Positions 1-52,186 of a stretch of DNA of 52,186 nucleotides are shown in pieces. Origin of the DNA: an uncultured Lentisphaeria bacterium (GTDB taxonomy: Bacteria; Verrucomicrobiota; Lentisphaeria; Victivallales; UBA1829); contig CASDPB010000008.1 of NCBI GenBank assembly GCA_949282305.1, forward strand, positions 1 to 52,186, written 5' to 3'. The position numbers and the translations under genes are program-made. Under the pieces are notes generated by a model that was not told the DNA's origin, did not search any database, and worked only from the letters and a program-made list of their open reading frames with translations. Every line of letters begins with the position of its first letter. Within the stretch, counting starts at the first letter, position 1.

Positions 1-90
1 GGTAAGGAGGTCTATGCCCTGAAACATGATTTTTCGCGGTTTTTTCAAGAAAAAATCACAGTTGAGGCGTCAAAAATGGTTTGGCGCTGA
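1..90 (+). CDS. C-terminal end of an unidentified protein (partial)
   Basis: Frame 1 is open from the window edge to a TGA at 88-90 and encodes 29 residues ending KMVWR. Neither other plus-strand frame stays open. The codons look ordinary for the region. The piece is too short to name a family; it does not resemble the end of ArgC, which often precedes argJ. It is followed about 100 bp later by argJ on the same strand. Confidence 0.35.
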   Translation, partial: GKEVYALKHDFSRFFQEKITVEASKMVWR

Positions 91-111
91 AAAAACAACT
101 TTTTAACAAGA

Positions 112-139
112 TGAGCCAAAACGTTTTGAAATTGGCTCA
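112..139. repeat. Inverted repeat upstream of argJ
   Basis: TGAGCCAA at 112-119 pairs perfectly with TTGGCTCA at 132-139 across a 12-base loop. No T-run follows on the plus strand, so it is not a typical terminator for the upstream reading frame. It could be an attenuator stem or an operator in the argJ leader. No clear promoter was found between it and the argJ start. Confidence 0.4.
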
Positions 140-193
140 AATAATCTGTTTGCAGGAATTCAGATAAAAATTTTATTCAAAACGGAATGAAAA

Positions 194-1432
194 ATGAGAA
201 CAGACACTCAGTTTGACTTCGTGGAGAACGGTTCCACTACGTCGCCGCTCGGTTTTCTTGCCTGCGGTGTTGCCGCCGGACTCAAAAAAAGCAAAACCGC
301 CGATCTCGCCATGATTGCCTCCGAAACGGAATGCAGTTATGCCGCAACCTTTACTTCAAATCTTTTTCCCGCGGCTCCGGTTCAATATGACCGCGAGATC
401 TGCGCCGCGTCAAAGAAAATCCGTGCCATCGTTGCGAACAGCGGCGTTGCCAATGCCTGCACCGGACTTGACGGCTACAACAACGTCAGAAGGATGGCGG
501 AGATCGCCGCGGAGGCGCTTTCGATTCCGACGGAACAGGTTCTGATCGGTTCCACCGGACGTATCGGTGTGCAGCTCCCGATGGATATTGTTGAGAAGGG
601 AATCCGCGAGGCGGCGAAGTCGCTGTCTCATACTGGTGGTTCCACCGCCGCAAGAGCGATCATGACGACGGATACGCGGCCGAAAGAGCTGGCAGTGTCG
701 TTTTCCGTCGGCGACCGCGTTGTGACAATCGGCGGCATGTGCAAGGGCGCGGGCATGATCGCCCCGAAGATGGTGATTGCGCCGCATGCCACAATGCTGT
801 GCTTCATTACGACGGATGCGGAGATCGACAACGCACTGCTTTCGGAGCTTCTTGCAAATGCCGTCGAGGCGTCTTTCAACCATATCACGGTTGACAATGA
901 CATGAGCACGAATGATACGGTTGTTCTCATGGCGAACGGCGCATCCGGCGCGAAAATCGAAAAGGGAACGGAAGCGGCGGCGCATTTTGCCGAGGCTCTG
1001 GGAATGGTTACGGAGCATCTGGCGCGCTCCATCGTGTTCGACGGAGAAGGCGTGACGAAGTTCGTGACCGTGGAAGTGAACGGCGCCGCCACGGAAAAGG
1101 ACGCGGAACTGGCGGCGCGCGCCATTGCAAACTCCCCGCTCTGCAAGACCGCATGGTTCGGCTGCGATCCGAACTGGGGGCGCATTCTGGCGGCTGCCGG
1201 ATATTCCGGCGCCGTTTTTTCACAGGAGAACGTCTCTCTGGATTTTGATGACCTTCCTGTCGTGCGCGGCGGACTTGATGCCGGCACCCCGGAACAGGAA
1301 CTTGCGGAATTGATGAAACGCCGTGAATTCACCGTGAAAATTGATCTCGGGGAAGGCTCCGCGTCCGCGACAGTCTGGACCGGTGATTTCACCTATGAAT
1401 ATGTGAAGATCAACGCGGATTACCATACTTGA
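194..1432 (+). CDS. argJ: Bifunctional glutamate N-acetyltransferase / amino-acid acetyltransferase ArgJ
   Basis: Moves the acetyl group of N-acetylornithine to glutamate, closing the acetyl cycle of arginine synthesis; many family members also use acetyl-CoA. The 412 residues are normal length. The self-cleavage region reads KGAGMIAPKM...HATMLCFITTDA, with the expected nucleophile Thr200 after Ala199, so alpha and beta chains should form. A few extra residues (VIAPH) sit between KM and ATML compared with the usual KGSGMIxPNMATML. The ATG at 194 has only a weak ribosome site, but the N-terminus matches the family. The next gene is argB, whose ATG lies 23 bases beyond the argJ stop, so the two are almost certainly co-transcribed. 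Confidence 0.95.
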   Translation: MRTDTQFDFVENGSTTSPLGFLACGVAAGLKKSKTADLAMIASETECSYAATFTSNLFPAAPVQYDREICAASKKIRAIVANSGVANACTGLDGYNNVRRMAEIAAEALSIPTEQVLIGSTGRIGVQLPMDIVEKGIREAAKSLSHTGGSTAARAIMTTDTRPKELAVSFSVGDRVVTIGGMCKGAGMIAPKMVIAPHATMLCFITTDAEIDNALLSELLANAVEASFNHITVDNDMSTNDTVVLMANGASGAKIEKGTEAAAHFAEALGMVTEHLARSIVFDGEGVTKFVTVEVNGAATEKDAELAARAIANSPLCKTAWFGCDPNWGRILAAAGYSGAVFSQENVSLDFDDLPVVRGGLDAGTPEQELAELMKRREFTVKIDLGEGSASATVWTGDFTYEYVKINADYHT

Positions 1433-1455
1433 TAACTCTTTGGGAGAAGAAGAAA

Positions 1456-2331
1456 ATGCAGGAACTTATCAGAAAGGCGGATGTGCTCAACGAGGCGCTG
1501 CCGTTCATTCAGGAATTCAAAAACTCCATTGCCGTGGTGAAATTCGGCGGCAGCGCGATGGAAAATCCGGAATTGACCCGTAAAACCATGCGCGATATCG
1601 TGCTCCTGGAAGCCATCGGAATGAAACTGGTGGTGGTTCACGGCGGCGGAAAGGCGATCAGCGCCCGCCTCAGGGAACTGGGCGTTCAGACGCAGTTCAT
1701 CAATGGATTGCGCGTGACGGACGCCGATACGATCAAGGTGGTCGACGACGTTCTCCACAACAACACGAACAAGAGTCTTGTCGACGGCATTGCGGCGAGC
1801 GGCGGCAAGGGCGTCACGATCTCCGGCAAAGGAATCATGCGCGCCGAAAAACTCTGGTCCGCCGATCCCGAAACCGGTGAAAAACTTGACATCGGCTTTG
1901 TCGGAAAAGTGATTTCCGTGGACGTGAATCCGATATTGGATGCCCTGCGTTATAAGTTCATCCCGGTAATCACGCCGCTTGCGATGGATTTCTTCCATCA
2001 GCCATACAATGTCAATGCGGATACCGCCGCCTGCGAGATTGCCAAGGCATTGAAGGCGCGCAAACTGGTGTTTCTGAGCGATGTCCCCGGCGTGCTCCGC
2101 GATCCGAAGGACGAGAAATCCCTTATTTCGGTCATCAGGACTTCCGAAGTCGATTCTCTGATTGCGGACAGGATACTGACCGGCGGCATGCTTCCGAAAA
2201 TTCAGAGTTCCGTTGACGCGATCAAAGCCGGAACAAAGGAAGTTCACATGGTGGACGGACGGATTCCGCATTCCCTGCTGCTGGAAATCTTTACGAACAG
2301 CGGTATCGGAACGGAGATCATCGAGGGCTGA
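1456..2331 (+). CDS. argB: Acetylglutamate kinase ArgB
   Basis: Phosphorylates N-acetylglutamate with ATP, the second step of arginine synthesis. It is an amino-acid kinase-fold protein, with VVKFGGSAM near the N-terminus, the glycine-rich VVHGGGKAIS loop and a C-terminal GGMLPKIQSS segment typical of ArgB. The frame could start at a TTG at 1429 overlapping the argJ stop. I chose the ATG at 1456 because GGGAG/AAGAAG lies just ahead of it and the resulting 291 residues match the family. The extended N-terminal helix (LIRKADVLNEALPFIQEF) is the kind found in arginine-sensitive ArgB enzymes, so feedback inhibition is possible. No other arg genes are visible. Confidence 0.95.
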   Translation: MQELIRKADVLNEALPFIQEFKNSIAVVKFGGSAMENPELTRKTMRDIVLLEAIGMKLVVVHGGGKAISARLRELGVQTQFINGLRVTDADTIKVVDDVLHNNTNKSLVDGIAASGGKGVTISGKGIMRAEKLWSADPETGEKLDIGFVGKVISVDVNPILDALRYKFIPVITPLAMDFFHQPYNVNADTAACEIAKALKARKLVFLSDVPGVLRDPKDEKSLISVIRTSEVDSLIADRILTGGMLPKIQSSVDAIKAGTKEVHMVDGRIPHSLLLEIFTNSGIGTEIIEG

Positions 2332-2363
2332 GTCTCTGGACGGCAGACTCGCGGATCGGAAAC

Positions 2364-2394
2364 GCTGCCGATTCGGAACTCTGAATCCGGCAGC
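2364..2394. terminator. Hairpin between convergent argB and oppF
   Basis: GCTGCCG-ATTCGG at 2364-2376 can pair with CTGAAT-C-CGGCAGC at 2381-2394 around a short loop. It lies in the 110-bp gap where argB and oppF transcription converge. Neither side has a clear T-run, so a terminator role is inferred from position and stem strength only. Confidence 0.4.
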
Positions 2395-2441
2395 GCCGGG
2401 ATGCAGTCTGCCGCAGACGGAATTTCCGTGGGTGATTGAAG

Positions 2442-3425
2442 TCAGAGCTGTGCAACCTGTTCCGCAAAGTGGCAGGCGCTGCAATGCCCGCAGGATGCGC
2501 CGGGAACTTGCCGCAGAACCGGTTCCTCCGTCTCGCATATCGGCTGTCTCATGGGACAGCGCGGATGAAAACGGCACCCTTTCGGCGGGTCGAGCGGCGA
2601 GGGAACATCGCCTTTTAACACGATTCTGCCGATTTTATGTTTCGGATCAAGCGACGGAACCGAGGAGAGCAGGGCTTTTGTATAAGGATGCGCCGGTTTC
2701 GAGCACAGTTCCCGGGCAGGTCCCGTTTCCGCCAGTCTGCCGAGATACATCACCATAATCCTGTGGCTGATATGTTCCACGACCGCAAGGTCATGGGCGA
2801 TGAACAGAAACGCGACCTGCGTCTGCTTCTGAATATCCTGAAGCAGATTCACGATCTGAGACTGGACACTGACGTCCAGCGCGGAAACAGGTTCGTCCGC
2901 CACGATGAACTGCGGATCAACCGCCAGGGCGCGCGCAATCCCGATTCTCTGGCGCTGCCCGCCGCTGAACTGGTGCGGATATCTTCTTGCATATTCCGGT
3001 TTCAAACCGACCAGTGAAAGCAGTTCGGAAATGCGTTCCGCGCGTTCTTCCGGATTCAGTTTCGTATGGAGCTTCAATGCCTCCTCGATTGTGGAATAGA
3101 CACTCATGCGCGGATTCAGCGAGCCGTAGGGATCCTGGAAAATCATCTGGAAGTTTCCGCGCATCCGGCGCAGTTTTTCGCCTTTTGCCGCGCACAGATC
3201 CGCTCCGTTCAGCAGGATGGAGCCTCCCGTCGGGTTTTCGAGGCGCATCAGCAGACGCGCCATCGTGCTCTTGCCGCATCCGCTTTCCCCGACCAGCCCG
3301 AGCGTTTCCCCGACATTCAGGTCGAATGAAACATCGTCAACCGCCTTGACGCAGCGTCTGGGGGCGAACAGAGGCGAGGGAACCGGATAGTATTTTTTCA
3401 GATGTTCCACATGAAGCAGGGGCAT
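2442..3425 (-). CDS. oppF: Oligopeptide/dipeptide ABC transporter ATP-binding protein, OppF type
   Basis: Cytoplasmic ATPase subunit of a peptide importer. Walker A is GESGCGKST (residues 46-54), the signature FSGGQRQR about 153-160, Walker B FIVADEP about 173-179, and the switch histidine follows in IAHDLAVVEH. The C-terminal oligopeptide-transport extension is present, with the cysteine-bearing GCRFHPRCP and later C-x2-C residues that bind an Fe-S cluster in some OppD/OppF proteins. Length (327) is normal. Its start is 2 bases past the stop of the HD-protein gene, so it is the last gene of a minus-strand unit starting at fau. The usual partners OppD, OppB and OppA are absent; a lone OppC permease lies 4 kb away on the same strand. 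Confidence 0.9.
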   Translation of the reverse strand: MPLLHVEHLKKYYPVPSPLFAPRRCVKAVDDVSFDLNVGETLGLVGESGCGKSTMARLLMRLENPTGGSILLNGADLCAAKGEKLRRMRGNFQMIFQDPYGSLNPRMSVYSTIEEALKLHTKLNPEERAERISELLSLVGLKPEYARRYPHQFSGGQRQRIGIARALAVDPQFIVADEPVSALDVSVQSQIVNLLQDIQKQTQVAFLFIAHDLAVVEHISHRIMVMYLGRLAETGPARELCSKPAHPYTKALLSSVPSLDPKHKIGRIVLKGDVPSPLDPPKGCRFHPRCPMRQPICETEEPVLRQVPGASCGHCSACHFAEQVAQL

Positions 3426-3427
3426 GG

Positions 3428-4225
3428 TCAGTCCTTCCTTTGCGCTTTCTGATTCAGACGCGCAAGGCTGACAGCCAGAAGTTCATCCGTCAGACTGCCG
3501 TCCGGCAGAAAGGTCCGGAGCGTTTCATAAAGACGTTTCTCCAGAACATATTCCGCCGCGGCGGAAAAATTGATGTCCTGCGCCCAGGCGAAAATGGAGA
3601 TTTTGAAATCGTTCAGATTCCGCATGTCGGAGTGTGCGATCTGTTCTCCCGCAATTGCCGCGCGCGCAAGCTCCTCCGTAAAGCCCGGTGTTTCCTCCAT
3701 GCCGATCCTGACCGCCGCCTCCTGATACTCCGCCGGTGTCGCAAGGTAGTTGTTGATGATCTTGATGATGGAAAGTTTGTCCGCATCCCGCACCAGTTTC
3801 GCAAACGGCAGAATCTCCGGCGGAAGATTCTGCGGCAGCAGTCGTTTGTTATGGAATCTGACCGCCGCCGCAATCAGAACGATTTCATGCCGCGCAAGAT
3901 TTTTCGCCGAAAAATCGCGCAGGAAAATTTCGGCGCTCATTTCTCCGTGATCGAAAGAATCTGCGTCGCGGAACGTCTGGAACTCTCTGTATTGTTTGAA
4001 ACGGGAAACGTCGTGAAACAGTGCCGCGAGGCGGGCAAGATGCCTGCCGCGCGCATCGAACACGGAACATTCCCTTTCCGTGATATAATCGGCGATCGAG
4101 CATACGTCAAACGTATGCCCGATCTTGAGCTGCATTGCCTGCGGCACCTTGTCCGGAGAGTCTGCGAACGAGACTGCATACTCCCGGAACCGGTTTTTCA
4201 GGACATCGAAATCCGCATTGCTCAT
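3428..4225 (-). CDS. HD-domain phosphohydrolase, function unknown
   Basis: A 265-residue soluble protein with an HD hydrolase domain. The metal-binding set is visible as H37 (KIGHTFDV), H71-D72 (ALFHDVSRF), H93 (FDHGEMSAE), a further histidine in AVRFHNKRL and D149 (RDADKLSII). This HD layout occurs in small nucleotidases and dNTP phosphohydrolase-like proteins. The substrate cannot be read from sequence. It lies 19 bases downstream of rny, another HD-domain enzyme, and 2 bases upstream of oppF, so it is co-transcribed with both. No signal peptide or membrane helix is seen. The family is clear and the role unassigned. Confidence 0.8.
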   Translation of the reverse strand: MSNADFDVLKNRFREYAVSFADSPDKVPQAMQLKIGHTFDVCSIADYITERECSVFDARGRHLARLAALFHDVSRFKQYREFQTFRDADSFDHGEMSAEIFLRDFSAKNLARHEIVLIAAAVRFHNKRLLPQNLPPEILPFAKLVRDADKLSIIKIINNYLATPAEYQEAAVRIGMEETPGFTEELARAAIAGEQIAHSDMRNLNDFKISIFAWAQDINFSAAAEYVLEKRLYETLRTFLPDGSLTDELLAVSLARLNQKAQRKD

Positions 4226-4244
4226 CCGAGGTGCTCCGGCATTG

Positions 4245-5786
4245 TTATTTTGCGTAATCCACGGAACGGGTTTCGCGGATTACCGTGACCTTGATCTGTC
4301 CCGGATAATTCATTTCCTTTTCGATTCTGCAGCAGATGTCCCTGCTGAGCACCTGCGCCTGCGCCTCGGAAATTTTCTCCGGCTGAACCACTACGCGGAT
4401 TTCCCTGCCGGCCTGAAGGGCAAAACAGGATTCCACTCCCTGGAATTCATTGGCGATATTTTCAAGCTGTTCAAGGCGTTTGAGATACAGTTCCGTTGTT
4501 TCGCTTCTCGCACCGGGGCGCGAGGCGCTGAGAGCGTCGCAGGCATTGGCAAGAATCGCATAAATCGAGGTGCCTTCCACCTCTTCATGATGCGCGGCGA
4601 CCGCATTGATGACGTCCTTGGCTTCATTGTGTTTGCGGAGAATGTCCGCGCCGATTGCGGCATGGGTGCCTTCGATCTCATGATCGACCGCCTTTCCGAT
4701 GTCGTGAAAGAGTCCGATCCTGCGCGCTTTCTGTTCGTCAAGCCCGAGCTCCGCGGCAATGGTGCCCATGAATGCGGCGGTTTCGATGGAGTGCTTGAGC
4801 ACATTCTGCGAGAAACTGAAACGGAATTGAAGTCTGCCGAGCAGGGTGATGATCTGTTTCGGGACTCCCTGGACGCCGCAGTCGAGGACGGCCTTTTCCC
4901 CCGCGTCGAAAACCTCTTCGTCGATTTCCTTGCGGATTTTCTTGATGAGTTCCTCAATACGGGTCGGATGGATGCGTCCGTCGGAGATGAGTTTTTCCAG
5001 CAGACGGCGTGCAATCTCCTTGCGAATCGGGTCGAAACAGGAGATGACGACTGCTTCCGGCGTATCGTCGATCAGGATGTTGACCCCCGTGGCTGCCTCC
5101 AGCGCGCGGATGTTGCGTCCTTCGCGCCCGATGATGCGTCCTTTCATTTCATCGCTGGGCAGCGGAATTGTGGCGGTGGTGCGTTCATAGGTGCATTCGC
5201 CGGCATAGCGCTGGATTGCATGAACCAGCAGACGCTGCGACTCGCGTTCCGCCTTCTGCTTGGCTTCGTCGACGATGTTGCGGATGAGGATGCCGCACTC
5301 GTTTTCGACTTCGCCCTTGAGTTTTTCCAGCAGAAGCGTTTTGGCGCTTTCACGGTCAAGCTCGGTAATGCGTTCCAGTTCGTCGATCTGGCGCGCAATC
5401 GCCTTTTTCATATCGTCTTCACGGGCGTTGAGACGTTCCTTCAATGCGTCGATGTCACGTTCCTTGCGCTCAATGTTCTTGACTTTGGACTCAAAGGAAT
5501 CGGCTTTTCTGTCGAGGTTTTCCTCTTTCTGCGCGAGTCTGCGTTCGGAAGACTGAATCTCGCGTCTGCGTTCCTTCATCTCGTTCTCAAACTCTTCCTT
5601 GATCTTGAGCACATCGCTCTTGGCTGTCACGCGAGCTTCCCGGAGGAGCCTTTCCGCTTCGCGTTCCGCATCACTTCTTAATTTATTGGCGGCATTCATG
5701 GATTTCGACCCTGCCACTTTGATGAATACAACGTGGAGGATGAAACCGACAATCAGGCCGGCCGCGGCGGCAATTCCATAAATCAT
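4245..5786 (-). CDS. rny: Ribonuclease Y
   Basis: Membrane-anchored endoribonuclease that starts mRNA decay in bacteria with RNase Y-based turnover. Architecture is complete over 513 residues: an N-terminal helix (about 3-23) as anchor, a long charged coiled coil (about 35-195), a KH RNA-binding domain with GRIIGREGRNIRA at 217-229, and an HD catalytic domain with H332 and the pair H361-D362 (GLFHDIGKAVDHE). The C-terminal segment ends RETRSVDYAK, as is usual in the family. It lies 2 bases after fau and 19 bases before the HD protein. That is a tight minus-strand operon, and no promoter is visible directly ahead of rny. Confidence 0.97.
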   Translation of the reverse strand: MIYGIAAAAGLIVGFILHVVFIKVAGSKSMNAANKLRSDAEREAERLLREARVTAKSDVLKIKEEFENEMKERRREIQSSERRLAQKEENLDRKADSFESKVKNIERKERDIDALKERLNAREDDMKKAIARQIDELERITELDRESAKTLLLEKLKGEVENECGILIRNIVDEAKQKAERESQRLLVHAIQRYAGECTYERTTATIPLPSDEMKGRIIGREGRNIRALEAATGVNILIDDTPEAVVISCFDPIRKEIARRLLEKLISDGRIHPTRIEELIKKIRKEIDEEVFDAGEKAVLDCGVQGVPKQIITLLGRLQFRFSFSQNVLKHSIETAAFMGTIAAELGLDEQKARRIGLFHDIGKAVDHEIEGTHAAIGADILRKHNEAKDVINAVAAHHEEVEGTSIYAILANACDALSASRPGARSETTELYLKRLEQLENIANEFQGVESCFALQAGREIRVVVQPEKISEAQAQVLSRDICCRIEKEMNYPGQIKVTVIRETRSVDYAK

Positions 5787-5788
5787 CG

Positions 5789-6400
5789 TTATTCCTTTCC
5801 CTCAATCTTTTTTGTTCCTTGTTTCCGGCGGCGGACCTGCGATTCCGTCACGACGATGTCCAGCGGACGGTCATGCGGTTCGGTCGGCAGCCCGGCAGTT
5901 TGCTGGCAGTCGTAAAAGACCCCCGCGGACACTCCTTCTGTTCCGGCGAGGAGCCTGTCATAGATCCCCTTGCCGCGTCCGAGTCTGGCGCAGTTTTCAT
6001 CGAACGCCACCCCCGGCACGAGCCAGAGCGCCCGTTCCAGCAGTTGTGTTTCAGCCGGCGGTGCATCGGGAGACGGTTCCGGCATGTTCCATTTGCCGCA
6101 GACCGTTTTGAAATCTCCGTCGAGCACAGCCATTTCATAATTGGAATCGTTGAGCCACCGGGGCAGACAGATGATCTTGCCCGTTCCGGCGGCACGTTTG
6201 AGCAGCGGCATCAGATCCGGCTCGGTTCCGTCGCTTGCATAAGCGGCGATCACAGAAGCCTCCGCGAATTCCGGCAGAGACTCCAGGTTTTTCAGAATGG
6301 CGGCGTCGGCAATGCGTCTGGCGTCGGGAGACATGCTCTTCCTCAAGAGCAGTTTTTCCTTCCGCAGAGTTTTCTTGTCAGACTGTTTCGACACTGTCAT
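5789..6400 (-). CDS. fau: 5-formyltetrahydrofolate cyclo-ligase
   Basis: Converts 5-formyl-THF to 5,10-methenyl-THF with ATP, returning the inhibitory storage form to the one-carbon pool. The N-terminal RKEKLLLRKSM substrate-binding helix and the C-terminal ATP/folate loop LGRGKGIYDRLLAG are clear, and 203 residues is normal. Two overlapping frames end right at its ATG (stops at 6402-6404 and 6397-6399), suggesting coupling to a short upstream frame, but neither looks like a convincing gene. It is the first recognisable gene of the fau-rny-HD-oppF unit. In many bacteria fau/ygfA lies beside the 6S RNA gene, which is relevant to the structured region about 300 bp upstream. Confidence 0.93.
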   Translation of the reverse strand: MTVSKQSDKKTLRKEKLLLRKSMSPDARRIADAAILKNLESLPEFAEASVIAAYASDGTEPDLMPLLKRAAGTGKIICLPRWLNDSNYEMAVLDGDFKTVCGKWNMPEPSPDAPPAETQLLERALWLVPGVAFDENCARLGRGKGIYDRLLAGTEGVSAGVFYDCQQTAGLPTEPHDRPLDIVVTESQVRRRKQGTKKIEGKE

Positions 6401-6699
6401 TTCAATCTGTTCCCTGAGAGAGCAGCGGCAGCAGGAGCGGAGGGCTGTGAAAATACACGCTCCCCGCAGGTGTCGCCTGGGGTTGATACATGGTCATGGT
6501 GTCGGCGTAGGCCGGAAGGAGGAGTATTGACATGAAAACGGGCAGACGGAAATGCGGAAGATTTCCCTGAAAGTGAAAACCTTCCCGCCGTTCCGCCGGC
6601 TGTTTCAAAATAAAACTGCTTCATCTGGTTGTACCGTGCCATGAAGCGGAACGGAAACAACGTATGTTCTGAAAGCCTTTTGCCTGATCTATTACATTT
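6401..6699. other. Stretch with no convincing gene upstream of fau
   Basis: Two minus-strand frames (6402-6608 and 6397-6660) run into the fau start, but both need TTG starts or ATGs without ribosome sites. Their sequences resemble no family; one holds a weak hydrophobic stretch ending PAYADT, signal-peptide-like. They may only be leader sequence. I see no strong promoter or repeat in this stretch. Confidence 0.4.
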
Positions 6700-6845
6700 T
6701 CATAAAGAAAAAACTGGCGGATGAGACCGCCGCGTCCTCAATTTTGCTTTGAAGCGTATGTGCGACCCCGGCACACCCGGGAGGATAGAACATCCCCGCC
6801 GATGCACTGGAATCTTTCGCATATTTTTCTGTTACTGCAAATATT
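6700..6845 (-). ncRNA. Candidate structured small RNA (possible 6S-like RNA) with own promoter and terminator
   Basis: On the minus strand a promoter TTGACC-16-TATGGT (about 6872 to 6845) is followed by about 135 bases with no good reading frame. Several stems are visible: GGGGAT/ATCCTC, TGTGC/GCACA around a G-rich loop, and finally GGCGG/CCGCC followed by a run of T (complement of 6705-6720), which looks like an intrinsic terminator. It lies upstream of fau on the same strand, the genomic neighbourhood where 6S RNA (ssrS) often occurs. I could not fit the full 6S long-hairpin-with-bubble fold by eye, and the length is on the short side. An unrelated small RNA or a leader is equally possible. 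Confidence 0.35.
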
Positions 6846-7036
6846 ACCATAAATCACGAGACTTTCAGGTCAAACGTGTGATCCGTGTTCGCCTAATTAT
6901 TCTATGTATATATTAACGTCTCACGCATGAAACCGTTCTGTTTCGCACGTGCGACCCTTCTAATCTGAAATTATAATACATTGTATGAAAAATGAAAGCG
7001 GAAATTCAACAATATTTCAAGAAATTATTGTTTTTT

Positions 7037-7066
7037 TTGACACTTTTGCCGTTTTGGAGAGACAAT
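7037..7066 (+). promoter_or_regulatory. Promoter of the interrupted membrane gene
   Basis: Consensus TTGACA at 7037-7042, an 18-base spacer, then GACAAT at 7061-7066. It lies 64 bases ahead of an ATG with a very strong ribosome site (AAAGGGGGAG), so the now-interrupted gene at 7130 still has intact expression signals. Confidence 0.55.
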
Positions 7067-7129
7067 GTTATTGGATTTTATCATGCAACGACAGTATGAT
7101 AACACTAAATTAATGAAAGGGGGAGCATC

Positions 7130-7474
7130 ATGATATTTCGGAATCTGATGAAAAAGGAAATAAAGATACACCGTCTTGTTTTTCTCTTTTTCCCGCTGCT
7201 CGGATGTCTCTAGTGGTATCTCAGCCGGCATGTGCCGATGAGAAGCATCTTACATACCGCACATGGTGCAGAGGTTCCGATTTCCATCATCATGGGGTGG
7301 CTGATGCTGCCGGGATACATTCTTTCACTCTGCATGTATAAACTGCTTGATATTGCTGTTCTGGATTTGTGGCTTTCGGAGAAATTCTATTGTCTTCTCT
7401 TTTTCGCCTCGCAGACAATGATCGGCTATCTGTGTTCGCGGATTGTCAAGCTGCTGACAGGAGAGGAAAGGCTG
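7130..7474 (+). pseudogene. Small membrane protein gene interrupted by an in-frame TAG
   Basis: From ATG 7130, preceded by AAAGGGGGAG, the frame encodes a basic N-terminus and a hydrophobic helix (LVFLFFPLLGCL). It then meets TAG at 7211-7213 and continues in the same frame with two or three more hydrophobic helices (ISIIMGWLMLPGYILSLCM; FYCLLFFASQTMIGYLC). After about 7470 it runs antisense into oppC, with no stop until 7744, so the true 3' end is probably lost. Good signals at the front and a membrane-protein pattern on both sides of the stop point to a recently decayed gene. A GTG at 7232 could allow restart. I do not recognise the family. Stop readthrough or a sequencing error are alternatives. 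Confidence 0.5.
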
Positions 7475-8428
7475 TTACTCCGAAAGCCGCGGATCAAGGG
7501 CGTCGCGGAGAGAGTCGCCCAGAATGTTCAGGGCAAGAACCAGAAGGAACATGAAGATTGTCGCAGCGCCGACCTCCCACCAGATGCCGCGCCAGAGACG
7601 CTCCTGTCCGTCCGCGATCATCACGCCCCAGCTCGGCTCGAACTGGACGCCGAGCCCGAGGTAGCTGACGATCACTTCCGTCATGATCGCAAATGCGAAA
7701 CGCATCGTGAAGTAGACGATCACCAGGTGCATGAGATTCGGTAGAATATGGCGGGACAGAATCCTGAAGCTGGTCTGTCCGAGCGCCTTTGCCGCAAGCA
7801 CATACTGACGTTCCCGCAGACGCATGGTCTCTGCGCGCACCACGCGGCAGAGCGACACCCAGCCGGTCAGCCCGATTCCGAGATAGACCGCCAGCATTCC
7901 GGGTTCCGTCCGCAGAAGATGTGCCGCCGCCGCAAACGCTTTTTCCAGCGGACCGAAAAGGAATCCCTTCGATACGAGCAGCGCGAAAGCGAGGATGAAC
8001 AGCAGGGAGGGCATGGAGGCGAATGTGCTGTAGAGCCATTCGACAACATCGTCGATCCAGCCGCCGAAATATCCGGCGCAGATCCCGAGAAACACCCCGA
8101 CCGCCGCTGAAATGACCGAGGCGACGACTCCCACTTTGACCGCCGTTTTTGCCGCGAAGACCGCCCGGAGCAGCACATCCCGCCCGAGATAGTCCGTCCC
8201 GAGCGGATGTTTCCGGGATGGCGCCTGAAAACGTTCCGCATGGTTCTGCACCTGATAGACCGGCTCAATCCCTTTCGCTTCACAGTATCCGGCGTAAATT
8301 TCCGCAAAGACTGCAACGCCGAGGTAGAGCAGACAGATGACCAGAGACGCCAGGGCGAATTTCTTCGCGCAAAGCCGTCGGACGATGTCCAGAAACGGCC
8401 GGGGCTGTCGGATGGTTTCCTCGTTCAT
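7475..8428 (-). CDS. oppC: Peptide ABC transporter permease, OppC/DppC type
   Basis: Inner-membrane permease of a peptide importer (317 residues). An N-terminal helix precedes a periplasmic segment with the family motif HPLGTDYLGRDVL. Five or so further helices follow, with the cytoplasmic EAA-type loop ERQYVLAAKALGQTSFRIL...HILPN that contacts the ATPase, and the end reads ILGDSLRDALDPRLSE. It begins 6 bases after the mnmG stop, so it is read with mnmG. OppA, OppB and OppD are not in the window and the matching OppF is 4 kb downstream in another unit, an unusual split. It may work with components encoded elsewhere. The family call is firm; the substrate is not determinable. Confidence 0.9.
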   Translation of the reverse strand: MNEETIRQPRPFLDIVRRLCAKKFALASLVICLLYLGVAVFAEIYAGYCEAKGIEPVYQVQNHAERFQAPSRKHPLGTDYLGRDVLLRAVFAAKTAVKVGVVASVISAAVGVFLGICAGYFGGWIDDVVEWLYSTFASMPSLLFILAFALLVSKGFLFGPLEKAFAAAAHLLRTEPGMLAVYLGIGLTGWVSLCRVVRAETMRLRERQYVLAAKALGQTSFRILSRHILPNLMHLVIVYFTMRFAFAIMTEVIVSYLGLGVQFEPSWGVMIADGQERLWRGIWWEVGAATIFMFLLVLALNILGDSLRDALDPRLSE

Positions 8429-8434
8429 GATGCG

Positions 8435-10306
8435 TTACTCCGGCGTCTGTGACTTTTTTGCGTCATGCTTCATGCGCACGATATGCACCTGAAGGAGAGC
8501 GATTTCCGGCGGTGTGACGCCGTCGATGCGGCCCGCCTGCGCAAGAGTCGAAGGTCTGATTTTCGAGAGTTTCATGCGCGATTCATTGCGCAGCCCCGTG
8601 ATTGCGGAGTAATCCATGTTTTCGGGAATGCGCCATGACTCCAGGGCGCGGAGCTTGGCGATCGCCTGTTCTTCCCGCTTCATATATCCTTCGTAATGCG
8701 CAAGAATCGCGATCTGCCGGAAAACGCGGCGGTCGAGCGCATCGCCGGCGGAGAGCCCGATGGTTTCCGGCGCAAACGGCGGGTTTGCGTTGTCGAGGAT
8801 TCCGTGCGTGTCTTTCAGGTGATCCCATAAAAGCCGTCCGTTGAGGCGCGTCGCCTTGCAGACGCCTTCCGCGGAGGCGCATTTTTCGGAATACCGGAGA
8901 AACTGGTCGTATTTTTTCCGCGGAAGCAGACCGAGCGAATGGGCGAGGGGGGCGAGACGGAAGTCCGCGTTGTCCTGGCGCAGGAACAGACGGTGCTCCG
9001 CGCGGCTGGTGAACAGACGGTAAGGTTCGACGATTTCCTTGGTCGTGATGTCGTCCGCAAGCACTCCGAGATAGGAGGTGTCGCGCCCGAACTCGACGCC
9101 GTCCAGGCCGGCGGCAAAGCGTGCTGCGTTCAGCCCCGCCAGCAGCCCCTGTCCCGCCGCTTCCTCATAGCCGCTGGTGCCGTTGATCTGTCCCGCGTGA
9201 TAGAGTCCTTTCCATTTCCGGACAGACATGGTGCGGTCGAGTTCCTCCGGGTAGACGAAATCATATTCGATCGCATAGGCATAGCGCGTGACTTTCACAT
9301 GTTCCATGCCGGGGATCGTCTTCAGGAGTCGGATCTGAATCTCCGGCGGCAGACTGGTGGAGAGCCCGTTGACGTAATACTCCTCCGTGAATTCCCCCTC
9401 GGGTTCGAGATAGACATGATGCTGTTCGTGCTGGGGGAAGCGGACGACTTTATCCTCGAAGGAGGGACAGTAGCGCGTGCCGATTCCTTTGATGAGTCCG
9501 TTGTACATCGGCGCCTTGTCGAGATTGTCGCGCACGATTCGGGCGGTCTCCTGATTGGTGTGCGTCAGATAGCAGGGCAGATTTTTATGTTCGGCGCACG
9601 GACGGACGGTTTCATCGGGAAAATAGGAGAACCGTTCCTCGACGGTGTCCGAAGCCTGAGATTCCATATTGGAGAAATCAATGGAATTGGCAAGAACGCG
9701 CGGCGGGGTTCCGGTTTTGAGTCTTCCGACATGAAGTTGCAGCTGTTCCCTGATCGCCGCGGCAAGTTCCGTTGACGGCGGGTCTCCGGCACGCCCGCCG
9801 GGAAAACTGCGGAGCCCGTAGTGCAGTTTGCCGGAGAGAAAGGTGCCCGTCGCGACCACGACCGCTTTTGCGTGAAAGCGGTCTCCGAACTCCGTTTCGA
9901 CGCCGCATACCGCATCGTTTTGAGTCAGGAATCCGGTGACGAGCGCCTGTTTGATTTCCAGATTCTCCGCCTGTTCGAGATAACGTTTCATGGCGCGTTG
10001 ATATTCGACTTTGTCGCATTGCGCGCGGGGAGACCAGACCGCCGGTCCCTTGGCAAGATTGAGCATCCGGAACTGGATCGCGGACGCATCGGCGATGAGT
10101 CCCATGGCTCCGCCGAGCGCATCGATTTCCCGCGTGAGATGCCCCTTGGCAATGCCGCCGATGCACGGATTGCAGCTCATCTGGGCGATGTGATCCAGAT
10201 TCAAGGTCAGCATGAGGGTCTGCGCCCCGGTCCGTGCCGCCGCCAGGGCCGCTTCACAGGCGGCATGTCCGCCGCCGATCACAACAACATCAAAATATTC
10301 ATCCAT
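8435..10306 (-). CDS. mnmG: tRNA uridine-5-carboxymethylaminomethyl modification enzyme MnmG (GidA)
   Basis: With MnmE it installs the cmnm5 group on U34 of tRNAs reading purine-ending split codon boxes, using FAD, NADH and methylene-THF. Length 623 is normal. The N-terminal FAD-binding VVVIGGGHAACEAA, the MSCNPCIGGIAKGHL segment with a conserved cysteine, the GTRYCPSFEDKVVRF segment with the second catalytic cysteine, and the family's C-terminal helical domain are all present. The ATG at 10306 has no clear Shine-Dalgarno sequence. A promoter about 55-80 bases upstream gives a short leader. MnmE is not in the window; the next gene on the strand is oppC, 6 bases on. Confidence 0.97.
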   Translation of the reverse strand: MDEYFDVVVIGGGHAACEAALAAARTGAQTLMLTLNLDHIAQMSCNPCIGGIAKGHLTREIDALGGAMGLIADASAIQFRMLNLAKGPAVWSPRAQCDKVEYQRAMKRYLEQAENLEIKQALVTGFLTQNDAVCGVETEFGDRFHAKAVVVATGTFLSGKLHYGLRSFPGGRAGDPPSTELAAAIREQLQLHVGRLKTGTPPRVLANSIDFSNMESQASDTVEERFSYFPDETVRPCAEHKNLPCYLTHTNQETARIVRDNLDKAPMYNGLIKGIGTRYCPSFEDKVVRFPQHEQHHVYLEPEGEFTEEYYVNGLSTSLPPEIQIRLLKTIPGMEHVKVTRYAYAIEYDFVYPEELDRTMSVRKWKGLYHAGQINGTSGYEEAAGQGLLAGLNAARFAAGLDGVEFGRDTSYLGVLADDITTKEIVEPYRLFTSRAEHRLFLRQDNADFRLAPLAHSLGLLPRKKYDQFLRYSEKCASAEGVCKATRLNGRLLWDHLKDTHGILDNANPPFAPETIGLSAGDALDRRVFRQIAILAHYEGYMKREEQAIAKLRALESWRIPENMDYSAITGLRNESRMKLSKIRPSTLAQAGRIDGVTPPEIALLQVHIVRMKHDAKKSQTPE

Positions 10307-10317
10307 GGAACAAAATA

Positions 10318-10425
10318 CGTTTCAAATTTCAAGTTTCAAGCGGAGATAGAAGACTTATTAATATAGATGAGAAGTTCCAAGTTGCAAGCGGGGGAAGAGA
10401 TTTGCGTCTGCCGCCAGTGGAGAAG
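10318..10425. repeat. Short imperfect direct repeats between mnmG and the TolC-like gene
   Basis: CAAGTTTCAAGCGG (about 10330-10343) recurs as CAAGTTGCAAGCGG (about 10379-10391), and TGCGTCTGCCGCC occurs twice about 28 bases apart (10403 and 10430 regions). The CAAGTTGCAAG core resembles the 8-base repeat unit at 51572-51779, so this may be a small decayed copy of the same kind of array. The gap 10307-10638 otherwise holds only the two promoters listed here. Confidence 0.45.
10360..10387 (-). promoter_or_regulatory. Promoter of mnmG-oppC
   Basis: Read on the minus strand: TTGCAA (10387-10382), 16 bases, TATATT (10365-10360). The expected start lies about 45 bases ahead of the mnmG ATG. The -35 lies inside the short repeat described above. 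Confidence 0.5.
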
Positions 10426-10532
10426 AACTGCGTCTGCCGCCGGATTTTCATGAATCGGAGGGAAAACAGGCGGGGAAATAATTCAGGAGTAAAATAATTT
10501 AAAAAAAAAAGCATTTCAGGGGGTTATCCGGT

Positions 10533-10561
10533 TTGAATTAGTGCAAAAATAAGTGTATAAT
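10533..10561 (+). promoter_or_regulatory. Promoter of the TolC-like lipoprotein gene
   Basis: TTGAAT at 10533-10538, a 17-base spacer, and perfect TATAAT at 10556-10561. The first ATG of the long frame (10579) would lie within about 10 bases of the transcription start, which supports the internal ATG at 10639 as the true start. Confidence 0.7.
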
Positions 10562-10638
10562 ACCCTCTTTATAAATAGATGGGTAACAAAACAGCAGGTC
10601 GTATGGCTTTTTATAACCAGGCTAAAGGATTTTACGAA

Positions 10639-12075
10639 ATGAACAAGAAACGTATTGCAGCAGCATTGACTCTGTCGGGACTCGTTGTTCTTGCAGGGTG
10701 CACCTCTTATCCGAAACCGCCGGTGGCGGTTTCCAGAAGCGCCTTTACAAGCATTCCGGGCGCGGAACATCAGAAACTGGACATCACGCAGAAGCTACTG
10801 ACGCTGGAAGATGCGCAGAATCTTGCCGTCCAGAACAATCCGGACTTCAAGACGTCGTACTTTGCGGTGGTCGGGGCACGTGCGGCATATTATGCTGCAT
10901 TTGCGCCTTACATGCCCACAATAACCGCGGGGTATTCCATTCAGCAGAGTTTTAACGAACCGAATAACGTCTATTCCAACAACAGGCGGACGGGAGCCAG
11001 GACATTTGAAAATACTCCGAGCGTCAGCGCGAACTGGCTGCTGTTCGATTCGTTCGTCAGGGAAATGAATCTTCTTGCCGCGCGGCACAACTGGAAGCAG
11101 AGCGAAGCGCTGGAACTGGATGCAAGACGTATCCTCATCCGCACGGTTGCCTATACCTACAATGACATTCTTCTTGCCGAGGCTCAGATCAAGATCGCCA
11201 TGGAGAATATGAAATTCCAGAATTCGCAGTTGAAGGAAAATGAGCTGAAATTTGAAGTCGGTGCGGTTCCCCTGAGCGATGTGCTCAACTTCAAGGCGTA
11301 TTATAACTCCGCGGAATCCGATCTGTATACCGCGCAGTATTCCCTTGCCGCCTCCAAATATGCGCTGGCACAGTTGCTGGGACTCACCGAAGGCACAATT
11401 CCGGATGAAATTCAGTTCCCCGGAGTTCCGTCTCCCGATGGCGAGGTGCTTTCCAGTCTTGCCGTCTATCTGGATACCGCTTTGGCGAACCGTCCCGACC
11501 TCAAGGCATACCGCGAGGCTCTGGAAGTTGCCAAATACAATTACTGGGGTTCCATCTGTTCGTTCGGACCGACTGTTTCCTTCAATGCCAGCCTCGGCTA
11601 TACGGCGGGGCAGACACGCAACAAGGCCTATGACGGAACCTCATTGCGCAACAACGAAGGCGGCAGCAATACCCGGAAATATGAGACTTTCACTTTCAAT
11701 TATGGCGGAACTGTTTCCTGGGAACTGTTCAGCGGCGGCGAGACCTTTTTCACGATGAGACGTTATCAGGCGGCAATGCTTCAGAGCGATTATACGCTGG
11801 CGAATACCTGGCTCACTGTCATCAGCGAAGTCAGAACCGCGTATGACAATTATCTGACCTGCCTGAAACAGGTCAAGATTTCCCAGAAGAGCCTGGAACT
11901 CTATCGGAAGATCCGAGACCTGGTGGAAGAGGAATACCGTGCCGGCAATACGGAGCTGACCCGTTTGAATGAAGCGCAGCGCGACTTCGTCAATGCTGAG
12001 ACTTCGCTGGCTACATACGTCATCAATATGCACAACGCCAAAGCCCAGCTTATGGCGGCAACGGGTGAATATTGA
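10639..12075 (+). CDS. TolC-family outer-membrane efflux lipoprotein
   Basis: Outer-membrane channel of the OprM/NodT type. I start at ATG 10639 (AAAGGAT ahead of it), which gives a lipoprotein signal peptide with lipobox LAGC (Cys21) and 478 residues; starting at 10579 would bury the signal peptide. Two repeated OEP units of long helices and strand segments follow, rich in NxxLAxxLAxxKY-type helices (ALAVQNNPDFKTSYF, SLAASKYALAQLLGL, RPDLKAYREALEVAKYNYWG, TRLNEAQRDFVNAETSL). No inner-membrane pump or adaptor gene is adjacent, so the exported substrate is unknown. The gene has its own strong promoter and a terminator hairpin and stands alone, so the channel may serve several export systems. 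Confidence 0.88.
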   Translation: MNKKRIAAALTLSGLVVLAGCTSYPKPPVAVSRSAFTSIPGAEHQKLDITQKLLTLEDAQNLAVQNNPDFKTSYFAVVGARAAYYAAFAPYMPTITAGYSIQQSFNEPNNVYSNNRRTGARTFENTPSVSANWLLFDSFVREMNLLAARHNWKQSEALELDARRILIRTVAYTYNDILLAEAQIKIAMENMKFQNSQLKENELKFEVGAVPLSDVLNFKAYYNSAESDLYTAQYSLAASKYALAQLLGLTEGTIPDEIQFPGVPSPDGEVLSSLAVYLDTALANRPDLKAYREALEVAKYNYWGSICSFGPTVSFNASLGYTAGQTRNKAYDGTSLRNNEGGSNTRKYETFTFNYGGTVSWELFSGGETFFTMRRYQAAMLQSDYTLANTWLTVISEVRTAYDNYLTCLKQVKISQKSLELYRKIRDLVEEEYRAGNTELTRLNEAQRDFVNAETSLATYVINMHNAKAQLMAATGEY

Positions 12076-12095
12076 TTGTTTCACCGTGCAGACGG

Positions 12096-12130
12096 CTCCG
12101 CGGGAGGAACTTCCGCGGAGTTCTGATTGT
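12096..12130 (+). terminator. Terminator after the TolC-like gene
   Basis: CTCCGCGG (12096-12103) and CCGCGGAG (12113-12120) form a perfect 8-bp stem with a 9-base loop, followed by TTCTGATTGT. The T-run is weak but the stem is strong and begins 21 bases after the stop codon. Confidence 0.65.
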
Positions 12131-12210
12131 CAGATTACAGTTGTATTATTTTTCAGCGGCGCAAAGGTCCAAACAACTTTTGCGCATACTTTATTTCAAG
12201 GAGCAGCATC

Positions 12211-13800
12211 ATGGATTTCAGAGCCAGATTCGCACCTTCCCCCACGGGGCAGGTACACATCGGCAACATCAGAACCGCCATTTTCAACTGGCTTTACACA
12301 CGGCATTGCGGAGGGGAATTTCTGCTCCGCATTGAGGATACGGACCTCGAACGTTCCACAAAACAGGCGATTGACGCACTGTTTGAATGTATGAAATGGC
12401 TCGGACTGGATTACGACGGGGAAGTGATGTACCAGACTTCGCAGAGCGAACATCACAAGGAGGCCGCGCGCGAGCTGATTGCCAGGGGCTGCGCTTACGA
12501 GCTGAACCCCGGACAGCCTGCGCCGGTGCTGTTCCGTCTGCCGTATGAGTGTGACTCTTATCCGTTTGTCCGTCAGTGCGGACGGGTCAGGACAGAGCTG
12601 GCGCCGGATTCCGTTTTCTCCGTTTCGCGTGCCGGTCTGGTCTGGTCGACGGTCAACCACAAAGGCAAGACCGTTGAAAATGCCGGAGGGCTTGCCGGAT
12701 TCAAAGACCTGAAAGTGTTTGATGCCGCCGGAAAGGTGATTTTCACTTTGGATTCTTCCAATATCGGGGAGATCGAAGGACTTGTCGAACCGAAGGTGAT
12801 CGGAGGTGCCGCCGCTTTTGAGTTTACGCGCCGCGAGGCTTTTTTCCATGATCTTGTGAAAGGCGAGCTGGCGAAACCGCTGGACGGGATCAAGGATCTG
12901 GTCATCATCCGCAGCGATGGAAGTCCGGTATTCCACCTCGCCAATGTCTGTGACGACGTGACGCAGCGGGTGACGCACATTGTGCGCGGAGACGACCATG
13001 TGGAAAACACCTACCGCCACCTCTTTCTTTTTCAGGCGCTCGGCTTCACTCCGCCGTCTTACGCGCATCTGCCGATGCTGGTGAATGCCGCCGGAAAGCC
13101 TTACAGCAAACGCGACGGGGACGCATTCGTCGGAGATTTCCGGGAAAAGGGATTTCTTCCGGAGGCGTTGTTCAACTACCTGTCGCTTCTGGGATGGTCT
13201 CCCGGCGACAATCGCGAGAAAATGACGAAGCGGGAGCTGATTGAGGCGTTTTCAATCGACCGCGCCCAGCGTTCGCCTGCGCAGTTCGACCTTGTGAAGC
13301 TGGCGAATATGAACGGTATGTACATCGCTGAACTGCCGTTTGACAGATTTGAATCCGAGGTCTGGGAGTTTGCCGCCCGCTGGGAGTGGCGTTCCCATGC
13401 GGACCGGGCGCTTTTCCGCAAGGTGGCGGCTCTGATGCAGTCGCGCACGAAGACGTATCTGGATGTGAATGCGTGGAGATACTTCTTCACGGACGAACTG
13501 GAATATGACCCGAAAGGATTCCGCAAACTGCTCACGGACGAGACAACGCGAAAAGCGCTTGCCATGCTTGCCGGTCTTTTTGAAGAGAATCCGTCCATGA
13601 CGGATGCCGAGGTCGAAGAGACTTTGCGCAAAGTCGAGGAGGCGAACGGCATGGGGGCGTGCAAGCTCAATCAGCCATTGCGCGTCGCCGTGACCGGTGT
13701 CACTGTCGGGGGAAGCATGTATGAGACGGCGGCTGTGATCGGGACGGCGGCATGTGCAGCCAGAATCAGAAAGACACTTGCACTTCCGCCCATACAGTGA
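12211..13800 (+). CDS. gltX: Glutamyl-tRNA synthetase with atypical insertion
   Basis: Charges tRNA-Glu (and, if non-discriminating, tRNA-Gln). The ATG at 12211 follows AAGGAG and gives the canonical RFAPSPTGQVHIGN (HIGH motif at 16-19); 529 residues. The class I core is clear: FLLRIEDTDLERS, VTHIVRGDDHVENT, YAHLPML, then KPYSKRDG (296-303) in place of the usual KLSKRHG. After IARGCAYEL the normal Cys-containing/TPEEL stretch is missing. Between VLFRLP and FHDLVKGEL sits about 100 residues, far more than usual, with a beta-rich pattern (VFSVSRAGLVWSTVNHKG, KVIFTLDSSN). The C-terminal anticodon domain is present. It heads a plus-strand run: def starts 15 bases later. Confidence 0.9.
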   Translation: MDFRARFAPSPTGQVHIGNIRTAIFNWLYTRHCGGEFLLRIEDTDLERSTKQAIDALFECMKWLGLDYDGEVMYQTSQSEHHKEAARELIARGCAYELNPGQPAPVLFRLPYECDSYPFVRQCGRVRTELAPDSVFSVSRAGLVWSTVNHKGKTVENAGGLAGFKDLKVFDAAGKVIFTLDSSNIGEIEGLVEPKVIGGAAAFEFTRREAFFHDLVKGELAKPLDGIKDLVIIRSDGSPVFHLANVCDDVTQRVTHIVRGDDHVENTYRHLFLFQALGFTPPSYAHLPMLVNAAGKPYSKRDGDAFVGDFREKGFLPEALFNYLSLLGWSPGDNREKMTKRELIEAFSIDRAQRSPAQFDLVKLANMNGMYIAELPFDRFESEVWEFAARWEWRSHADRALFRKVAALMQSRTKTYLDVNAWRYFFTDELEYDPKGFRKLLTDETTRKALAMLAGLFEENPSMTDAEVEETLRKVEEANGMGACKLNQPLRVAVTGVTVGGSMYETAAVIGTAACAARIRKTLALPPIQ

Positions 13801-13815
13801 AAACGGAGAGGAATC

Positions 13816-14430
13816 ATGCTCAATATTGGAAAGAAGAAAGTAATGGCAGTCCGGAAGCTCGGAGACAGGATTTTGCACGCGAAGGCGAAACCGGTTCTGA
13901 AGATTGACGATGAGATCCGTGAATTCGGGGAGAAACTGATTGAGACGATGTATGCCAGGGACGGAGTCGGACTTGCCGCGACGCAGGTCGGAGTGACTCT
14001 CCGCATGGTGGCGCTGCATGTCGATCCGCCGACGGACAAGGCAGGCAATGTCGTCATGCCTCTTTCCCCGGGGGAAATGGAGCTCTGCCCCAAGATGCCG
14101 GTGGTGCTGATTAATCCGGAGATTGTCTCTTTTTCCAGGGCATTGGAAACCAGAGAGGAAGGATGCCTGAGCATACCCGGGATTTACGCTCCGGTGGAAC
14201 GTCCTGTCTCCGTTGTGCTGAAAGCGCAGATTCTGGACGGTCCGATGGTTCAGCTGGACTGCGGCGGACTTTTGGCGCGCGCGATCCAGCATGAGCTTGA
14301 CCATCTGGACGGAGTGGTGTATGTTCAGCGGGTGAAATCGCCGGATTTTGAAGAGATACTGCCGGCGCTGGAGAAGATCATCAGGAAGTCCGGCAATAAA
14401 AATTACAGCATAAAACGATTGGTTTCCTGA
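13816..14430 (+). CDS. def: Peptide deformylase
   Basis: Removes the formyl group from nascent proteins in the cytoplasm. All three metal-site motifs are present: GVGLAATQVG, EEGCLSIPG (metal-binding Cys) and QHELDHLDG (HExxH-type pair). At 204 residues it is somewhat longer than the E. coli enzyme. Extra residues lie between the first two motifs (HVDPPTDKAGNVVMPLSPGEMELCPK), as in some type I deformylases. The start at 13816 is supported by GAGAGGA just upstream. It lies 15 bases after gltX and 4 bases before the DUF1189 gene. No fmt gene is adjacent. Confidence 0.95.
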   Translation: MLNIGKKKVMAVRKLGDRILHAKAKPVLKIDDEIREFGEKLIETMYARDGVGLAATQVGVTLRMVALHVDPPTDKAGNVVMPLSPGEMELCPKMPVVLINPEIVSFSRALETREEGCLSIPGIYAPVERPVSVVLKAQILDGPMVQLDCGGLLARAIQHELDHLDGVVYVQRVKSPDFEEILPALEKIIRKSGNKNYSIKRLVS

Positions 14431-14434
14431 ACTC

Positions 14435-15385
14435 ATGAATTTTTTCAGAACAGTATTTCAGGTCTGCACCGGAACCACGGCGTTTCTTCAGCTGATGAAC
14501 CGTTCCCTCTGGCGTTCGTTTTTCCATTTTTTCCTGCTGGTTTTCCTGCTTGCCCTGTGCCTTTCCACTGTGAATACTTATTTCATCGGCAAAGAGATCA
14601 GGCGGGTCTGCAATGTTCTTTTCGAGCAGATCGGCGGGGTGAAAATTTCAAAAGACACGGGAATCCGCTTCCTGAAAAATCCCGACCGTTCCCAGAGCTA
14701 TATCCTGAATCCGACGATGCGGCTTGATTATTTCCCGGGCGGTTCATTTCAGCCGGAAGCTGTGCAGAAATGGGATACCGGTTATGGGATTGTCCTGCTG
14801 GACCGTGCCATCATTACCTGGTTCCGAAACATGTCGGATGGCGCGCATGAGCAATACATGGTGATGTGTTCCGCGCTGGACGGCGAGCTGGCGAAGACGG
14901 TTCCGATGGTGAAACTCGTGGATTCCCGGGAACAGCTGGGCGCGTATCTGGCGGATGGTTTCAGTCTGAAACCGGGGGAGCGGATCGGCAGTCTGGCGCT
15001 CTGGTCGGACGGCTTTTCCGTGGAGAACCCGTCGTTTATTGCAGGGCAGATGATTTCCTGCGTCGCTTTTGTCATATTCTGCATGGCTTTTCTTGGAATG
15101 TGCGTGCTGGGAATTTTTGCCGTCTTCTGCTTTGCGCTGGCGCAGTATTTCTGGTCGACGAATGTTCCGGAGCGCAAAATGAGCTTCCGGACGGTTCTGA
15201 CCGTCACGTTATACGCAGCGTTTCCGCCCCTGATCATAGCCTCTCTGCTTTCCGGAATGGGGGTTCCGTTTCTGAGTTTTCAGACCGTATTTTTCATCGC
15301 GTTTTTCATCTATCATCTGGTCGTGTTCAATCGCATCCAGAGACAATTGAGGCCGCCGGGGAAAGATGATGAAGATATATTTTAA
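14435..15385 (+). CDS. DUF1189-like integral membrane protein
   Basis: A 316-residue membrane protein. One N-terminal helix (FFHFFLLVFLLALCLSTVN, about 29-47) is followed by a large extracytoplasmic domain of about 160 residues. A cluster of three to four helices lies near the C-terminus (FIAGQMISCVAFVIFCMAFLG...; VLTVTLYAAFPPLIIASLL; FFIAFFIYHLVVFNRIQ). This topology and the Q.....F.L.P..R..S segments fit the poorly characterised DUF1189 family. I assign the family with moderate confidence and no function. Its start is 4 bases after the def stop, and the ATP-grasp gene follows after 16 bases, so it belongs to the same operon. Confidence 0.65.
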   Translation: MNFFRTVFQVCTGTTAFLQLMNRSLWRSFFHFFLLVFLLALCLSTVNTYFIGKEIRRVCNVLFEQIGGVKISKDTGIRFLKNPDRSQSYILNPTMRLDYFPGGSFQPEAVQKWDTGYGIVLLDRAIITWFRNMSDGAHEQYMVMCSALDGELAKTVPMVKLVDSREQLGAYLADGFSLKPGERIGSLALWSDGFSVENPSFIAGQMISCVAFVIFCMAFLGMCVLGIFAVFCFALAQYFWSTNVPERKMSFRTVLTVTLYAAFPPLIIASLLSGMGVPFLSFQTVFFIAFFIYHLVVFNRIQRQLRPPGKDDEDIF

Positions 15386-15401
15386 CGAAAGAAGGTGACG
15401 C

Positions 15402-16130
15402 ATGGGATTCATCGTAAAGAACTATGACTTTTTCAGGATGCAGGATTGGTATCCGAAGCTGTCCTCGAACAGTTTTCCCGCAGTGTTCCTGACTCTGAAA
15501 GACGCGGAGATTGCCGCGCTTGCCGCAGGCGAGACCTCCGGAGCCGTGGTTTCCGCCCTGATCCCGCGTTTGAAACTTGCATTGAGGACGTTCAGCGGAT
15601 CGCGTTTCGTCTCTGTCGATTCCGCCGCTCCGACCGATACGGAGCGTTTTCTTAAGAAACGCGGCGCCGTGAGTTCTCCGGAGAGCGCGTGGGCGGTTCT
15701 TGCCGAGAGCTCGAAAGTGCGCAATGCCGCTGCCGCCGGTGCGGTGTCCTGCATCTGCATCCGCCCGTTCCGCCGGATGGATGTGACCCGGGAATACCGG
15801 CTTTTCATCCGCGGGGGCAGACTGCAGGCGATGAGCCAGTATTGGCTGATCCGCCATTTCCGGCGTCTGGTGAAGCTGAAAGATTTCTACTGGTCCAGGG
15901 CGGAGAAGTTTGTGAATGAAATCGCTCCGATTCTGGAAATGCGTGACTGCACCATGGACATTTATTTTACCTCCAGCGGGAAGCTGCTGATTGTGGACAT
16001 CAATCCCTGGGGGCCTCCGACCGATCCGTTGATGCTGGGAAGCTGGGACCGGGACTGGAACAACACTTCCGGCTGTTTCATTGTTCCGCCTCCGCATACG
16101 CTCAGCGGAGATGTGAACGTTTCTTTCTGA
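15402..16130 (+). CDS. CDC123/D123-family ATP-grasp protein
   Basis: A 242-residue bacterial member of the family of eukaryotic CDC123, the ATP-grasp chaperone that assembles translation factor eIF2. The family's landmarks appear in order. An N-terminal FRMQDWYPKL matches the conserved W-Y-P start. FVSVDSAAPTDTERFL matches the K-x-x-WSAPKDA region, then comes SSPESAWAVLAESSKV. CICIRPFRRMDVTREYRLFI holds the conserved Arg133, then AMSQY (145-147). MDIYFTSSGKLLIVDINPWG (D186, D199, N201) carries the Mg-ATP ligands. Bacteria have no eIF2, so the substrate is unknown; related bacterial proteins have been proposed to modify proteins or peptides. It lies 16 bases after the DUF1189 gene and 21 bases before mcsA-mcsB. 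Confidence 0.82.
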   Translation: MGFIVKNYDFFRMQDWYPKLSSNSFPAVFLTLKDAEIAALAAGETSGAVVSALIPRLKLALRTFSGSRFVSVDSAAPTDTERFLKKRGAVSSPESAWAVLAESSKVRNAAAAGAVSCICIRPFRRMDVTREYRLFIRGGRLQAMSQYWLIRHFRRLVKLKDFYWSRAEKFVNEIAPILEMRDCTMDIYFTSSGKLLIVDINPWGPPTDPLMLGSWDRDWNNTSGCFIVPPPHTLSGDVNVSF

Positions 16131-16151
16131 ACCTGATAAGGAGCTGTTTTT

Positions 16152-16721
16152 ATGCTTTGCCAGATCTGCAACAAGAATCCTGCCACGATCCATGTGCAGG
16201 AAATCATCAACGGCGAGAAGAAGGTGTTTCATCTCTGCGGCGAGTGCGCATCGAAAAAAGCGGAAACGGAGCCGATTCTCCAGAGTTTCAATCTGGCTGA
16301 GATGCTTTATAATTTTACGAATGAAAATGCTTCAGAGGCGGCGGATGCCCCCGAGGAGTCTGCGCCCGCCGTCGCCGTGAAATGCGGAACCTGCGGCTGG
16401 GATGCGGAGCGTTTCCGCAAGACCGGACGCCTGGGATGTCCCGACTGCTACCTGGTTTTTTCAGAAGTGCTTGCAGGGGTTCTGGAGAATATGCACCGGG
16501 GGTGCACCCATCTCGGAAAGGTGCCGCAGAATCATGAGACGAATCATCAGACCGAGGACTTGATCGAGAAGGTCGCTCTCCGCAAGAAAATTGCCGACTG
16601 CCAGCGGGAGCTGGAAATGCGGATCAAAAACGAGGAGTATGAAGAAGCCGCGGTTCTCCGCGACAGGATCATAAAGCTGAAGCAGGATTTGGAAGGGGAG
16701 GGCGCAGCTCATGCCGAATGA
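16152..16721 (+). CDS. mcsA: McsA-type zinc-finger activator of protein arginine kinase
   Basis: Partner and activator of McsB. The N-terminal half carries four CxxC pairs: CQIC (3-6), CGEC (about 29-32), CGTC and CPDC, expected to bind zinc. The C-terminus has a UVR motif (KKIADCQRELEMRIKNEEYE, followed by EAAVLRDRI), the Clp/UvrB-type interaction helix. Length 189 fits McsA. A strong ribosome site (AAGGAG) precedes the ATG. The 3' end overlaps mcsB by 11 bases, so the two proteins are probably made in step. CtsR and ClpC, which flank this pair in Firmicutes, are absent; a CDC123-like gene takes the upstream place. Confidence 0.9.
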   Translation: MLCQICNKNPATIHVQEIINGEKKVFHLCGECASKKAETEPILQSFNLAEMLYNFTNENASEAADAPEESAPAVAVKCGTCGWDAERFRKTGRLGCPDCYLVFSEVLAGVLENMHRGCTHLGKVPQNHETNHQTEDLIEKVALRKKIADCQRELEMRIKNEEYEEAAVLRDRIIKLKQDLEGEGAAHAE

Positions 16722-17775
16722 ACAGATTGAAACCCTGTTCCGGCAGCCTGTCTGCTGGCTGATGGACAGCGGTCCCGAGGACGACATTGCGATCAGCAGC
16801 CGGATTCGCCTTGCGCGCAATTTGTCCGGTGAACCTTTCCCGATCCGTTCCGGCGATGCGGCTCTCTGCGGCATCCGGGATTCCGTCTTCGGCGCTTTCG
16901 GCAAGATGGCTTCCATGAAAGACTCCAATACCAGTGAATTCAAAGTGGATGAACTTTCGGAACTGGATCGCCGTTTTCTGCTGGAACGGCATTTGATCAG
17001 CCGTGAATTCCTGAATCCCCGGCATGGTTCCGGGCTGGTGACGAACCGGGATCAGGGGGTGTTCGTCATGATTAATGAGGAAGACCATCTGCGGCTGCAG
17101 GTGCTTGCGCCGGGATTTCAGCTGAATGAAATCTGGCGGCAGATCAACCGTCTTGACGACGAACTTTCCGAACAGCTGCCGTTTGCCTTCGACAAGACGT
17201 TCGGATACCTGACATCCTGTCCGACCAATCTCGGAACCGGAATGCGCGCTTCGGTCATGCTGCATCTGCCGGGGCTTGTCCTGACAAATCAGATTCAGGC
17301 GGTGGTGCAGGGAATCAACAAGCTGGGGCTCGCTGTGCGCGGTTTTTACGGGGAAGGCAGCCAGACTCTCGGCAATCTCTATCAGATTTCCAATCAGAGT
17401 ACGCTCGGGGAGAGCGAGGAGCAGATCATTCGGCGTCTTACTGCCGTAATCTCGCAGATCATCGCGCATGAAAAGAAGGCGCGCGCCCTGCTGCTGGCGA
17501 ACCGGCAGTGCTACCTGATGAACCACATCGGACGCGCCTACGGGCTGTTGAAGCACTCCTACATCATTACGGGAGACGAGTCTCTGAACTCTCTTTCCGC
17601 CCTGCGGCTCGGTGTGGATCTGAATATGTTCCAGTCCGTGAATATCCATACGGTCAACGAACTTTTCCTTCTGGTTCAGGCGGCGCATCTTCAGAAATAC
17701 GAGGGACATGAATTGACGCAGGAGAACCGGGACATTGTCCGTGCCGCATTGCTGAGAAAATTTCTGCAGGAATAA
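16711..17775 (+). CDS. mcsB: Protein arginine kinase McsB
   Basis: Phosphorylates arginine side chains of proteins, which in Gram-positive bacteria marks them for ClpCP degradation. It belongs to the ATP:guanido phosphotransferase fold. SSRIRLARNL (29-38) is the nucleotide-binding arginine region, and YLTSCPTNLGTGMRAS holds the catalytic Cys170. FYGEGSQTLGNLYQISNQ and the C-terminal phosphoarginine-binding-like region with conserved arginines follow. At 354 residues it is full length. It overlaps mcsA and is followed after 20 bases by a histidine kinase gene. Occurrence outside Firmicutes is known in several phyla, so this is not in itself a sign of recent transfer. Confidence 0.94.
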   Translation: MPNEQIETLFRQPVCWLMDSGPEDDIAISSRIRLARNLSGEPFPIRSGDAALCGIRDSVFGAFGKMASMKDSNTSEFKVDELSELDRRFLLERHLISREFLNPRHGSGLVTNRDQGVFVMINEEDHLRLQVLAPGFQLNEIWRQINRLDDELSEQLPFAFDKTFGYLTSCPTNLGTGMRASVMLHLPGLVLTNQIQAVVQGINKLGLAVRGFYGEGSQTLGNLYQISNQSTLGESEEQIIRRLTAVISQIIAHEKKARALLLANRQCYLMNHIGRAYGLLKHSYIITGDESLNSLSALRLGVDLNMFQSVNIHTVNELFLLVQAAHLQKYEGHELTQENRDIVRAALLRKFLQE

Positions 17776-17795
17776 AAGAGGAAAGGCCGGATACG

Positions 17796-19766
17796 GTGGA
17801 AATCTTTTACGGATGCTGTCTCACGATTCTTGAAATGACGTTTATTCTCGTGGGACTGCTTATTCTTCACGGTCTGCGCAAAGTGTTCGGCGCGACTCCT
17901 TTTTACATTACGACGGGCGTTCTTCTGATTTTCACACAGTTTGCCGGCGCGACCGGACTGCGGATGCTGATCGGTTATCAGGGACTGGATTTCCCGCTTT
18001 CCTCATCGGTGCTTTCCCTGCCGTTTCTCGCCGTTCTTGTGGTGGTTTATGTGACGGACGGCACGCTTTCCGCCCAGCGGCTGATTATCGGCGTGATGGC
18101 GGCGCTCGGTTTTTACGTTTATCTTGCTTCGATCACGCAGCTCCAGACGACCTGGCCGGGATATTCGATTGCGCAGGGCGTGGCTGCGGAGTCGCTCAGT
18201 TTCCTTTTGACCGCAAGCCAGCGGCTGATGGCTGCCACCGTGATTTCGCTGACGTTCGACCTGTTTCTGCTGCCGATCTTTTTCCAGCGGCTGACGAATC
18301 TGCGGTGCCGCCTGTATGTGACCGTCACCGGTTCCCTGATGCTGATTCAGCTGATCGACCATATCGTGTTTGTCACGATTGCCTACTGGGGGACGCCTGA
18401 ATGGTGGAGCCATATCACGGCTTCCTACCTTGCACGGACGATTTTCGTGCTGATCCTGAGTATTCCGACGACGATTTATCTTTCCCGGATCAGCCATGAA
18501 AATCCCGGGGAGTCACGGCGCACGCTTGACATCATTCTTGCCTTTTTCGGGGGCTACGGGCGTGCTCTCAAGCTGGAACAGAATCTCCGCGAGTCGCAGG
18601 AGCGTTATCGGATGCTGGTTCAGAATGCCAGCGACATGATTATTGTCATGAACGAGACCGGGTGGGTTCTGGACGCGAACCGCGCCGCATTGCGGATGCT
18701 TGGAGCGGATACCTTTTCCGAGGTGATCAACCATTCGTTCGAGGAGATTGCCGGGCTGGACCCGGAAGTCTGGCGGCATCTCGTGGAAAAACGCACCGAC
18801 TCGGGATACCCGAAAAATTCGGAGAATTCCTCCGTATCCTGTTCGATCATCGTGCCGGAGAAGGGGACGGAGATCGACCTTTCCATTACAATGATACCAT
18901 TTGAGAACGCCCCTCTGCTGATTACATTCGGGCGCGATGTGACCGAGCGGCGGAAGCTGGAACGCGAGCGGGAGGAATGGCATTCCCAGCTGTCGCACCG
19001 CCAGCGTCTGGAGGCGATCGGACGCCTTGCCGGGGGAATCGCGCATGACTTCAACAACTACATCCATGCGATTCAGGGGCATCTCGACATCATCAAATAC
19101 ATGCATGACGTGCAGGACGAAGGAATACAGCGCAATCTGGACAAGATCGACCATATCACCGAGCTCGCCGGGACGCTGACTTCCCAGATGCTCAGTTTTG
19201 CAAGGAAGGGCAATTACCAGAATGCGGATGTGGACGTCCGTATGCTGGTGGATAAATGCGCAGACCTTTTTCTGCCGGGAACTCAGTCCGGCATCACGTT
19301 CCGCATCATTGACGATGAGAGGAAGTACATTGTCCGCGGCGATGCGATTCAGCTTCAGCAGACGCTTCTCAACCTGATGATCAATGCCACGGATGCGATG
19401 CAGTCCAATCCGGATTCGGTGGAGCAGATTCTTACTGTCCGCATCGGTGATCCGCAGGTGATGGGGATCAGGCTGGACCCGCCGTCCGAAGTGAAGATGA
19501 AACCCGGCGGAAAACTGTGCGTCATCCGTGTGGAAGATACCGGCGGCGGAATAGATCCGGCGGTCAAGGCACGGGTGTTTGAACCCTTTTTCACCACGAA
19601 GCCCGTCGGTCAGGGAACCGGCATGGGGCTCGCGATGGCGTATGGGACGATTCTTGCCCACAACGGCTGGTTGCAGTGCTGCAATCTGCCGGGACGGGGC
19701 GCCGCATTTGACATTATTTTACCCATAGAACAATCTTTGGAAAACAACGGAGAAAAGAAATCATGA
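17796..19766 (+). CDS. Membrane sensor histidine kinase with PAS domain
   Basis: A 656-residue sensor starting at GTG 17796 (GAGGAAAGG upstream). Residues about 5-230 form roughly seven membrane helices of an unrecognised sensor module. A PAS domain lies at about 265-385, starting ERYRMLVQNASDMIIVM and ending ITFGRDVTERRKLE. A dimerisation/phosphoacceptor helix follows with H417 in GGIAHDFNN, then an ATPase domain with N530 (LINLMINATDAM-type N box), DTGGGI (G1), FEPFFTTKP (F box) and GTGMGLAMAYG (G2). The HDFNN type usually phosphorylates a separate or fused receiver, but none is encoded here or in the window. It overlaps the next gene by 4 bases and follows mcsB, so it is transcribed with protein-quality-control genes. 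Confidence 0.92.
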   Translation: MEIFYGCCLTILEMTFILVGLLILHGLRKVFGATPFYITTGVLLIFTQFAGATGLRMLIGYQGLDFPLSSSVLSLPFLAVLVVVYVTDGTLSAQRLIIGVMAALGFYVYLASITQLQTTWPGYSIAQGVAAESLSFLLTASQRLMAATVISLTFDLFLLPIFFQRLTNLRCRLYVTVTGSLMLIQLIDHIVFVTIAYWGTPEWWSHITASYLARTIFVLILSIPTTIYLSRISHENPGESRRTLDIILAFFGGYGRALKLEQNLRESQERYRMLVQNASDMIIVMNETGWVLDANRAALRMLGADTFSEVINHSFEEIAGLDPEVWRHLVEKRTDSGYPKNSENSSVSCSIIVPEKGTEIDLSITMIPFENAPLLITFGRDVTERRKLEREREEWHSQLSHRQRLEAIGRLAGGIAHDFNNYIHAIQGHLDIIKYMHDVQDEGIQRNLDKIDHITELAGTLTSQMLSFARKGNYQNADVDVRMLVDKCADLFLPGTQSGITFRIIDDERKYIVRGDAIQLQQTLLNLMINATDAMQSNPDSVEQILTVRIGDPQVMGIRLDPPSEVKMKPGGKLCVIRVEDTGGGIDPAVKARVFEPFFTTKPVGQGTGMGLAMAYGTILAHNGWLQCCNLPGRGAAFDIILPIEQSLENNGEKKS

Positions 19767-20644
19767 AAAAGATTCCCCTGACACACTTCTACCCCTGGAA
19801 AAAAGTCAATGATGACTTTGTCACCAATATCCTGTGCGAGTTTGCCGACAACGGCGCGGAGAGCATTGTCCTGACGGATGAATGGGGAAAGCGCCTTGTC
19901 CATGAGCCGGGGTTCTACACCAGAATGTATGGCTGGCTTCATGAAAGCGGCATGAAGATTTTCGAGTGCCACGGACTCTGGAGCATTGCCTACGATCTGA
20001 ACATTACGGACCGTCCGCGCCGCCGGGCGATGATCGAGGATCATAAACTTTGCATGGAATATGCCGCCGATCTCGGCTGCCGCACGTATGTGGTGCATCT
20101 TGGCGCTTTTGACTGCTATCACAAGGATACGTCCCTGGAGGAGATGCGCAGACTGACTGCCGACGGGCTTGAACAGCTGATTCCCTTGGCGGAGAAACTT
20201 GGCATCGTCATTGCGGTTGAGAACAGTTACGAACCGTCCAATACGCCGGATGAGGTGTTGTATTTCCTGAATTATTTCCAGACGCCGGTTCTCGGCTGCT
20301 GTTTTGATGCGGGACATGCGAACATCATGGCGAAGGCTCCGGGCAAGGATCCCGCAAAATACGCTTCCTACATGAACATGTGCTGGAAAAACGGCGTGGT
20401 GGAGGAGGAAGACGCATTCAGCAAACTTGCGCCGCATATCGTGACCTGCCATCTGCATGACAATGACGGCTACGGCGATGCGCATAATCTGCCCGGCACC
20501 GGGACGATCGACTGGAAAACACTGATCCCGGCGTTGAAGAACTGTCCGCGCATCATGAGCATTCAGAATGAGACAGACGCTCATACATATCATGTGTCCG
20601 TTGCAAAACTCTGCCGCACATTCGACGGACTGATGAAGTTGTGA
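19763..20644 (+). CDS. Xylose isomerase-like TIM-barrel protein (sugar phosphate isomerase/epimerase family)
   Basis: A 293-residue AP-endonuclease-2-type TIM barrel. Likely metal ligands are E in IAVENSYEP, D and H in GCCFDAGHANIM, H in CHLHDNDGYGDAH and E in SIQNETDAH, spaced as in sugar isomerases and epimerases. No DNA-repair-specific features were seen, so a carbohydrate substrate is more likely, but which one is unknown. Its ATG overlaps the histidine kinase stop (ATGA), implying translational coupling. It is the last gene of the long gltX-def-...-mcsB run and is followed by a strong terminator. A FucP-like sugar permease lies convergently just beyond. Confidence 0.85.
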   Translation: MKKIPLTHFYPWKKVNDDFVTNILCEFADNGAESIVLTDEWGKRLVHEPGFYTRMYGWLHESGMKIFECHGLWSIAYDLNITDRPRRRAMIEDHKLCMEYAADLGCRTYVVHLGAFDCYHKDTSLEEMRRLTADGLEQLIPLAEKLGIVIAVENSYEPSNTPDEVLYFLNYFQTPVLGCCFDAGHANIMAKAPGKDPAKYASYMNMCWKNGVVEEEDAFSKLAPHIVTCHLHDNDGYGDAHNLPGTGTIDWKTLIPALKNCPRIMSIQNETDAHTYHVSVAKLCRTFDGLMKL

Positions 20645-20669
20645 CGGATTTTCTCAATGGCGGAAACCG

Positions 20670-20699
20670 ATCCCGGGATGGTGTGTCCCGGGATTTTTT
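20670..20699 (+). terminator. Intrinsic terminator ending the gltX-mcsAB run
   Basis: ATCCCGGGA (20670-20678) pairs with TCCCGGGAT (20686-20694), a 9-bp perfect stem with a 7-base loop, followed by TTTTT. It starts 26 bases after the isomerase stop and sits just before the convergent fucP-like stop. Confidence 0.93.
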
Positions 20700-20702
20700 A
20701 TC

Positions 20703-22013
20703 TTATCCTCTTTTGTAGGAGCGGTATCCGTAGACCGCCACGACGATGAGGCAGATCAGCGGAAGGACGAAGGAGAGGTTGACTGCCGGCATTCCGAAGA
20801 GAGTTCCCCTGTCGATGATCGCCGCCTGAAGCGGAGGCAGCACCGAACCGCCGAGGATTGCCATAATCAGCCCCGCCGCGCCGAACTTCGCATCGTCCCC
20901 GAGTCCTTCCAGCGCGATGCCGTAAATGGTCGGGAACATCAGCGACATGCAGGCGGAAATTCCGACGAGACAGTACATCCCGAAATTGTTTTCCAGGAAG
21001 ATCGTTCCCAGCGTGAGAACGCTTCCCGCAATCGCAAGCAGCATCAGGAGACGACCCGGATTCAGATAGCGCAGCAGGAAGGTGCAGATGAAGCGGCTGA
21101 AGCAGAAGATGACCATGGCGAGGATATTGTATTCCTGGGAAAGCACTTCAGCCTTCTGCTCGTCCATGCCCTGCGACATGAACAGATGGGTGCCATACTG
21201 GATGATGAAGGTCCAGCACATGATCTGGACGCCGATATAGAAGAACTGCGCGATCACTCCCTCGCGGTAACGGGGGATGGAGAAAATGCGCTTGAGCGTC
21301 GGAAGGAAATTGATGTCGTGCGTCTGATCGTGGTTTGCCGGCATCTTTGCGAACTTTATCAGGAGGAACAGGGCGATGATGACGAGCCCGATAATCAGAT
21401 ACGGCTGGATCAGAACCGAGAGGTCTGAATCCCTGACCGCCGCGAATTCGGCATCTGTGAGCTTGGCGCGCTGGGCGGTGTCGAGAGGGCTCATTTTCGC
21501 CTGAATGAAGTGCATCGCCACATACATGCCGATCAGGGAGCCCATCGGATTGAAGGATTGCGCGAGATTCAGCCGCCGGGTCGCGGTCTCCTCGGTTCCC
21601 ATGGAGAGAATGTAGGGATTGGAACTTGTCTCAAGGAAAGAGAGTCCGCAGGTCAGGATGAAATACGCGATGAGGAACGGATAGTAGCTGCCCGTCATTT
21701 TTGCCGGGAAGAAGAGCAGCGCTCCGACTGCATAGAGCGCCAGTCCGAGCAGGATTCCGGCTTTGTAGGAATATTTCCGGATGAACATCGCCGCCGGAAA
21801 CGCCATCGCAAAGTAGCCGCCGTAGAATGCGACCTGAACCAGAGCGCCGTCCGTCACGCTCATCCGGAAGATTTTGGAAAACGCCTTGACCATCGGATTG
21901 GTGATATCGTTGGCGAATCCCCAGAATGCGAAGCACGAGGTGATCAGAATGAATGGAACGACATAGCTGATTCCGTCTTTGTGCAAAAGTGACTGTCCGT
22001 TGTTTTTCGTCAT
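20703..22013 (-). CDS. MFS sugar permease, FucP (L-fucose:H+ symporter) family
   Basis: Twelve-helix inner-membrane transporter of the FHS/FucP group. Family features include the N-terminal FILITSCFAFWGFANDITNPMVKAFSKIF with its membrane-embedded acidic residue, LETSSNPYI, and RRLNLAQSFNPMGSLIG in helix 5. I choose the ATG at 22013 (436 residues) over the one at 22031 because AAAGGA lies between them at the right distance for the inner start. Fucose itself is not proven; relatives carry glucose, galactose, mannose or N-acetylglucosamine. The adjacent AraC-type gene upstream on the same strand and the glycan-type genes beyond it suggest a sugar-utilisation locus. Confidence 0.87.
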   Translation of the reverse strand: MTKNNGQSLLHKDGISYVVPFILITSCFAFWGFANDITNPMVKAFSKIFRMSVTDGALVQVAFYGGYFAMAFPAAMFIRKYSYKAGILLGLALYAVGALLFFPAKMTGSYYPFLIAYFILTCGLSFLETSSNPYILSMGTEETATRRLNLAQSFNPMGSLIGMYVAMHFIQAKMSPLDTAQRAKLTDAEFAAVRDSDLSVLIQPYLIIGLVIIALFLLIKFAKMPANHDQTHDINFLPTLKRIFSIPRYREGVIAQFFYIGVQIMCWTFIIQYGTHLFMSQGMDEQKAEVLSQEYNILAMVIFCFSRFICTFLLRYLNPGRLLMLLAIAGSVLTLGTIFLENNFGMYCLVGISACMSLMFPTIYGIALEGLGDDAKFGAAGLIMAILGGSVLPPLQAAIIDRGTLFGMPAVNLSFVLPLICLIVVAVYGYRSYKRG

Positions 22014-22083
22014 GAGTCTGTCCTTTCCCATTGAACAGGAACGCCGGTTTCTCTGAAACGGCGGATTCCGTCGTGCGTTTCTT

Positions 22084-22186
22084 CATTGAAAATTGTCAAT
22101 GCCTGTTTTCCTCTGCTTCATCAGGAGCGGGGACGGATTGCTTTGTCCCGGAATTCCCCCTGCATGATACTGTTGTCCAAATTGGA
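22084..22186. promoter_or_regulatory. Two palindromes in the leader of the FucP-like gene
   Basis: CATTGA-6-TCAATG at 22084-22101 and TCCAAATTGGA at 22176-22186 lie in the 220-bp gap between araC and the permease gene. TTGACA is contained in the first palindrome on the minus strand, but no good -10 follows. They are candidate operators for the neighbouring AraC regulator. Confidence 0.35.
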
Positions 22187-22234
22187 GATTTTTCAATCTC
22201 GCGAAATCGGAAAAACCGTATTTTCTTTCTGAAA

Positions 22235-23050
22235 TCAGTGGTTTCTGAACCGCCGCGGCGGTTCTCCGGTAAGCTGCTTGAACTTTCTGGAAAAATATTC
22301 CGGTGTGGCGAATCCGCAGATTTCGCCGATTTCCGCGGCAGTCAGATTGCTGTTCTCCAGCAGCTCCAGGGCGTTTTGCAGACGCATGTGGTTCAGATAC
22401 TGCGCGGGAACGATCCCCAGCTCTTTTTTGACGAGCCGCGTCAGAGTCGTCCGGTGGCATTGAAGCCGCGCCGCAATGTTCATGAGATTCAACTCTCTGT
22501 TGCCGGCCTCTTCTGCGACGATCTGCCTGAACCGGGTGACGAGATGCGATTCCCCCGATTTTTCCTTCCGTGTATTCTGCGGAGAACCGGCAAGCGAAAG
22601 AATCCGGTAGACGAGAGCGCCTCCGAGATAGCGTGCGGCGTCGGTCAGTCCGTCCAGGCTTTCATACGCCCGGCGGAACATTTCCTCCGGCGGCGCCCCT
22701 GCGTGAAACGGTTCCCGCGGATATTGAAACATGCCGAGGATGCCGGGCGCGTCAATGCCGTCGAACGTCATCCAGAAGTAGTCGAAAGAGCTGCTGATCC
22801 CGTAAATTCTATGTGCTTCAAAAGGATAATAATAAACCGCCTGTTCCGCTTCAAGCGTGTATTTCCGGTTTCCAATGAGGAATGCCGCATTTCCGCTTCT
22901 GCACCAGAAGATTCCGCAGTGCGGACGGTAAATCCCGTCATTCTTTTCCTCCCATCCGGCGGATGCCCGGTATCTTCCGACTCCTTTCAGGGAAAGGGGC
23001 ATCGGCGGAATTCTGTCCGCCGGAATTAAGCGGTGGCGTGCGAAGTTCAT
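22235..23050 (-). CDS. AraC-family transcriptional regulator
   Basis: A 271-residue regulator. An N-terminal cupin-like sensing domain (about 1-150, with RPHCGIFWCRSGNAAFLIG, then YYYPFEAHRIYG) is followed by two helix-turn-helix units. The first is LNLMNIAARLQCHRTTLTRL and the second AEIGEICGFATPEYFSRKFK, ending in the usual TGEPPRRFR. GGAGGA precedes the ATG. It is divergent from the pseudopilin-DUF4091 genes and lies upstream of the FucP-like gene, so it probably controls one or both in response to a sugar. It has its own promoter back to back with the divergent one. Confidence 0.92.
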   Translation of the reverse strand: MNFARHRLIPADRIPPMPLSLKGVGRYRASAGWEEKNDGIYRPHCGIFWCRSGNAAFLIGNRKYTLEAEQAVYYYPFEAHRIYGISSSFDYFWMTFDGIDAPGILGMFQYPREPFHAGAPPEEMFRRAYESLDGLTDAARYLGGALVYRILSLAGSPQNTRKEKSGESHLVTRFRQIVAEEAGNRELNLMNIAARLQCHRTTLTRLVKKELGIVPAQYLNHMRLQNALELLENSNLTAAEIGEICGFATPEYFSRKFKQLTGEPPRRFRNH

Positions 23051-23090
23051 AATTTCCTCCGTGCAGCGTTTGTTTTTCCGTTTATTTGAT

Positions 23091-23119
23091 AGAATACATC
23101 ATAAAGACAAGTTTTGCAA
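23091..23119 (-). promoter_or_regulatory. Promoter of the AraC-type gene
   Basis: On the minus strand TTGCAA (23119-23114), 17 bases, TATTCT (23096-23091). Its -35 lies only 11 bases from the -35 of the divergent promoter. The palindrome TCAATTGA (23127-23134), overlapping the latter, is a possible AraC binding site. Confidence 0.55.
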
Positions 23120-23130
23120 CCTTTGTTCAA

Positions 23131-23158
23131 TTGACAAAAACGCTTTTTTCAATATAAT
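23131..23158 (+). promoter_or_regulatory. Strong promoter of the pseudopilin-DUF4091 operon
   Basis: Perfect TTGACA (23131-23136) and perfect TATAAT (23153-23158) with a 16-base spacer. The transcript would start about 26 bases ahead of the pseudopilin ATG at 23191. The AraC protein may act here, given the shared intergenic region. Confidence 0.85.
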
Positions 23159-23190
23159 AGAATAAGAAAAGCAAAATGAAGGGGAGTGTC

Positions 23191-23955
23191 ATGCAGAAGT
23201 GTAATCTTTCATATAAGGTCGGGAAGAAGCCTGTTTCCTTTTTCATCTGCGCGCGTTGTGATATTTTTACCTTGATAGAGCTCCTCATTGTGGTTGCGGT
23301 CATATCAATACTGGCGGCGATGCTGCTTCCTGCATTGAGCAGAGCGAAGGAGAAGGCTGTAACAGCCTCATGCAAGTCCAGGCACAAAGGCGTTCTGACG
23401 GCATTCACCATGTATACCATTGATTTTCAGGATTACTGTCCTACAGCCTATATCGCATGGGATGACAGCGGTCAGACGAGATACAACAGAACCTTCTGCG
23501 ATCTTGGCTATCTGAAGAACAATAAGGAAATGCGCTGTCCGAATGACGATCTGCCGGAAAGCTACAACCAGGCAAGCATTGGATTGAGTTCTTATCTGGG
23601 CAGCAGTGCGAGGACGAATCTGGTGAAGGTGAAACTGACAAGATTTTTAAGGGCGAAAAACGGCAGGATGATTGTCTCCGGAGATGTCGTGAAAGGAGGT
23701 GCACCGTATTTTTCCAGGGGAAGATTTGTCGATGTCTGGCAGGCAGAGGCGGACCACGGAGCATTGCGTCTTGCGCATGAAGACAAGAAAAAGGTCGTCT
23801 GCGGAATGCTGAACGGAAGCGTTGAGGATTTTCTGCGCAGACAGATTGACATTGTGGGGGTGCCTACACTTCCGCAGGATCATGGCCCCCGTTCCTACTG
23901 GTGGCCGAAGTATGAGGACGGGCAGGTGAATGATTTCATGGGGAACGTGTATTAG
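23191..23955 (+). CDS. Prepilin-like (pseudopilin) protein with N-terminal methylation-type helix
   Basis: A 254-residue secreted or surface protein with a type IV pilin-like N-terminus. FTLIELLIVVAVISILAAML (starting F26) contains the conserved glutamate at +5 (E30) and is followed by LPALSRAKEKA. The leader is long (25 residues) and the residue before the cleavage site is Ile, not the canonical Gly. The C-terminal part (DQHG..YWWPKYEDG-like) is a globular head of unknown fold seen in lentisphaeral and planctomycetal pseudopilins. I start at ATG 23191 because GGGGAG precedes it; an ATG at 23176 is also in frame. It lies 33 bases before a large secreted DUF4091 protein, and no assembly machinery is nearby. 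Confidence 0.85.
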   Translation: MQKCNLSYKVGKKPVSFFICARCDIFTLIELLIVVAVISILAAMLLPALSRAKEKAVTASCKSRHKGVLTAFTMYTIDFQDYCPTAYIAWDDSGQTRYNRTFCDLGYLKNNKEMRCPNDDLPESYNQASIGLSSYLGSSARTNLVKVKLTRFLRAKNGRMIVSGDVVKGGAPYFSRGRFVDVWQAEADHGALRLAHEDKKKVVCGMLNGSVEDFLRRQIDIVGVPTLPQDHGPRSYWWPKYEDGQVNDFMGNVY

Positions 23956-23988
23956 AGAATCAAATCTTATTAAGGAAAGGATTTTGAA

Positions 23989-26900
23989 ATGTGGAAAAAA
24001 TTGTTGACGGCTCTTGCTTTTTCCTGTCTGCTGGGCGTGAATGCTCAGAATACGGTGAAGGAGCTCAAGTTCAATCCGCTGCGTCCCTGGCAGAATAAGG
24101 AAATTCTGAAGGAATACAGGGATCCGGATTTGGCTTCCGGTCAAAACGCCTACCGGATGAGGAGCGTGAAGGATCAGAACGGGAAACATGTTTCCGGATA
24201 TGCGGGAACTCCGGCGGTCGAAATCGGGAATTTCGACCGGATTACAGTGGATTATGATTTCAAGGCTGTGACGCCGGAATCCCGGTATGCGCTGCTGGTC
24301 GTGGGGGCTAAGGAGGAGCGCTGCATTACCCTGATCGTAGAAGGGGATTCCTACAAAGTCGCGGGGGCGGACGGACATTGGCGCGACACCGGAAAGGTGA
24401 CATTTGGAAAATGGCAGCACATCCGTTATGTCATTTATCCCCTGACAGGCAGGTTCGACATCTTCGTCGACGACATGAAGACGCCCGCTGCGGCGAATCT
24501 GGAATTCCGTGACAGACGTTCCGTAAAATCTCTCCGGTTTTACAGCCTGGGACATCCGAAAGTGAATTCGGAAACCTGTTTCGCCAATATGAAAATCACC
24601 TTTGGTTCTGCGGAATCGCTTCCCTCCGCCACCCTGGGGCGTTTCCCGTATTTCATCGCCGGAACGGGAGTCGTGGACGGCGAACCTGTTTCAGAAAACT
24701 GGAAAAACGCTCCTGCCTATATGCTGGGCGCGAATGCCAGAATCACGGGACCCGGCGAATGCCGTTTGCTGAGGAACCGGGAAAAGCTGTTCATCCGTTT
24801 TGATTTTTCCGGCGCCGCCGTTCCCTCAAAAAAAAACTTGACACGCGACGGGAGAGTCTGGCAGGAAGACTGTTTTCAGATTTTCATTGCTCCGTTTCCT
24901 GAAAAGGAGGAATATTTTCACTTCGCGGGAAATTCCTCCGGAGTTCTTTACGAAGCCAGATGCAAAGACGGAAAACGGGATGCTTCATGGAATTGCGACT
25001 GGAAGACAAAAATAGAAAAAAAGGCGGAACATTGGACCGCCGAGGTCGAGATCCCGTTTTCCGTCCTGGGAGGAACGCCGGAGAACGGAAAATACTGGCT
25101 GTTTCATGCCGGACGTGAAAATCCGGGAAAGAATGAGGTCGTCTCGTGGAATCTCAGCAGCGATTTCCATAATTCCGCACTTTGGGGACGGCTTTATTTT
25201 TTTGCACCGCAGTCGTCCGACGTATATCAGTTCCTCGGGAAAGAGCTTTTCCGGGTTTCGGAGAAGAGAGACGGTCTGCACAAACGACTGCTTGCATTGA
25301 AGGCGGATCAGAGCTCGGAGGAAGTCCTCGCGGGGATCAGACGTCTTGAGGCGGAGCTGAAATCCGTCGATGCGCAATACGCTTCACGGAATGATTTCTA
25401 TTCCGACAGCCTGTACGCCGTCCGGCTGGATGCACTTTTACGGGAGGCGAACAGGCTGGGAGTTTATTCTGAGCGGATGAAACATCTGTTTCAGGAGGGA
25501 AGCGAAGCCGCGAAACACGGTTATGTTGTGAGGACACATTCCCTGATGGAAAAAATCAACCCTCTGCTTTATGACGGAAACGGAAGCGACCGGCTGGATT
25601 TGAGTCTTGCCGGCGGAGAAAAGGGCGGGGGACTGATCGCCGTTCTGATGAAGGAGGGACGGAATCAGGAGGTTTCCATTACATGCGAAGGACTGCCGGA
25701 CTGGCTTTCCGCCGGGACATTCCGCCTGATGCCGGTGGAAGCGACTTCCCCGGGCAGGGAGCCTGTGCCTTATCTGGATATTCTGCAGCCCGGCTCCAAG
25801 TTCAGCACAGGCAATGAGAAACTGCTTGTCTTCTGCGTGGACTATCAGGTTCTCCGCGGGACTTCCGCACGAACATACGACGGCGGCGTGATTTTGCAGT
25901 TCGGCGACGGAAGAAGAATCCGGATTCCCGCTGTCATCCGTGCGGCAGGTTTTGACCTGCCTGCATCCCGGAGTCTGGACACCGCATTCTGTTTTGACGA
26001 TACCTGGGTGAATGAGTTCTACGGGAAAAAGATGATTCCCGGCCAGAAAAGGAGATTTCTGGATTTCATTGCGACGCATCATCTGGAGCCGATGAATTTA
26101 TGGGGCAGGGAGCCGGACGTCGGGCTGGACATGATTGATTACTGCCGCGAGAAGCTGGGAAAAAAGCTGCTGTTCCTGAAAATCACGCGTCTGGAGGACA
26201 GCCGCCGCCTGATCGAAAAATATCACGGGAAACTGCAGCCGGTTTTTTTCGGATATGATGAAGTGCTTGCCCGTCCCGATGAGATTCCCGCCATGAAAGA
26301 GGCATACGAAAAAGCGGCGGAGGCATTCCCGCAGGTCGCCCGGCTGAACACTTCCATGATTGACCGGCGGCTTTTCGGGGCAGTGTCGCTCTGGTGCCCG
26401 CTGTTTTCCAACTTCAGGGCGGAGGATGCCGCCCGGCGGAAGGCTCTGGGAGAAAGAGTCTGGTGGTATCCCACGGAGGGACCGCGGAAACCCTATGCCA
26501 ATTTCAATCTGGATTCTCCGGGAATTGATCCGCGCATCATTCCGTGGATGAACTGGAAGCTGAAAATTGACGGTCTGCTTTACTGGGCGCTGAACCGGGA
26601 ATGGCGGACCAACGGCATGGATGGAAGGTATCTGAATGACGAGGAAGCGCGCCGGCGCGGTCTGGAATGGTTTACGGAGAAGGTGAAAGAGGGAATGAAT
26701 TCCGGCAGACTGCGTTTTCCGCGGATACCCTGGCTGAGCTATTTCAGAAATCCTCTTACCGGGCGCACTTCGCAGGAAGCCGGCGCGGGAAACCTGATGT
26801 ATCCGGGACCGGATTTCGAGCCCTGGCCCTCTCTGCGGCTCAAGAATCTGCGCGACGGTTTGCAGGATTATGAATATTTTACATTGCTGGACGGGAATGT

Positions 26901-27081
26901 GAAACGTCTGAAAAAGGCGGGGAAGGCACCGGAACTGGTGAAACGGGCGGAGGAAGCGCTTGAAATCAGGCGCTCTGTTGTCGCCTCCGCGACGGATTAC
27001 ACAAAAGATCCCGCAGTCCTGATGAACGCCAGGAGGGAACTGGCTGAACTGATTGCGGAAACAAATAAGGTTTTGAAATGA
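23989..27081 (+). CDS. Large secreted DUF4091-domain protein, putative GH123-like glycan enzyme
   Basis: A 1030-residue exported protein with a signal peptide (KKLLTALAFSCLLGVNAQ). A LamG/concanavalin-like region covers about 25-210 (YDFKAVTPESRYALLVVG, GRFDIFVDD). A CBM9/DOMON-like carbohydrate-binding domain lies at about 225-410 (IRFDFSG, EDCFQIFIAP, WTAEVEIPFSVLGG), followed by a helical linker. The C-terminal part is a DUF4091-type catalytic region with PWMNWKLKIDGLLYWALNRE and RLKNLRDGLQDYEYFTLL. DUF4091 accompanies glycoside hydrolase family 123 (N-acetyl-beta-galactosaminidase), so hydrolysis of host or algal glycans is a reasonable inference, but activity is unproven. It overlaps the next gene by 4 bases. 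Confidence 0.85.
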   Translation: MWKKLLTALAFSCLLGVNAQNTVKELKFNPLRPWQNKEILKEYRDPDLASGQNAYRMRSVKDQNGKHVSGYAGTPAVEIGNFDRITVDYDFKAVTPESRYALLVVGAKEERCITLIVEGDSYKVAGADGHWRDTGKVTFGKWQHIRYVIYPLTGRFDIFVDDMKTPAAANLEFRDRRSVKSLRFYSLGHPKVNSETCFANMKITFGSAESLPSATLGRFPYFIAGTGVVDGEPVSENWKNAPAYMLGANARITGPGECRLLRNREKLFIRFDFSGAAVPSKKNLTRDGRVWQEDCFQIFIAPFPEKEEYFHFAGNSSGVLYEARCKDGKRDASWNCDWKTKIEKKAEHWTAEVEIPFSVLGGTPENGKYWLFHAGRENPGKNEVVSWNLSSDFHNSALWGRLYFFAPQSSDVYQFLGKELFRVSEKRDGLHKRLLALKADQSSEEVLAGIRRLEAELKSVDAQYASRNDFYSDSLYAVRLDALLREANRLGVYSERMKHLFQEGSEAAKHGYVVRTHSLMEKINPLLYDGNGSDRLDLSLAGGEKGGGLIAVLMKEGRNQEVSITCEGLPDWLSAGTFRLMPVEATSPGREPVPYLDILQPGSKFSTGNEKLLVFCVDYQVLRGTSARTYDGGVILQFGDGRRIRIPAVIRAAGFDLPASRSLDTAFCFDDTWVNEFYGKKMIPGQKRRFLDFIATHHLEPMNLWGREPDVGLDMIDYCREKLGKKLLFLKITRLEDSRRLIEKYHGKLQPVFFGYDEVLARPDEIPAMKEAYEKAAEAFPQVARLNTSMIDRRLFGAVSLWCPLFSNFRAEDAARRKALGERVWWYPTEGPRKPYANFNLDSPGIDPRIIPWMNWKLKIDGLLYWALNREWRTNGMDGRYLNDEEARRRGLEWFTEKVKEGMNSGRLRFPRIPWLSYFRNPLTGRTSQEAGAGNLMYPGPDFEPWPSLRLKNLRDGLQDYEYFTLLDGNVKRLKKAGKAPELVKRAEEALEIRRSVVASATDYTKDPAVLMNARRELAELIAETNKVLK

Positions 27082-27647
27082 AAAACGTATGGTTGTATTG
27101 GAATGTGTTCCGCCGGATCCGGGAACTGGGGAGAAGCGGAGTCTGCGGCGAGCTCTGTTCTCTGCGGTTTACATGGCAGAGACCGGGGAAATCGGCGTCG
27201 GCGGAGGAGGAATTTCTGTATGGCAGTCTGGTTCAGTATCTTTGTCTTGCGGAGGAGCTGGCAGAGTGCAAGTTGAAAAAACTTCATATCGTAAAAGCCG
27301 CCGGACGGAACAGTCTTTTTGCCCTGGCGGAATTTGAAAACGGGATTGTCGCGGAGTTTGAAATGAACGAAACACTGCCGGATTCCATGCCGGATGCCTT
27401 TTTCATCAAAGCCAATTTCACGGACGGGCATCTGACCAACCAGCCGATTGCGGGGCATTTCAACGGGGAGGGTTCCGTTTTTGCCGACGAATCGGGGCTT
27501 CACAGATTTACGGTGGACTCCTGCGAACCGGAAATTGCCGGGGGAACATTGGAAAACATCAGGACTGTCTGCCGTCTGAAAGGGGCGCCGGAAATGAACG
27601 GATATGAGCGATTGGCGGAAGCCGTCAGAAAGGCTGTGGGACAATGA
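27078..27647 (+). CDS. Stand-alone oxidoreductase C-terminal-domain-like protein
   Basis: A 189-residue protein whose ATG overlaps the preceding stop (ATGA) and whose stop overlaps the next ATG, so it is tightly coupled in the operon. It has no Rossmann nucleotide-binding motif. The pattern GELCSLRFTWQRPG, then KLHIVKAAGRN and SLFALAEFENGIVAEFEMNE resembles the alpha/beta substrate-binding half of Gfo/Idh/MocA oxidoreductases, the family of the next gene. It may be a split or truncated oxidoreductase that pairs with its neighbour. This is by-eye inference; no firm family name is claimed. Confidence 0.6.
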   Translation: MKNVWLYWNVFRRIRELGRSGVCGELCSLRFTWQRPGKSASAEEEFLYGSLVQYLCLAEELAECKLKKLHIVKAAGRNSLFALAEFENGIVAEFEMNETLPDSMPDAFFIKANFTDGHLTNQPIAGHFNGEGSVFADESGLHRFTVDSCEPEIAGGTLENIRTVCRLKGAPEMNGYERLAEAVRKAVGQ

Positions 27648-28747
27648 AGAGGCAAATCGGAATTCTGGTCGCGGGAACCGCAAACCCGCATATTCCCGGA
27701 TACTGCCGCGGTTTTGCAAACGACCCCGGGCATCCGTGGCGGATCATTGCCGTGGCGGAGGACGATCCGGCGCGCATGGGCAATATCAGGGAAATCCTGA
27801 AAAACAAGGAGGTGAAGTATTACACCGACTGGCGGAGAATGCTGGACGCTCATCCCGAAGCCGACGCCGTTCAGATCGGAAGCGACAACAAGCATCATTT
27901 CGTGATGTTCAAAGAAGCTATGGCGCGCGGACTTCACATCTACAGCACGAAAGTCCCGACGATGGACCCCGAGGAGGGGGCGGAGCTCCTGAAATTGAGC
28001 GCGGATTATCCGAAGACGATTCAGGTCGAGCTGGAGCTTCATTTCAGCCCGCAGTTCCGGTATGCGCGGGAACTGGTCCAGTCGGGACGCCTCGGGAGAA
28101 TCCAGTCGGTCTACCTGACGAATATCTCGCAGAGCCCGTGCAACTATTTCCCGAACTGGGGCGATCCGGAATTGTCCTACGGCAGAATCGTGCCGATCCG
28201 TCCCGACGCGGATTATTTCCGGGGCGGCGCTCTGACCGATCATCCGCACCCCTTCGACCTGATCCGCTGGATTACCGGACTGGAGTTCCGGGAAGTGTAC
28301 GGAATGTCGGCGCGGAACCAGCGCAGACACCTGAAGGTGGAGGATCACGCGGCAATCACCGGGAAACTCGACGGCGGAATCCCTTTCTTCATCAATCCCT
28401 CTTACTCGAATCTGGAGGAGCGGGTCCCCGCGCGGCGTCTGCTGTGGCCGAAGTCTCTGGAATGCAACCTGAAAATCACGGGCAGCAAAGGGTATTACGC
28501 GGCGGATTACTTCGACAAGCCGCTTTATGTCGTGGGAAAGAACTACGCCTCGCCGGATCGCCTGATTGTAGACATGGCGCCCCGTCCGAAACTGAATCCG
28601 GACGACACCCTTGCCGGCAGTTTTGCCGCCTGTGTAAGAGGAGAGCGGAAAGCGCCGGAATCTTCTCTTGAGGATGGCTTGAATGCCGTCAAGGTGATGA
28701 ACGCCGCCTATGAATCCATTTATGGTGACTGCGTTGTAAGGTTGTGA
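27644..28747 (+). CDS. Gfo/Idh/MocA-family NAD(P)-dependent oxidoreductase
   Basis: A 367-residue cytoplasmic dehydrogenase of the glucose-fructose oxidoreductase/inositol dehydrogenase family. The N-terminal Rossmann region is IGILVAGTANPHIPGY, less glycine-rich than usual. DAVQIGSDNKHHFVMFKEAMARGLHIYSTKVPTM holds the family's substrate-proximal EKP-type position, here as TKVP: the catalytic lysine is kept and the preceding Glu replaced by Thr. The C-terminal half has GGALTDHPHPFDLIRWITG with the conserved histidines. It overlaps the upstream gene and ends the operon. It likely oxidises or epimerises a sugar released by the secreted enzyme; the substrate is unknown. Confidence 0.9.
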   Translation: MKRQIGILVAGTANPHIPGYCRGFANDPGHPWRIIAVAEDDPARMGNIREILKNKEVKYYTDWRRMLDAHPEADAVQIGSDNKHHFVMFKEAMARGLHIYSTKVPTMDPEEGAELLKLSADYPKTIQVELELHFSPQFRYARELVQSGRLGRIQSVYLTNISQSPCNYFPNWGDPELSYGRIVPIRPDADYFRGGALTDHPHPFDLIRWITGLEFREVYGMSARNQRRHLKVEDHAAITGKLDGGIPFFINPSYSNLEERVPARRLLWPKSLECNLKITGSKGYYAADYFDKPLYVVGKNYASPDRLIVDMAPRPKLNPDDTLAGSFAACVRGERKAPESSLEDGLNAVKVMNAAYESIYGDCVVRL

Positions 28748-28769
28748 TGAGTGATGCGGCGGCGGAAGC

Positions 28770-28791
28770 CGGCAGTCCGACTGCCGTTTCT
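28770..28791 (+). terminator. Terminator after the oxidoreductase gene
   Basis: CGGCAGT (28770-28776) and ACTGCCG (28780-28786) form a 7-bp stem with a three-base loop followed by TTTCT. It lies 22 bases after the stop codon, in the gap before the convergent DUF1232 gene. Confidence 0.6.
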
Positions 28792-28842
28792 CCATTGCGT
28801 CTGTCGCTGCGCGGAGCAGCTGCTGAATGTCGTCCCGGGGAT

Positions 28843-29243
28843 TTACTGTCTGTTCTCTTTTTTCCAGCGGCGGTATGCGTCAATATCGGATTTGAAACCG
28901 GCGAGAAGAAGTCCGAATACGGCGGTATCGTCAATGTAGCCGACAAGCGGAATGAAGTCGGGAATGACATCGACCAGTGCGAGCAGGTAGACCAGGGCGA
29001 AGACCACGGCGGCGATGAATTTCCAGGGCACCCCCTTGTAGCGCCCCGCCTTGTAGTCCCGAAGCAGAGCCCATAACAGCAGGAACTCCTCGAAGATTCC
29101 TTTCAGGTTTCCTGCTTTTTCCTTTGCTTTTTTTCATCGGCAAGAACCTTGTCCAGGTCTTCAGGGGTCATATTCCCGATCCCGTGCTCATAGGCGGCAT
29201 GAATGCGTTTTCTGTCCTGTTCGCTGAGTTCCGGTTCCGGCAT
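28843..29243 (-). CDS. DUF1232 (YkvA-like) membrane protein encoded in two frames, possible -1 frameshift
   Basis: An ATG at 29243 behind AGGAAGG opens a 46-residue frame (start MPEPELSEQDR, containing MTPEDLDKVLADEKK) that stops at 29103. The frame one base back continues from the A-run as AKEKAGNLKGIFEEF. It then gives a complete DUF1232 domain: VPWKFIAAVVFALVYLLALV, DVIPDFIPLVGYIDDTAV, ending at 28843. That second frame has no ATG, GTG or TTG upstream of the domain core. Joined at the A AAA AAG heptamer (29133-29127) the product is about 133 residues, the usual size and order (acidic N-tail, then membrane domain) for the family. Either programmed -1 slippage or a lost A explains it. It follows purU by 15 bases. 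Confidence 0.75.
29079..29133 (-). promoter_or_regulatory. Candidate -1 frameshift signal: A AAA AAG heptamer plus downstream stem
   Basis: In the zero frame of the 46-residue reading frame the codons fall exactly as A AAA AAG (29133 down to 29127), the heptamer used in dnaX-type -1 frameshifting. Eleven bases downstream, GCAGGAA (29115-29109) can pair with TTCCTGC (29085-29079), a 7-bp stem around a 23-base loop. An AAGG lies about ten bases upstream. The stem is a little farther than usual. Confidence 0.5.
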
Positions 29244-29258
29244 GGGCTGCCTTCCTGT

Positions 29259-30116
29259 TCATCTGGAAAAAACGATGGTCCGGCGTCCGGACGTGATGAT
29301 GCGGTGTTCCAGATGTGCGCGGACGGCGCGGGTGAGCACCCGGCGCTCAATGTCTTTGCCGATGCGTTTCAGGTCGTCCGGTTCGGCTTCATGCGTGATG
29401 CGCTCCACATCCTGCTCGATGATGGGACCTTCGTCAAGGGCGGGGGTTGCATAGTGTGCAGTCGCACCGATCATTTTCACGCCGCGCTCCCATGCCCGCT
29501 GATAGGGATTGCCGCCCTGAAACGCGGGGAGGAACGCATGGTGGATGTTGATGATGCGTCCCGGAAATTCGTTGATGAACTCATCGGAAAGAATCTGCAT
29601 GTAGCGTGCGAGAACGACGAGATCAATATGATGCTTGTGCAGCAGTTCGATGACCTGCTGTTCCTGTTCGCGCTTGCAGTCCTTCTTGATCGGGAAACAG
29701 TAGAACGGGACGCGGAATTTGTCCGCGACGTCTTCCAGATCGGGATGGTTGCTGATAATCAGAGGAATTTCACAGGCAAGATCGCCCTCGTCCTGTGCGT
29801 GCATCAGAAGGTCGTAAAGACAGTGCGAGGTCTTGGAGACCATAATTGCGACGCGCTGTGGCTCATCGGAGTAGTGAAGCGAATATTCCAGATTCAGAGT
29901 TTTCGCGTATTCTTCAAAAGAGCCTGCAAGCTGCTTGCGTGTCACCGGCATATCGGTAATATCCAGGCAGACTCTCATGAAATAGAGATTTTCACAGTTG
30001 TCGGTATACTGCTGACAGTGCAGAATATTGAACCCCTGCTGGTAGAAAAAAGTGGAAATGCCGGAAAGAAGCCCCTTCCGGTCGTTTGACCTGATGAGAA
30101 ATACAGCCTTTTTCAT
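29259..30116 (-). CDS. purU: Formyltetrahydrofolate deformylase
   Basis: Hydrolyses 10-formyl-THF to formate and THF, balancing the one-carbon pool. An N-terminal ACT domain (AVFLIRSNDRKGLLSGISTF, about 1-80) is followed by a formyltransferase-fold hydrolase domain with VAIMVSKTSHCLYDLL. The catalytic set is visible as N and H in GRIINIHHAFLPAFQG, then ATAHYATPALDEGPIIEQD containing the catalytic Asp. Length 285 is normal. It is followed by the DUF1232 gene after 15 bases and preceded by the pteridine-reductase-like SDR gene 91 bases upstream on the same strand, so folate-linked genes cluster here. Confidence 0.96.
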   Translation of the reverse strand: MKKAVFLIRSNDRKGLLSGISTFFYQQGFNILHCQQYTDNCENLYFMRVCLDITDMPVTRKQLAGSFEEYAKTLNLEYSLHYSDEPQRVAIMVSKTSHCLYDLLMHAQDEGDLACEIPLIISNHPDLEDVADKFRVPFYCFPIKKDCKREQEQQVIELLHKHHIDLVVLARYMQILSDEFINEFPGRIINIHHAFLPAFQGGNPYQRAWERGVKMIGATAHYATPALDEGPIIEQDVERITHEAEPDDLKRIGKDIERRVLTRAVRAHLEHRIITSGRRTIVFSR

Positions 30117-30207
30117 TCTGATTCACCTGTTGTTGATTGTCTGCAAAGTCCTTAATATAGCACCGATTTGAAGACAGGGCAAATCGGGAGTCCGTGTTTT
30201 CCCGGAA

Positions 30208-30921
30208 TCAGTGCAGACTCTGCCCGCCGTCCACGTAAAGGATTTCTCCTGTGACGGAGTCGTTCCGCGCCAGAAAGAGACACGCCGAACAGATGTCGTC
30301 CAGTGCCACGGGTCTGCCGAGGGGAACCGTCTTCAGCGTCTTTTCCATTTTCGACAGCGGCAGTTCCACCGGAGGCAGGACGGGACCGGGGGCGATTCCG
30401 TTGACACGGATTCCCGGCGCCAGTTGAAGGGCGGCGGCCTCCGTTGCGGCGGCAAGCGCTTTCTTCGACACCGCATAGCTGAAAGAGGCTGCGTCCGGAT
30501 GCTGAATGCCCTGGTCCAGCATATTGATGACGAGCCGGGGGGCGGCACTGCTCCGCGCAAAAAGTTTCATCAGCTCAACGGGAACCGTGCAGTTGATCAG
30601 AAACTGTCTGTCCGCTTCTGCGCGGGACTCTTCAAGGAGATTGCGGCGGACGAACGTGGAGGCATTGTTTATCAGGATATTTGCGGAACGCAGTGCCGGC
30701 GCCAGTTTTTCGATGGCGTCCGGATCGGCAAGATCGCAGCGGATGGTGGAATGTCCGGCTGCTGCGCCGCCGAATTCGGCGATCAGCTGTTCCGCTTCTG
30801 CCGCGGACCGGTTGCAGTGTATTATCAGTTTTGCTCCGTTCCGTGCGAAGGCGCGTGCGATGGCGGCTCCGACTCTGACGGCTCCTCCGGTAATGAATAT
30901 TCTGGAATCCTGAATTTCCAT
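30208..30921 (-). CDS. Short-chain dehydrogenase/reductase, pteridine reductase/FolM-like
   Basis: A 237-residue SDR. The cofactor motif is TGGAVRVGAAIARAF, followed by IIHCNRSAAEAEQL, an arginine/serine combination that favours NADPH. NNASTF and the catalytic Y-x3-K in FSYAVSKKAL are present, and the end reads GEILYVDGGQSLH. TGGAxRVG, the HxNRS segment and GIAPGPVLPP resemble pteridine reductase and dihydromonapterin reductase (FolM). The nearby purU makes a folate role plausible. The start is set at ATG 30921 behind ACAGGAC; upstream ATGs at 30939 and 31008 have no ribosome site. Its exact substrate remains inference. Confidence 0.82.
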   Translation of the reverse strand: MEIQDSRIFITGGAVRVGAAIARAFARNGAKLIIHCNRSAAEAEQLIAEFGGAAAGHSTIRCDLADPDAIEKLAPALRSANILINNASTFVRRNLLEESRAEADRQFLINCTVPVELMKLFARSSAAPRLVINMLDQGIQHPDAASFSYAVSKKALAAATEAAALQLAPGIRVNGIAPGPVLPPVELPLSKMEKTLKTVPLGRPVALDDICSACLFLARNDSVTGEILYVDGGQSLH

Positions 30922-31121
30922 TGTCTTGTCCTGTTTCATTTGTAAAAAGCGGAATGCCGCACTGATACGGTTTCCCGGTCCTCCGCCGCGGACGGCGGGG
31001 CAGTTCATTGTTCCTCAATTGTGTTTTGCAGCGGTCCGGCGACGGCTCCGGATATAAAAATGATTCATATTTCAGGAAAATCAAGCATTTTTACCGGAAT
31101 ATCCGTGCTTATTACAGTAAA

Positions 31122-31163
31122 AACAGGAATTCCTGTTGGAAAAGTCAGGTTTTATGCTGTAAG
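31122..31163 (+). promoter_or_regulatory. hydF promoter with overlapping 16-bp palindrome
   Basis: AACAGGAATTCCTGTT at 31122-31137 is a perfect palindrome whose last two bases overlap TTGGAA (31136-31141). Sixteen bases later comes TGTAAG (31158-31163), preceded by TGC as an extended -10. A regulator bound to the palindrome would block or help polymerase. The remaining gap 30922-31121 shows nothing further. Confidence 0.45.
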
Positions 31164-31207
31164 TTATCGTCTCAGGAGATGAGAGGGCAACAAAAGGCAG
31201 GAAAGTT

Positions 31208-32446
31208 ATGCAGAATACTCCAAAAGGACTCAGACTTCAGATTGGTATTTTCGGAAGACGGAATGCCGGGAAATCTTCACTTCTCAATGCTCTTGCCCGT
31301 CAGGACGTCGCCATTGTTTCGGAAACGCCGGGGACGACGACAGATCCCGTGGAAAAGGCGATGGAAATGCTTCCTCTGGGCCCTGTCCTCCTGATTGACA
31401 CTGCCGGGCTGGATGATGACGCCGCTTTGATCGGCGGGCTGCGCGTCGAAAAAAGCCGAAAGATCATTGAGCGCGCGGATATTGCCCTGATTGTATCCGA
31501 CGCTTCCTGGGGGAAGTTTGAAGAAGAGCTTCTTTCCTGTTTCATAAAGCGGAAAACCGTCGTCATCGCCGTATTCAATAAGATTGACGTGGCTCTTCCG
31601 CCGCAGGACGTGCTTGACAGCCTCAAGGCGCGTTCCATCTCCTGCGTGACGGTGTCCGCCGGAAAGGGCGAAGGGCTCCATGAACTGCGTGAAACAATCC
31701 TCCGTAAAGCTCCGGAGGATTTTCTGTCTTCGGACAGGATGCTTGGAGACCTTGTCCCGAAGGGGGCTCCGGTCATGCTGATTACGCCGATAGACATTGA
31801 GGCGCCGAAAGGACGCATGATTCTGCCGCAGGTTCAGGCAATCCGCGATACTCTTGACCATGATTGCTACTGTCTTGTCGTCAAGGAGAATTCCCTTGCG
31901 GATGCTCTTGCAAACCTGAAGACGCCTCCGGCGCTTGCCGTGACCGATTCGCAGGCATTCGGGACGGTGTCGCGGATGATTCCGGAATCCGTTCCGCTGA
32001 CCTCTTTTTCGATTCTTCTGGCGCGGCAGAAGGGCGATCTTGCCGTATGTGCCGCGGGCGCCGCCGCAATCGGGAACTTAAAACCGTCTTCCCGTGTCTT
32101 GATTGCGGAGGCCTGTTCCCATCATCCGATCGGGGAGGACATCGGCACGGTGAAAATCCCGAACTGGCTGCGCAGACGCTGTTCGCCGGATCTTGTGATT
32201 GAGCATGTGCAGGGACACGATTTTCCGAAGGATCTTTCCGGGGTTGACCTGGTGATTCACTGCGGCGCATGCACGTTCAACAGGCGCGAAGTCCTTTCGA
32301 GGATTCTCCAGTGCAGCGAACAGGGCGTTCCGTTCACCAATTACGGAGTGGCGATTGCATTCTGTTTCAATATTCTGGAACGGGCACTGAAACCGTTTCC
32401 GGAGGCGCTTGCCGCTTATGAAAGGACGATTCATCCGGTAACATGA
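31208..32446 (+). CDS. hydF: [FeFe]-hydrogenase H-cluster maturation GTPase HydF
   Basis: Scaffold and GTPase that receives the di-iron subcluster made by HydE and HydG and passes it to the hydrogenase. The GTPase domain has G1 GRRNAGKSS, G2 TPGTTTDPVEK, G3 DTAGLDD and G4 NKID. The middle dimerisation domain has KGRMILPQVQAIRDTLDH. The C-terminal cluster domain shows the family signature C-x-H-x46-C-x2-C exactly: C303, H305 (EACSHHPIGED), C352 and C355 (HCGACTFNRRE). CAGGAAA precedes the ATG; 412 residues is normal. It overlaps the hypF-like gene by 4 bases. HydE, HydG and the hydrogenase are not in the window. Confidence 0.96.
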   Translation: MQNTPKGLRLQIGIFGRRNAGKSSLLNALARQDVAIVSETPGTTTDPVEKAMEMLPLGPVLLIDTAGLDDDAALIGGLRVEKSRKIIERADIALIVSDASWGKFEEELLSCFIKRKTVVIAVFNKIDVALPPQDVLDSLKARSISCVTVSAGKGEGLHELRETILRKAPEDFLSSDRMLGDLVPKGAPVMLITPIDIEAPKGRMILPQVQAIRDTLDHDCYCLVVKENSLADALANLKTPPALAVTDSQAFGTVSRMIPESVPLTSFSILLARQKGDLAVCAAGAAAIGNLKPSSRVLIAEACSHHPIGEDIGTVKIPNWLRRRCSPDLVIEHVQGHDFPKDLSGVDLVIHCGACTFNRREVLSRILQCSEQGVPFTNYGVAIAFCFNILERALKPFPEALAAYERTIHPVT

Positions 32447-34797
32447 GAAGCTCCATCATATTTGAACTCAAAGGCAATCTGCATGTGGGCGGATTCCGTC
32501 CCTTCATGTGGAAAATTGCCGCCGAAGCCGGACTTTCCGGCTGGATCGCAAATTCCGAACAGGGTGTGCTTTTGCGCCTGGAAGGGGAGGATGAACAGAT
32601 CAGCGAATTCATCCGGAAAATTCCTTCCAGCGTTCCGAATGTGTTCTATATGAAGGAGATTCGTCTTGTCCGGCGCGAACCGTGCGGTCCGCTTGACCTG
32701 CGCAATATCGGTTTCCGCGTGACCGGCGAAGACAACAAGGTGCCGCTGATCAATCCCGACAAAGCGCCCTGTCCGAAATGTGTCGCGGAGGCGGAGGAGC
32801 CCGCATCGCGCCGTTTCGCCTATCCGTTTTCAAGCTGTTTCATCTGCGGTCCCACCTATTCTTTTGCATTGCGCACTCCTTTCATCCGGAAAAATACGTG
32901 CATGACGGCATTCCCGATGTGTGCCGCCTGCAAAAGTGAAAAGAACGACACGCATGACATTCACCATTACGCTTCCGAAACGCTGGCGTGCCCGAAATGC
33001 GGTCCGCAGGTTTTCCTGCTTGACATGTATGGCGAACTGATTGACGATGCGATTCCGATGTGCCGGGCGCAGGAAGGGCTCCACAGGGGAGAGATTCTGG
33101 CGGTTCAGTCCATTTACGGCGGTTTTCTGCTGTGTGCGGACGCATTCAATGCGGATACGGTCAGGCGTCTCCGCAGGAAGAAGAAACTGCCGGATCGTCC
33201 TTTGAGCCTTCTGGCAAGGAATATGGAGGTGATAAAGCGCTATTTTGAGTGTTCACCGGAGGAAGAGCAGCTTCTGACTTCTCCGGTTGCGCCGGTCGTG
33301 ATTTTGAAACGGCGCGCGGAGACGGGAAATCTTCCGCCGCTGCCGGATGTCATTTCGCCGGATACGGATACTCTCGGCGTCGGTCTGCCGCCGTCCCTGC
33401 TGGAAAAACTGTTGTTCGATCACCATGCCGACACCGGCAGCCCCCCCGGTTTCGATTTTCTCGTGACATGCGGCGAGAACCGCCCCGGAAAGGCGGAGTG
33501 CCTGGATATTGATGAAATTTTCAACCGTCTGATGGCGTTTACGGACAAGTTCCTCTGCCATGATCTTAAAACCGGACATGCCTGCCCGGCTTCCATCTGC
33601 ACCGTTCATAAGGGACGCACCCGTCTCTGGCGGCGTTCCCGCGGATATGTTCCGCAGGGAATCCCCTTCAACGGGACGCTTCCGCGCAACGTCGGCGCAT
33701 TCGGCACCGATGTGTTTGCCGCGATCGCTTTCGGGACGGGCAGTGAAATTCTGCCGTCGCAGGGAATCGGAAATCTGGATTCCAGAGAGGCGGCATCCAT
33801 TCTTTCCGAGGTGCTGGAACGGTTCATGTATCTTACCGACCGTGTGCCGGAACTGATTGTCTGTGATATGGACAAGGAATCGTTCAGCGCGCGGGAAGCG
33901 TCGGCTTTTGCCGAAAAGCATTCGCTGCCGCTGGTGACGGTGCAGACACATCACGCACATGCGCTGACCTGCATGGCGGAGCATGGGCTCCGGCACGCGC
34001 TTGCGCTTGTATTTAACGGAGGCGGCTACGGTCCCGACGGAACGGAGTGGGGGGCGGAATGCCTTGAAGCCAGTCTGGACGGATTCTGCCGTTTCGCTTC
34101 CTTCGGCGGGCGCTACCGGCTTGAGGGCAGAGATGCGCAGCCGCGTCCGGCGAAGCTGTTTCTGGAACGCCTGATTGAGTCCGGGCATGAACCGTCTCCG
34201 GCGCTTCTGGAACGTCTTCGTGTGGATCACAGCGAATATGAACTCTGGAAAAAACATTATCTCGAGGCACGTGTCAGCTGCGTCTTTTCCCATGCCGCGG
34301 TCCGGCTGTTCGACGCGGTTTGTGCCGGGATCGGCGCCGCGCCTGATTTCTGCACTTATGACAAGCGCTGTCTTCTGATTTTGAACAAATACGCGGCGCG
34401 CTGTCCTGTCTCTGCGGAGGAGATACCGGAACGGATTCGGAATCTTTTTGTGTTCGACGTCAGGGAGGAGGAGCGTTATTCCGTGATTGACTGGAGCCGG
34501 ACTTTCCTGAATCTGGCGGAAATGGAAGCACCGCGCGAAGACGAGCTTCCCCTGTATGCGAAGGCATTTTACGGCGCGGTGGCGAATGCCGGTCTTGCCA
34601 TGGTCTCCTATGCGTCGCGTTTCTCCCGGGAGCGTGCCGTTGTGCTTTCGGGCAGTCTGTTAATGGACGAAATTCTTTCCGACGCCGCGGAACAGCTTTT
34701 GACGGCGCACGGTTATACCGTTTACCAGCATGAGAAGACGCCTGCCGACGAGTCCGGCGTCTGTACCGGCCAGGCTTATGCGGCGGGGATGACGTGA
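32443..34797 (+). CDS. Divergent HypF-type carbamoyltransferase
   Basis: HypF converts carbamoyl phosphate into the CN ligand of [NiFe] hydrogenases. All four family modules occur over 784 residues. An acylphosphatase-like part has GGFRPF with Arg19. Zinc-finger pairs lie at C110/C113, C132/C135 (SCFICGP), C160/C163 and C183/C186. A YrdC-like domain starts near ILAVQSIYGGFLLC. A Kae1-like domain carries THHAHALTCMAEH (H503, H504, H506). The Kae1 loop, normally FDGTGYG, reads FNGGGYGPDG, so the conserved Asp is Asn525, and the N-terminal VQGVGFRPF is degenerate. It is translationally coupled to hydF (ATGA), an odd partner for a [NiFe] maturase. It may have a new role or still make cyanide for a NiFe enzyme encoded elsewhere. 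Confidence 0.82.
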   Translation: MRSSIIFELKGNLHVGGFRPFMWKIAAEAGLSGWIANSEQGVLLRLEGEDEQISEFIRKIPSSVPNVFYMKEIRLVRREPCGPLDLRNIGFRVTGEDNKVPLINPDKAPCPKCVAEAEEPASRRFAYPFSSCFICGPTYSFALRTPFIRKNTCMTAFPMCAACKSEKNDTHDIHHYASETLACPKCGPQVFLLDMYGELIDDAIPMCRAQEGLHRGEILAVQSIYGGFLLCADAFNADTVRRLRRKKKLPDRPLSLLARNMEVIKRYFECSPEEEQLLTSPVAPVVILKRRAETGNLPPLPDVISPDTDTLGVGLPPSLLEKLLFDHHADTGSPPGFDFLVTCGENRPGKAECLDIDEIFNRLMAFTDKFLCHDLKTGHACPASICTVHKGRTRLWRRSRGYVPQGIPFNGTLPRNVGAFGTDVFAAIAFGTGSEILPSQGIGNLDSREAASILSEVLERFMYLTDRVPELIVCDMDKESFSAREASAFAEKHSLPLVTVQTHHAHALTCMAEHGLRHALALVFNGGGYGPDGTEWGAECLEASLDGFCRFASFGGRYRLEGRDAQPRPAKLFLERLIESGHEPSPALLERLRVDHSEYELWKKHYLEARVSCVFSHAAVRLFDAVCAGIGAAPDFCTYDKRCLLILNKYAARCPVSAEEIPERIRNLFVFDVREEERYSVIDWSRTFLNLAEMEAPREDELPLYAKAFYGAVANAGLAMVSYASRFSRERAVVLSGSLLMDEILSDAAEQLLTAHGYTVYQHEKTPADESGVCTGQAYAAGMT

Positions 34798-34963
34798 CCG
34801 TCACCGGCACGGCGTTCCGTGTCTGTCCGTTAATTCCCGGGTCCCCCCCGGAACTGTCCTGTATTGTCCCTGAATGAGGAATTGAAGACGTCCTGTCCGC
34901 GTTGTTCCGTTGAAAACGTAAATGCAGGAACGGCAAAAAGAGATGAAAAAAATATCTTCCGGG

Positions 34964-34992
34964 TTGTAAAAAATATAATTTTCAACTATAGT
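34964..34992 (+). promoter_or_regulatory. Promoter of the small secreted protein gene
   Basis: TTGTAA (34964-34969), a 17-base spacer and TATAGT (34987-34992) lie 34 bases upstream of the ATG at 35027. The rest of the gap after the hypF-like gene (34798-34963) shows no gene. Confidence 0.6.
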
Positions 34993-35026
34993 AACATATC
35001 TCAGAAATGTTGGAGTACGGGATGAT

Positions 35027-35413
35027 ATGAAATTATGGTTTTTGTCATGGTTCTTGATTTTTTCCGCGAATTGTGGTTTTGCCGCCGTTTATGCCGGCGT
35101 CTCCCCTGACAGTTCCGCTGATTCCGCTGTCTCCATCCGGTCCGGCGGTTTTTTTACCCGAACGGCTTCTTCCCTTCCCGGCGCCTATCTTCCGGATATG
35201 ATTCATTCCGGCAGTCATTCCGGAGCCTTGTCGTTGTTGAGGCGTTTTATCCAGAGCCATTTTTCTTCCTGTTTTTCCGATTCTCCGGCAACGGGTGTTT
35301 TTCTGAAGACATTTCCCCTGCAGTGCGTTGCGGGGAAATTATTTTATCATATTGCGGTACTTTGTCTTTCCCGTTCCTCGTTGACCAGAGCCGGTCCGCG
35401 GATCGTTTTCTGA
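35027..35413 (+). CDS. Small putative secreted protein, unknown
   Basis: A 128-residue frame starting with a good signal peptide (KLWFLSWFLIFSANCGFAAVYA). The mature part is rich in Ser and Phe with two cysteines after the signal and matches no family I know. A GGAG lies about 11 bases ahead of the ATG and a clear promoter lies upstream, which argues for a real gene. Its composition (many Ser and Arg, low Lys and Glu) is less convincing. It is followed after 94 bases by the DUF2062 gene on the same strand. It could be a decayed or spurious frame. Confidence 0.45.
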   Translation: MKLWFLSWFLIFSANCGFAAVYAGVSPDSSADSAVSIRSGGFFTRTASSLPGAYLPDMIHSGSHSGALSLLRRFIQSHFSSCFSDSPATGVFLKTFPLQCVAGKLFYHIAVLCLSRSSLTRAGPRIVF

Positions 35414-35507
35414 GAAAGTTCCGGAGCCTGGAGAGCCGGTTGCGTGATCTCGGGATTTCCGGAAATTTGTTTCACTCAACGGAATCATAAAAACAAGGAA
35501 CGGTCGG

Positions 35508-36035
35508 ATGAAATTGAAGCACTGGTGCAAAAGAAAATGTATTTCTCTGTATATGAAGATTGTCAGAGAAAAAGCCTCGCCGGAATATATTGCGAGGGGG
35601 TGGGCGATTGGAATGTTTTTCGGATGCCTGATTCCTTTCGGCTTTCAGCTGATCTGCTCCATTCCCGCCGCCTTTATTCTGAAGGGAAGCAAAATCGGGG
35701 CGACGGTCGGGACTCTTCTTACGAACCAGGTGACGATTTTCTTTATTTATCCGGTTCAATGCTATGTAGGCAGCCGCATCATGGGAAGCGATTTGACCTA
35801 TTCCGCAATCAAGGACGCTCTGAGCGATGTTCTGAGGCGGCAGGATTACGACTCTCTTTTCGGGCTCGGCTGGGATCTGGTGGAAGCGTTTTTTATCGGC
35901 GGTCTGCTGCTGACAGTCGTCATGACGCCGATCACTTATTATGCCGTGAAAGCCATGGTGATCCGTTATCGCGGGCTCCGGGAGAAGCTGAAGGCAAAGC
36001 GTTTACTGAAATTAAAAGAAATGCAGGACAGATAA
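35508..36035 (+). CDS. DUF2062 membrane protein
   Basis: A 175-residue inner-membrane protein with the DUF2062 core. EYIARGWAIGMFFGCLIPFGFQ is the N-terminal family signature, then a second helix and loop TVGTLLTNQVTIFFIYPVQCYVG, and a long helix FFIGGLLLTVVMTPITYYAVKAM before a basic tail (REKLKAKRLLKLKEM). The function of the family is unknown; relatives often lie near glycosyltransferase or cell-envelope genes. AAGGAA precedes the ATG. The antiporter gene follows after 122 bases. Confidence 0.85.
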   Translation: MKLKHWCKRKCISLYMKIVREKASPEYIARGWAIGMFFGCLIPFGFQLICSIPAAFILKGSKIGATVGTLLTNQVTIFFIYPVQCYVGSRIMGSDLTYSAIKDALSDVLRRQDYDSLFGLGWDLVEAFFIGGLLLTVVMTPITYYAVKAMVIRYRGLREKLKAKRLLKLKEMQDR

Positions 36036-36157
36036 AAACGTTAAAAAACAGGAGGATTGGCAGAGGGGGTCTGGAAAGGAAAATGATTTGGTTGGAACTC
36101 CGGCGCAGCCGGAATGATTTGTGAATTGAACTTTAATGGTAGAAAGATGTTGATGAA

Positions 36158-38287
36158 ATGAATGAAAGTTTGTCTTTGACTGCCCAGATTGCGGTATTGG
36201 TCTTGCAGCTGGGCGTTATTCTCTTTGCCGCACGTTTCTTTGGGGATCTGGCTAAGAAACTGAAAGTGCCTTCCGTGCTCGGAGAATTGATTGCGGGTAT
36301 TATCATCGGGCCTTATCTTCTTGGCGGCATCGGATTCAATCTGCATGGATTCCATAACGGATTGTTTCCGATGGTGGCGGGATCTTCCGTCCCGGTCTCC
36401 ACGCCCCTGTACGGAATTGCGACTCTCGGTTCCATTGTCCTGCTGTTCATGTCCGGACTTGAAACCGATCTGCGCATGTTCTTCAAGTATTCGGTTGTCG
36501 GGAGCGTGGTCGGACTCGGCGGAGTGATTTTCTCCTTTGTTTTCGGCGACGTGATCGGTATGGTTGCCTTGAAGGCCGGCTTCATGGATCCGCGCTGCCT
36601 GTTCCTCGGTATTCTCTGCACCGCCACTTCGGTCGGAATCACGGCACGTATTCTTTCGGAGAAGAAGAGCATTGACTCTCCGGAAGGCGTGACAATTCTC
36701 GCTGCCGCGGTGATCGACGACGTGCTCGGCATTATCTGCCTTGCGATTGTCATGGGCATCGTGACCGTCAGCACTTCCACGGGCGGTCATGTGGACTGGG
36801 CAGGCATCGGCTGGATCGCCGTCAAGAGCTTCGGGATCTGGCTGGGCGTGACTCTGCTGGGACTCGTGCTTGCCCACAAGATTGCGGCGTTCCTGAAGTG
36901 GTTCAAGTCCTCCGCCACGTTTTCCATTCTGGCGCTGGGGCTTGCCCTGCTGCTTGCCGGCGCGTTTGAACAGGCGGGACTTGCCATGATTATCGGCGCC
37001 TATATCATGGGACTGAGTCTTTCCAAAACCGATATTTCCTTTTCCATTCAGTCCAACCTGCATTCGGTCTATAACTTTCTCGTTCCGGTGTTTTTCGTCG
37101 TAATGGGAATGCTGGTTGATATCCGCGTCATGGCGGATTCGGAAGTGCTGACCCTGGGACTGATCTATTCCCTTGCGGCGGTTCTTGCCAAGATCATCGG
37201 ATGTGCGCTGCCGGCTTACTTCCTGAATTTCAACATGCTGGGAGCGCTGCGCATCGGAACCGGCATGATTCCCCGCGGCGAGGTCGCGCTGATCATCGGC
37301 GGAATCGGTGTCACAACGATGATGACGCTCAACGGGGAAAAGGTGCCGATCCTGGATTCCAAATTGTTCGGCGTCGGCATTATCATGACGCTGATTACAA
37401 CGCTGGTCGCTCCTCCGCTGCTTAATGTCATGCTGAGCCTGAAAGGAAAGGGCGTCAAGAAAGAGGTCAAGGATACTTCCACGGTTCATACCGCATTCAC
37501 TCTTCCGTCCGATGTGGTTGCCGACTTTGTTCTTCACGGGGTGATGGAGAACTTCCGCAGGGAAGGCTTCCGGCATTCCGCTCTGGACAAGGAGGCGGGA
37601 ATCATTCATCTGCGCCGTGACGACATGGTGTTTGCCATGACTTTCCATGAGCGGCAGATTGTGTTCGAGTCCAACCCCGACGAGGTACTGCTGATCAAAA
37701 CTGTCATGTATGAGACCTTTGTCGAACTTCATCAGTGCCTGAACAAGCTCAAGGAACTCTCCCGTCCCGAGGAGATCGGGAAACAGCTGTTCGAGGGAAC
37801 GCATATTGACGAGAAGGACATCGGCAAGTATGTCGTTCCGATTGAGCGGGTGATCCTGTCTGACTGCATTGTGACGGATCTGAAGGCGACGACCAAGGAA
37901 GGCGTCATCGAGGAACTCATTGATGTCCTTGACAGGAACAAGCGCATTGCCGACCGTGCCAAATGCCTGACGGCTGTGATGGAGCGTGAGAACACGGTTT
38001 CAACCTGTCTTCCGGGCGGTCTGGCTCTGCCGCATGGCAGAACGGACGGTGTCAATGATCTTGTCTGCGCGATCGGTATCAGAAAAGAAGGTTATGACTT
38101 CGGGGCTTCCGACAAGGGAAAGACCAGAATTTTTGTTCTGAGTCTCTGCCCGAAAGATTCCAATGAGCCCTTCCTTCAGTTCATGTCACAGGTCGCTGCG
38201 GTGCTGAACAGCAAGGAGAACATTGCAAATATCCTGAATGCCGCCAATGCTGGTGACATCCGCAAGATCATGGTGGCGCACAAATAA
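36158..38287 (+). CDS. CPA2-type cation:proton antiporter fused to a PTS EIIA domain
   Basis: A 709-residue protein. Residues about 10-430 form the 12-13 helices of a KefB/NapA-like Na+/H+ exchanger (VPSVLGELIAGIIIGPYLLG; the membrane acidic pair region AAVIDDVLGIICLA; GTGMIPRGEVALIIGG). A linker of about 120 residues follows. A fructose/nitrogen-type EIIA domain covers about 565-709, with the phosphorylatable His626 in GLALPHGRTDGV. EIIA fusions suggest control of ion exchange by PTS phosphorylation or energy state; no other PTS gene is nearby. The gene is followed by a strong terminator. A 587-residue antisense frame across it is a compositional shadow. Confidence 0.92.
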   Translation: MNESLSLTAQIAVLVLQLGVILFAARFFGDLAKKLKVPSVLGELIAGIIIGPYLLGGIGFNLHGFHNGLFPMVAGSSVPVSTPLYGIATLGSIVLLFMSGLETDLRMFFKYSVVGSVVGLGGVIFSFVFGDVIGMVALKAGFMDPRCLFLGILCTATSVGITARILSEKKSIDSPEGVTILAAAVIDDVLGIICLAIVMGIVTVSTSTGGHVDWAGIGWIAVKSFGIWLGVTLLGLVLAHKIAAFLKWFKSSATFSILALGLALLLAGAFEQAGLAMIIGAYIMGLSLSKTDISFSIQSNLHSVYNFLVPVFFVVMGMLVDIRVMADSEVLTLGLIYSLAAVLAKIIGCALPAYFLNFNMLGALRIGTGMIPRGEVALIIGGIGVTTMMTLNGEKVPILDSKLFGVGIIMTLITTLVAPPLLNVMLSLKGKGVKKEVKDTSTVHTAFTLPSDVVADFVLHGVMENFRREGFRHSALDKEAGIIHLRRDDMVFAMTFHERQIVFESNPDEVLLIKTVMYETFVELHQCLNKLKELSRPEEIGKQLFEGTHIDEKDIGKYVVPIERVILSDCIVTDLKATTKEGVIEELIDVLDRNKRIADRAKCLTAVMERENTVSTCLPGGLALPHGRTDGVNDLVCAIGIRKEGYDFGASDKGKTRIFVLSLCPKDSNEPFLQFMSQVAAVLNSKENIANILNAANAGDIRKIMVAHK

Positions 38288-38308
38288 CCGTCATTCCGTG
38301 ATTTCAGA

Positions 38309-38344
38309 CCCGTCGGGAGAATGGAACTTTCCGGCGGGTTTTTT
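38309..38344 (+). terminator. Intrinsic terminator after the antiporter gene
   Basis: CCCGTCGG (38309-38316) pairs with CCGGCGGG (38331-38338) with one wobble, followed by TTTTTT. It begins 22 bases past the stop codon. Confidence 0.92.
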
Positions 38345-38548
38345 GCTGGATAGAATCCTCTGAAAAGGAGTCTGCCTGACATGGTGCCGGGGAGTCGTTT
38401 TTCCGAAGCCGTGTTTCTATACGGGGCGGTGCAGACTCTTTCCTGCCTTGCATTGCGGCGGATGCTGTTTTCCTCGTGAGACTCCATCCCTCTTCCGCTG
38501 TAATATATGATTCCGGCTGTTTTTTTCGGATTTTTTCCTTTTGCCCCC

Positions 38549-38603
38549 TTGTTTTTTTCCGGAAATCATTTATAATTTAATATACGGAATGATTGCGTAT
38601 ATT
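38549..38603 (+). promoter_or_regulatory. Promoter and inverted repeat upstream of the LacI-type gene
   Basis: TTGTTT (38549-38554), a 16-base spacer and perfect TATAAT (38571-38576) form the promoter. Immediately after it AATATACG (38579-38586) and CGTATATT (38596-38603) form a perfect inverted repeat with a nine-base gap. It spans the transcription start, a likely operator for self-control by the LacI-type protein. The stretch 38345-38548 between terminator and promoter holds nothing I can name. Confidence 0.6.
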
Positions 38604-38634
38604 TAAGTGCTGAAGGATGAAAGGAAATAAGAGG

Positions 38635-39693
38635 ATGAGTCGTCCATGTTCTCTGAAAGATATTGCGCAGGAGTGCGGAGTCTCCGTGTCTACGGTGTCG
38701 CAAATCTTGAAGAACAGTCCCAGGGACTACAGTTCGGAGCAGACCCGCGCGAAAGTGCGGGAGACTGCGCGGAAACTGGGATACCGGAGGAATTACGGCT
38801 ACCGCCTGATGCGCGGGCAGAAGACCATGACGGTGGCGATCATGGCGTCAATGGAGCACATGCGCTCGGAAGAACATGTCTCGAAACTTGTGATTGAGCT
38901 GATGTCCTGCTTCGACCATCACGGCTATGCCTCCTACTTCAATACCTTTGTATATGACGCGCAGGAGAATCTGAACAAGGTGCGCGACCTGCTGGCGCGC
39001 GGAGTGGAGTGTTTTGTCGCCGTGGGTGCTCCGGTCGGTCATAAGGAGCTGGAGCGGGAAATCGAGGGGCAGGGCGGTTATCTTATCAGCACGAGCCGTG
39101 AATTCCGCAACCATATTTTCATGAGCGATCTGTCCGCCTCGCGGAGCATTGCGCGCTATCTTTATGGCAGGGCGGGGGAGGACTTCTGCTTTTTCCCCTG
39201 TTCCGACCCTCCGCAGGGACGTTTTGCGGCGTTGGAAGAGGTCTTCGGAGATTTATTGCGGGAAGAGCTCCTGCGCCGTCATACCTGCCGCTGCACCAGT
39301 TACAAGGAGTGCGGGGGCAATTACCCGGACTTCGCTTTCCGGGAGGGGTATGCCGCGACGGAGAGGGCATGCGGCATGAATCCGCGTCTGCGTGGATTTT
39401 TTTATGAGAACGACGCATTCGCATTGGGGGGAATCGCGTATCTGATGCAGAGCGGCAGACAGATCGGACGGGATGTCTGGGTGGCGGGTTACAACAATGA
39501 CTCCGCGGTTCGCAATGCACCTTATCCGGTATCGTCTGCGGATCATGACTGGGAACGCCACGCGCCGCTTTTTGTGGAAAAGGCTCTGAAGAGTGAGCCG
39601 TGCCGGATGATCCTGGATACGACCGCGCACATTCGGGAATACATCCCCGGAACGAACCGGATTCATGAAATAGATTTTGTTTCGTCGGAGTAA
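38635..39693 (+). CDS. LacI-family transcriptional regulator
   Basis: A 352-residue regulator. The N-terminal DNA-binding domain starts SLKDIAQECGVSVSTVSQIL with hinge RETARKLGYRRNYGYRLMRG. A periplasmic-binding-protein-like effector domain follows (VAIMASMEHMRSEEH; FYENDAFALGGIAYLMQSG; VWVAGYNNDSAV). I start at the ATG at 38635, nine bases after AAAGGA; ATG 38617 is also in frame but its AAGG is too close. It leads an operon with a pseudopilin gene (39 bases on) and a secreted beta-helix protein (a further 23 bases), so it probably senses a sugar linked to that protein and represses the whole set through the repeat at 38579-38603. Confidence 0.92.
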   Translation: MSRPCSLKDIAQECGVSVSTVSQILKNSPRDYSSEQTRAKVRETARKLGYRRNYGYRLMRGQKTMTVAIMASMEHMRSEEHVSKLVIELMSCFDHHGYASYFNTFVYDAQENLNKVRDLLARGVECFVAVGAPVGHKELEREIEGQGGYLISTSREFRNHIFMSDLSASRSIARYLYGRAGEDFCFFPCSDPPQGRFAALEEVFGDLLREELLRRHTCRCTSYKECGGNYPDFAFREGYAATERACGMNPRLRGFFYENDAFALGGIAYLMQSGRQIGRDVWVAGYNNDSAVRNAPYPVSSADHDWERHAPLFVEKALKSEPCRMILDTTAHIREYIPGTNRIHEIDFVSSE

Positions 39694-39732
39694 GAATATG
39701 AATCATCGGAATAAATCAGGAGAAACAGAAGA

Positions 39733-40500
39733 ATGAGAAGACGTTATTTTACATTGATAGAGCTTCTTGTCGTGATTGCAGTCATCGCGGTTCTTGCCGC
39801 CATGCTTCTGCCGGCGTTGAACAAGGCGCGGATGAAAGCCAATGCGGTCTCCTGCATGAACAATTTGAAGACCATCGGGACATTCACGCAGTTTTACGGA
39901 AACGACTACAGCGAATATATCCTTCCGCACTCCTTGAGCGATGCGGGTTCTCCGCTTCCTGAAGACAGTATTGTTTCCGGCGGGAACAACTCAGCCAAAA
40001 CAGCGTTTTTCTGGGTCGCCAACGCCCTCGGCTACATCAAATTCTATCATAAGAAAGGCGATACGGAAGTGACTGGAACGGCAAAGACTTTTTTCTGTGC
40101 GGCGATGCCTCTGAAAAAGCCTCTGAGAAATTATCTTCACTGGGGAAACAGCAGTTACGCGCTCAATCGCGGAGTCTTGTACAGCAATCCCGGTGCGGCA
40201 AGTGCTGATCCCAAAACCTGGAGCCGTTTCAAGGATGTCAGGAATCCTTCTGTGAAATGGTATGTCTGCGACAGCGCAAATAACAGTTATGAGCTTGCGG
40301 CTCTTCAGTTGTTTCCGCTCAGCTACAACGCAACGCAAAATGGTGCTGTGCCGTGGGACTGGCACAGAGGGACGGTCAACATGCTTCACATTGCGGGGAA
40401 TGTCTCCGCTTACAGAGCGACTTATTCCCGGAACAACCGCCTTTCCCATCTCAGTGCCAATTATTACGACGGACAGAAGGTCGCCTGGCTCGCAAAATAA
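39733..40500 (+). CDS. Prepilin-like (pseudopilin) protein
   Basis: A 255-residue protein with a very short leader (MRRRY) before FTLIELLVVIAVIAVLAAML, whose Glu10 is at the +5 position, followed by LPALNKARMKA. The residue before the cleavage point is Tyr, not the canonical Gly. The head domain has NNLKTIGTFTQFYGNDYSEYI and, near the end, a WHRGTVNMLHIAGNVSAYR segment typical of the pseudopilins abundant in Lentisphaerota and Planctomycetes. AGGAG precedes the start. It lies between a LacI regulator and a beta-helix protein, the same arrangement as the pseudopilin at 23191 beside its AraC regulator and DUF4091 protein. Transport to the envelope is expected; its role is unknown. Confidence 0.88.
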   Translation: MRRRYFTLIELLVVIAVIAVLAAMLLPALNKARMKANAVSCMNNLKTIGTFTQFYGNDYSEYILPHSLSDAGSPLPEDSIVSGGNNSAKTAFFWVANALGYIKFYHKKGDTEVTGTAKTFFCAAMPLKKPLRNYLHWGNSSYALNRGVLYSNPGAASADPKTWSRFKDVRNPSVKWYVCDSANNSYELAALQLFPLSYNATQNGAVPWDWHRGTVNMLHIAGNVSAYRATYSRNNRLSHLSANYYDGQKVAWLAK

Positions 40501-40523
40501 AGAAACAGAACGGAGAGTTCCTG

Positions 40524-42422
40524 ATGAAGAAAATCATGACATTGTTTTTGGCGGCATGTTCCTTTGCCGTGCTTCCGGCTGAATCGGTCAAAGCCAGTTC
40601 TTTCGGCTTTTCGGAAAAAGATGCCACAGCATGCCTCCAGAAAGCGATAGATTCCGGCGTCAGAAAACTGATTGTGGACAATACCGGCAGAGAATGGCTG
40701 GTCGGACCCATCCGGCTGCGTTCCGATCAGGAGATTGTCTTTGCCGAAGGGGTGGTTGTCCGGGCGCTTCCCGGCGCGTTCAAAAAACGGGGGGAGAGCA
40801 TGTTTACCGCAAAGGATGCAAGCCGGGTGACTCTGCGGGGAGAAAGGAACGCCGTCCTGATGATGAACAAAAAAGACTATCAGGACACGACACGCTATCA
40901 GTGGTCGGAGTGGCGGCATCTGATCAGCCTCCGCGGGGCAAGTGATGTCGTTATTTCCGGACTCACTCTGAAAGCGAGCGGCGGCGACGGCATTTATGTC
41001 AGCACCGGTTCCAAAACGGGACGGTGCCGCAATGTGCTCATTGACAATGTGACCTGCGAGGATCACCATCGGCAGGGGATCAGCGTCATCAGTGCGGAGA
41101 ATCTGCTGGTGAGGAATTCCAGATTCAGAAACACCCGCGGCACTCCTCCGCAGTGCGGGGTGGACATTGAACCCAATACAGCCCGCGACTATGCAGTCAA
41201 CCATGTGTTTGAAAACTGCGAGTTCAGCGGCAACGCCTCCGCGGGGATTCTTCTTCACCTTGCGGCGTTGAATGCGGATTCCATGCCGGTTTCGATTACG
41301 TTCCGGAACTGTCGCAGCTTCGGAAACGCTTCGGAGGGAATTGCTCTTTACATGAGTTCCACGACGCCGGTAAAGGGACGTGTTCTCATCGAAAACTGCG
41401 AGACCGGAAGTAATCCGGGCGGAGCTCTCGTCATCTCAAACCAGCAGGATGCCGGAATACAGCTTGTAATCCGCAACACTGTCCTTGACAACCGGAGCGC
41501 CGGGCAGCCTGCTGTTTTGCTGAACAACTCCGGCGTGCAGGGGGATGTCGGCGGAATCCGGTTTGAAAACGTGCGCCTGATTCCGGGGAAAGCCGCTCCT
41601 GTGGTTTTTCATGGAATGACCGGCGTGGGGATCAGAGACTTTACCGGCAGTCTGTCGTTGCAGAACGGCAACGGCAGGATTACGGATTTCGATCTTGCGA
41701 AATTTTCCGCCGCCCATCCGCCCAGACCGGAATTGCGCAACTTCTCCGTTATGCCGGTCGATCTCAAAAAACTGCGTCCCGTTGACGCTTCCGCCGCTGG
41801 TGGGGACAAGAACAGCAAAAGCCGTTTCCGCGGACGTTTCCGGTTTCTTCAGTATTGTCCCGCCGCAGGTGTGTATCCAATTCGTTTCAATGCGGTGAAA
41901 GTTACGAAATTCCCATTGAATCTTGAAGTGCGTCTCCGGGATGCCGCCGGCACCGATCTGGGACGTTTTTCCATTACCGAACCGGAGAAAACCTACCTGC
42001 TGAAGGCGAACGGGCGCAATCTGTTTTCCTTTGAGATCAATACGAGGGGACATGCCGTGACGGTGAATTCCCCGCATCCGGGACAGGCTGTCCGGGCGGA
42101 TGACTGGGTCGGGATGTTCGGCGGACGCAACCATCGGTTTTATTTTGCTGTCCCCGCGGGTGTGAAGGAGATCAACATTGATGTTGCCGGAACGTTGAGG
42201 GAGCCGGTCAGTGCGCAGCTGATTTCCCCCGGAGGGAAGGTCGTGACGGAGGTGAAGATGCTTGAAGGAATGAAACGGCTTCATCACAGCCGTGAAAAAG
42301 CGGATGTTTCCGAAGTCTGGTGCCTGAAAATTCCCTACGGCAAGGAAGACTTCAAATTCCGGGTCGGCGCTCCGCTTCTGCCGCTGGTGTCATTCGCTCC
42401 CGAATTTCTGTTGAAGCAGTAG
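40524..42422 (+). CDS. Secreted right-handed beta-helix (pectate-lyase-like) protein
   Basis: A 632-residue exported protein; start at ATG 40524 (CGGAG ahead of it), giving a signal peptide (KKIMTLFLAACSFAVLPAES). Residues about 60-400 show repeating parallel beta-helix turns with N-V/I-x-I patterns (VLIDNVTCEDHHRQGISVI; NCEFSGNASAGILLHL; FRNCRSFGNASEGIALYM; VLIENCETGSNPGGALVI). This is the fold of polysaccharide lyases and GH28-type enzymes; I cannot point to a catalytic triad. The C-terminal 200 residues form a beta-rich domain resembling a pre-peptidase or sugar-binding module. It is the end of the LacI-pseudopilin operon and is followed by a terminator. Confidence 0.82.
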   Translation: MKKIMTLFLAACSFAVLPAESVKASSFGFSEKDATACLQKAIDSGVRKLIVDNTGREWLVGPIRLRSDQEIVFAEGVVVRALPGAFKKRGESMFTAKDASRVTLRGERNAVLMMNKKDYQDTTRYQWSEWRHLISLRGASDVVISGLTLKASGGDGIYVSTGSKTGRCRNVLIDNVTCEDHHRQGISVISAENLLVRNSRFRNTRGTPPQCGVDIEPNTARDYAVNHVFENCEFSGNASAGILLHLAALNADSMPVSITFRNCRSFGNASEGIALYMSSTTPVKGRVLIENCETGSNPGGALVISNQQDAGIQLVIRNTVLDNRSAGQPAVLLNNSGVQGDVGGIRFENVRLIPGKAAPVVFHGMTGVGIRDFTGSLSLQNGNGRITDFDLAKFSAAHPPRPELRNFSVMPVDLKKLRPVDASAAGGDKNSKSRFRGRFRFLQYCPAAGVYPIRFNAVKVTKFPLNLEVRLRDAAGTDLGRFSITEPEKTYLLKANGRNLFSFEINTRGHAVTVNSPHPGQAVRADDWVGMFGGRNHRFYFAVPAGVKEINIDVAGTLREPVSAQLISPGGKVVTEVKMLEGMKRLHHSREKADVSEVWCLKIPYGKEDFKFRVGAPLLPLVSFAPEFLLKQ

Positions 42423-42446
42423 TTTCCTGGAATCCTGAATTTGTGA

Positions 42447-42494
42447 TGCCTGCCGGGAATGGAGAAAAAGATTCCGGCGGGCATTTCTGTTTTC
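42447..42494 (+). terminator. Terminator after the beta-helix protein gene
   Basis: TGCCTGCCGGGAAT (42447-42460) pairs with ATTCCGGCGGGCA (42471-42483) apart from one bulge and one wobble, followed by TTTCTGTTTT. Confidence 0.88.
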
Positions 42495-42580
42495 CGAATA
42501 TGGATTTTTTCTGATGGCGGGGTATATTACTTCCATGCGGAGCCCGATTTGGTTTAATGTTTTATGATGGAAGCCCGGAA

Positions 42581-43297
42581 ATGAAGAAAGAGGAATTTTT
42601 AGTCTGGAAGTCTCCGGAAAAAGACGTGTTCATTCATGACGGACAGCGCGTCTTTCTGCCGGAGGGATGGGTTCAGATACCCCGCGGGGACGCCGGATTG
42701 ACGCGTCGTCTCAAAGCCGCGGGAGAATACCGGGTTCTGGTTCACATGCGTCGGAACCGTATGGAAGCCGTCGGGTTATGGGTGCCTGAAGAGATTGCGA
42801 ATCGAGTCCGGGCGGAGCTGGAGAAAGAGCGCTCCGATCCCGCCTGGCAGAAAAAGCTGAATGCGTCAAGGCGGATGCGGGAACGGAAGCAGGCGGAATA
42901 TGAAAAAGAGTTCCGGGAAGCTGTTTTGAAGTTTCTGGCGTTTGACGAAAAATGGTCCGCCTTTGCGGAGAGATTTGCCGATGCGGTGACGGCTCATGCG
43001 GTGCCGGTCGGCAGCGGCACTGTCGCGCGGACGCAGCGGATTCCCCTGGAACAGCGTGCAGAGGCGGCGGTCATTGCGTGGATGCGGCACCAGACGACCG
43101 CCTATGACCGGATGTCGATTGCGCGGATCAAGGGGGAACGCCGCGAGGCGCGCCGCAGACTGGCGGAACATTCGCGCCGGCTTCTGGCGCAATATCGTTC
43201 CGGGGAAGAGGTCGATGCCCTGCGCTGTCCATTGGCACGTGCCCTTCGGCAGCAGGAAGCCTCGTGCCGCGAAGATGATGCGCGGGGGCGCGTATGA
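42581..43297 (+). CDS. DUF2293-domain protein
   Basis: A 238-residue soluble basic protein with the DUF2293 signature in its second half: VPVGSGTVARTQRIPLEQRA, then EAAVIAWMRHQTTAYDRM and GERREARRRLAEHSRRLL. The N-terminal part is a short beta region and a charged helix. Function of the family is unknown; the arginine-rich helical end could bind nucleic acid. The start at ATG 42581 is chosen because GGAAG lies 7 bases before it; an ATG at 42557 has no ribosome site. The phosphodiesterase gene follows after 79 bases. Confidence 0.8.
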   Translation: MKKEEFLVWKSPEKDVFIHDGQRVFLPEGWVQIPRGDAGLTRRLKAAGEYRVLVHMRRNRMEAVGLWVPEEIANRVRAELEKERSDPAWQKKLNASRRMRERKQAEYEKEFREAVLKFLAFDEKWSAFAERFADAVTAHAVPVGSGTVARTQRIPLEQRAEAAVIAWMRHQTTAYDRMSIARIKGERREARRRLAEHSRRLLAQYRSGEEVDALRCPLARALRQQEASCREDDARGRV

Positions 43298-43376
43298 TGA
43301 CGTTTCTGCAAAACTGCAATTTGAAAAAAATTCGGACCGGCTGCATTCCCGGTCAAAAAATGGAAAAGGTCTTCTT

Positions 43377-43925
43377 ATGAAATTACTGTTTTTTTCCGAT
43401 GTGCACGGTTCGCCGGAGAGTCTGGCGCTGCTTCTGCGGCAGGCGGAACGCCTGAAGCCGGAACTGCTTGTCCTGCTTGGAGACGTGCTTTACCACGGGC
43501 CGCGCAATCCTTTGAAAAAGGATTATGCGCCGCAGAGAGTCGTTGAAATGCTCAACCCATACAGGGAGCGGATCGCCGCTGTCCGCGGGAACTGCGATTC
43601 CGAAGTGGATCAGATGCTTCTTGAGTTTCCGGTGATGGCGGATTATTCCACTCTTTTTGCCGACGGGCGCCGGTTCTTCCTGACGCACGGGCATCTCTGG
43701 AATCCGGAAAAACTTCCGCCGATTCCGATGGATTCCGTTTTTGTGTTCGGGCATATCCATGTGCCGGTTCTCCGAAAAGAAGAGTCCGGGCTTGCAGTCC
43801 TGAATCCCGGTTCCATTTCACTTCCGAAAGGCGGCAACCCGCCGTCCTTCGCTTTCTACGAGAATCAGACACTCCGGATTCTGAATCTGGAAAACGGGGA
43901 GGAGATGGCGCGTCTTTCTCTCTGA
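43377..43925 (+). CDS. yfcE: YfcE-type metallophosphodiesterase
   Basis: A 182-residue calcineurin-like phosphoesterase. All metal-site motifs are present in order: FFSDVHGS, LLGDVLYHG, VRGNCDSEVD, THGH and GHIHVPV. NPGSISLPKGG near the end is typical of the YfcE/MJ0936 group. These enzymes hydrolyse phosphodiesters in vitro; the natural substrate is unknown. The true start is ATG 43377 with AAAAGG upstream. The frame is open much farther upstream but there overlaps the DUF2293 gene out of frame. A shared terminator lies beyond. Confidence 0.93.
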   Translation: MKLLFFSDVHGSPESLALLLRQAERLKPELLVLLGDVLYHGPRNPLKKDYAPQRVVEMLNPYRERIAAVRGNCDSEVDQMLLEFPVMADYSTLFADGRRFFLTHGHLWNPEKLPPIPMDSVFVFGHIHVPVLRKEESGLAVLNPGSISLPKGGNPPSFAFYENQTLRILNLENGEEMARLSL

Positions 43926-43942
43926 ACCGGTGACATGGAAAA

Positions 43943-43981
43943 GGGGGAGGTCTGCTTTTGCGACTCTCCCCCTGTATTTTT
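43943..43981. terminator. Bidirectional terminator between yfcE and cstA
   Basis: GGGGGAG (43943-43949) and CTCCCCC (43966-43972) form a 7-bp stem. The plus strand continues TGTATTTTT. On the minus strand the stem is followed at once by TTTTTCC. It can stop both converging transcripts. Confidence 0.85.
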
Positions 43982-44026
43982 ACGCCGCGATGAAAGTTAG
44001 GGGCGGCGTGCCGTCAGAACGGCTTC

Positions 44027-45487
44027 TCACAGATCCTCAACTCTGATTGACTGCATTGCAGTCCCGCGCCGCATGACCCATACGGCGAGAATCAGCGTGA
44101 TGATTCCCGCAATGGCGTATGCGACCGGCAGATCCAGCCCCAGCCCGTAAGGGAGAAGCGCGGAATGCCGCGGGGAGGTCCAGAGGATAAACGTCGTGAC
44201 GATGAATGTCATGAACATTCCCGGCAGAAGCGTGACCCATGCCGGCTTTTTCTGCATGACCAGCCATACGGTTGCGCCGAGAAGGGTCGATGCTCCGAGA
44301 ACCTGGTTGCCCCATGCGAAATAGTTCCAGAGATTGTTGAAGGATTTTGCGCTGCTGTTTGACCACCAGAGCAGAAGCGCCACGATCACGATGAGGGGAA
44401 TGCAGACCCCGAGACGTTTTTTGAAAGGTTTCTGGTCGATCTTGAAGATTTCCGCAAGACTCAGGCGCAGGCTGCGCATGGCGGTGTCTCCGGAGGTGAT
44501 GGCAAGGATGATGACCGCGATCAGGGTGATGCCTCCCATTCCTTTTCCGAGGAATGTTTTCGTGATGACTTCCAGCGCAAGATTCGGGCTTTTCGCCATC
44601 AGTTCGGGGAACATGTTGTAAATGGCGAGTCCGCCCGCCGCCCAGATCATTGCGATAATGCCTTCCACAATCATCATGCCGTAGAAGTTGCGGCGTCCGT
44701 GGCGCTCGGTCTCCATGGTTCTGGCAATGATCGGGGACTGCGTCGCATGGAATCCGGAAAGGATGCCGCAGGCGATCGTGACGAAGAGAAGCGGAATGAT
44801 CGGTTCCTTGAACATTCCCGCCTTGAACTCCGCGGACTCCTGAAAGAGTTCAGGATTGCTGAATCCCGCTTTTACAAGCATGATGAAAAGCGCCAGGCTT
44901 CCAATCATCAGCAGAGCGCCGAAGAACGGGTAGACCATGCCGATGATCTTGTCCACGGGAAACATGGTGGCGCAGATATAGTAAAGAAAGATCACGGCGA
45001 CTGCCAGCCAGAAAAGCTCGCGGCCCGGAGTGAGAATGTTGAAAATCGCGGCGGGAACGTTGATGAAGACCGCGACGACAAGGAGCAGGAGAAAGCACAT
45101 GAAAACCGAAAAGAAGGCATAATAGGGTTTGCCGAGCGTGATCCGGATCAGTTTCGGCAGGTTCGCGCCTCCATGACGGATGGACATCATGCCCGATACG
45201 AAGTCATGCACCGCGCCGCCGATGATGTTTCCGATCGGAATGATCAGGAATACGACCGCCCCGAACTTGATTCCGAGAATGACGCCGATGACCGGACCGA
45301 CTCCCGCGATGTTCAGAAGCTGGATCAGCATGTTTTTCCAGTTGGGAATGACGACGAAATCGACTCCATCGTAGAATTTTTTCGCAGGCGTTTCCCGGTC
45401 ATCCGGCTCAATGATCTTTTCGATGAAACGTCCATAGGTGAAGTACCCGACAATCAGCACTATGATGCCGCCAAGAAACCACAACAT
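44027..45487 (-). CDS. Carbon starvation protein CstA-family transporter
   Basis: A 486-residue inner-membrane protein with many helices, of the CstA type (peptide or pyruvate uptake in other bacteria). Family signatures are YGRFIEKIIEPDDRETPAKK, YDGVDFVVIPNWKNMLIQLL, GVGPVIGVILGIKFG, IGNIIGGAVHDFVSGMMSIR and FHATQSPIIARTMETERHGR. It is shorter than E. coli CstA and belongs to the compact form. AAGAGGAAAA precedes the ATG. It lies 38 bases downstream of the NSS transporter on the minus strand, so the two transporters are probably one operon controlled from the palindromic region at 46956-47033. Confidence 0.92.
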   Translation of the reverse strand: MLWFLGGIIVLIVGYFTYGRFIEKIIEPDDRETPAKKFYDGVDFVVIPNWKNMLIQLLNIAGVGPVIGVILGIKFGAVVFLIIPIGNIIGGAVHDFVSGMMSIRHGGANLPKLIRITLGKPYYAFFSVFMCFLLLLVVAVFINVPAAIFNILTPGRELFWLAVAVIFLYYICATMFPVDKIIGMVYPFFGALLMIGSLALFIMLVKAGFSNPELFQESAEFKAGMFKEPIIPLLFVTIACGILSGFHATQSPIIARTMETERHGRRNFYGMMIVEGIIAMIWAAGGLAIYNMFPELMAKSPNLALEVITKTFLGKGMGGITLIAVIILAITSGDTAMRSLRLSLAEIFKIDQKPFKKRLGVCIPLIVIVALLLWWSNSSAKSFNNLWNYFAWGNQVLGASTLLGATVWLVMQKKPAWVTLLPGMFMTFIVTTFILWTSPRHSALLPYGLGLDLPVAYAIAGIITLILAVWVMRRGTAMQSIRVEDL

Positions 45488-45525
45488 GATTTTTCCTCTT
45501 TATTATTGTTATTTTTATAATGTTG

Positions 45526-46923
45526 TTAGAATTCAAGCAGATGGAACCGTTTGACGATTCCGATCACCCAGATCGCCAGAATGATGACCGGCAGTCCCCA
45601 GCGCATGTAGGGAATGAAAATATGCGGAAACTTCCAGCCTTTCCCGGTATTGAGCTCCTTGTAAAAATCTTCGCTGCCCCAGCCGAAGCGGTTGGTGCAG
45701 AATATCGTCAGGTAAAGCGCGCCCAGCGGAAGAAGATTGTCGCTGACAATGAAATCCTCCAGATCCAGGACATTGGATTCGCCGCCGAGCGGACGGAACT
45801 TCCGCCAGAGATTGAATCCGAGAATGCACGGCATGGAAAGCACGGCAAGGAGCGCGCCGAAGATGGAACAGGATTTTCTGCGGCTCCAGCGGAATTCCTC
45901 CATTCCGAATGCCGCGAGATTTTCAAAGACGGCGATCAGTGTCGATACTGCGGCAATGGAGAGAAAGAGGAAAAAGAGAAAACCCCAGAACGGACCGCCG
46001 CCCATATTGTGAAACACATTCGGAAGGGTGATGAAAATGAGGGAGTAACCTGCATCCGGAGCGATTGCATAGGCGGCACAGCAGGGAAATATAATCAGCC
46101 CGGAACAGATTGCCACCAGAGTGTCCAGACTGATAATCCAGACGCCTTCCGCCGGAAGAGAGCGGTCGCGTCCGATGTAACTGCCGCAGATTGCAATGCT
46201 TCCCACTCCGAGGCTCAATGTGAAAAATGCCTGCGCCATTGCCGCGTGCACGGTCGGCCAGATGCCGTCGCTGAGAAATTTATTGACATCCGGGTAAAGA
46301 AAAAAACTGACGCCCCGCATGGCGTTCGGGAGCCGGAGCGACTGCACCACAAGCAGAAGAAGCAGAAGAAACAGTCCGATCATCATGATCTTGATGACTT
46401 TTTCAATCATTTTCCGGACGCCGCCCATGCAGACGAATACCGTCAGGCAGAGCACAATCAGCATGAACAGCGTCTGGGAGCCCGGCGAGGCGAGAAAATT
46501 TTCAAAAAACGCCTTGCATTGCGCCGCGTCCATCGTCTGGAATCTGCCGGCGGCAAAGTAACAGGCGTAAGCAAGAAGCCAGCCGGAAATGACGGTGTAG
46601 AACATCAGCAGGAGCATGTTTCCCGTGAACAGCAGATAAACGGGGAGGTCCCAGCGGAATCTGACGTCTTTGTTCTGAAGTTTGCGGAATGCACCGGGAA
46701 AGGTGCTGCGCCCGGCACGCCCGAGCGAAAGTTCCATCATCATGACCGGAAAACCAAGCACCGCCAGAAAAAAGAGATACAGGAAAACAAACAGTCCCCC
46801 GCCATATTGCCCCGTGATGTATGGAAAGCGCCAGACATTGCCCAGTCCGATGGCGCAGCCTGCGGTCATCAGGATAAAACCGAGTCTGGACGCAAATTGC
46901 TCCCGTGATGGTTCCGAATTCAA
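45526..46923 (-). CDS. Sodium-dependent transporter, NSS (SLC6/LeuT) family
   Basis: LeuT-fold sodium-coupled amino-acid or amine importer with about 12 helices. Helix 1 has the unwound sodium/substrate segment GCAIGLGNVWRFPYITGQYG. Later landmarks are MMELSLGRAGRS, YTVISGWLLAY, MAQAFFTLSLGVGSIAICGS and a serine-rich helix 8 (LSIAAVSTLIAVFENL). I place the start at TTG 46923 behind AGGAG (465 residues). An ATG at 46953 would lie upstream of the expected transcription start and has no ribosome site. It is transcribed divergently from adenine deaminase and followed by the CstA-like gene. The pairing with purine salvage hints at nucleobase or amino-acid use, but the substrate is unknown. Confidence 0.9.
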   Translation of the reverse strand: MNSEPSREQFASRLGFILMTAGCAIGLGNVWRFPYITGQYGGGLFVFLYLFFLAVLGFPVMMMELSLGRAGRSTFPGAFRKLQNKDVRFRWDLPVYLLFTGNMLLLMFYTVISGWLLAYACYFAAGRFQTMDAAQCKAFFENFLASPGSQTLFMLIVLCLTVFVCMGGVRKMIEKVIKIMMIGLFLLLLLLVVQSLRLPNAMRGVSFFLYPDVNKFLSDGIWPTVHAAMAQAFFTLSLGVGSIAICGSYIGRDRSLPAEGVWIISLDTLVAICSGLIIFPCCAAYAIAPDAGYSLIFITLPNVFHNMGGGPFWGFLFFLFLSIAAVSTLIAVFENLAAFGMEEFRWSRRKSCSIFGALLAVLSMPCILGFNLWRKFRPLGGESNVLDLEDFIVSDNLLPLGALYLTIFCTNRFGWGSEDFYKELNTGKGWKFPHIFIPYMRWGLPVIILAIWVIGIVKRFHLLEF

Positions 46924-46955
46924 TTTAAGCTCCTGTTTGTTTTGTAAATACATAA

Positions 46956-47033
46956 AAAATACCATGTTTTCCCGAAAAATACAAGGTTTCTCATGGGAAA
47001 AGAGTTGTATTTTTCGGTTTTTGAGAGTATCTT
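46956..47033. promoter_or_regulatory. Symmetrical divergent promoters inside a 13-bp inverted repeat
   Basis: CCGAAAAATACAA (46972-46984) and TTGTATTTTTCGG (47005-47017) are exact inverted copies 20 bases apart. Each arm contains TTGTAT as a -35. To the right it is followed at 17 bases by TATCTT (47028-47033, toward adenine deaminase). To the left it is followed at 17 bases by TATTTT (46961-46956, toward the NSS transporter). One dimeric regulator could therefore control both directions. The CCGAA...TTCGG ends recall PurBox sequences of Firmicutes PurR, but that link is speculative. Confidence 0.7.
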
Positions 47034-47062
47034 GCGGCTCAAGTATTTTGGGAGGTGCCGGC

Positions 47063-48775
47063 ATGAGGCGGGAACTTGAAGAACTGGAGAAAATCATTGA
47101 TGAGGCGCAGGGGAATACCGGGGCGTCCCTCGTAATTAAAAATGTTTCGATTTTCCATCTGACAACCGGCGAAATGAGCCGGGGAGACATTGCCGTCTGC
47201 GGCGACCGGATCGCCGGCGTCGGGGAAACATACGGGGGGGAGCGCGAGATTGACGGAAGCGGGCTGACCGCCGTTCCGGGATTCATTGACGCGCATGTCC
47301 ATGTGGAGTCCTCGATGATTACGCCTTTCGAGTTTGAACGGTGTGTTCTGCCGCGCGGCGTGACGACTGCGGTCTGCGATCCGCATGAATTGTCGAATGT
47401 CGCCGGAACGAAGGCGATTGATTTCTTTCTGGATTCCGCCCGGCGCATGTGCATGGATCTTCGTGTGCAGATCAGCTCCTGTGTGCCCGCCACGCCGCTT
47501 GAGACCGCAGGTGCGGAGCTTTCCGCGGCGGATGTCTGCAGGTATGCCGCCGAGCCGCTTTCCTCCGGTCTTGCGGAACTGATGAACGTGCCCGGCGTGC
47601 TCTCCAAAGTGCCGGAGGTTCTTGAGAAGGCGGCGGCTTTCAAGGGACGGATTGACGGGCACTGCCCGATGCTGGTGGGAAAAGCCCTGAACGCATACCT
47701 TGCCGCGGGAGTCCGCAACTGCCATGAGTGCAGCACGCTGGAAGAGGCGCAGGAAAAGCTGCGCAAGGGAATGCAGATTCTGATCCGCGAGGGATCTGTC
47801 GCCCGCAATCTGGATACGCTCCTGCCGCTGATTACCGTAGGGAATGCGCCGTTCCTGGGGTTCTGCACCGACGACCGCAATCCGCTGGACATTGCCGCGA
47901 CGGGGCATCTCGATTATATGATTGCACATGCGATTGAATCCGGAGCGGACCCGCTGGCGGTGTACCGGATCGCCTCTTATTCCACGGCACAGCATTTCGG
48001 TCTGCGCGACCGCGGTCTGATTGCCCCCGGATACAAGGCGGATATTGTCCTGCTTTCGGATTGGAGGAAGTGCAGAATTGCGCATGTCCTGAAAAACGGA
48101 CGGATTGTGGATGATGCCCTGTTTGCTTCGCGCGGGCTTCCGCCGGATCCGTCGGCGTTTCTGAATTCCATTCAGCTGCAGAAGGTCACGGCGGATTGTT
48201 TCAAGGTCTTCTCGAAAAAAGCGGAGACTCCGGTGATCGGTATTGTGGAACTGTCCCTGACAACAGAGCATCTGGAACTGGAACTGCCGTTCGACGGTCG
48301 CGAGAAGAAATGCGCGCCGGAACTGGATGTCGCGAAGATCGCGGTTCTGGAACGCTACGGAAAAAACGGCGGCATCGGGCTGGGTTTTGTCAAAGGATTC
48401 GGTATGAAATCCGGTGCGATCGCGTCCAGCGTCGGGCACGACAGCCATAATATCTGTGTCGTCGGAACCTCCGACGAAGATATGGCGCTGGCTGTGAATG
48501 CGTTGATTGATTCGCAGGGCGGTTTTGCCGTTGTGAACCGGGGAAAGGTGGTCGATGTGATGCCGCTGCCTTTGGGCGGTCTGCTTTCCGACCATGATTT
48601 TGAGACTGTGGAAAAAGAACTGCTCCGGATTCATGAGGCGGTGAAAGTGACCGGCTGTCCGCTGGAGACTCCGTTTCTCCAGCTTGCATTCCTGCCGCTG
48701 CCGGTGATTCCGTTCCTCAGAATTACGGACCGCGGAGTCGTGGACGTCGCCGGATTTGACTTTATTGAGGTGTGA
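47063..48775 (+). CDS. ade: Adenine deaminase
   Basis: Deaminates adenine to hypoxanthine, feeding the Hpt enzyme encoded next. It is an amidohydrolase-fold enzyme of the bacterial Ade type, 570 residues. The metal-binding PGFIDAHVHVESSM, then DPHELSNVAG, IDGHCPMLVG, the Asp in FCTDDRNPLD and the C-terminal domain containing VGHDSHNICVVGTS are all present. The start is ATG 47063 with GGGAGG in front; the frame is open farther upstream only as a shadow of the transporter gene. It is divergent from the NSS transporter and 4 bases upstream of hpt, so ade-hpt form a purine-salvage operon. Confidence 0.95.
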   Translation: MRRELEELEKIIDEAQGNTGASLVIKNVSIFHLTTGEMSRGDIAVCGDRIAGVGETYGGEREIDGSGLTAVPGFIDAHVHVESSMITPFEFERCVLPRGVTTAVCDPHELSNVAGTKAIDFFLDSARRMCMDLRVQISSCVPATPLETAGAELSAADVCRYAAEPLSSGLAELMNVPGVLSKVPEVLEKAAAFKGRIDGHCPMLVGKALNAYLAAGVRNCHECSTLEEAQEKLRKGMQILIREGSVARNLDTLLPLITVGNAPFLGFCTDDRNPLDIAATGHLDYMIAHAIESGADPLAVYRIASYSTAQHFGLRDRGLIAPGYKADIVLLSDWRKCRIAHVLKNGRIVDDALFASRGLPPDPSAFLNSIQLQKVTADCFKVFSKKAETPVIGIVELSLTTEHLELELPFDGREKKCAPELDVAKIAVLERYGKNGGIGLGFVKGFGMKSGAIASSVGHDSHNICVVGTSDEDMALAVNALIDSQGGFAVVNRGKVVDVMPLPLGGLLSDHDFETVEKELLRIHEAVKVTGCPLETPFLQLAFLPLPVIPFLRITDRGVVDVAGFDFIEV

Positions 48776-48779
48776 ATGA

Positions 48780-49286
48780 ATGAAGACCCTTCTTACGGAA
48801 AATGAGATTGCGGAACGAATTGCGCAGCTCGGGGAGGAAATTACGGAGGCTTATCGGGGAAAGGAACTTACAGCCGTCATCATGATGAACGGTGCAGTGA
48901 TCTTTGCCGCCGATCTGCTCCGGAAAATCAATTTGCCGCTGTATATTGACTGTTTTTCCGCGTCCAGCTACGAAAATGACCGGAGCACTGGAAAAATTAC
49001 AGTGCGTTCCGCATTGAAACTCCCGGTTCAGGGACGGCACGTTCTGCTGATTGACGATATTCTTGATACGGGACTTTCCATGAAATATGCCGTTCATTAT
49101 TTTCTGGAACTCGGCGCCGCAAGCGTCAAAACCTGTGTCCTGATGGACAAGATGCTGGAAAGCAAACAATTTGAACATGCGGACTGGGTCGGATTCCGCA
49201 TCCCGGATCGTTACGTCGTCGGTTATGGGCTGGATTCTGGAGAATATTACCGCAATCTGCCTTATGTGGGAGTCCTGACGGACTGA
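48780..49286 (+). CDS. hpt: Hypoxanthine phosphoribosyltransferase
   Basis: Makes IMP (or GMP) from hypoxanthine (or guanine) and PRPP. The PRPP loop is VLLIDDILDTGLSM; the early loop has MMNGAVIFAADLLR; the base-binding region DWVGFRIPDRYVVGYGLD includes the conserved IP.RYVVGYGLD end. At 168 residues it is slightly short but complete. It lies 4 bases after ade, and the pair converts adenine to IMP in two steps. No plus-strand terminator is obvious; the hairpin that follows has its T-run on the other strand. Confidence 0.95.
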   Translation: MKTLLTENEIAERIAQLGEEITEAYRGKELTAVIMMNGAVIFAADLLRKINLPLYIDCFSASSYENDRSTGKITVRSALKLPVQGRHVLLIDDILDTGLSMKYAVHYFLELGAASVKTCVLMDKMLESKQFEHADWVGFRIPDRYVVGYGLDSGEYYRNLPYVGVLTD

Positions 49287-49352
49287 TGACCGGCGGTATT
49301 TCCGGCAAAGAGCATATCCGCCGTTTCGTGCTTTGCCATGATTGATTTTCCA

Positions 49353-49390
49353 TAAAACAGAAACAGCCGACGGGGTTGTCCTGTCGGCTG
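49353..49390 (-). terminator. Terminator of the secreted Asn/Arg-rich protein gene
   Basis: On the minus strand CAGCCGAC pairs with GTCGGCTG (49390-49383 with 49371-49364), an 8-bp stem, followed by TTTCTGTTTT. It begins 17 bases after the stop codon at 49408. Confidence 0.85.
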
Positions 49391-49407
49391 CTCTGTGACG
49401 TTTCCGG

Positions 49408-50436
49408 TCAATAAACCGGATTCGGAGGCGGTGCGTAACCTCCGTCCATGTTCATGTTCATATTCTGCATGTCATTCTGCTGCATGTATTCGTCGGGATT
49501 CCTTCTCCCGTTCTTTTGTTCCTCTTCCGCTTTCAGTCTTGCTTCTTCCGCTTTGCGTGCCGCCTCGGCTTTCGCCTTGGCAATCGCGTCCTCCGTCATT
49601 TTGTGGGCGGTGTTCCATTTGCGGTCGGCATAGATGTACCCCAGTTTTTCATTGGCGGTGCGCTGTTCTTTCTGTGCCTTGCGGAACAGATCGTTGGAGA
49701 AGGCATATTTCTTGTTGATGTAATCCGTGACCTTCTTGTCGATAAATTCTTCTCTTGCCTTCTGATTGTAGGCTTTATCGAATTTGATCCGTGACTCCGG
49801 GAGCAGGTCGAACATTGCAATATGCCGTTCATTCACCTGAATGCTGCCGCCGCCGTAACCGTAGAACGTGCCGCTTATCGAATAGGCGTTTCTGCCGCGC
49901 TGATAAAAGACTTTGACCTGATCCTGCGGTTTGTACATCGTGAATTTCTTTTCCGCTTCCTTTTCCGCTTCCTTACGGATCTGTTCGGAATCAAAAGGAA
50001 ATTTTTTATTGACCACGGGTGCAATCTCTTTCTGGAAATCTTCAAATTTTCTGAGATCCGCAGGTTTTTCAGGCGTCAGAACCATGAGCTGACCGATCTG
50101 CTCATAGATGGTGTCCAGAACGGCTTCATCGTCGAGTTTTTCGTTACGGTCAAGAAATCCTTTCACGACATCGTTGATTTGTTTGAGCCGCTTATTGGAC
50201 AGGGGATAGGCGCTGGAGGACACTTTGTCCTTGAAAACGACAACACGCGGCCTGGTCTCTTTTTTTCTGTTGGAATTCCGGTTGTAATCCCTTCTGGAGT
50301 TCTTCTTGTAATTCCGATTGTAGTTCCGGTTGTAGTTCGGATTCAGCATCGGATCCATGGTGGGAGGGGGCGTTGCCTGGGCGCAGAGAACTGCCGCGAA
50401 CGAAAATATAGAGCAGATAGTCAACACTTTCCGCAT
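49408..50436 (-). CDS. Secreted low-complexity protein of unknown function
   Basis: A 342-residue exported protein with a clear signal peptide (KVLTICSIFSFAAVLCAQA). The mature N-terminus has a tandem Asn-Tyr-Asn-Arg stretch (about residues 34-58) encoded by repeated codons. A middle domain of about 200 residues is mixed alpha/beta (VKVFYQRGRNAYSISGTFYG, then YGGGSIQVNERHIAMFDLLP). A charged Ala-Lys-Glu helix follows (AKAEAARKAEEARLKAEEEQ), and the tail is rich in Met, Asn and Pro. I know no family. AAGGAA lies 9 bases before the ATG, and a strong terminator follows. It may be an envelope or surface protein special to this lineage. Confidence 0.75.
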   Translation of the reverse strand: MRKVLTICSIFSFAAVLCAQATPPPTMDPMLNPNYNRNYNRNYKKNSRRDYNRNSNRKKETRPRVVVFKDKVSSSAYPLSNKRLKQINDVVKGFLDRNEKLDDEAVLDTIYEQIGQLMVLTPEKPADLRKFEDFQKEIAPVVNKKFPFDSEQIRKEAEKEAEKKFTMYKPQDQVKVFYQRGRNAYSISGTFYGYGGGSIQVNERHIAMFDLLPESRIKFDKAYNQKAREEFIDKKVTDYINKKYAFSNDLFRKAQKEQRTANEKLGYIYADRKWNTAHKMTEDAIAKAKAEAARKAEEARLKAEEEQKNGRRNPDEYMQQNDMQNMNMNMDGGYAPPPNPVY

Positions 50437-50587
50437 ATTGGTTTTTCCTTATCTTAATGATTTTTCTACTATTTTTCCAGAAAGCGTTTTGGAAAAACAT
50501 ACAACCTAATCTATATTGTGAAGTTTATTTTGTCAAACCCGTCAAAGAGAAAATTTATATAGAAAAAGACATTCTTTCAGGAAAACT

Positions 50588-51559
50588 ATGGATACAAACG
50601 CTTCTCAATCCCGGAAAAACTTTGTTTTTGAACTGCTGAAACCGGAAATGCTTGCGCTGCTGGAGATATTGAAAGCGAGAAACTGGACCGTCGTCGAAGC
50701 CCCTTACATGATTTTCAAGGCGTCGTCCGAAAAAGTTTCCGTTGCCGCGTATCAGAGCGGAAAGCTCGTAGTGCAGGGGGCGAATGCGCAGGAATTCATC
50801 GAATTCATCCTCGAACCTGAAATCCTGAAGGAAAAGGCGTTCGAGTCCGTTTCCGGGCGGGAATCCTGCCCCGCCGTGCCGTTTTACCCTCATGCGGGAA
50901 TGGATGAAAGCGGAAAGGGAGACTTTTTCGGACCGCTTGTGATCGCCGCCGTTTTTGTCGGGGACGAGGAGACCGCACGTAAACTTGCCGAAGTCGGCGT
51001 CAAGGATTCCAAGATGATTAAGAGCGACCCGATGATTACACGGATCGCCGGAGAAATACGGCGTCTGGTGGACGGCAAATTTGCCGTGGTCGCGATCGGT
51101 CCGGAAGCGTATAACAATTTTTACGAAAAAATACGGAGCCTGAATCGTCTGCTTGCATGGGGGCATGCCCGCGCTCTGGAAAATCTGCTGCAGAAGGCAC
51201 CGGAGTGTGATGCCGCGCTTGCGGATAAATTCGGAGATGAAAGCCTGATCCGGAATGCTCTTTTGAAAGAAGGCAGAAGGATTCGGCTTGACCAGCGGAC
51301 CAAGGCGGAAAGTGATATTGCGGTCGCCGCGGCTTCCATTCTGGCGCGTGCGGAATTTGTCCGCCGCATGACGGAGCTCGGAGAAAAGAACGGGGTTGTT
51401 CTTCCGAAAGGTGCCGGAGAGCAGGTTGACAAAATTGCCGGACAGCTCGCGATTGCCGGCGGAGAGACTTTGCTGCGTCAGGTTGCCAAGATGCACTTCC
51501 GCAATTCCTGCAAAGCGCTCGGACTTCCCGTGCCGGAAAAAACACCGTGGAGGAAGTGA
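50588..51559 (+). CDS. rnhC: Ribonuclease HIII
   Basis: Cleaves the RNA strand of RNA-DNA hybrids. The N-terminal about 90 residues form the TBP-like substrate-binding domain found in HIII (KASSEKVSVAAYQSGKLVVQG). The catalytic RNase H2/H3 domain starts GMDESGKGDFFGPLVIAAVF, with the D-E-S-G-K-G acidic pair. VKDSKMI, LNRLLAWGHARALENLL and AESDIAVAAASILARAEFVR carry the other conserved acidic residues. Length 323 is normal. AGGA precedes the ATG. The 151-base gap to the divergent secreted-protein gene contains AT-rich sequence, with TTGTCA at 50530 as a possible -35. The gene ends just before the 8-base repeat array. Confidence 0.94.
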   Translation: MDTNASQSRKNFVFELLKPEMLALLEILKARNWTVVEAPYMIFKASSEKVSVAAYQSGKLVVQGANAQEFIEFILEPEILKEKAFESVSGRESCPAVPFYPHAGMDESGKGDFFGPLVIAAVFVGDEETARKLAEVGVKDSKMIKSDPMITRIAGEIRRLVDGKFAVVAIGPEAYNNFYEKIRSLNRLLAWGHARALENLLQKAPECDAALADKFGDESLIRNALLKEGRRIRLDQRTKAESDIAVAAASILARAEFVRRMTELGEKNGVVLPKGAGEQVDKIAGQLAIAGGETLLRQVAKMHFRNSCKALGLPVPEKTPWRK

Positions 51560-51571
51560 TTATGAAAAAGA

Positions 51572-51779
51572 TTGCGAGATAGCGAGGTTGCGAGGTTGCG
51601 AGATGGCGAGATAGCGAGATGGCGAGGTTGCGAGGTTGCGAGGTTGCAAGGTTGCAAGGTTGCAAGGTTGCAAGGTTGCAAGGTTGCAAGGTTGCGAGGT
51701 TGCGAGGTTGCAAGGTTGCAAGGTTGCAAGGTTGCAAGGTTGCAAGGTTGCAAGGTTGCGAGGTTGCGAGATGGCGAAG
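51572..51779. repeat. Tandem 8-bp repeat array, 26 units
   Basis: Units of the form T-T-G-C-(A/G)-A-G-G run without interruption for 208 bases (exactly 26 x 8). The outer units vary (TAGCGAGA, TGGCGAGA, TTGCGAGG), and the middle holds two homogeneous blocks of TTGCAAGG. Because 8 is not a multiple of 3, every frame shows a 24-base, 8-residue period, which creates spurious repeat proteins on both strands. The array follows the rnhC stop by 12 bases. Confidence 0.95.
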
Positions 51780-51858
51780 TAAAAGGAGAAAGGAGAAGCG
51801 GGGCAAAGGTACAGCCCTTTCCACCACTAATCACTGAACACGAACCACTAGTCACTAG

Positions 51859-52035
51859 ATCGTGTCGTCAATAGTTAAAAGACCCAAGCTGCAATACACC
51901 TGATTTGTACTGCAGCAAGAAACGAAGCGGTGTTTTTTGCATATCGGGTTGCGACTCCGCGCCAACGTTTTAATATCATGAATGTATTCTCGACAAAATG
52001 CCGTAACTTGTACAAACTGTAGAAGTTACGACATC
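51859..52035 (-). mobile_element. Remnant (3' end) of an IS5-family insertion sequence
   Basis: On the minus strand the frame ending at TAA 51875-51877 reads LYKLRHFVENTFMILKRW, then RGVATRYAKNTASFLAAVQ and IRCIAAWVF, a clear IS5-type transposase C-terminus (about 50 residues). It is cut off upstream by an in-frame TGA near 52035. The outer end just past the stop, GATCGTGTCGTCAATAG (from about 51858), is probably the terminal inverted repeat. It abuts a CTAG (51855-51858), the target favoured by some IS5-family groups. Only this fragment remains, so it is inactive here. Confidence 0.8.
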
Positions 52036-52048
52036 ATCTGACGATTTG

Positions 52049-52186
52049 TCATATTTCCTTTTGGTTTGGAATGTTGTTACTATCCTGCAACATTTTCTCT
52101 TTTGCAAGTGGCAGGGAATCCAGGAAGGTCTGCAACGGCGTTTTCCCAAAGCAATACATCCCGCTGTGTGGACGTGATTCATTGTA
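52049..52186 (-). CDS. C-terminal part of an integrase-core (IS481-like) transposase, runs off the edge
   Basis: The minus-strand frame from the window edge to TGA 52051-52049 encodes 45 residues starting YNESRPHSGMYCFGKTPLQT. This is the C-terminal rve-type end (Y-N-x-x-R-P-H-x-G, G-K-T-P-x-x-T-F) of IS481-like transposases, followed by a short tail ending NQKEI. The start lies outside the window. It directly adjoins the IS5-type remnant, so one element probably inserted into or next to the other. Confidence 0.75.
   Translation of the reverse strand, partial: YNESRPHSGMYCFGKTPLQTFLDSLPLAKEKMLQDSNNIPNQKEI

Follow-up and report, generated by a model that had tools for sequence, protein, structure and literature searches.

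An inverted repeat between purine-salvage and transporter genes of an uncultured Lentisphaeria bacterium is probably a pair of back-to-back promoters

Results

The short region between an adenine deaminase–hypoxanthine phosphoribosyltransferase gene pair (ade-hpt) and two transporter genes on the opposite strand (NSS-cstA) in an uncultured Lentisphaeria bacterium is probably a compact back-to-back promoter pair for a housekeeping polymerase of the sigma-70 type. Each promoter would read the octamer TTGTATTT and a -10 element 17 bases after its TTGTAT, in part extended; the leftward one would transcribe NSS-cstA and the rightward one ade-hpt, from -35 elements that point in opposite directions with 20 bp between them. 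The inverted repeat results from placing two promoters that share an unusual -35 octamer back to back. A dedicated regulator is unnecessary to explain the data.

The window, i.e., the whole stretch of 52,186 bases that we analyzed, is part of a 4.36-Mb draft genome. Judged by adenine deaminase, its relatives are Victivallales/Lentisphaerota metagenome genomes, and the protein is 79% identical in three other genomes of the same genus. On the plus strand, ade begins at ATG 47063 (47063-48775; TIGR01178, 590.8 bits, cut-off 472.5) behind the ribosome-binding-site-like GGGAGG at 47050-47055, and is followed by hpt (48780-49286, plus strand; TIGR01203, 166.1 bits, cut-off 150). The leftward pair consists of a transporter of the sodium:neurotransmitter-symporter (NSS) family (45526-46923, minus strand; NF037979 and PF00209) and, as its second gene, a CstA-family transporter (44027-45487, minus strand; PF02554); cstA adjoins NSS in the window and in the three relatives.

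The divergent promoters proposed in an earlier note on this DNA, with their -35 elements, 17-bp spacers and -10 elements, are borne out by the sequence and are kept without an indel in all four genomes of the genus. Toward NSS-cstA, on the minus strand, TTGTAT (46979-46984) is followed by TATTTT (46956-46961); toward ade-hpt, on the plus strand, TTGTAT (47005-47010) is followed by TATCTT (47028-47033). The spacer from TTGTAT to the -10 element is 17 nt on both sides (minus strand, 46984-46979 to 46961-46956; plus strand, 47005-47010 to 47028-47033), so that each strand carries a -35 and a -10 hexamer within the 16-18 bp range, pointing apart, the -35 being weak. TGG at 46962-46964 (minus strand), just before TATTTT, is what is termed an extended -10 motif. 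The two -10 elements are separate, with 66 bp between them (46962-47027). A generic sigma-70 scan lists neither promoter and gives a different, weak pair at 47021-47049; it misses both because TTGTAT matches TTGACA at only three of six positions.

The repeat itself is perfect. An inverted-repeat search returned the left arm CCGAAAAATACAA (46972-46984) and the right arm TTGTATTTTTCGG (47005-47017), each 13 nt long, 100% complementary and 20 nt apart, as the sole inverted repeat found in 46800-47200, and the bases confirm that each arm contains TTGTAT, as had been claimed. No second perfect repeat with arms of at least 13 nt and a loop of 3-40 nt is present in the window, and dinucleotide shuffles of the window (n = 40) gave a mean of 0.05 such repeats, with a maximum of 1. 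When the 139-bp intergenic region was shuffled, a repeat with 13-nt arms appeared in 0 of 3000 trials and one with arms of at least 9 nt in 115 of 3000. Since shuffles rarely or never yield such a repeat, it exceeds the shuffle expectation and is not explained by base composition; the view that the symmetry is unlikely to be chance is thus upheld for the repeat. By itself, the excess does not distinguish an operator from a pair of identical -35 elements.

Which bases of the repeat are under constraint? We compared the window's genome with three more of its genus (the four are labeled G000, G001, G002 and G003) and with one more distant case (G016). Measured from the outer edge of one -10 element to that of the other, the block is 78 bp long in all four genus genomes, with no indel, and 55 of its 78 columns are identical; the spacings of 17, 20 and 17 are constant. 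As a yardstick for the background we used the fourfold-degenerate sites of ade, of which 89 of 240 are identical across the four genomes, about half differing between the window and each relative. Above this background, all columns of the -35 and -10 elements are identical in the four genomes: 8/8 on each side for the octamer TTGTATTT, which is TTGTAT plus two bases (46977-46978 on the left, 47011-47012 on the right), and 6/6 for each -10 element, along with columns 46962-46965 beside the leftward one. In the relatives GATGG, containing the extended -10, precedes the -10 element on both sides; on the ade side the window has GAGAG and lacks the extended -10. The 20-bp center between the -35 elements (46985-47004; length 20 in all four) has 12 of 20 columns identical, with its edges kept (G, TTT, and GAAAAGAG at 46997-47004) and its middle 7 bases variable. 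The outer parts of the arms vary: one of five columns is identical for CCGAA on the left (46972-46976) and none of five for TTCGG on the right (47013-47017). Just outside the block, 3/19 and 3/24 columns are identical.

Judged by column identities against the fourfold-degenerate yardstick, selection maintains the octamers and the promoter elements, as well as the edges of the center, and not the outer arms. The 13-bp arm is unsupported as a functional unit because its outer five bases vary on either side. Of the arm conservation that had been expected in relatives, the part that stands is the inner octamer; the outer five bases fail. The full 13-bp arm is a feature of the window's species, where the extra bases that match outside the octamers are not conserved; what is conserved is the back-to-back promoter pair.

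Transcription would start near 46949 on the left and 47040 on the right, about 91 bp apart. The alignment supports TTG 46923 as the likely start codon of the NSS transporter, in agreement with the earlier note: TTG is found at the aligned position in all four genomes, with the ribosome-binding-site-like CAGGAG (46930-46935 in the window) or CGGGAG a few bases upstream. An in-frame ATG at 46953 is an unlikely start because it lies upstream of the probable transcription start. The stretch from the leftward -10 element to the transporter start (46923-46955, minus strand) is about 25 bases longer in the relatives than in the window, next to a 78-bp block of fixed length.

We searched for further copies of the arm and of the octamer. 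With at most one mismatch, the single 13-bp arm has 28 matches in the genome (three exact, two of them at this site) versus 5 for a reversed control. Many of the other 26 places read as coding by eye, and one lies before a tRNA gene; the excess was not accepted as a regulon. On the minus strand of the window, two imperfect copies of the 13-mer (2 mismatches each) lie at 38517-38561 in direct orientation, 32 bases apart.

Each of the four genomes has a single exact copy of the two-arm core, AAATACAA-N20-TTGTATTT, and it is at this locus. With up to three mismatches there are 32, 20, 22 and 29 places in G000, G001, G002 and G003, respectively, whereas the reversed control gave 22, 11, 7 and 18. 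Three further loci of G003 were checked, one with one mismatch (L113) and two with two mismatches. Apart from L113, no other two-arm site with 0-1 mismatches is present among the matches listed for the four genomes; annotation covered the sites at this level, and weaker ones may lie near purine genes. L113 is intergenic, before a single rightward ORF whose sequence shows no relation to purine salvage. Given this single ORF, and TTGTATTTCCG with TATTTT 16 bases after its TTGTAT, the locus reads as one promoter and not as a divergent pair or a purine site. The search for the arm upstream of other purine genes, as proposed in the earlier note, gave no example, the G003 locus being the sole other two-arm site of 0-1 mismatches among the matches listed.

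The four genomes contain 15 copies of the octamer followed at promoter distance by a -10 element (TTGTATTT-N15-TATNTT). Eight are at this locus (both sides, in all four) and seven elsewhere; three of the seven look like one promoter common to three genomes, before a gene for an AMP-binding enzyme. Additionally, TTGTATTTTTCCG stands upstream of a tRNA gene in the window's genome, and there 17 bases separate TTGTAT and TATCTT. Because the promoters of the AMP-binding-enzyme gene, of this tRNA gene and of L113 carry such elements, TTGTATTT serves genes without evident purine function. TTGTAT is a minority -35 element here. In a survey of 30 of the 41 tRNA matches, position 4 of the -35 element is A in 22, C in 3 and T in 2 of the 27 well-scoring upstream regions, by a scoring that favors TTGACA and chose another hexamer for the tRNA gene with TTGTATTTTTCCG.

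Beyond the genus, a close adenine deaminase is found in 10 of 36 genomes of the family, including all four genus genomes and six more. In G016, which belongs to another genus of the family, cstA and ade are directly divergent; an NSS homolog was not found in this genome. Its intergenic region has ATACAA-19 bp-TTGCAT, and the spacers from there to TATTGT and TAAATT are both 17 bp long. This is the same layout as at the genus site, with one -35 element changed and a center one base shorter. Upstream of NSS (16 of 30 loci) or cstA (13 of 30 loci), inspection by eye found the two-arm arrangement outside the genus only as this G016 variant. Among 137 genomes of the order, AATACAA-N20-TTGTATT is present in seven, four times at this locus and three times elsewhere; the latter three sites of this 14-base core have no ade, hpt, NSS or cstA within 1.9-3.0 kb.

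The right arm with its upstream bases, AAAGAGTTGTATTT, is found at 10 places in the 36 family genomes. Five of them are in the ade/cstA region (the four genus genomes and G016). As for the other five, one is upstream of an MFS transporter gene in G006 (L176, G006:C218:173-186) and four are inside reading frames as far as inspected; none shows a purine link. In the window's genus AAAGAGTTGTATTT is directed toward ade, but in the cstA-ade region of G016 (L179) toward cstA.

In the genome G004, of the same family, the cstA homolog (L202, G004:C69:1863-3350) has three in-frame TAG codons, and its frame then ends with TGA; the NSS homolog (L232, G004:C97:6494-7867) has one. Both proteins are otherwise open, with 66% (cstA) and 49% (NSS) identity. 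The TAG positions of cstA align to variable residues, and that of NSS aligns to I/L/V. It is possible that TAG is reassigned or suppressed in this lineage.

Discussion

The earlier note ascribed the symmetry to a single dimeric regulator, perhaps sensing purine or PRPP status, that switches both operons. In the form that fits the alignment best, a dimer would repress both operons from the conserved octamers of AAATACAA-N20-TTGTATTT, with which both -35 elements overlap. We consider this unlikely. The octamers are symmetric, are unusual as -35 elements and keep a fixed spacing of 20 bp in the four genomes, where the exact arrangement is unique; on the other hand, each octamer is merely a -35 element plus two bases, and the promoters alone could conserve it. 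A regulator of this kind would have close to a one-site regulon, since L113, before an unrelated gene, is the only other near match among those listed. The arms vary outside the octamer, the rightward element of G016 is TTGCAT at a spacing of 19, and the five neighboring genes scanned are all enzymes and transporters, with no regulator among them. A single dimeric regulator for both operons is left without support, and no candidate protein emerged. Since conservation alone cannot separate a -35 element from an operator, an operator made of the octamers only is possible. There is but a slim chance that a regulator specific to this Victivallales genus, unlike PurR, reads AAATACAA-N20-TTGTATTT and links purine salvage with NSS-cstA transport, acting as a switch with nearly a single site.

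The idea that purine or PRPP status is sensed is likewise unsupported: no other purine gene carries the two-arm core among the sites listed with 0-1 mismatches, and the PurR domain PuR_N (PF09182) was not detected in the four genus genomes, in a search in which the controls from Escherichia coli, Bacillus subtilis and Lactococcus lactis all matched, two of the three above the cut-off. A Bacillus-like PurR/PRPP system, with the CCGAA/TTCGG arm ends as PurBoxes, seems highly improbable. The arms of the window's species do have CGAA and TTCG in PurBox-like order, an inverted arrangement upstream of purine genes as in Bacillus. According to one account, PurBoxes are 14-bp inverted repeats with central CGAA/TTCG, 16-17 bp apart (PMC8789054). 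Compared with that description, the gap of 36 bp between CGAA and TTCG is wrong here, and these ends are the very part missing in the three relatives. Spacing, the absence of CGAA/TTCG in relatives and the failure to detect PuR_N all contradict control of the Bacillus type.

A nucleic-acid hairpin (a terminator, attenuator or RNA element), in which pairing of the arms would give a stem of 13 bp and a loop of 20 nt, is hardly credible: the repeat is upstream of both probable transcription starts, no terminator-like site was found, an Rfam search of 46700-47300 gave nothing up to E = 1, and the outer stem would not be preserved in the relatives.

The pair of back-to-back promoters is the best explanation. 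The conserved, A-rich edges of the center might be upstream contacts of the polymerase, and the center is so small that two polymerases could hinder each other. A point against a plain promoter pair is that both sides share an unusual octamer, unchanged in four species. This shared octamer, together with the conserved GAAAAGAG beside the ade-side -35 element, hints at a constraint beyond polymerase.

Divergent sigma-70 promoter pairs are common in bacteria and, like this one, point apart between genes separated by a short intergenic region; divergently transcribed pairs are described as making up about 25% of E. coli genes (PMC4469952). The present pair looks like an inverted repeat, unlike usual divergent pairs, because its two -35 octamers are identical. 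Bidirectional promoters with symmetric -10 elements, for which Warman et al. 2021 is cited, are another comparison. In such promoters one -10 element is shared and the starts are most often 18 bp apart (PMC12825309). What they have in common with our region is a sequence symmetry that serves transcription both ways; here, however, some 91 bp lie between the likely starts, and it is two distinct -35 elements that are symmetric, each with its own -10 element. We found no literature joining adenine deaminase, hypoxanthine phosphoribosyltransferase, PurR and promoter, and, by title, no Victivallis/Lentisphaerae paper on this promoter among the matches listed.

If a regulator did bind the octamers, it would tie purine salvage to two transporters in a phylum that has been little studied; nothing requires that. 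The region is a clean small case in which comparing related genomes distinguishes a pair of promoters from what looks like an operator: the conspicuous arms are partly specific to one species, and the conserved bases are mostly what polymerase needs.
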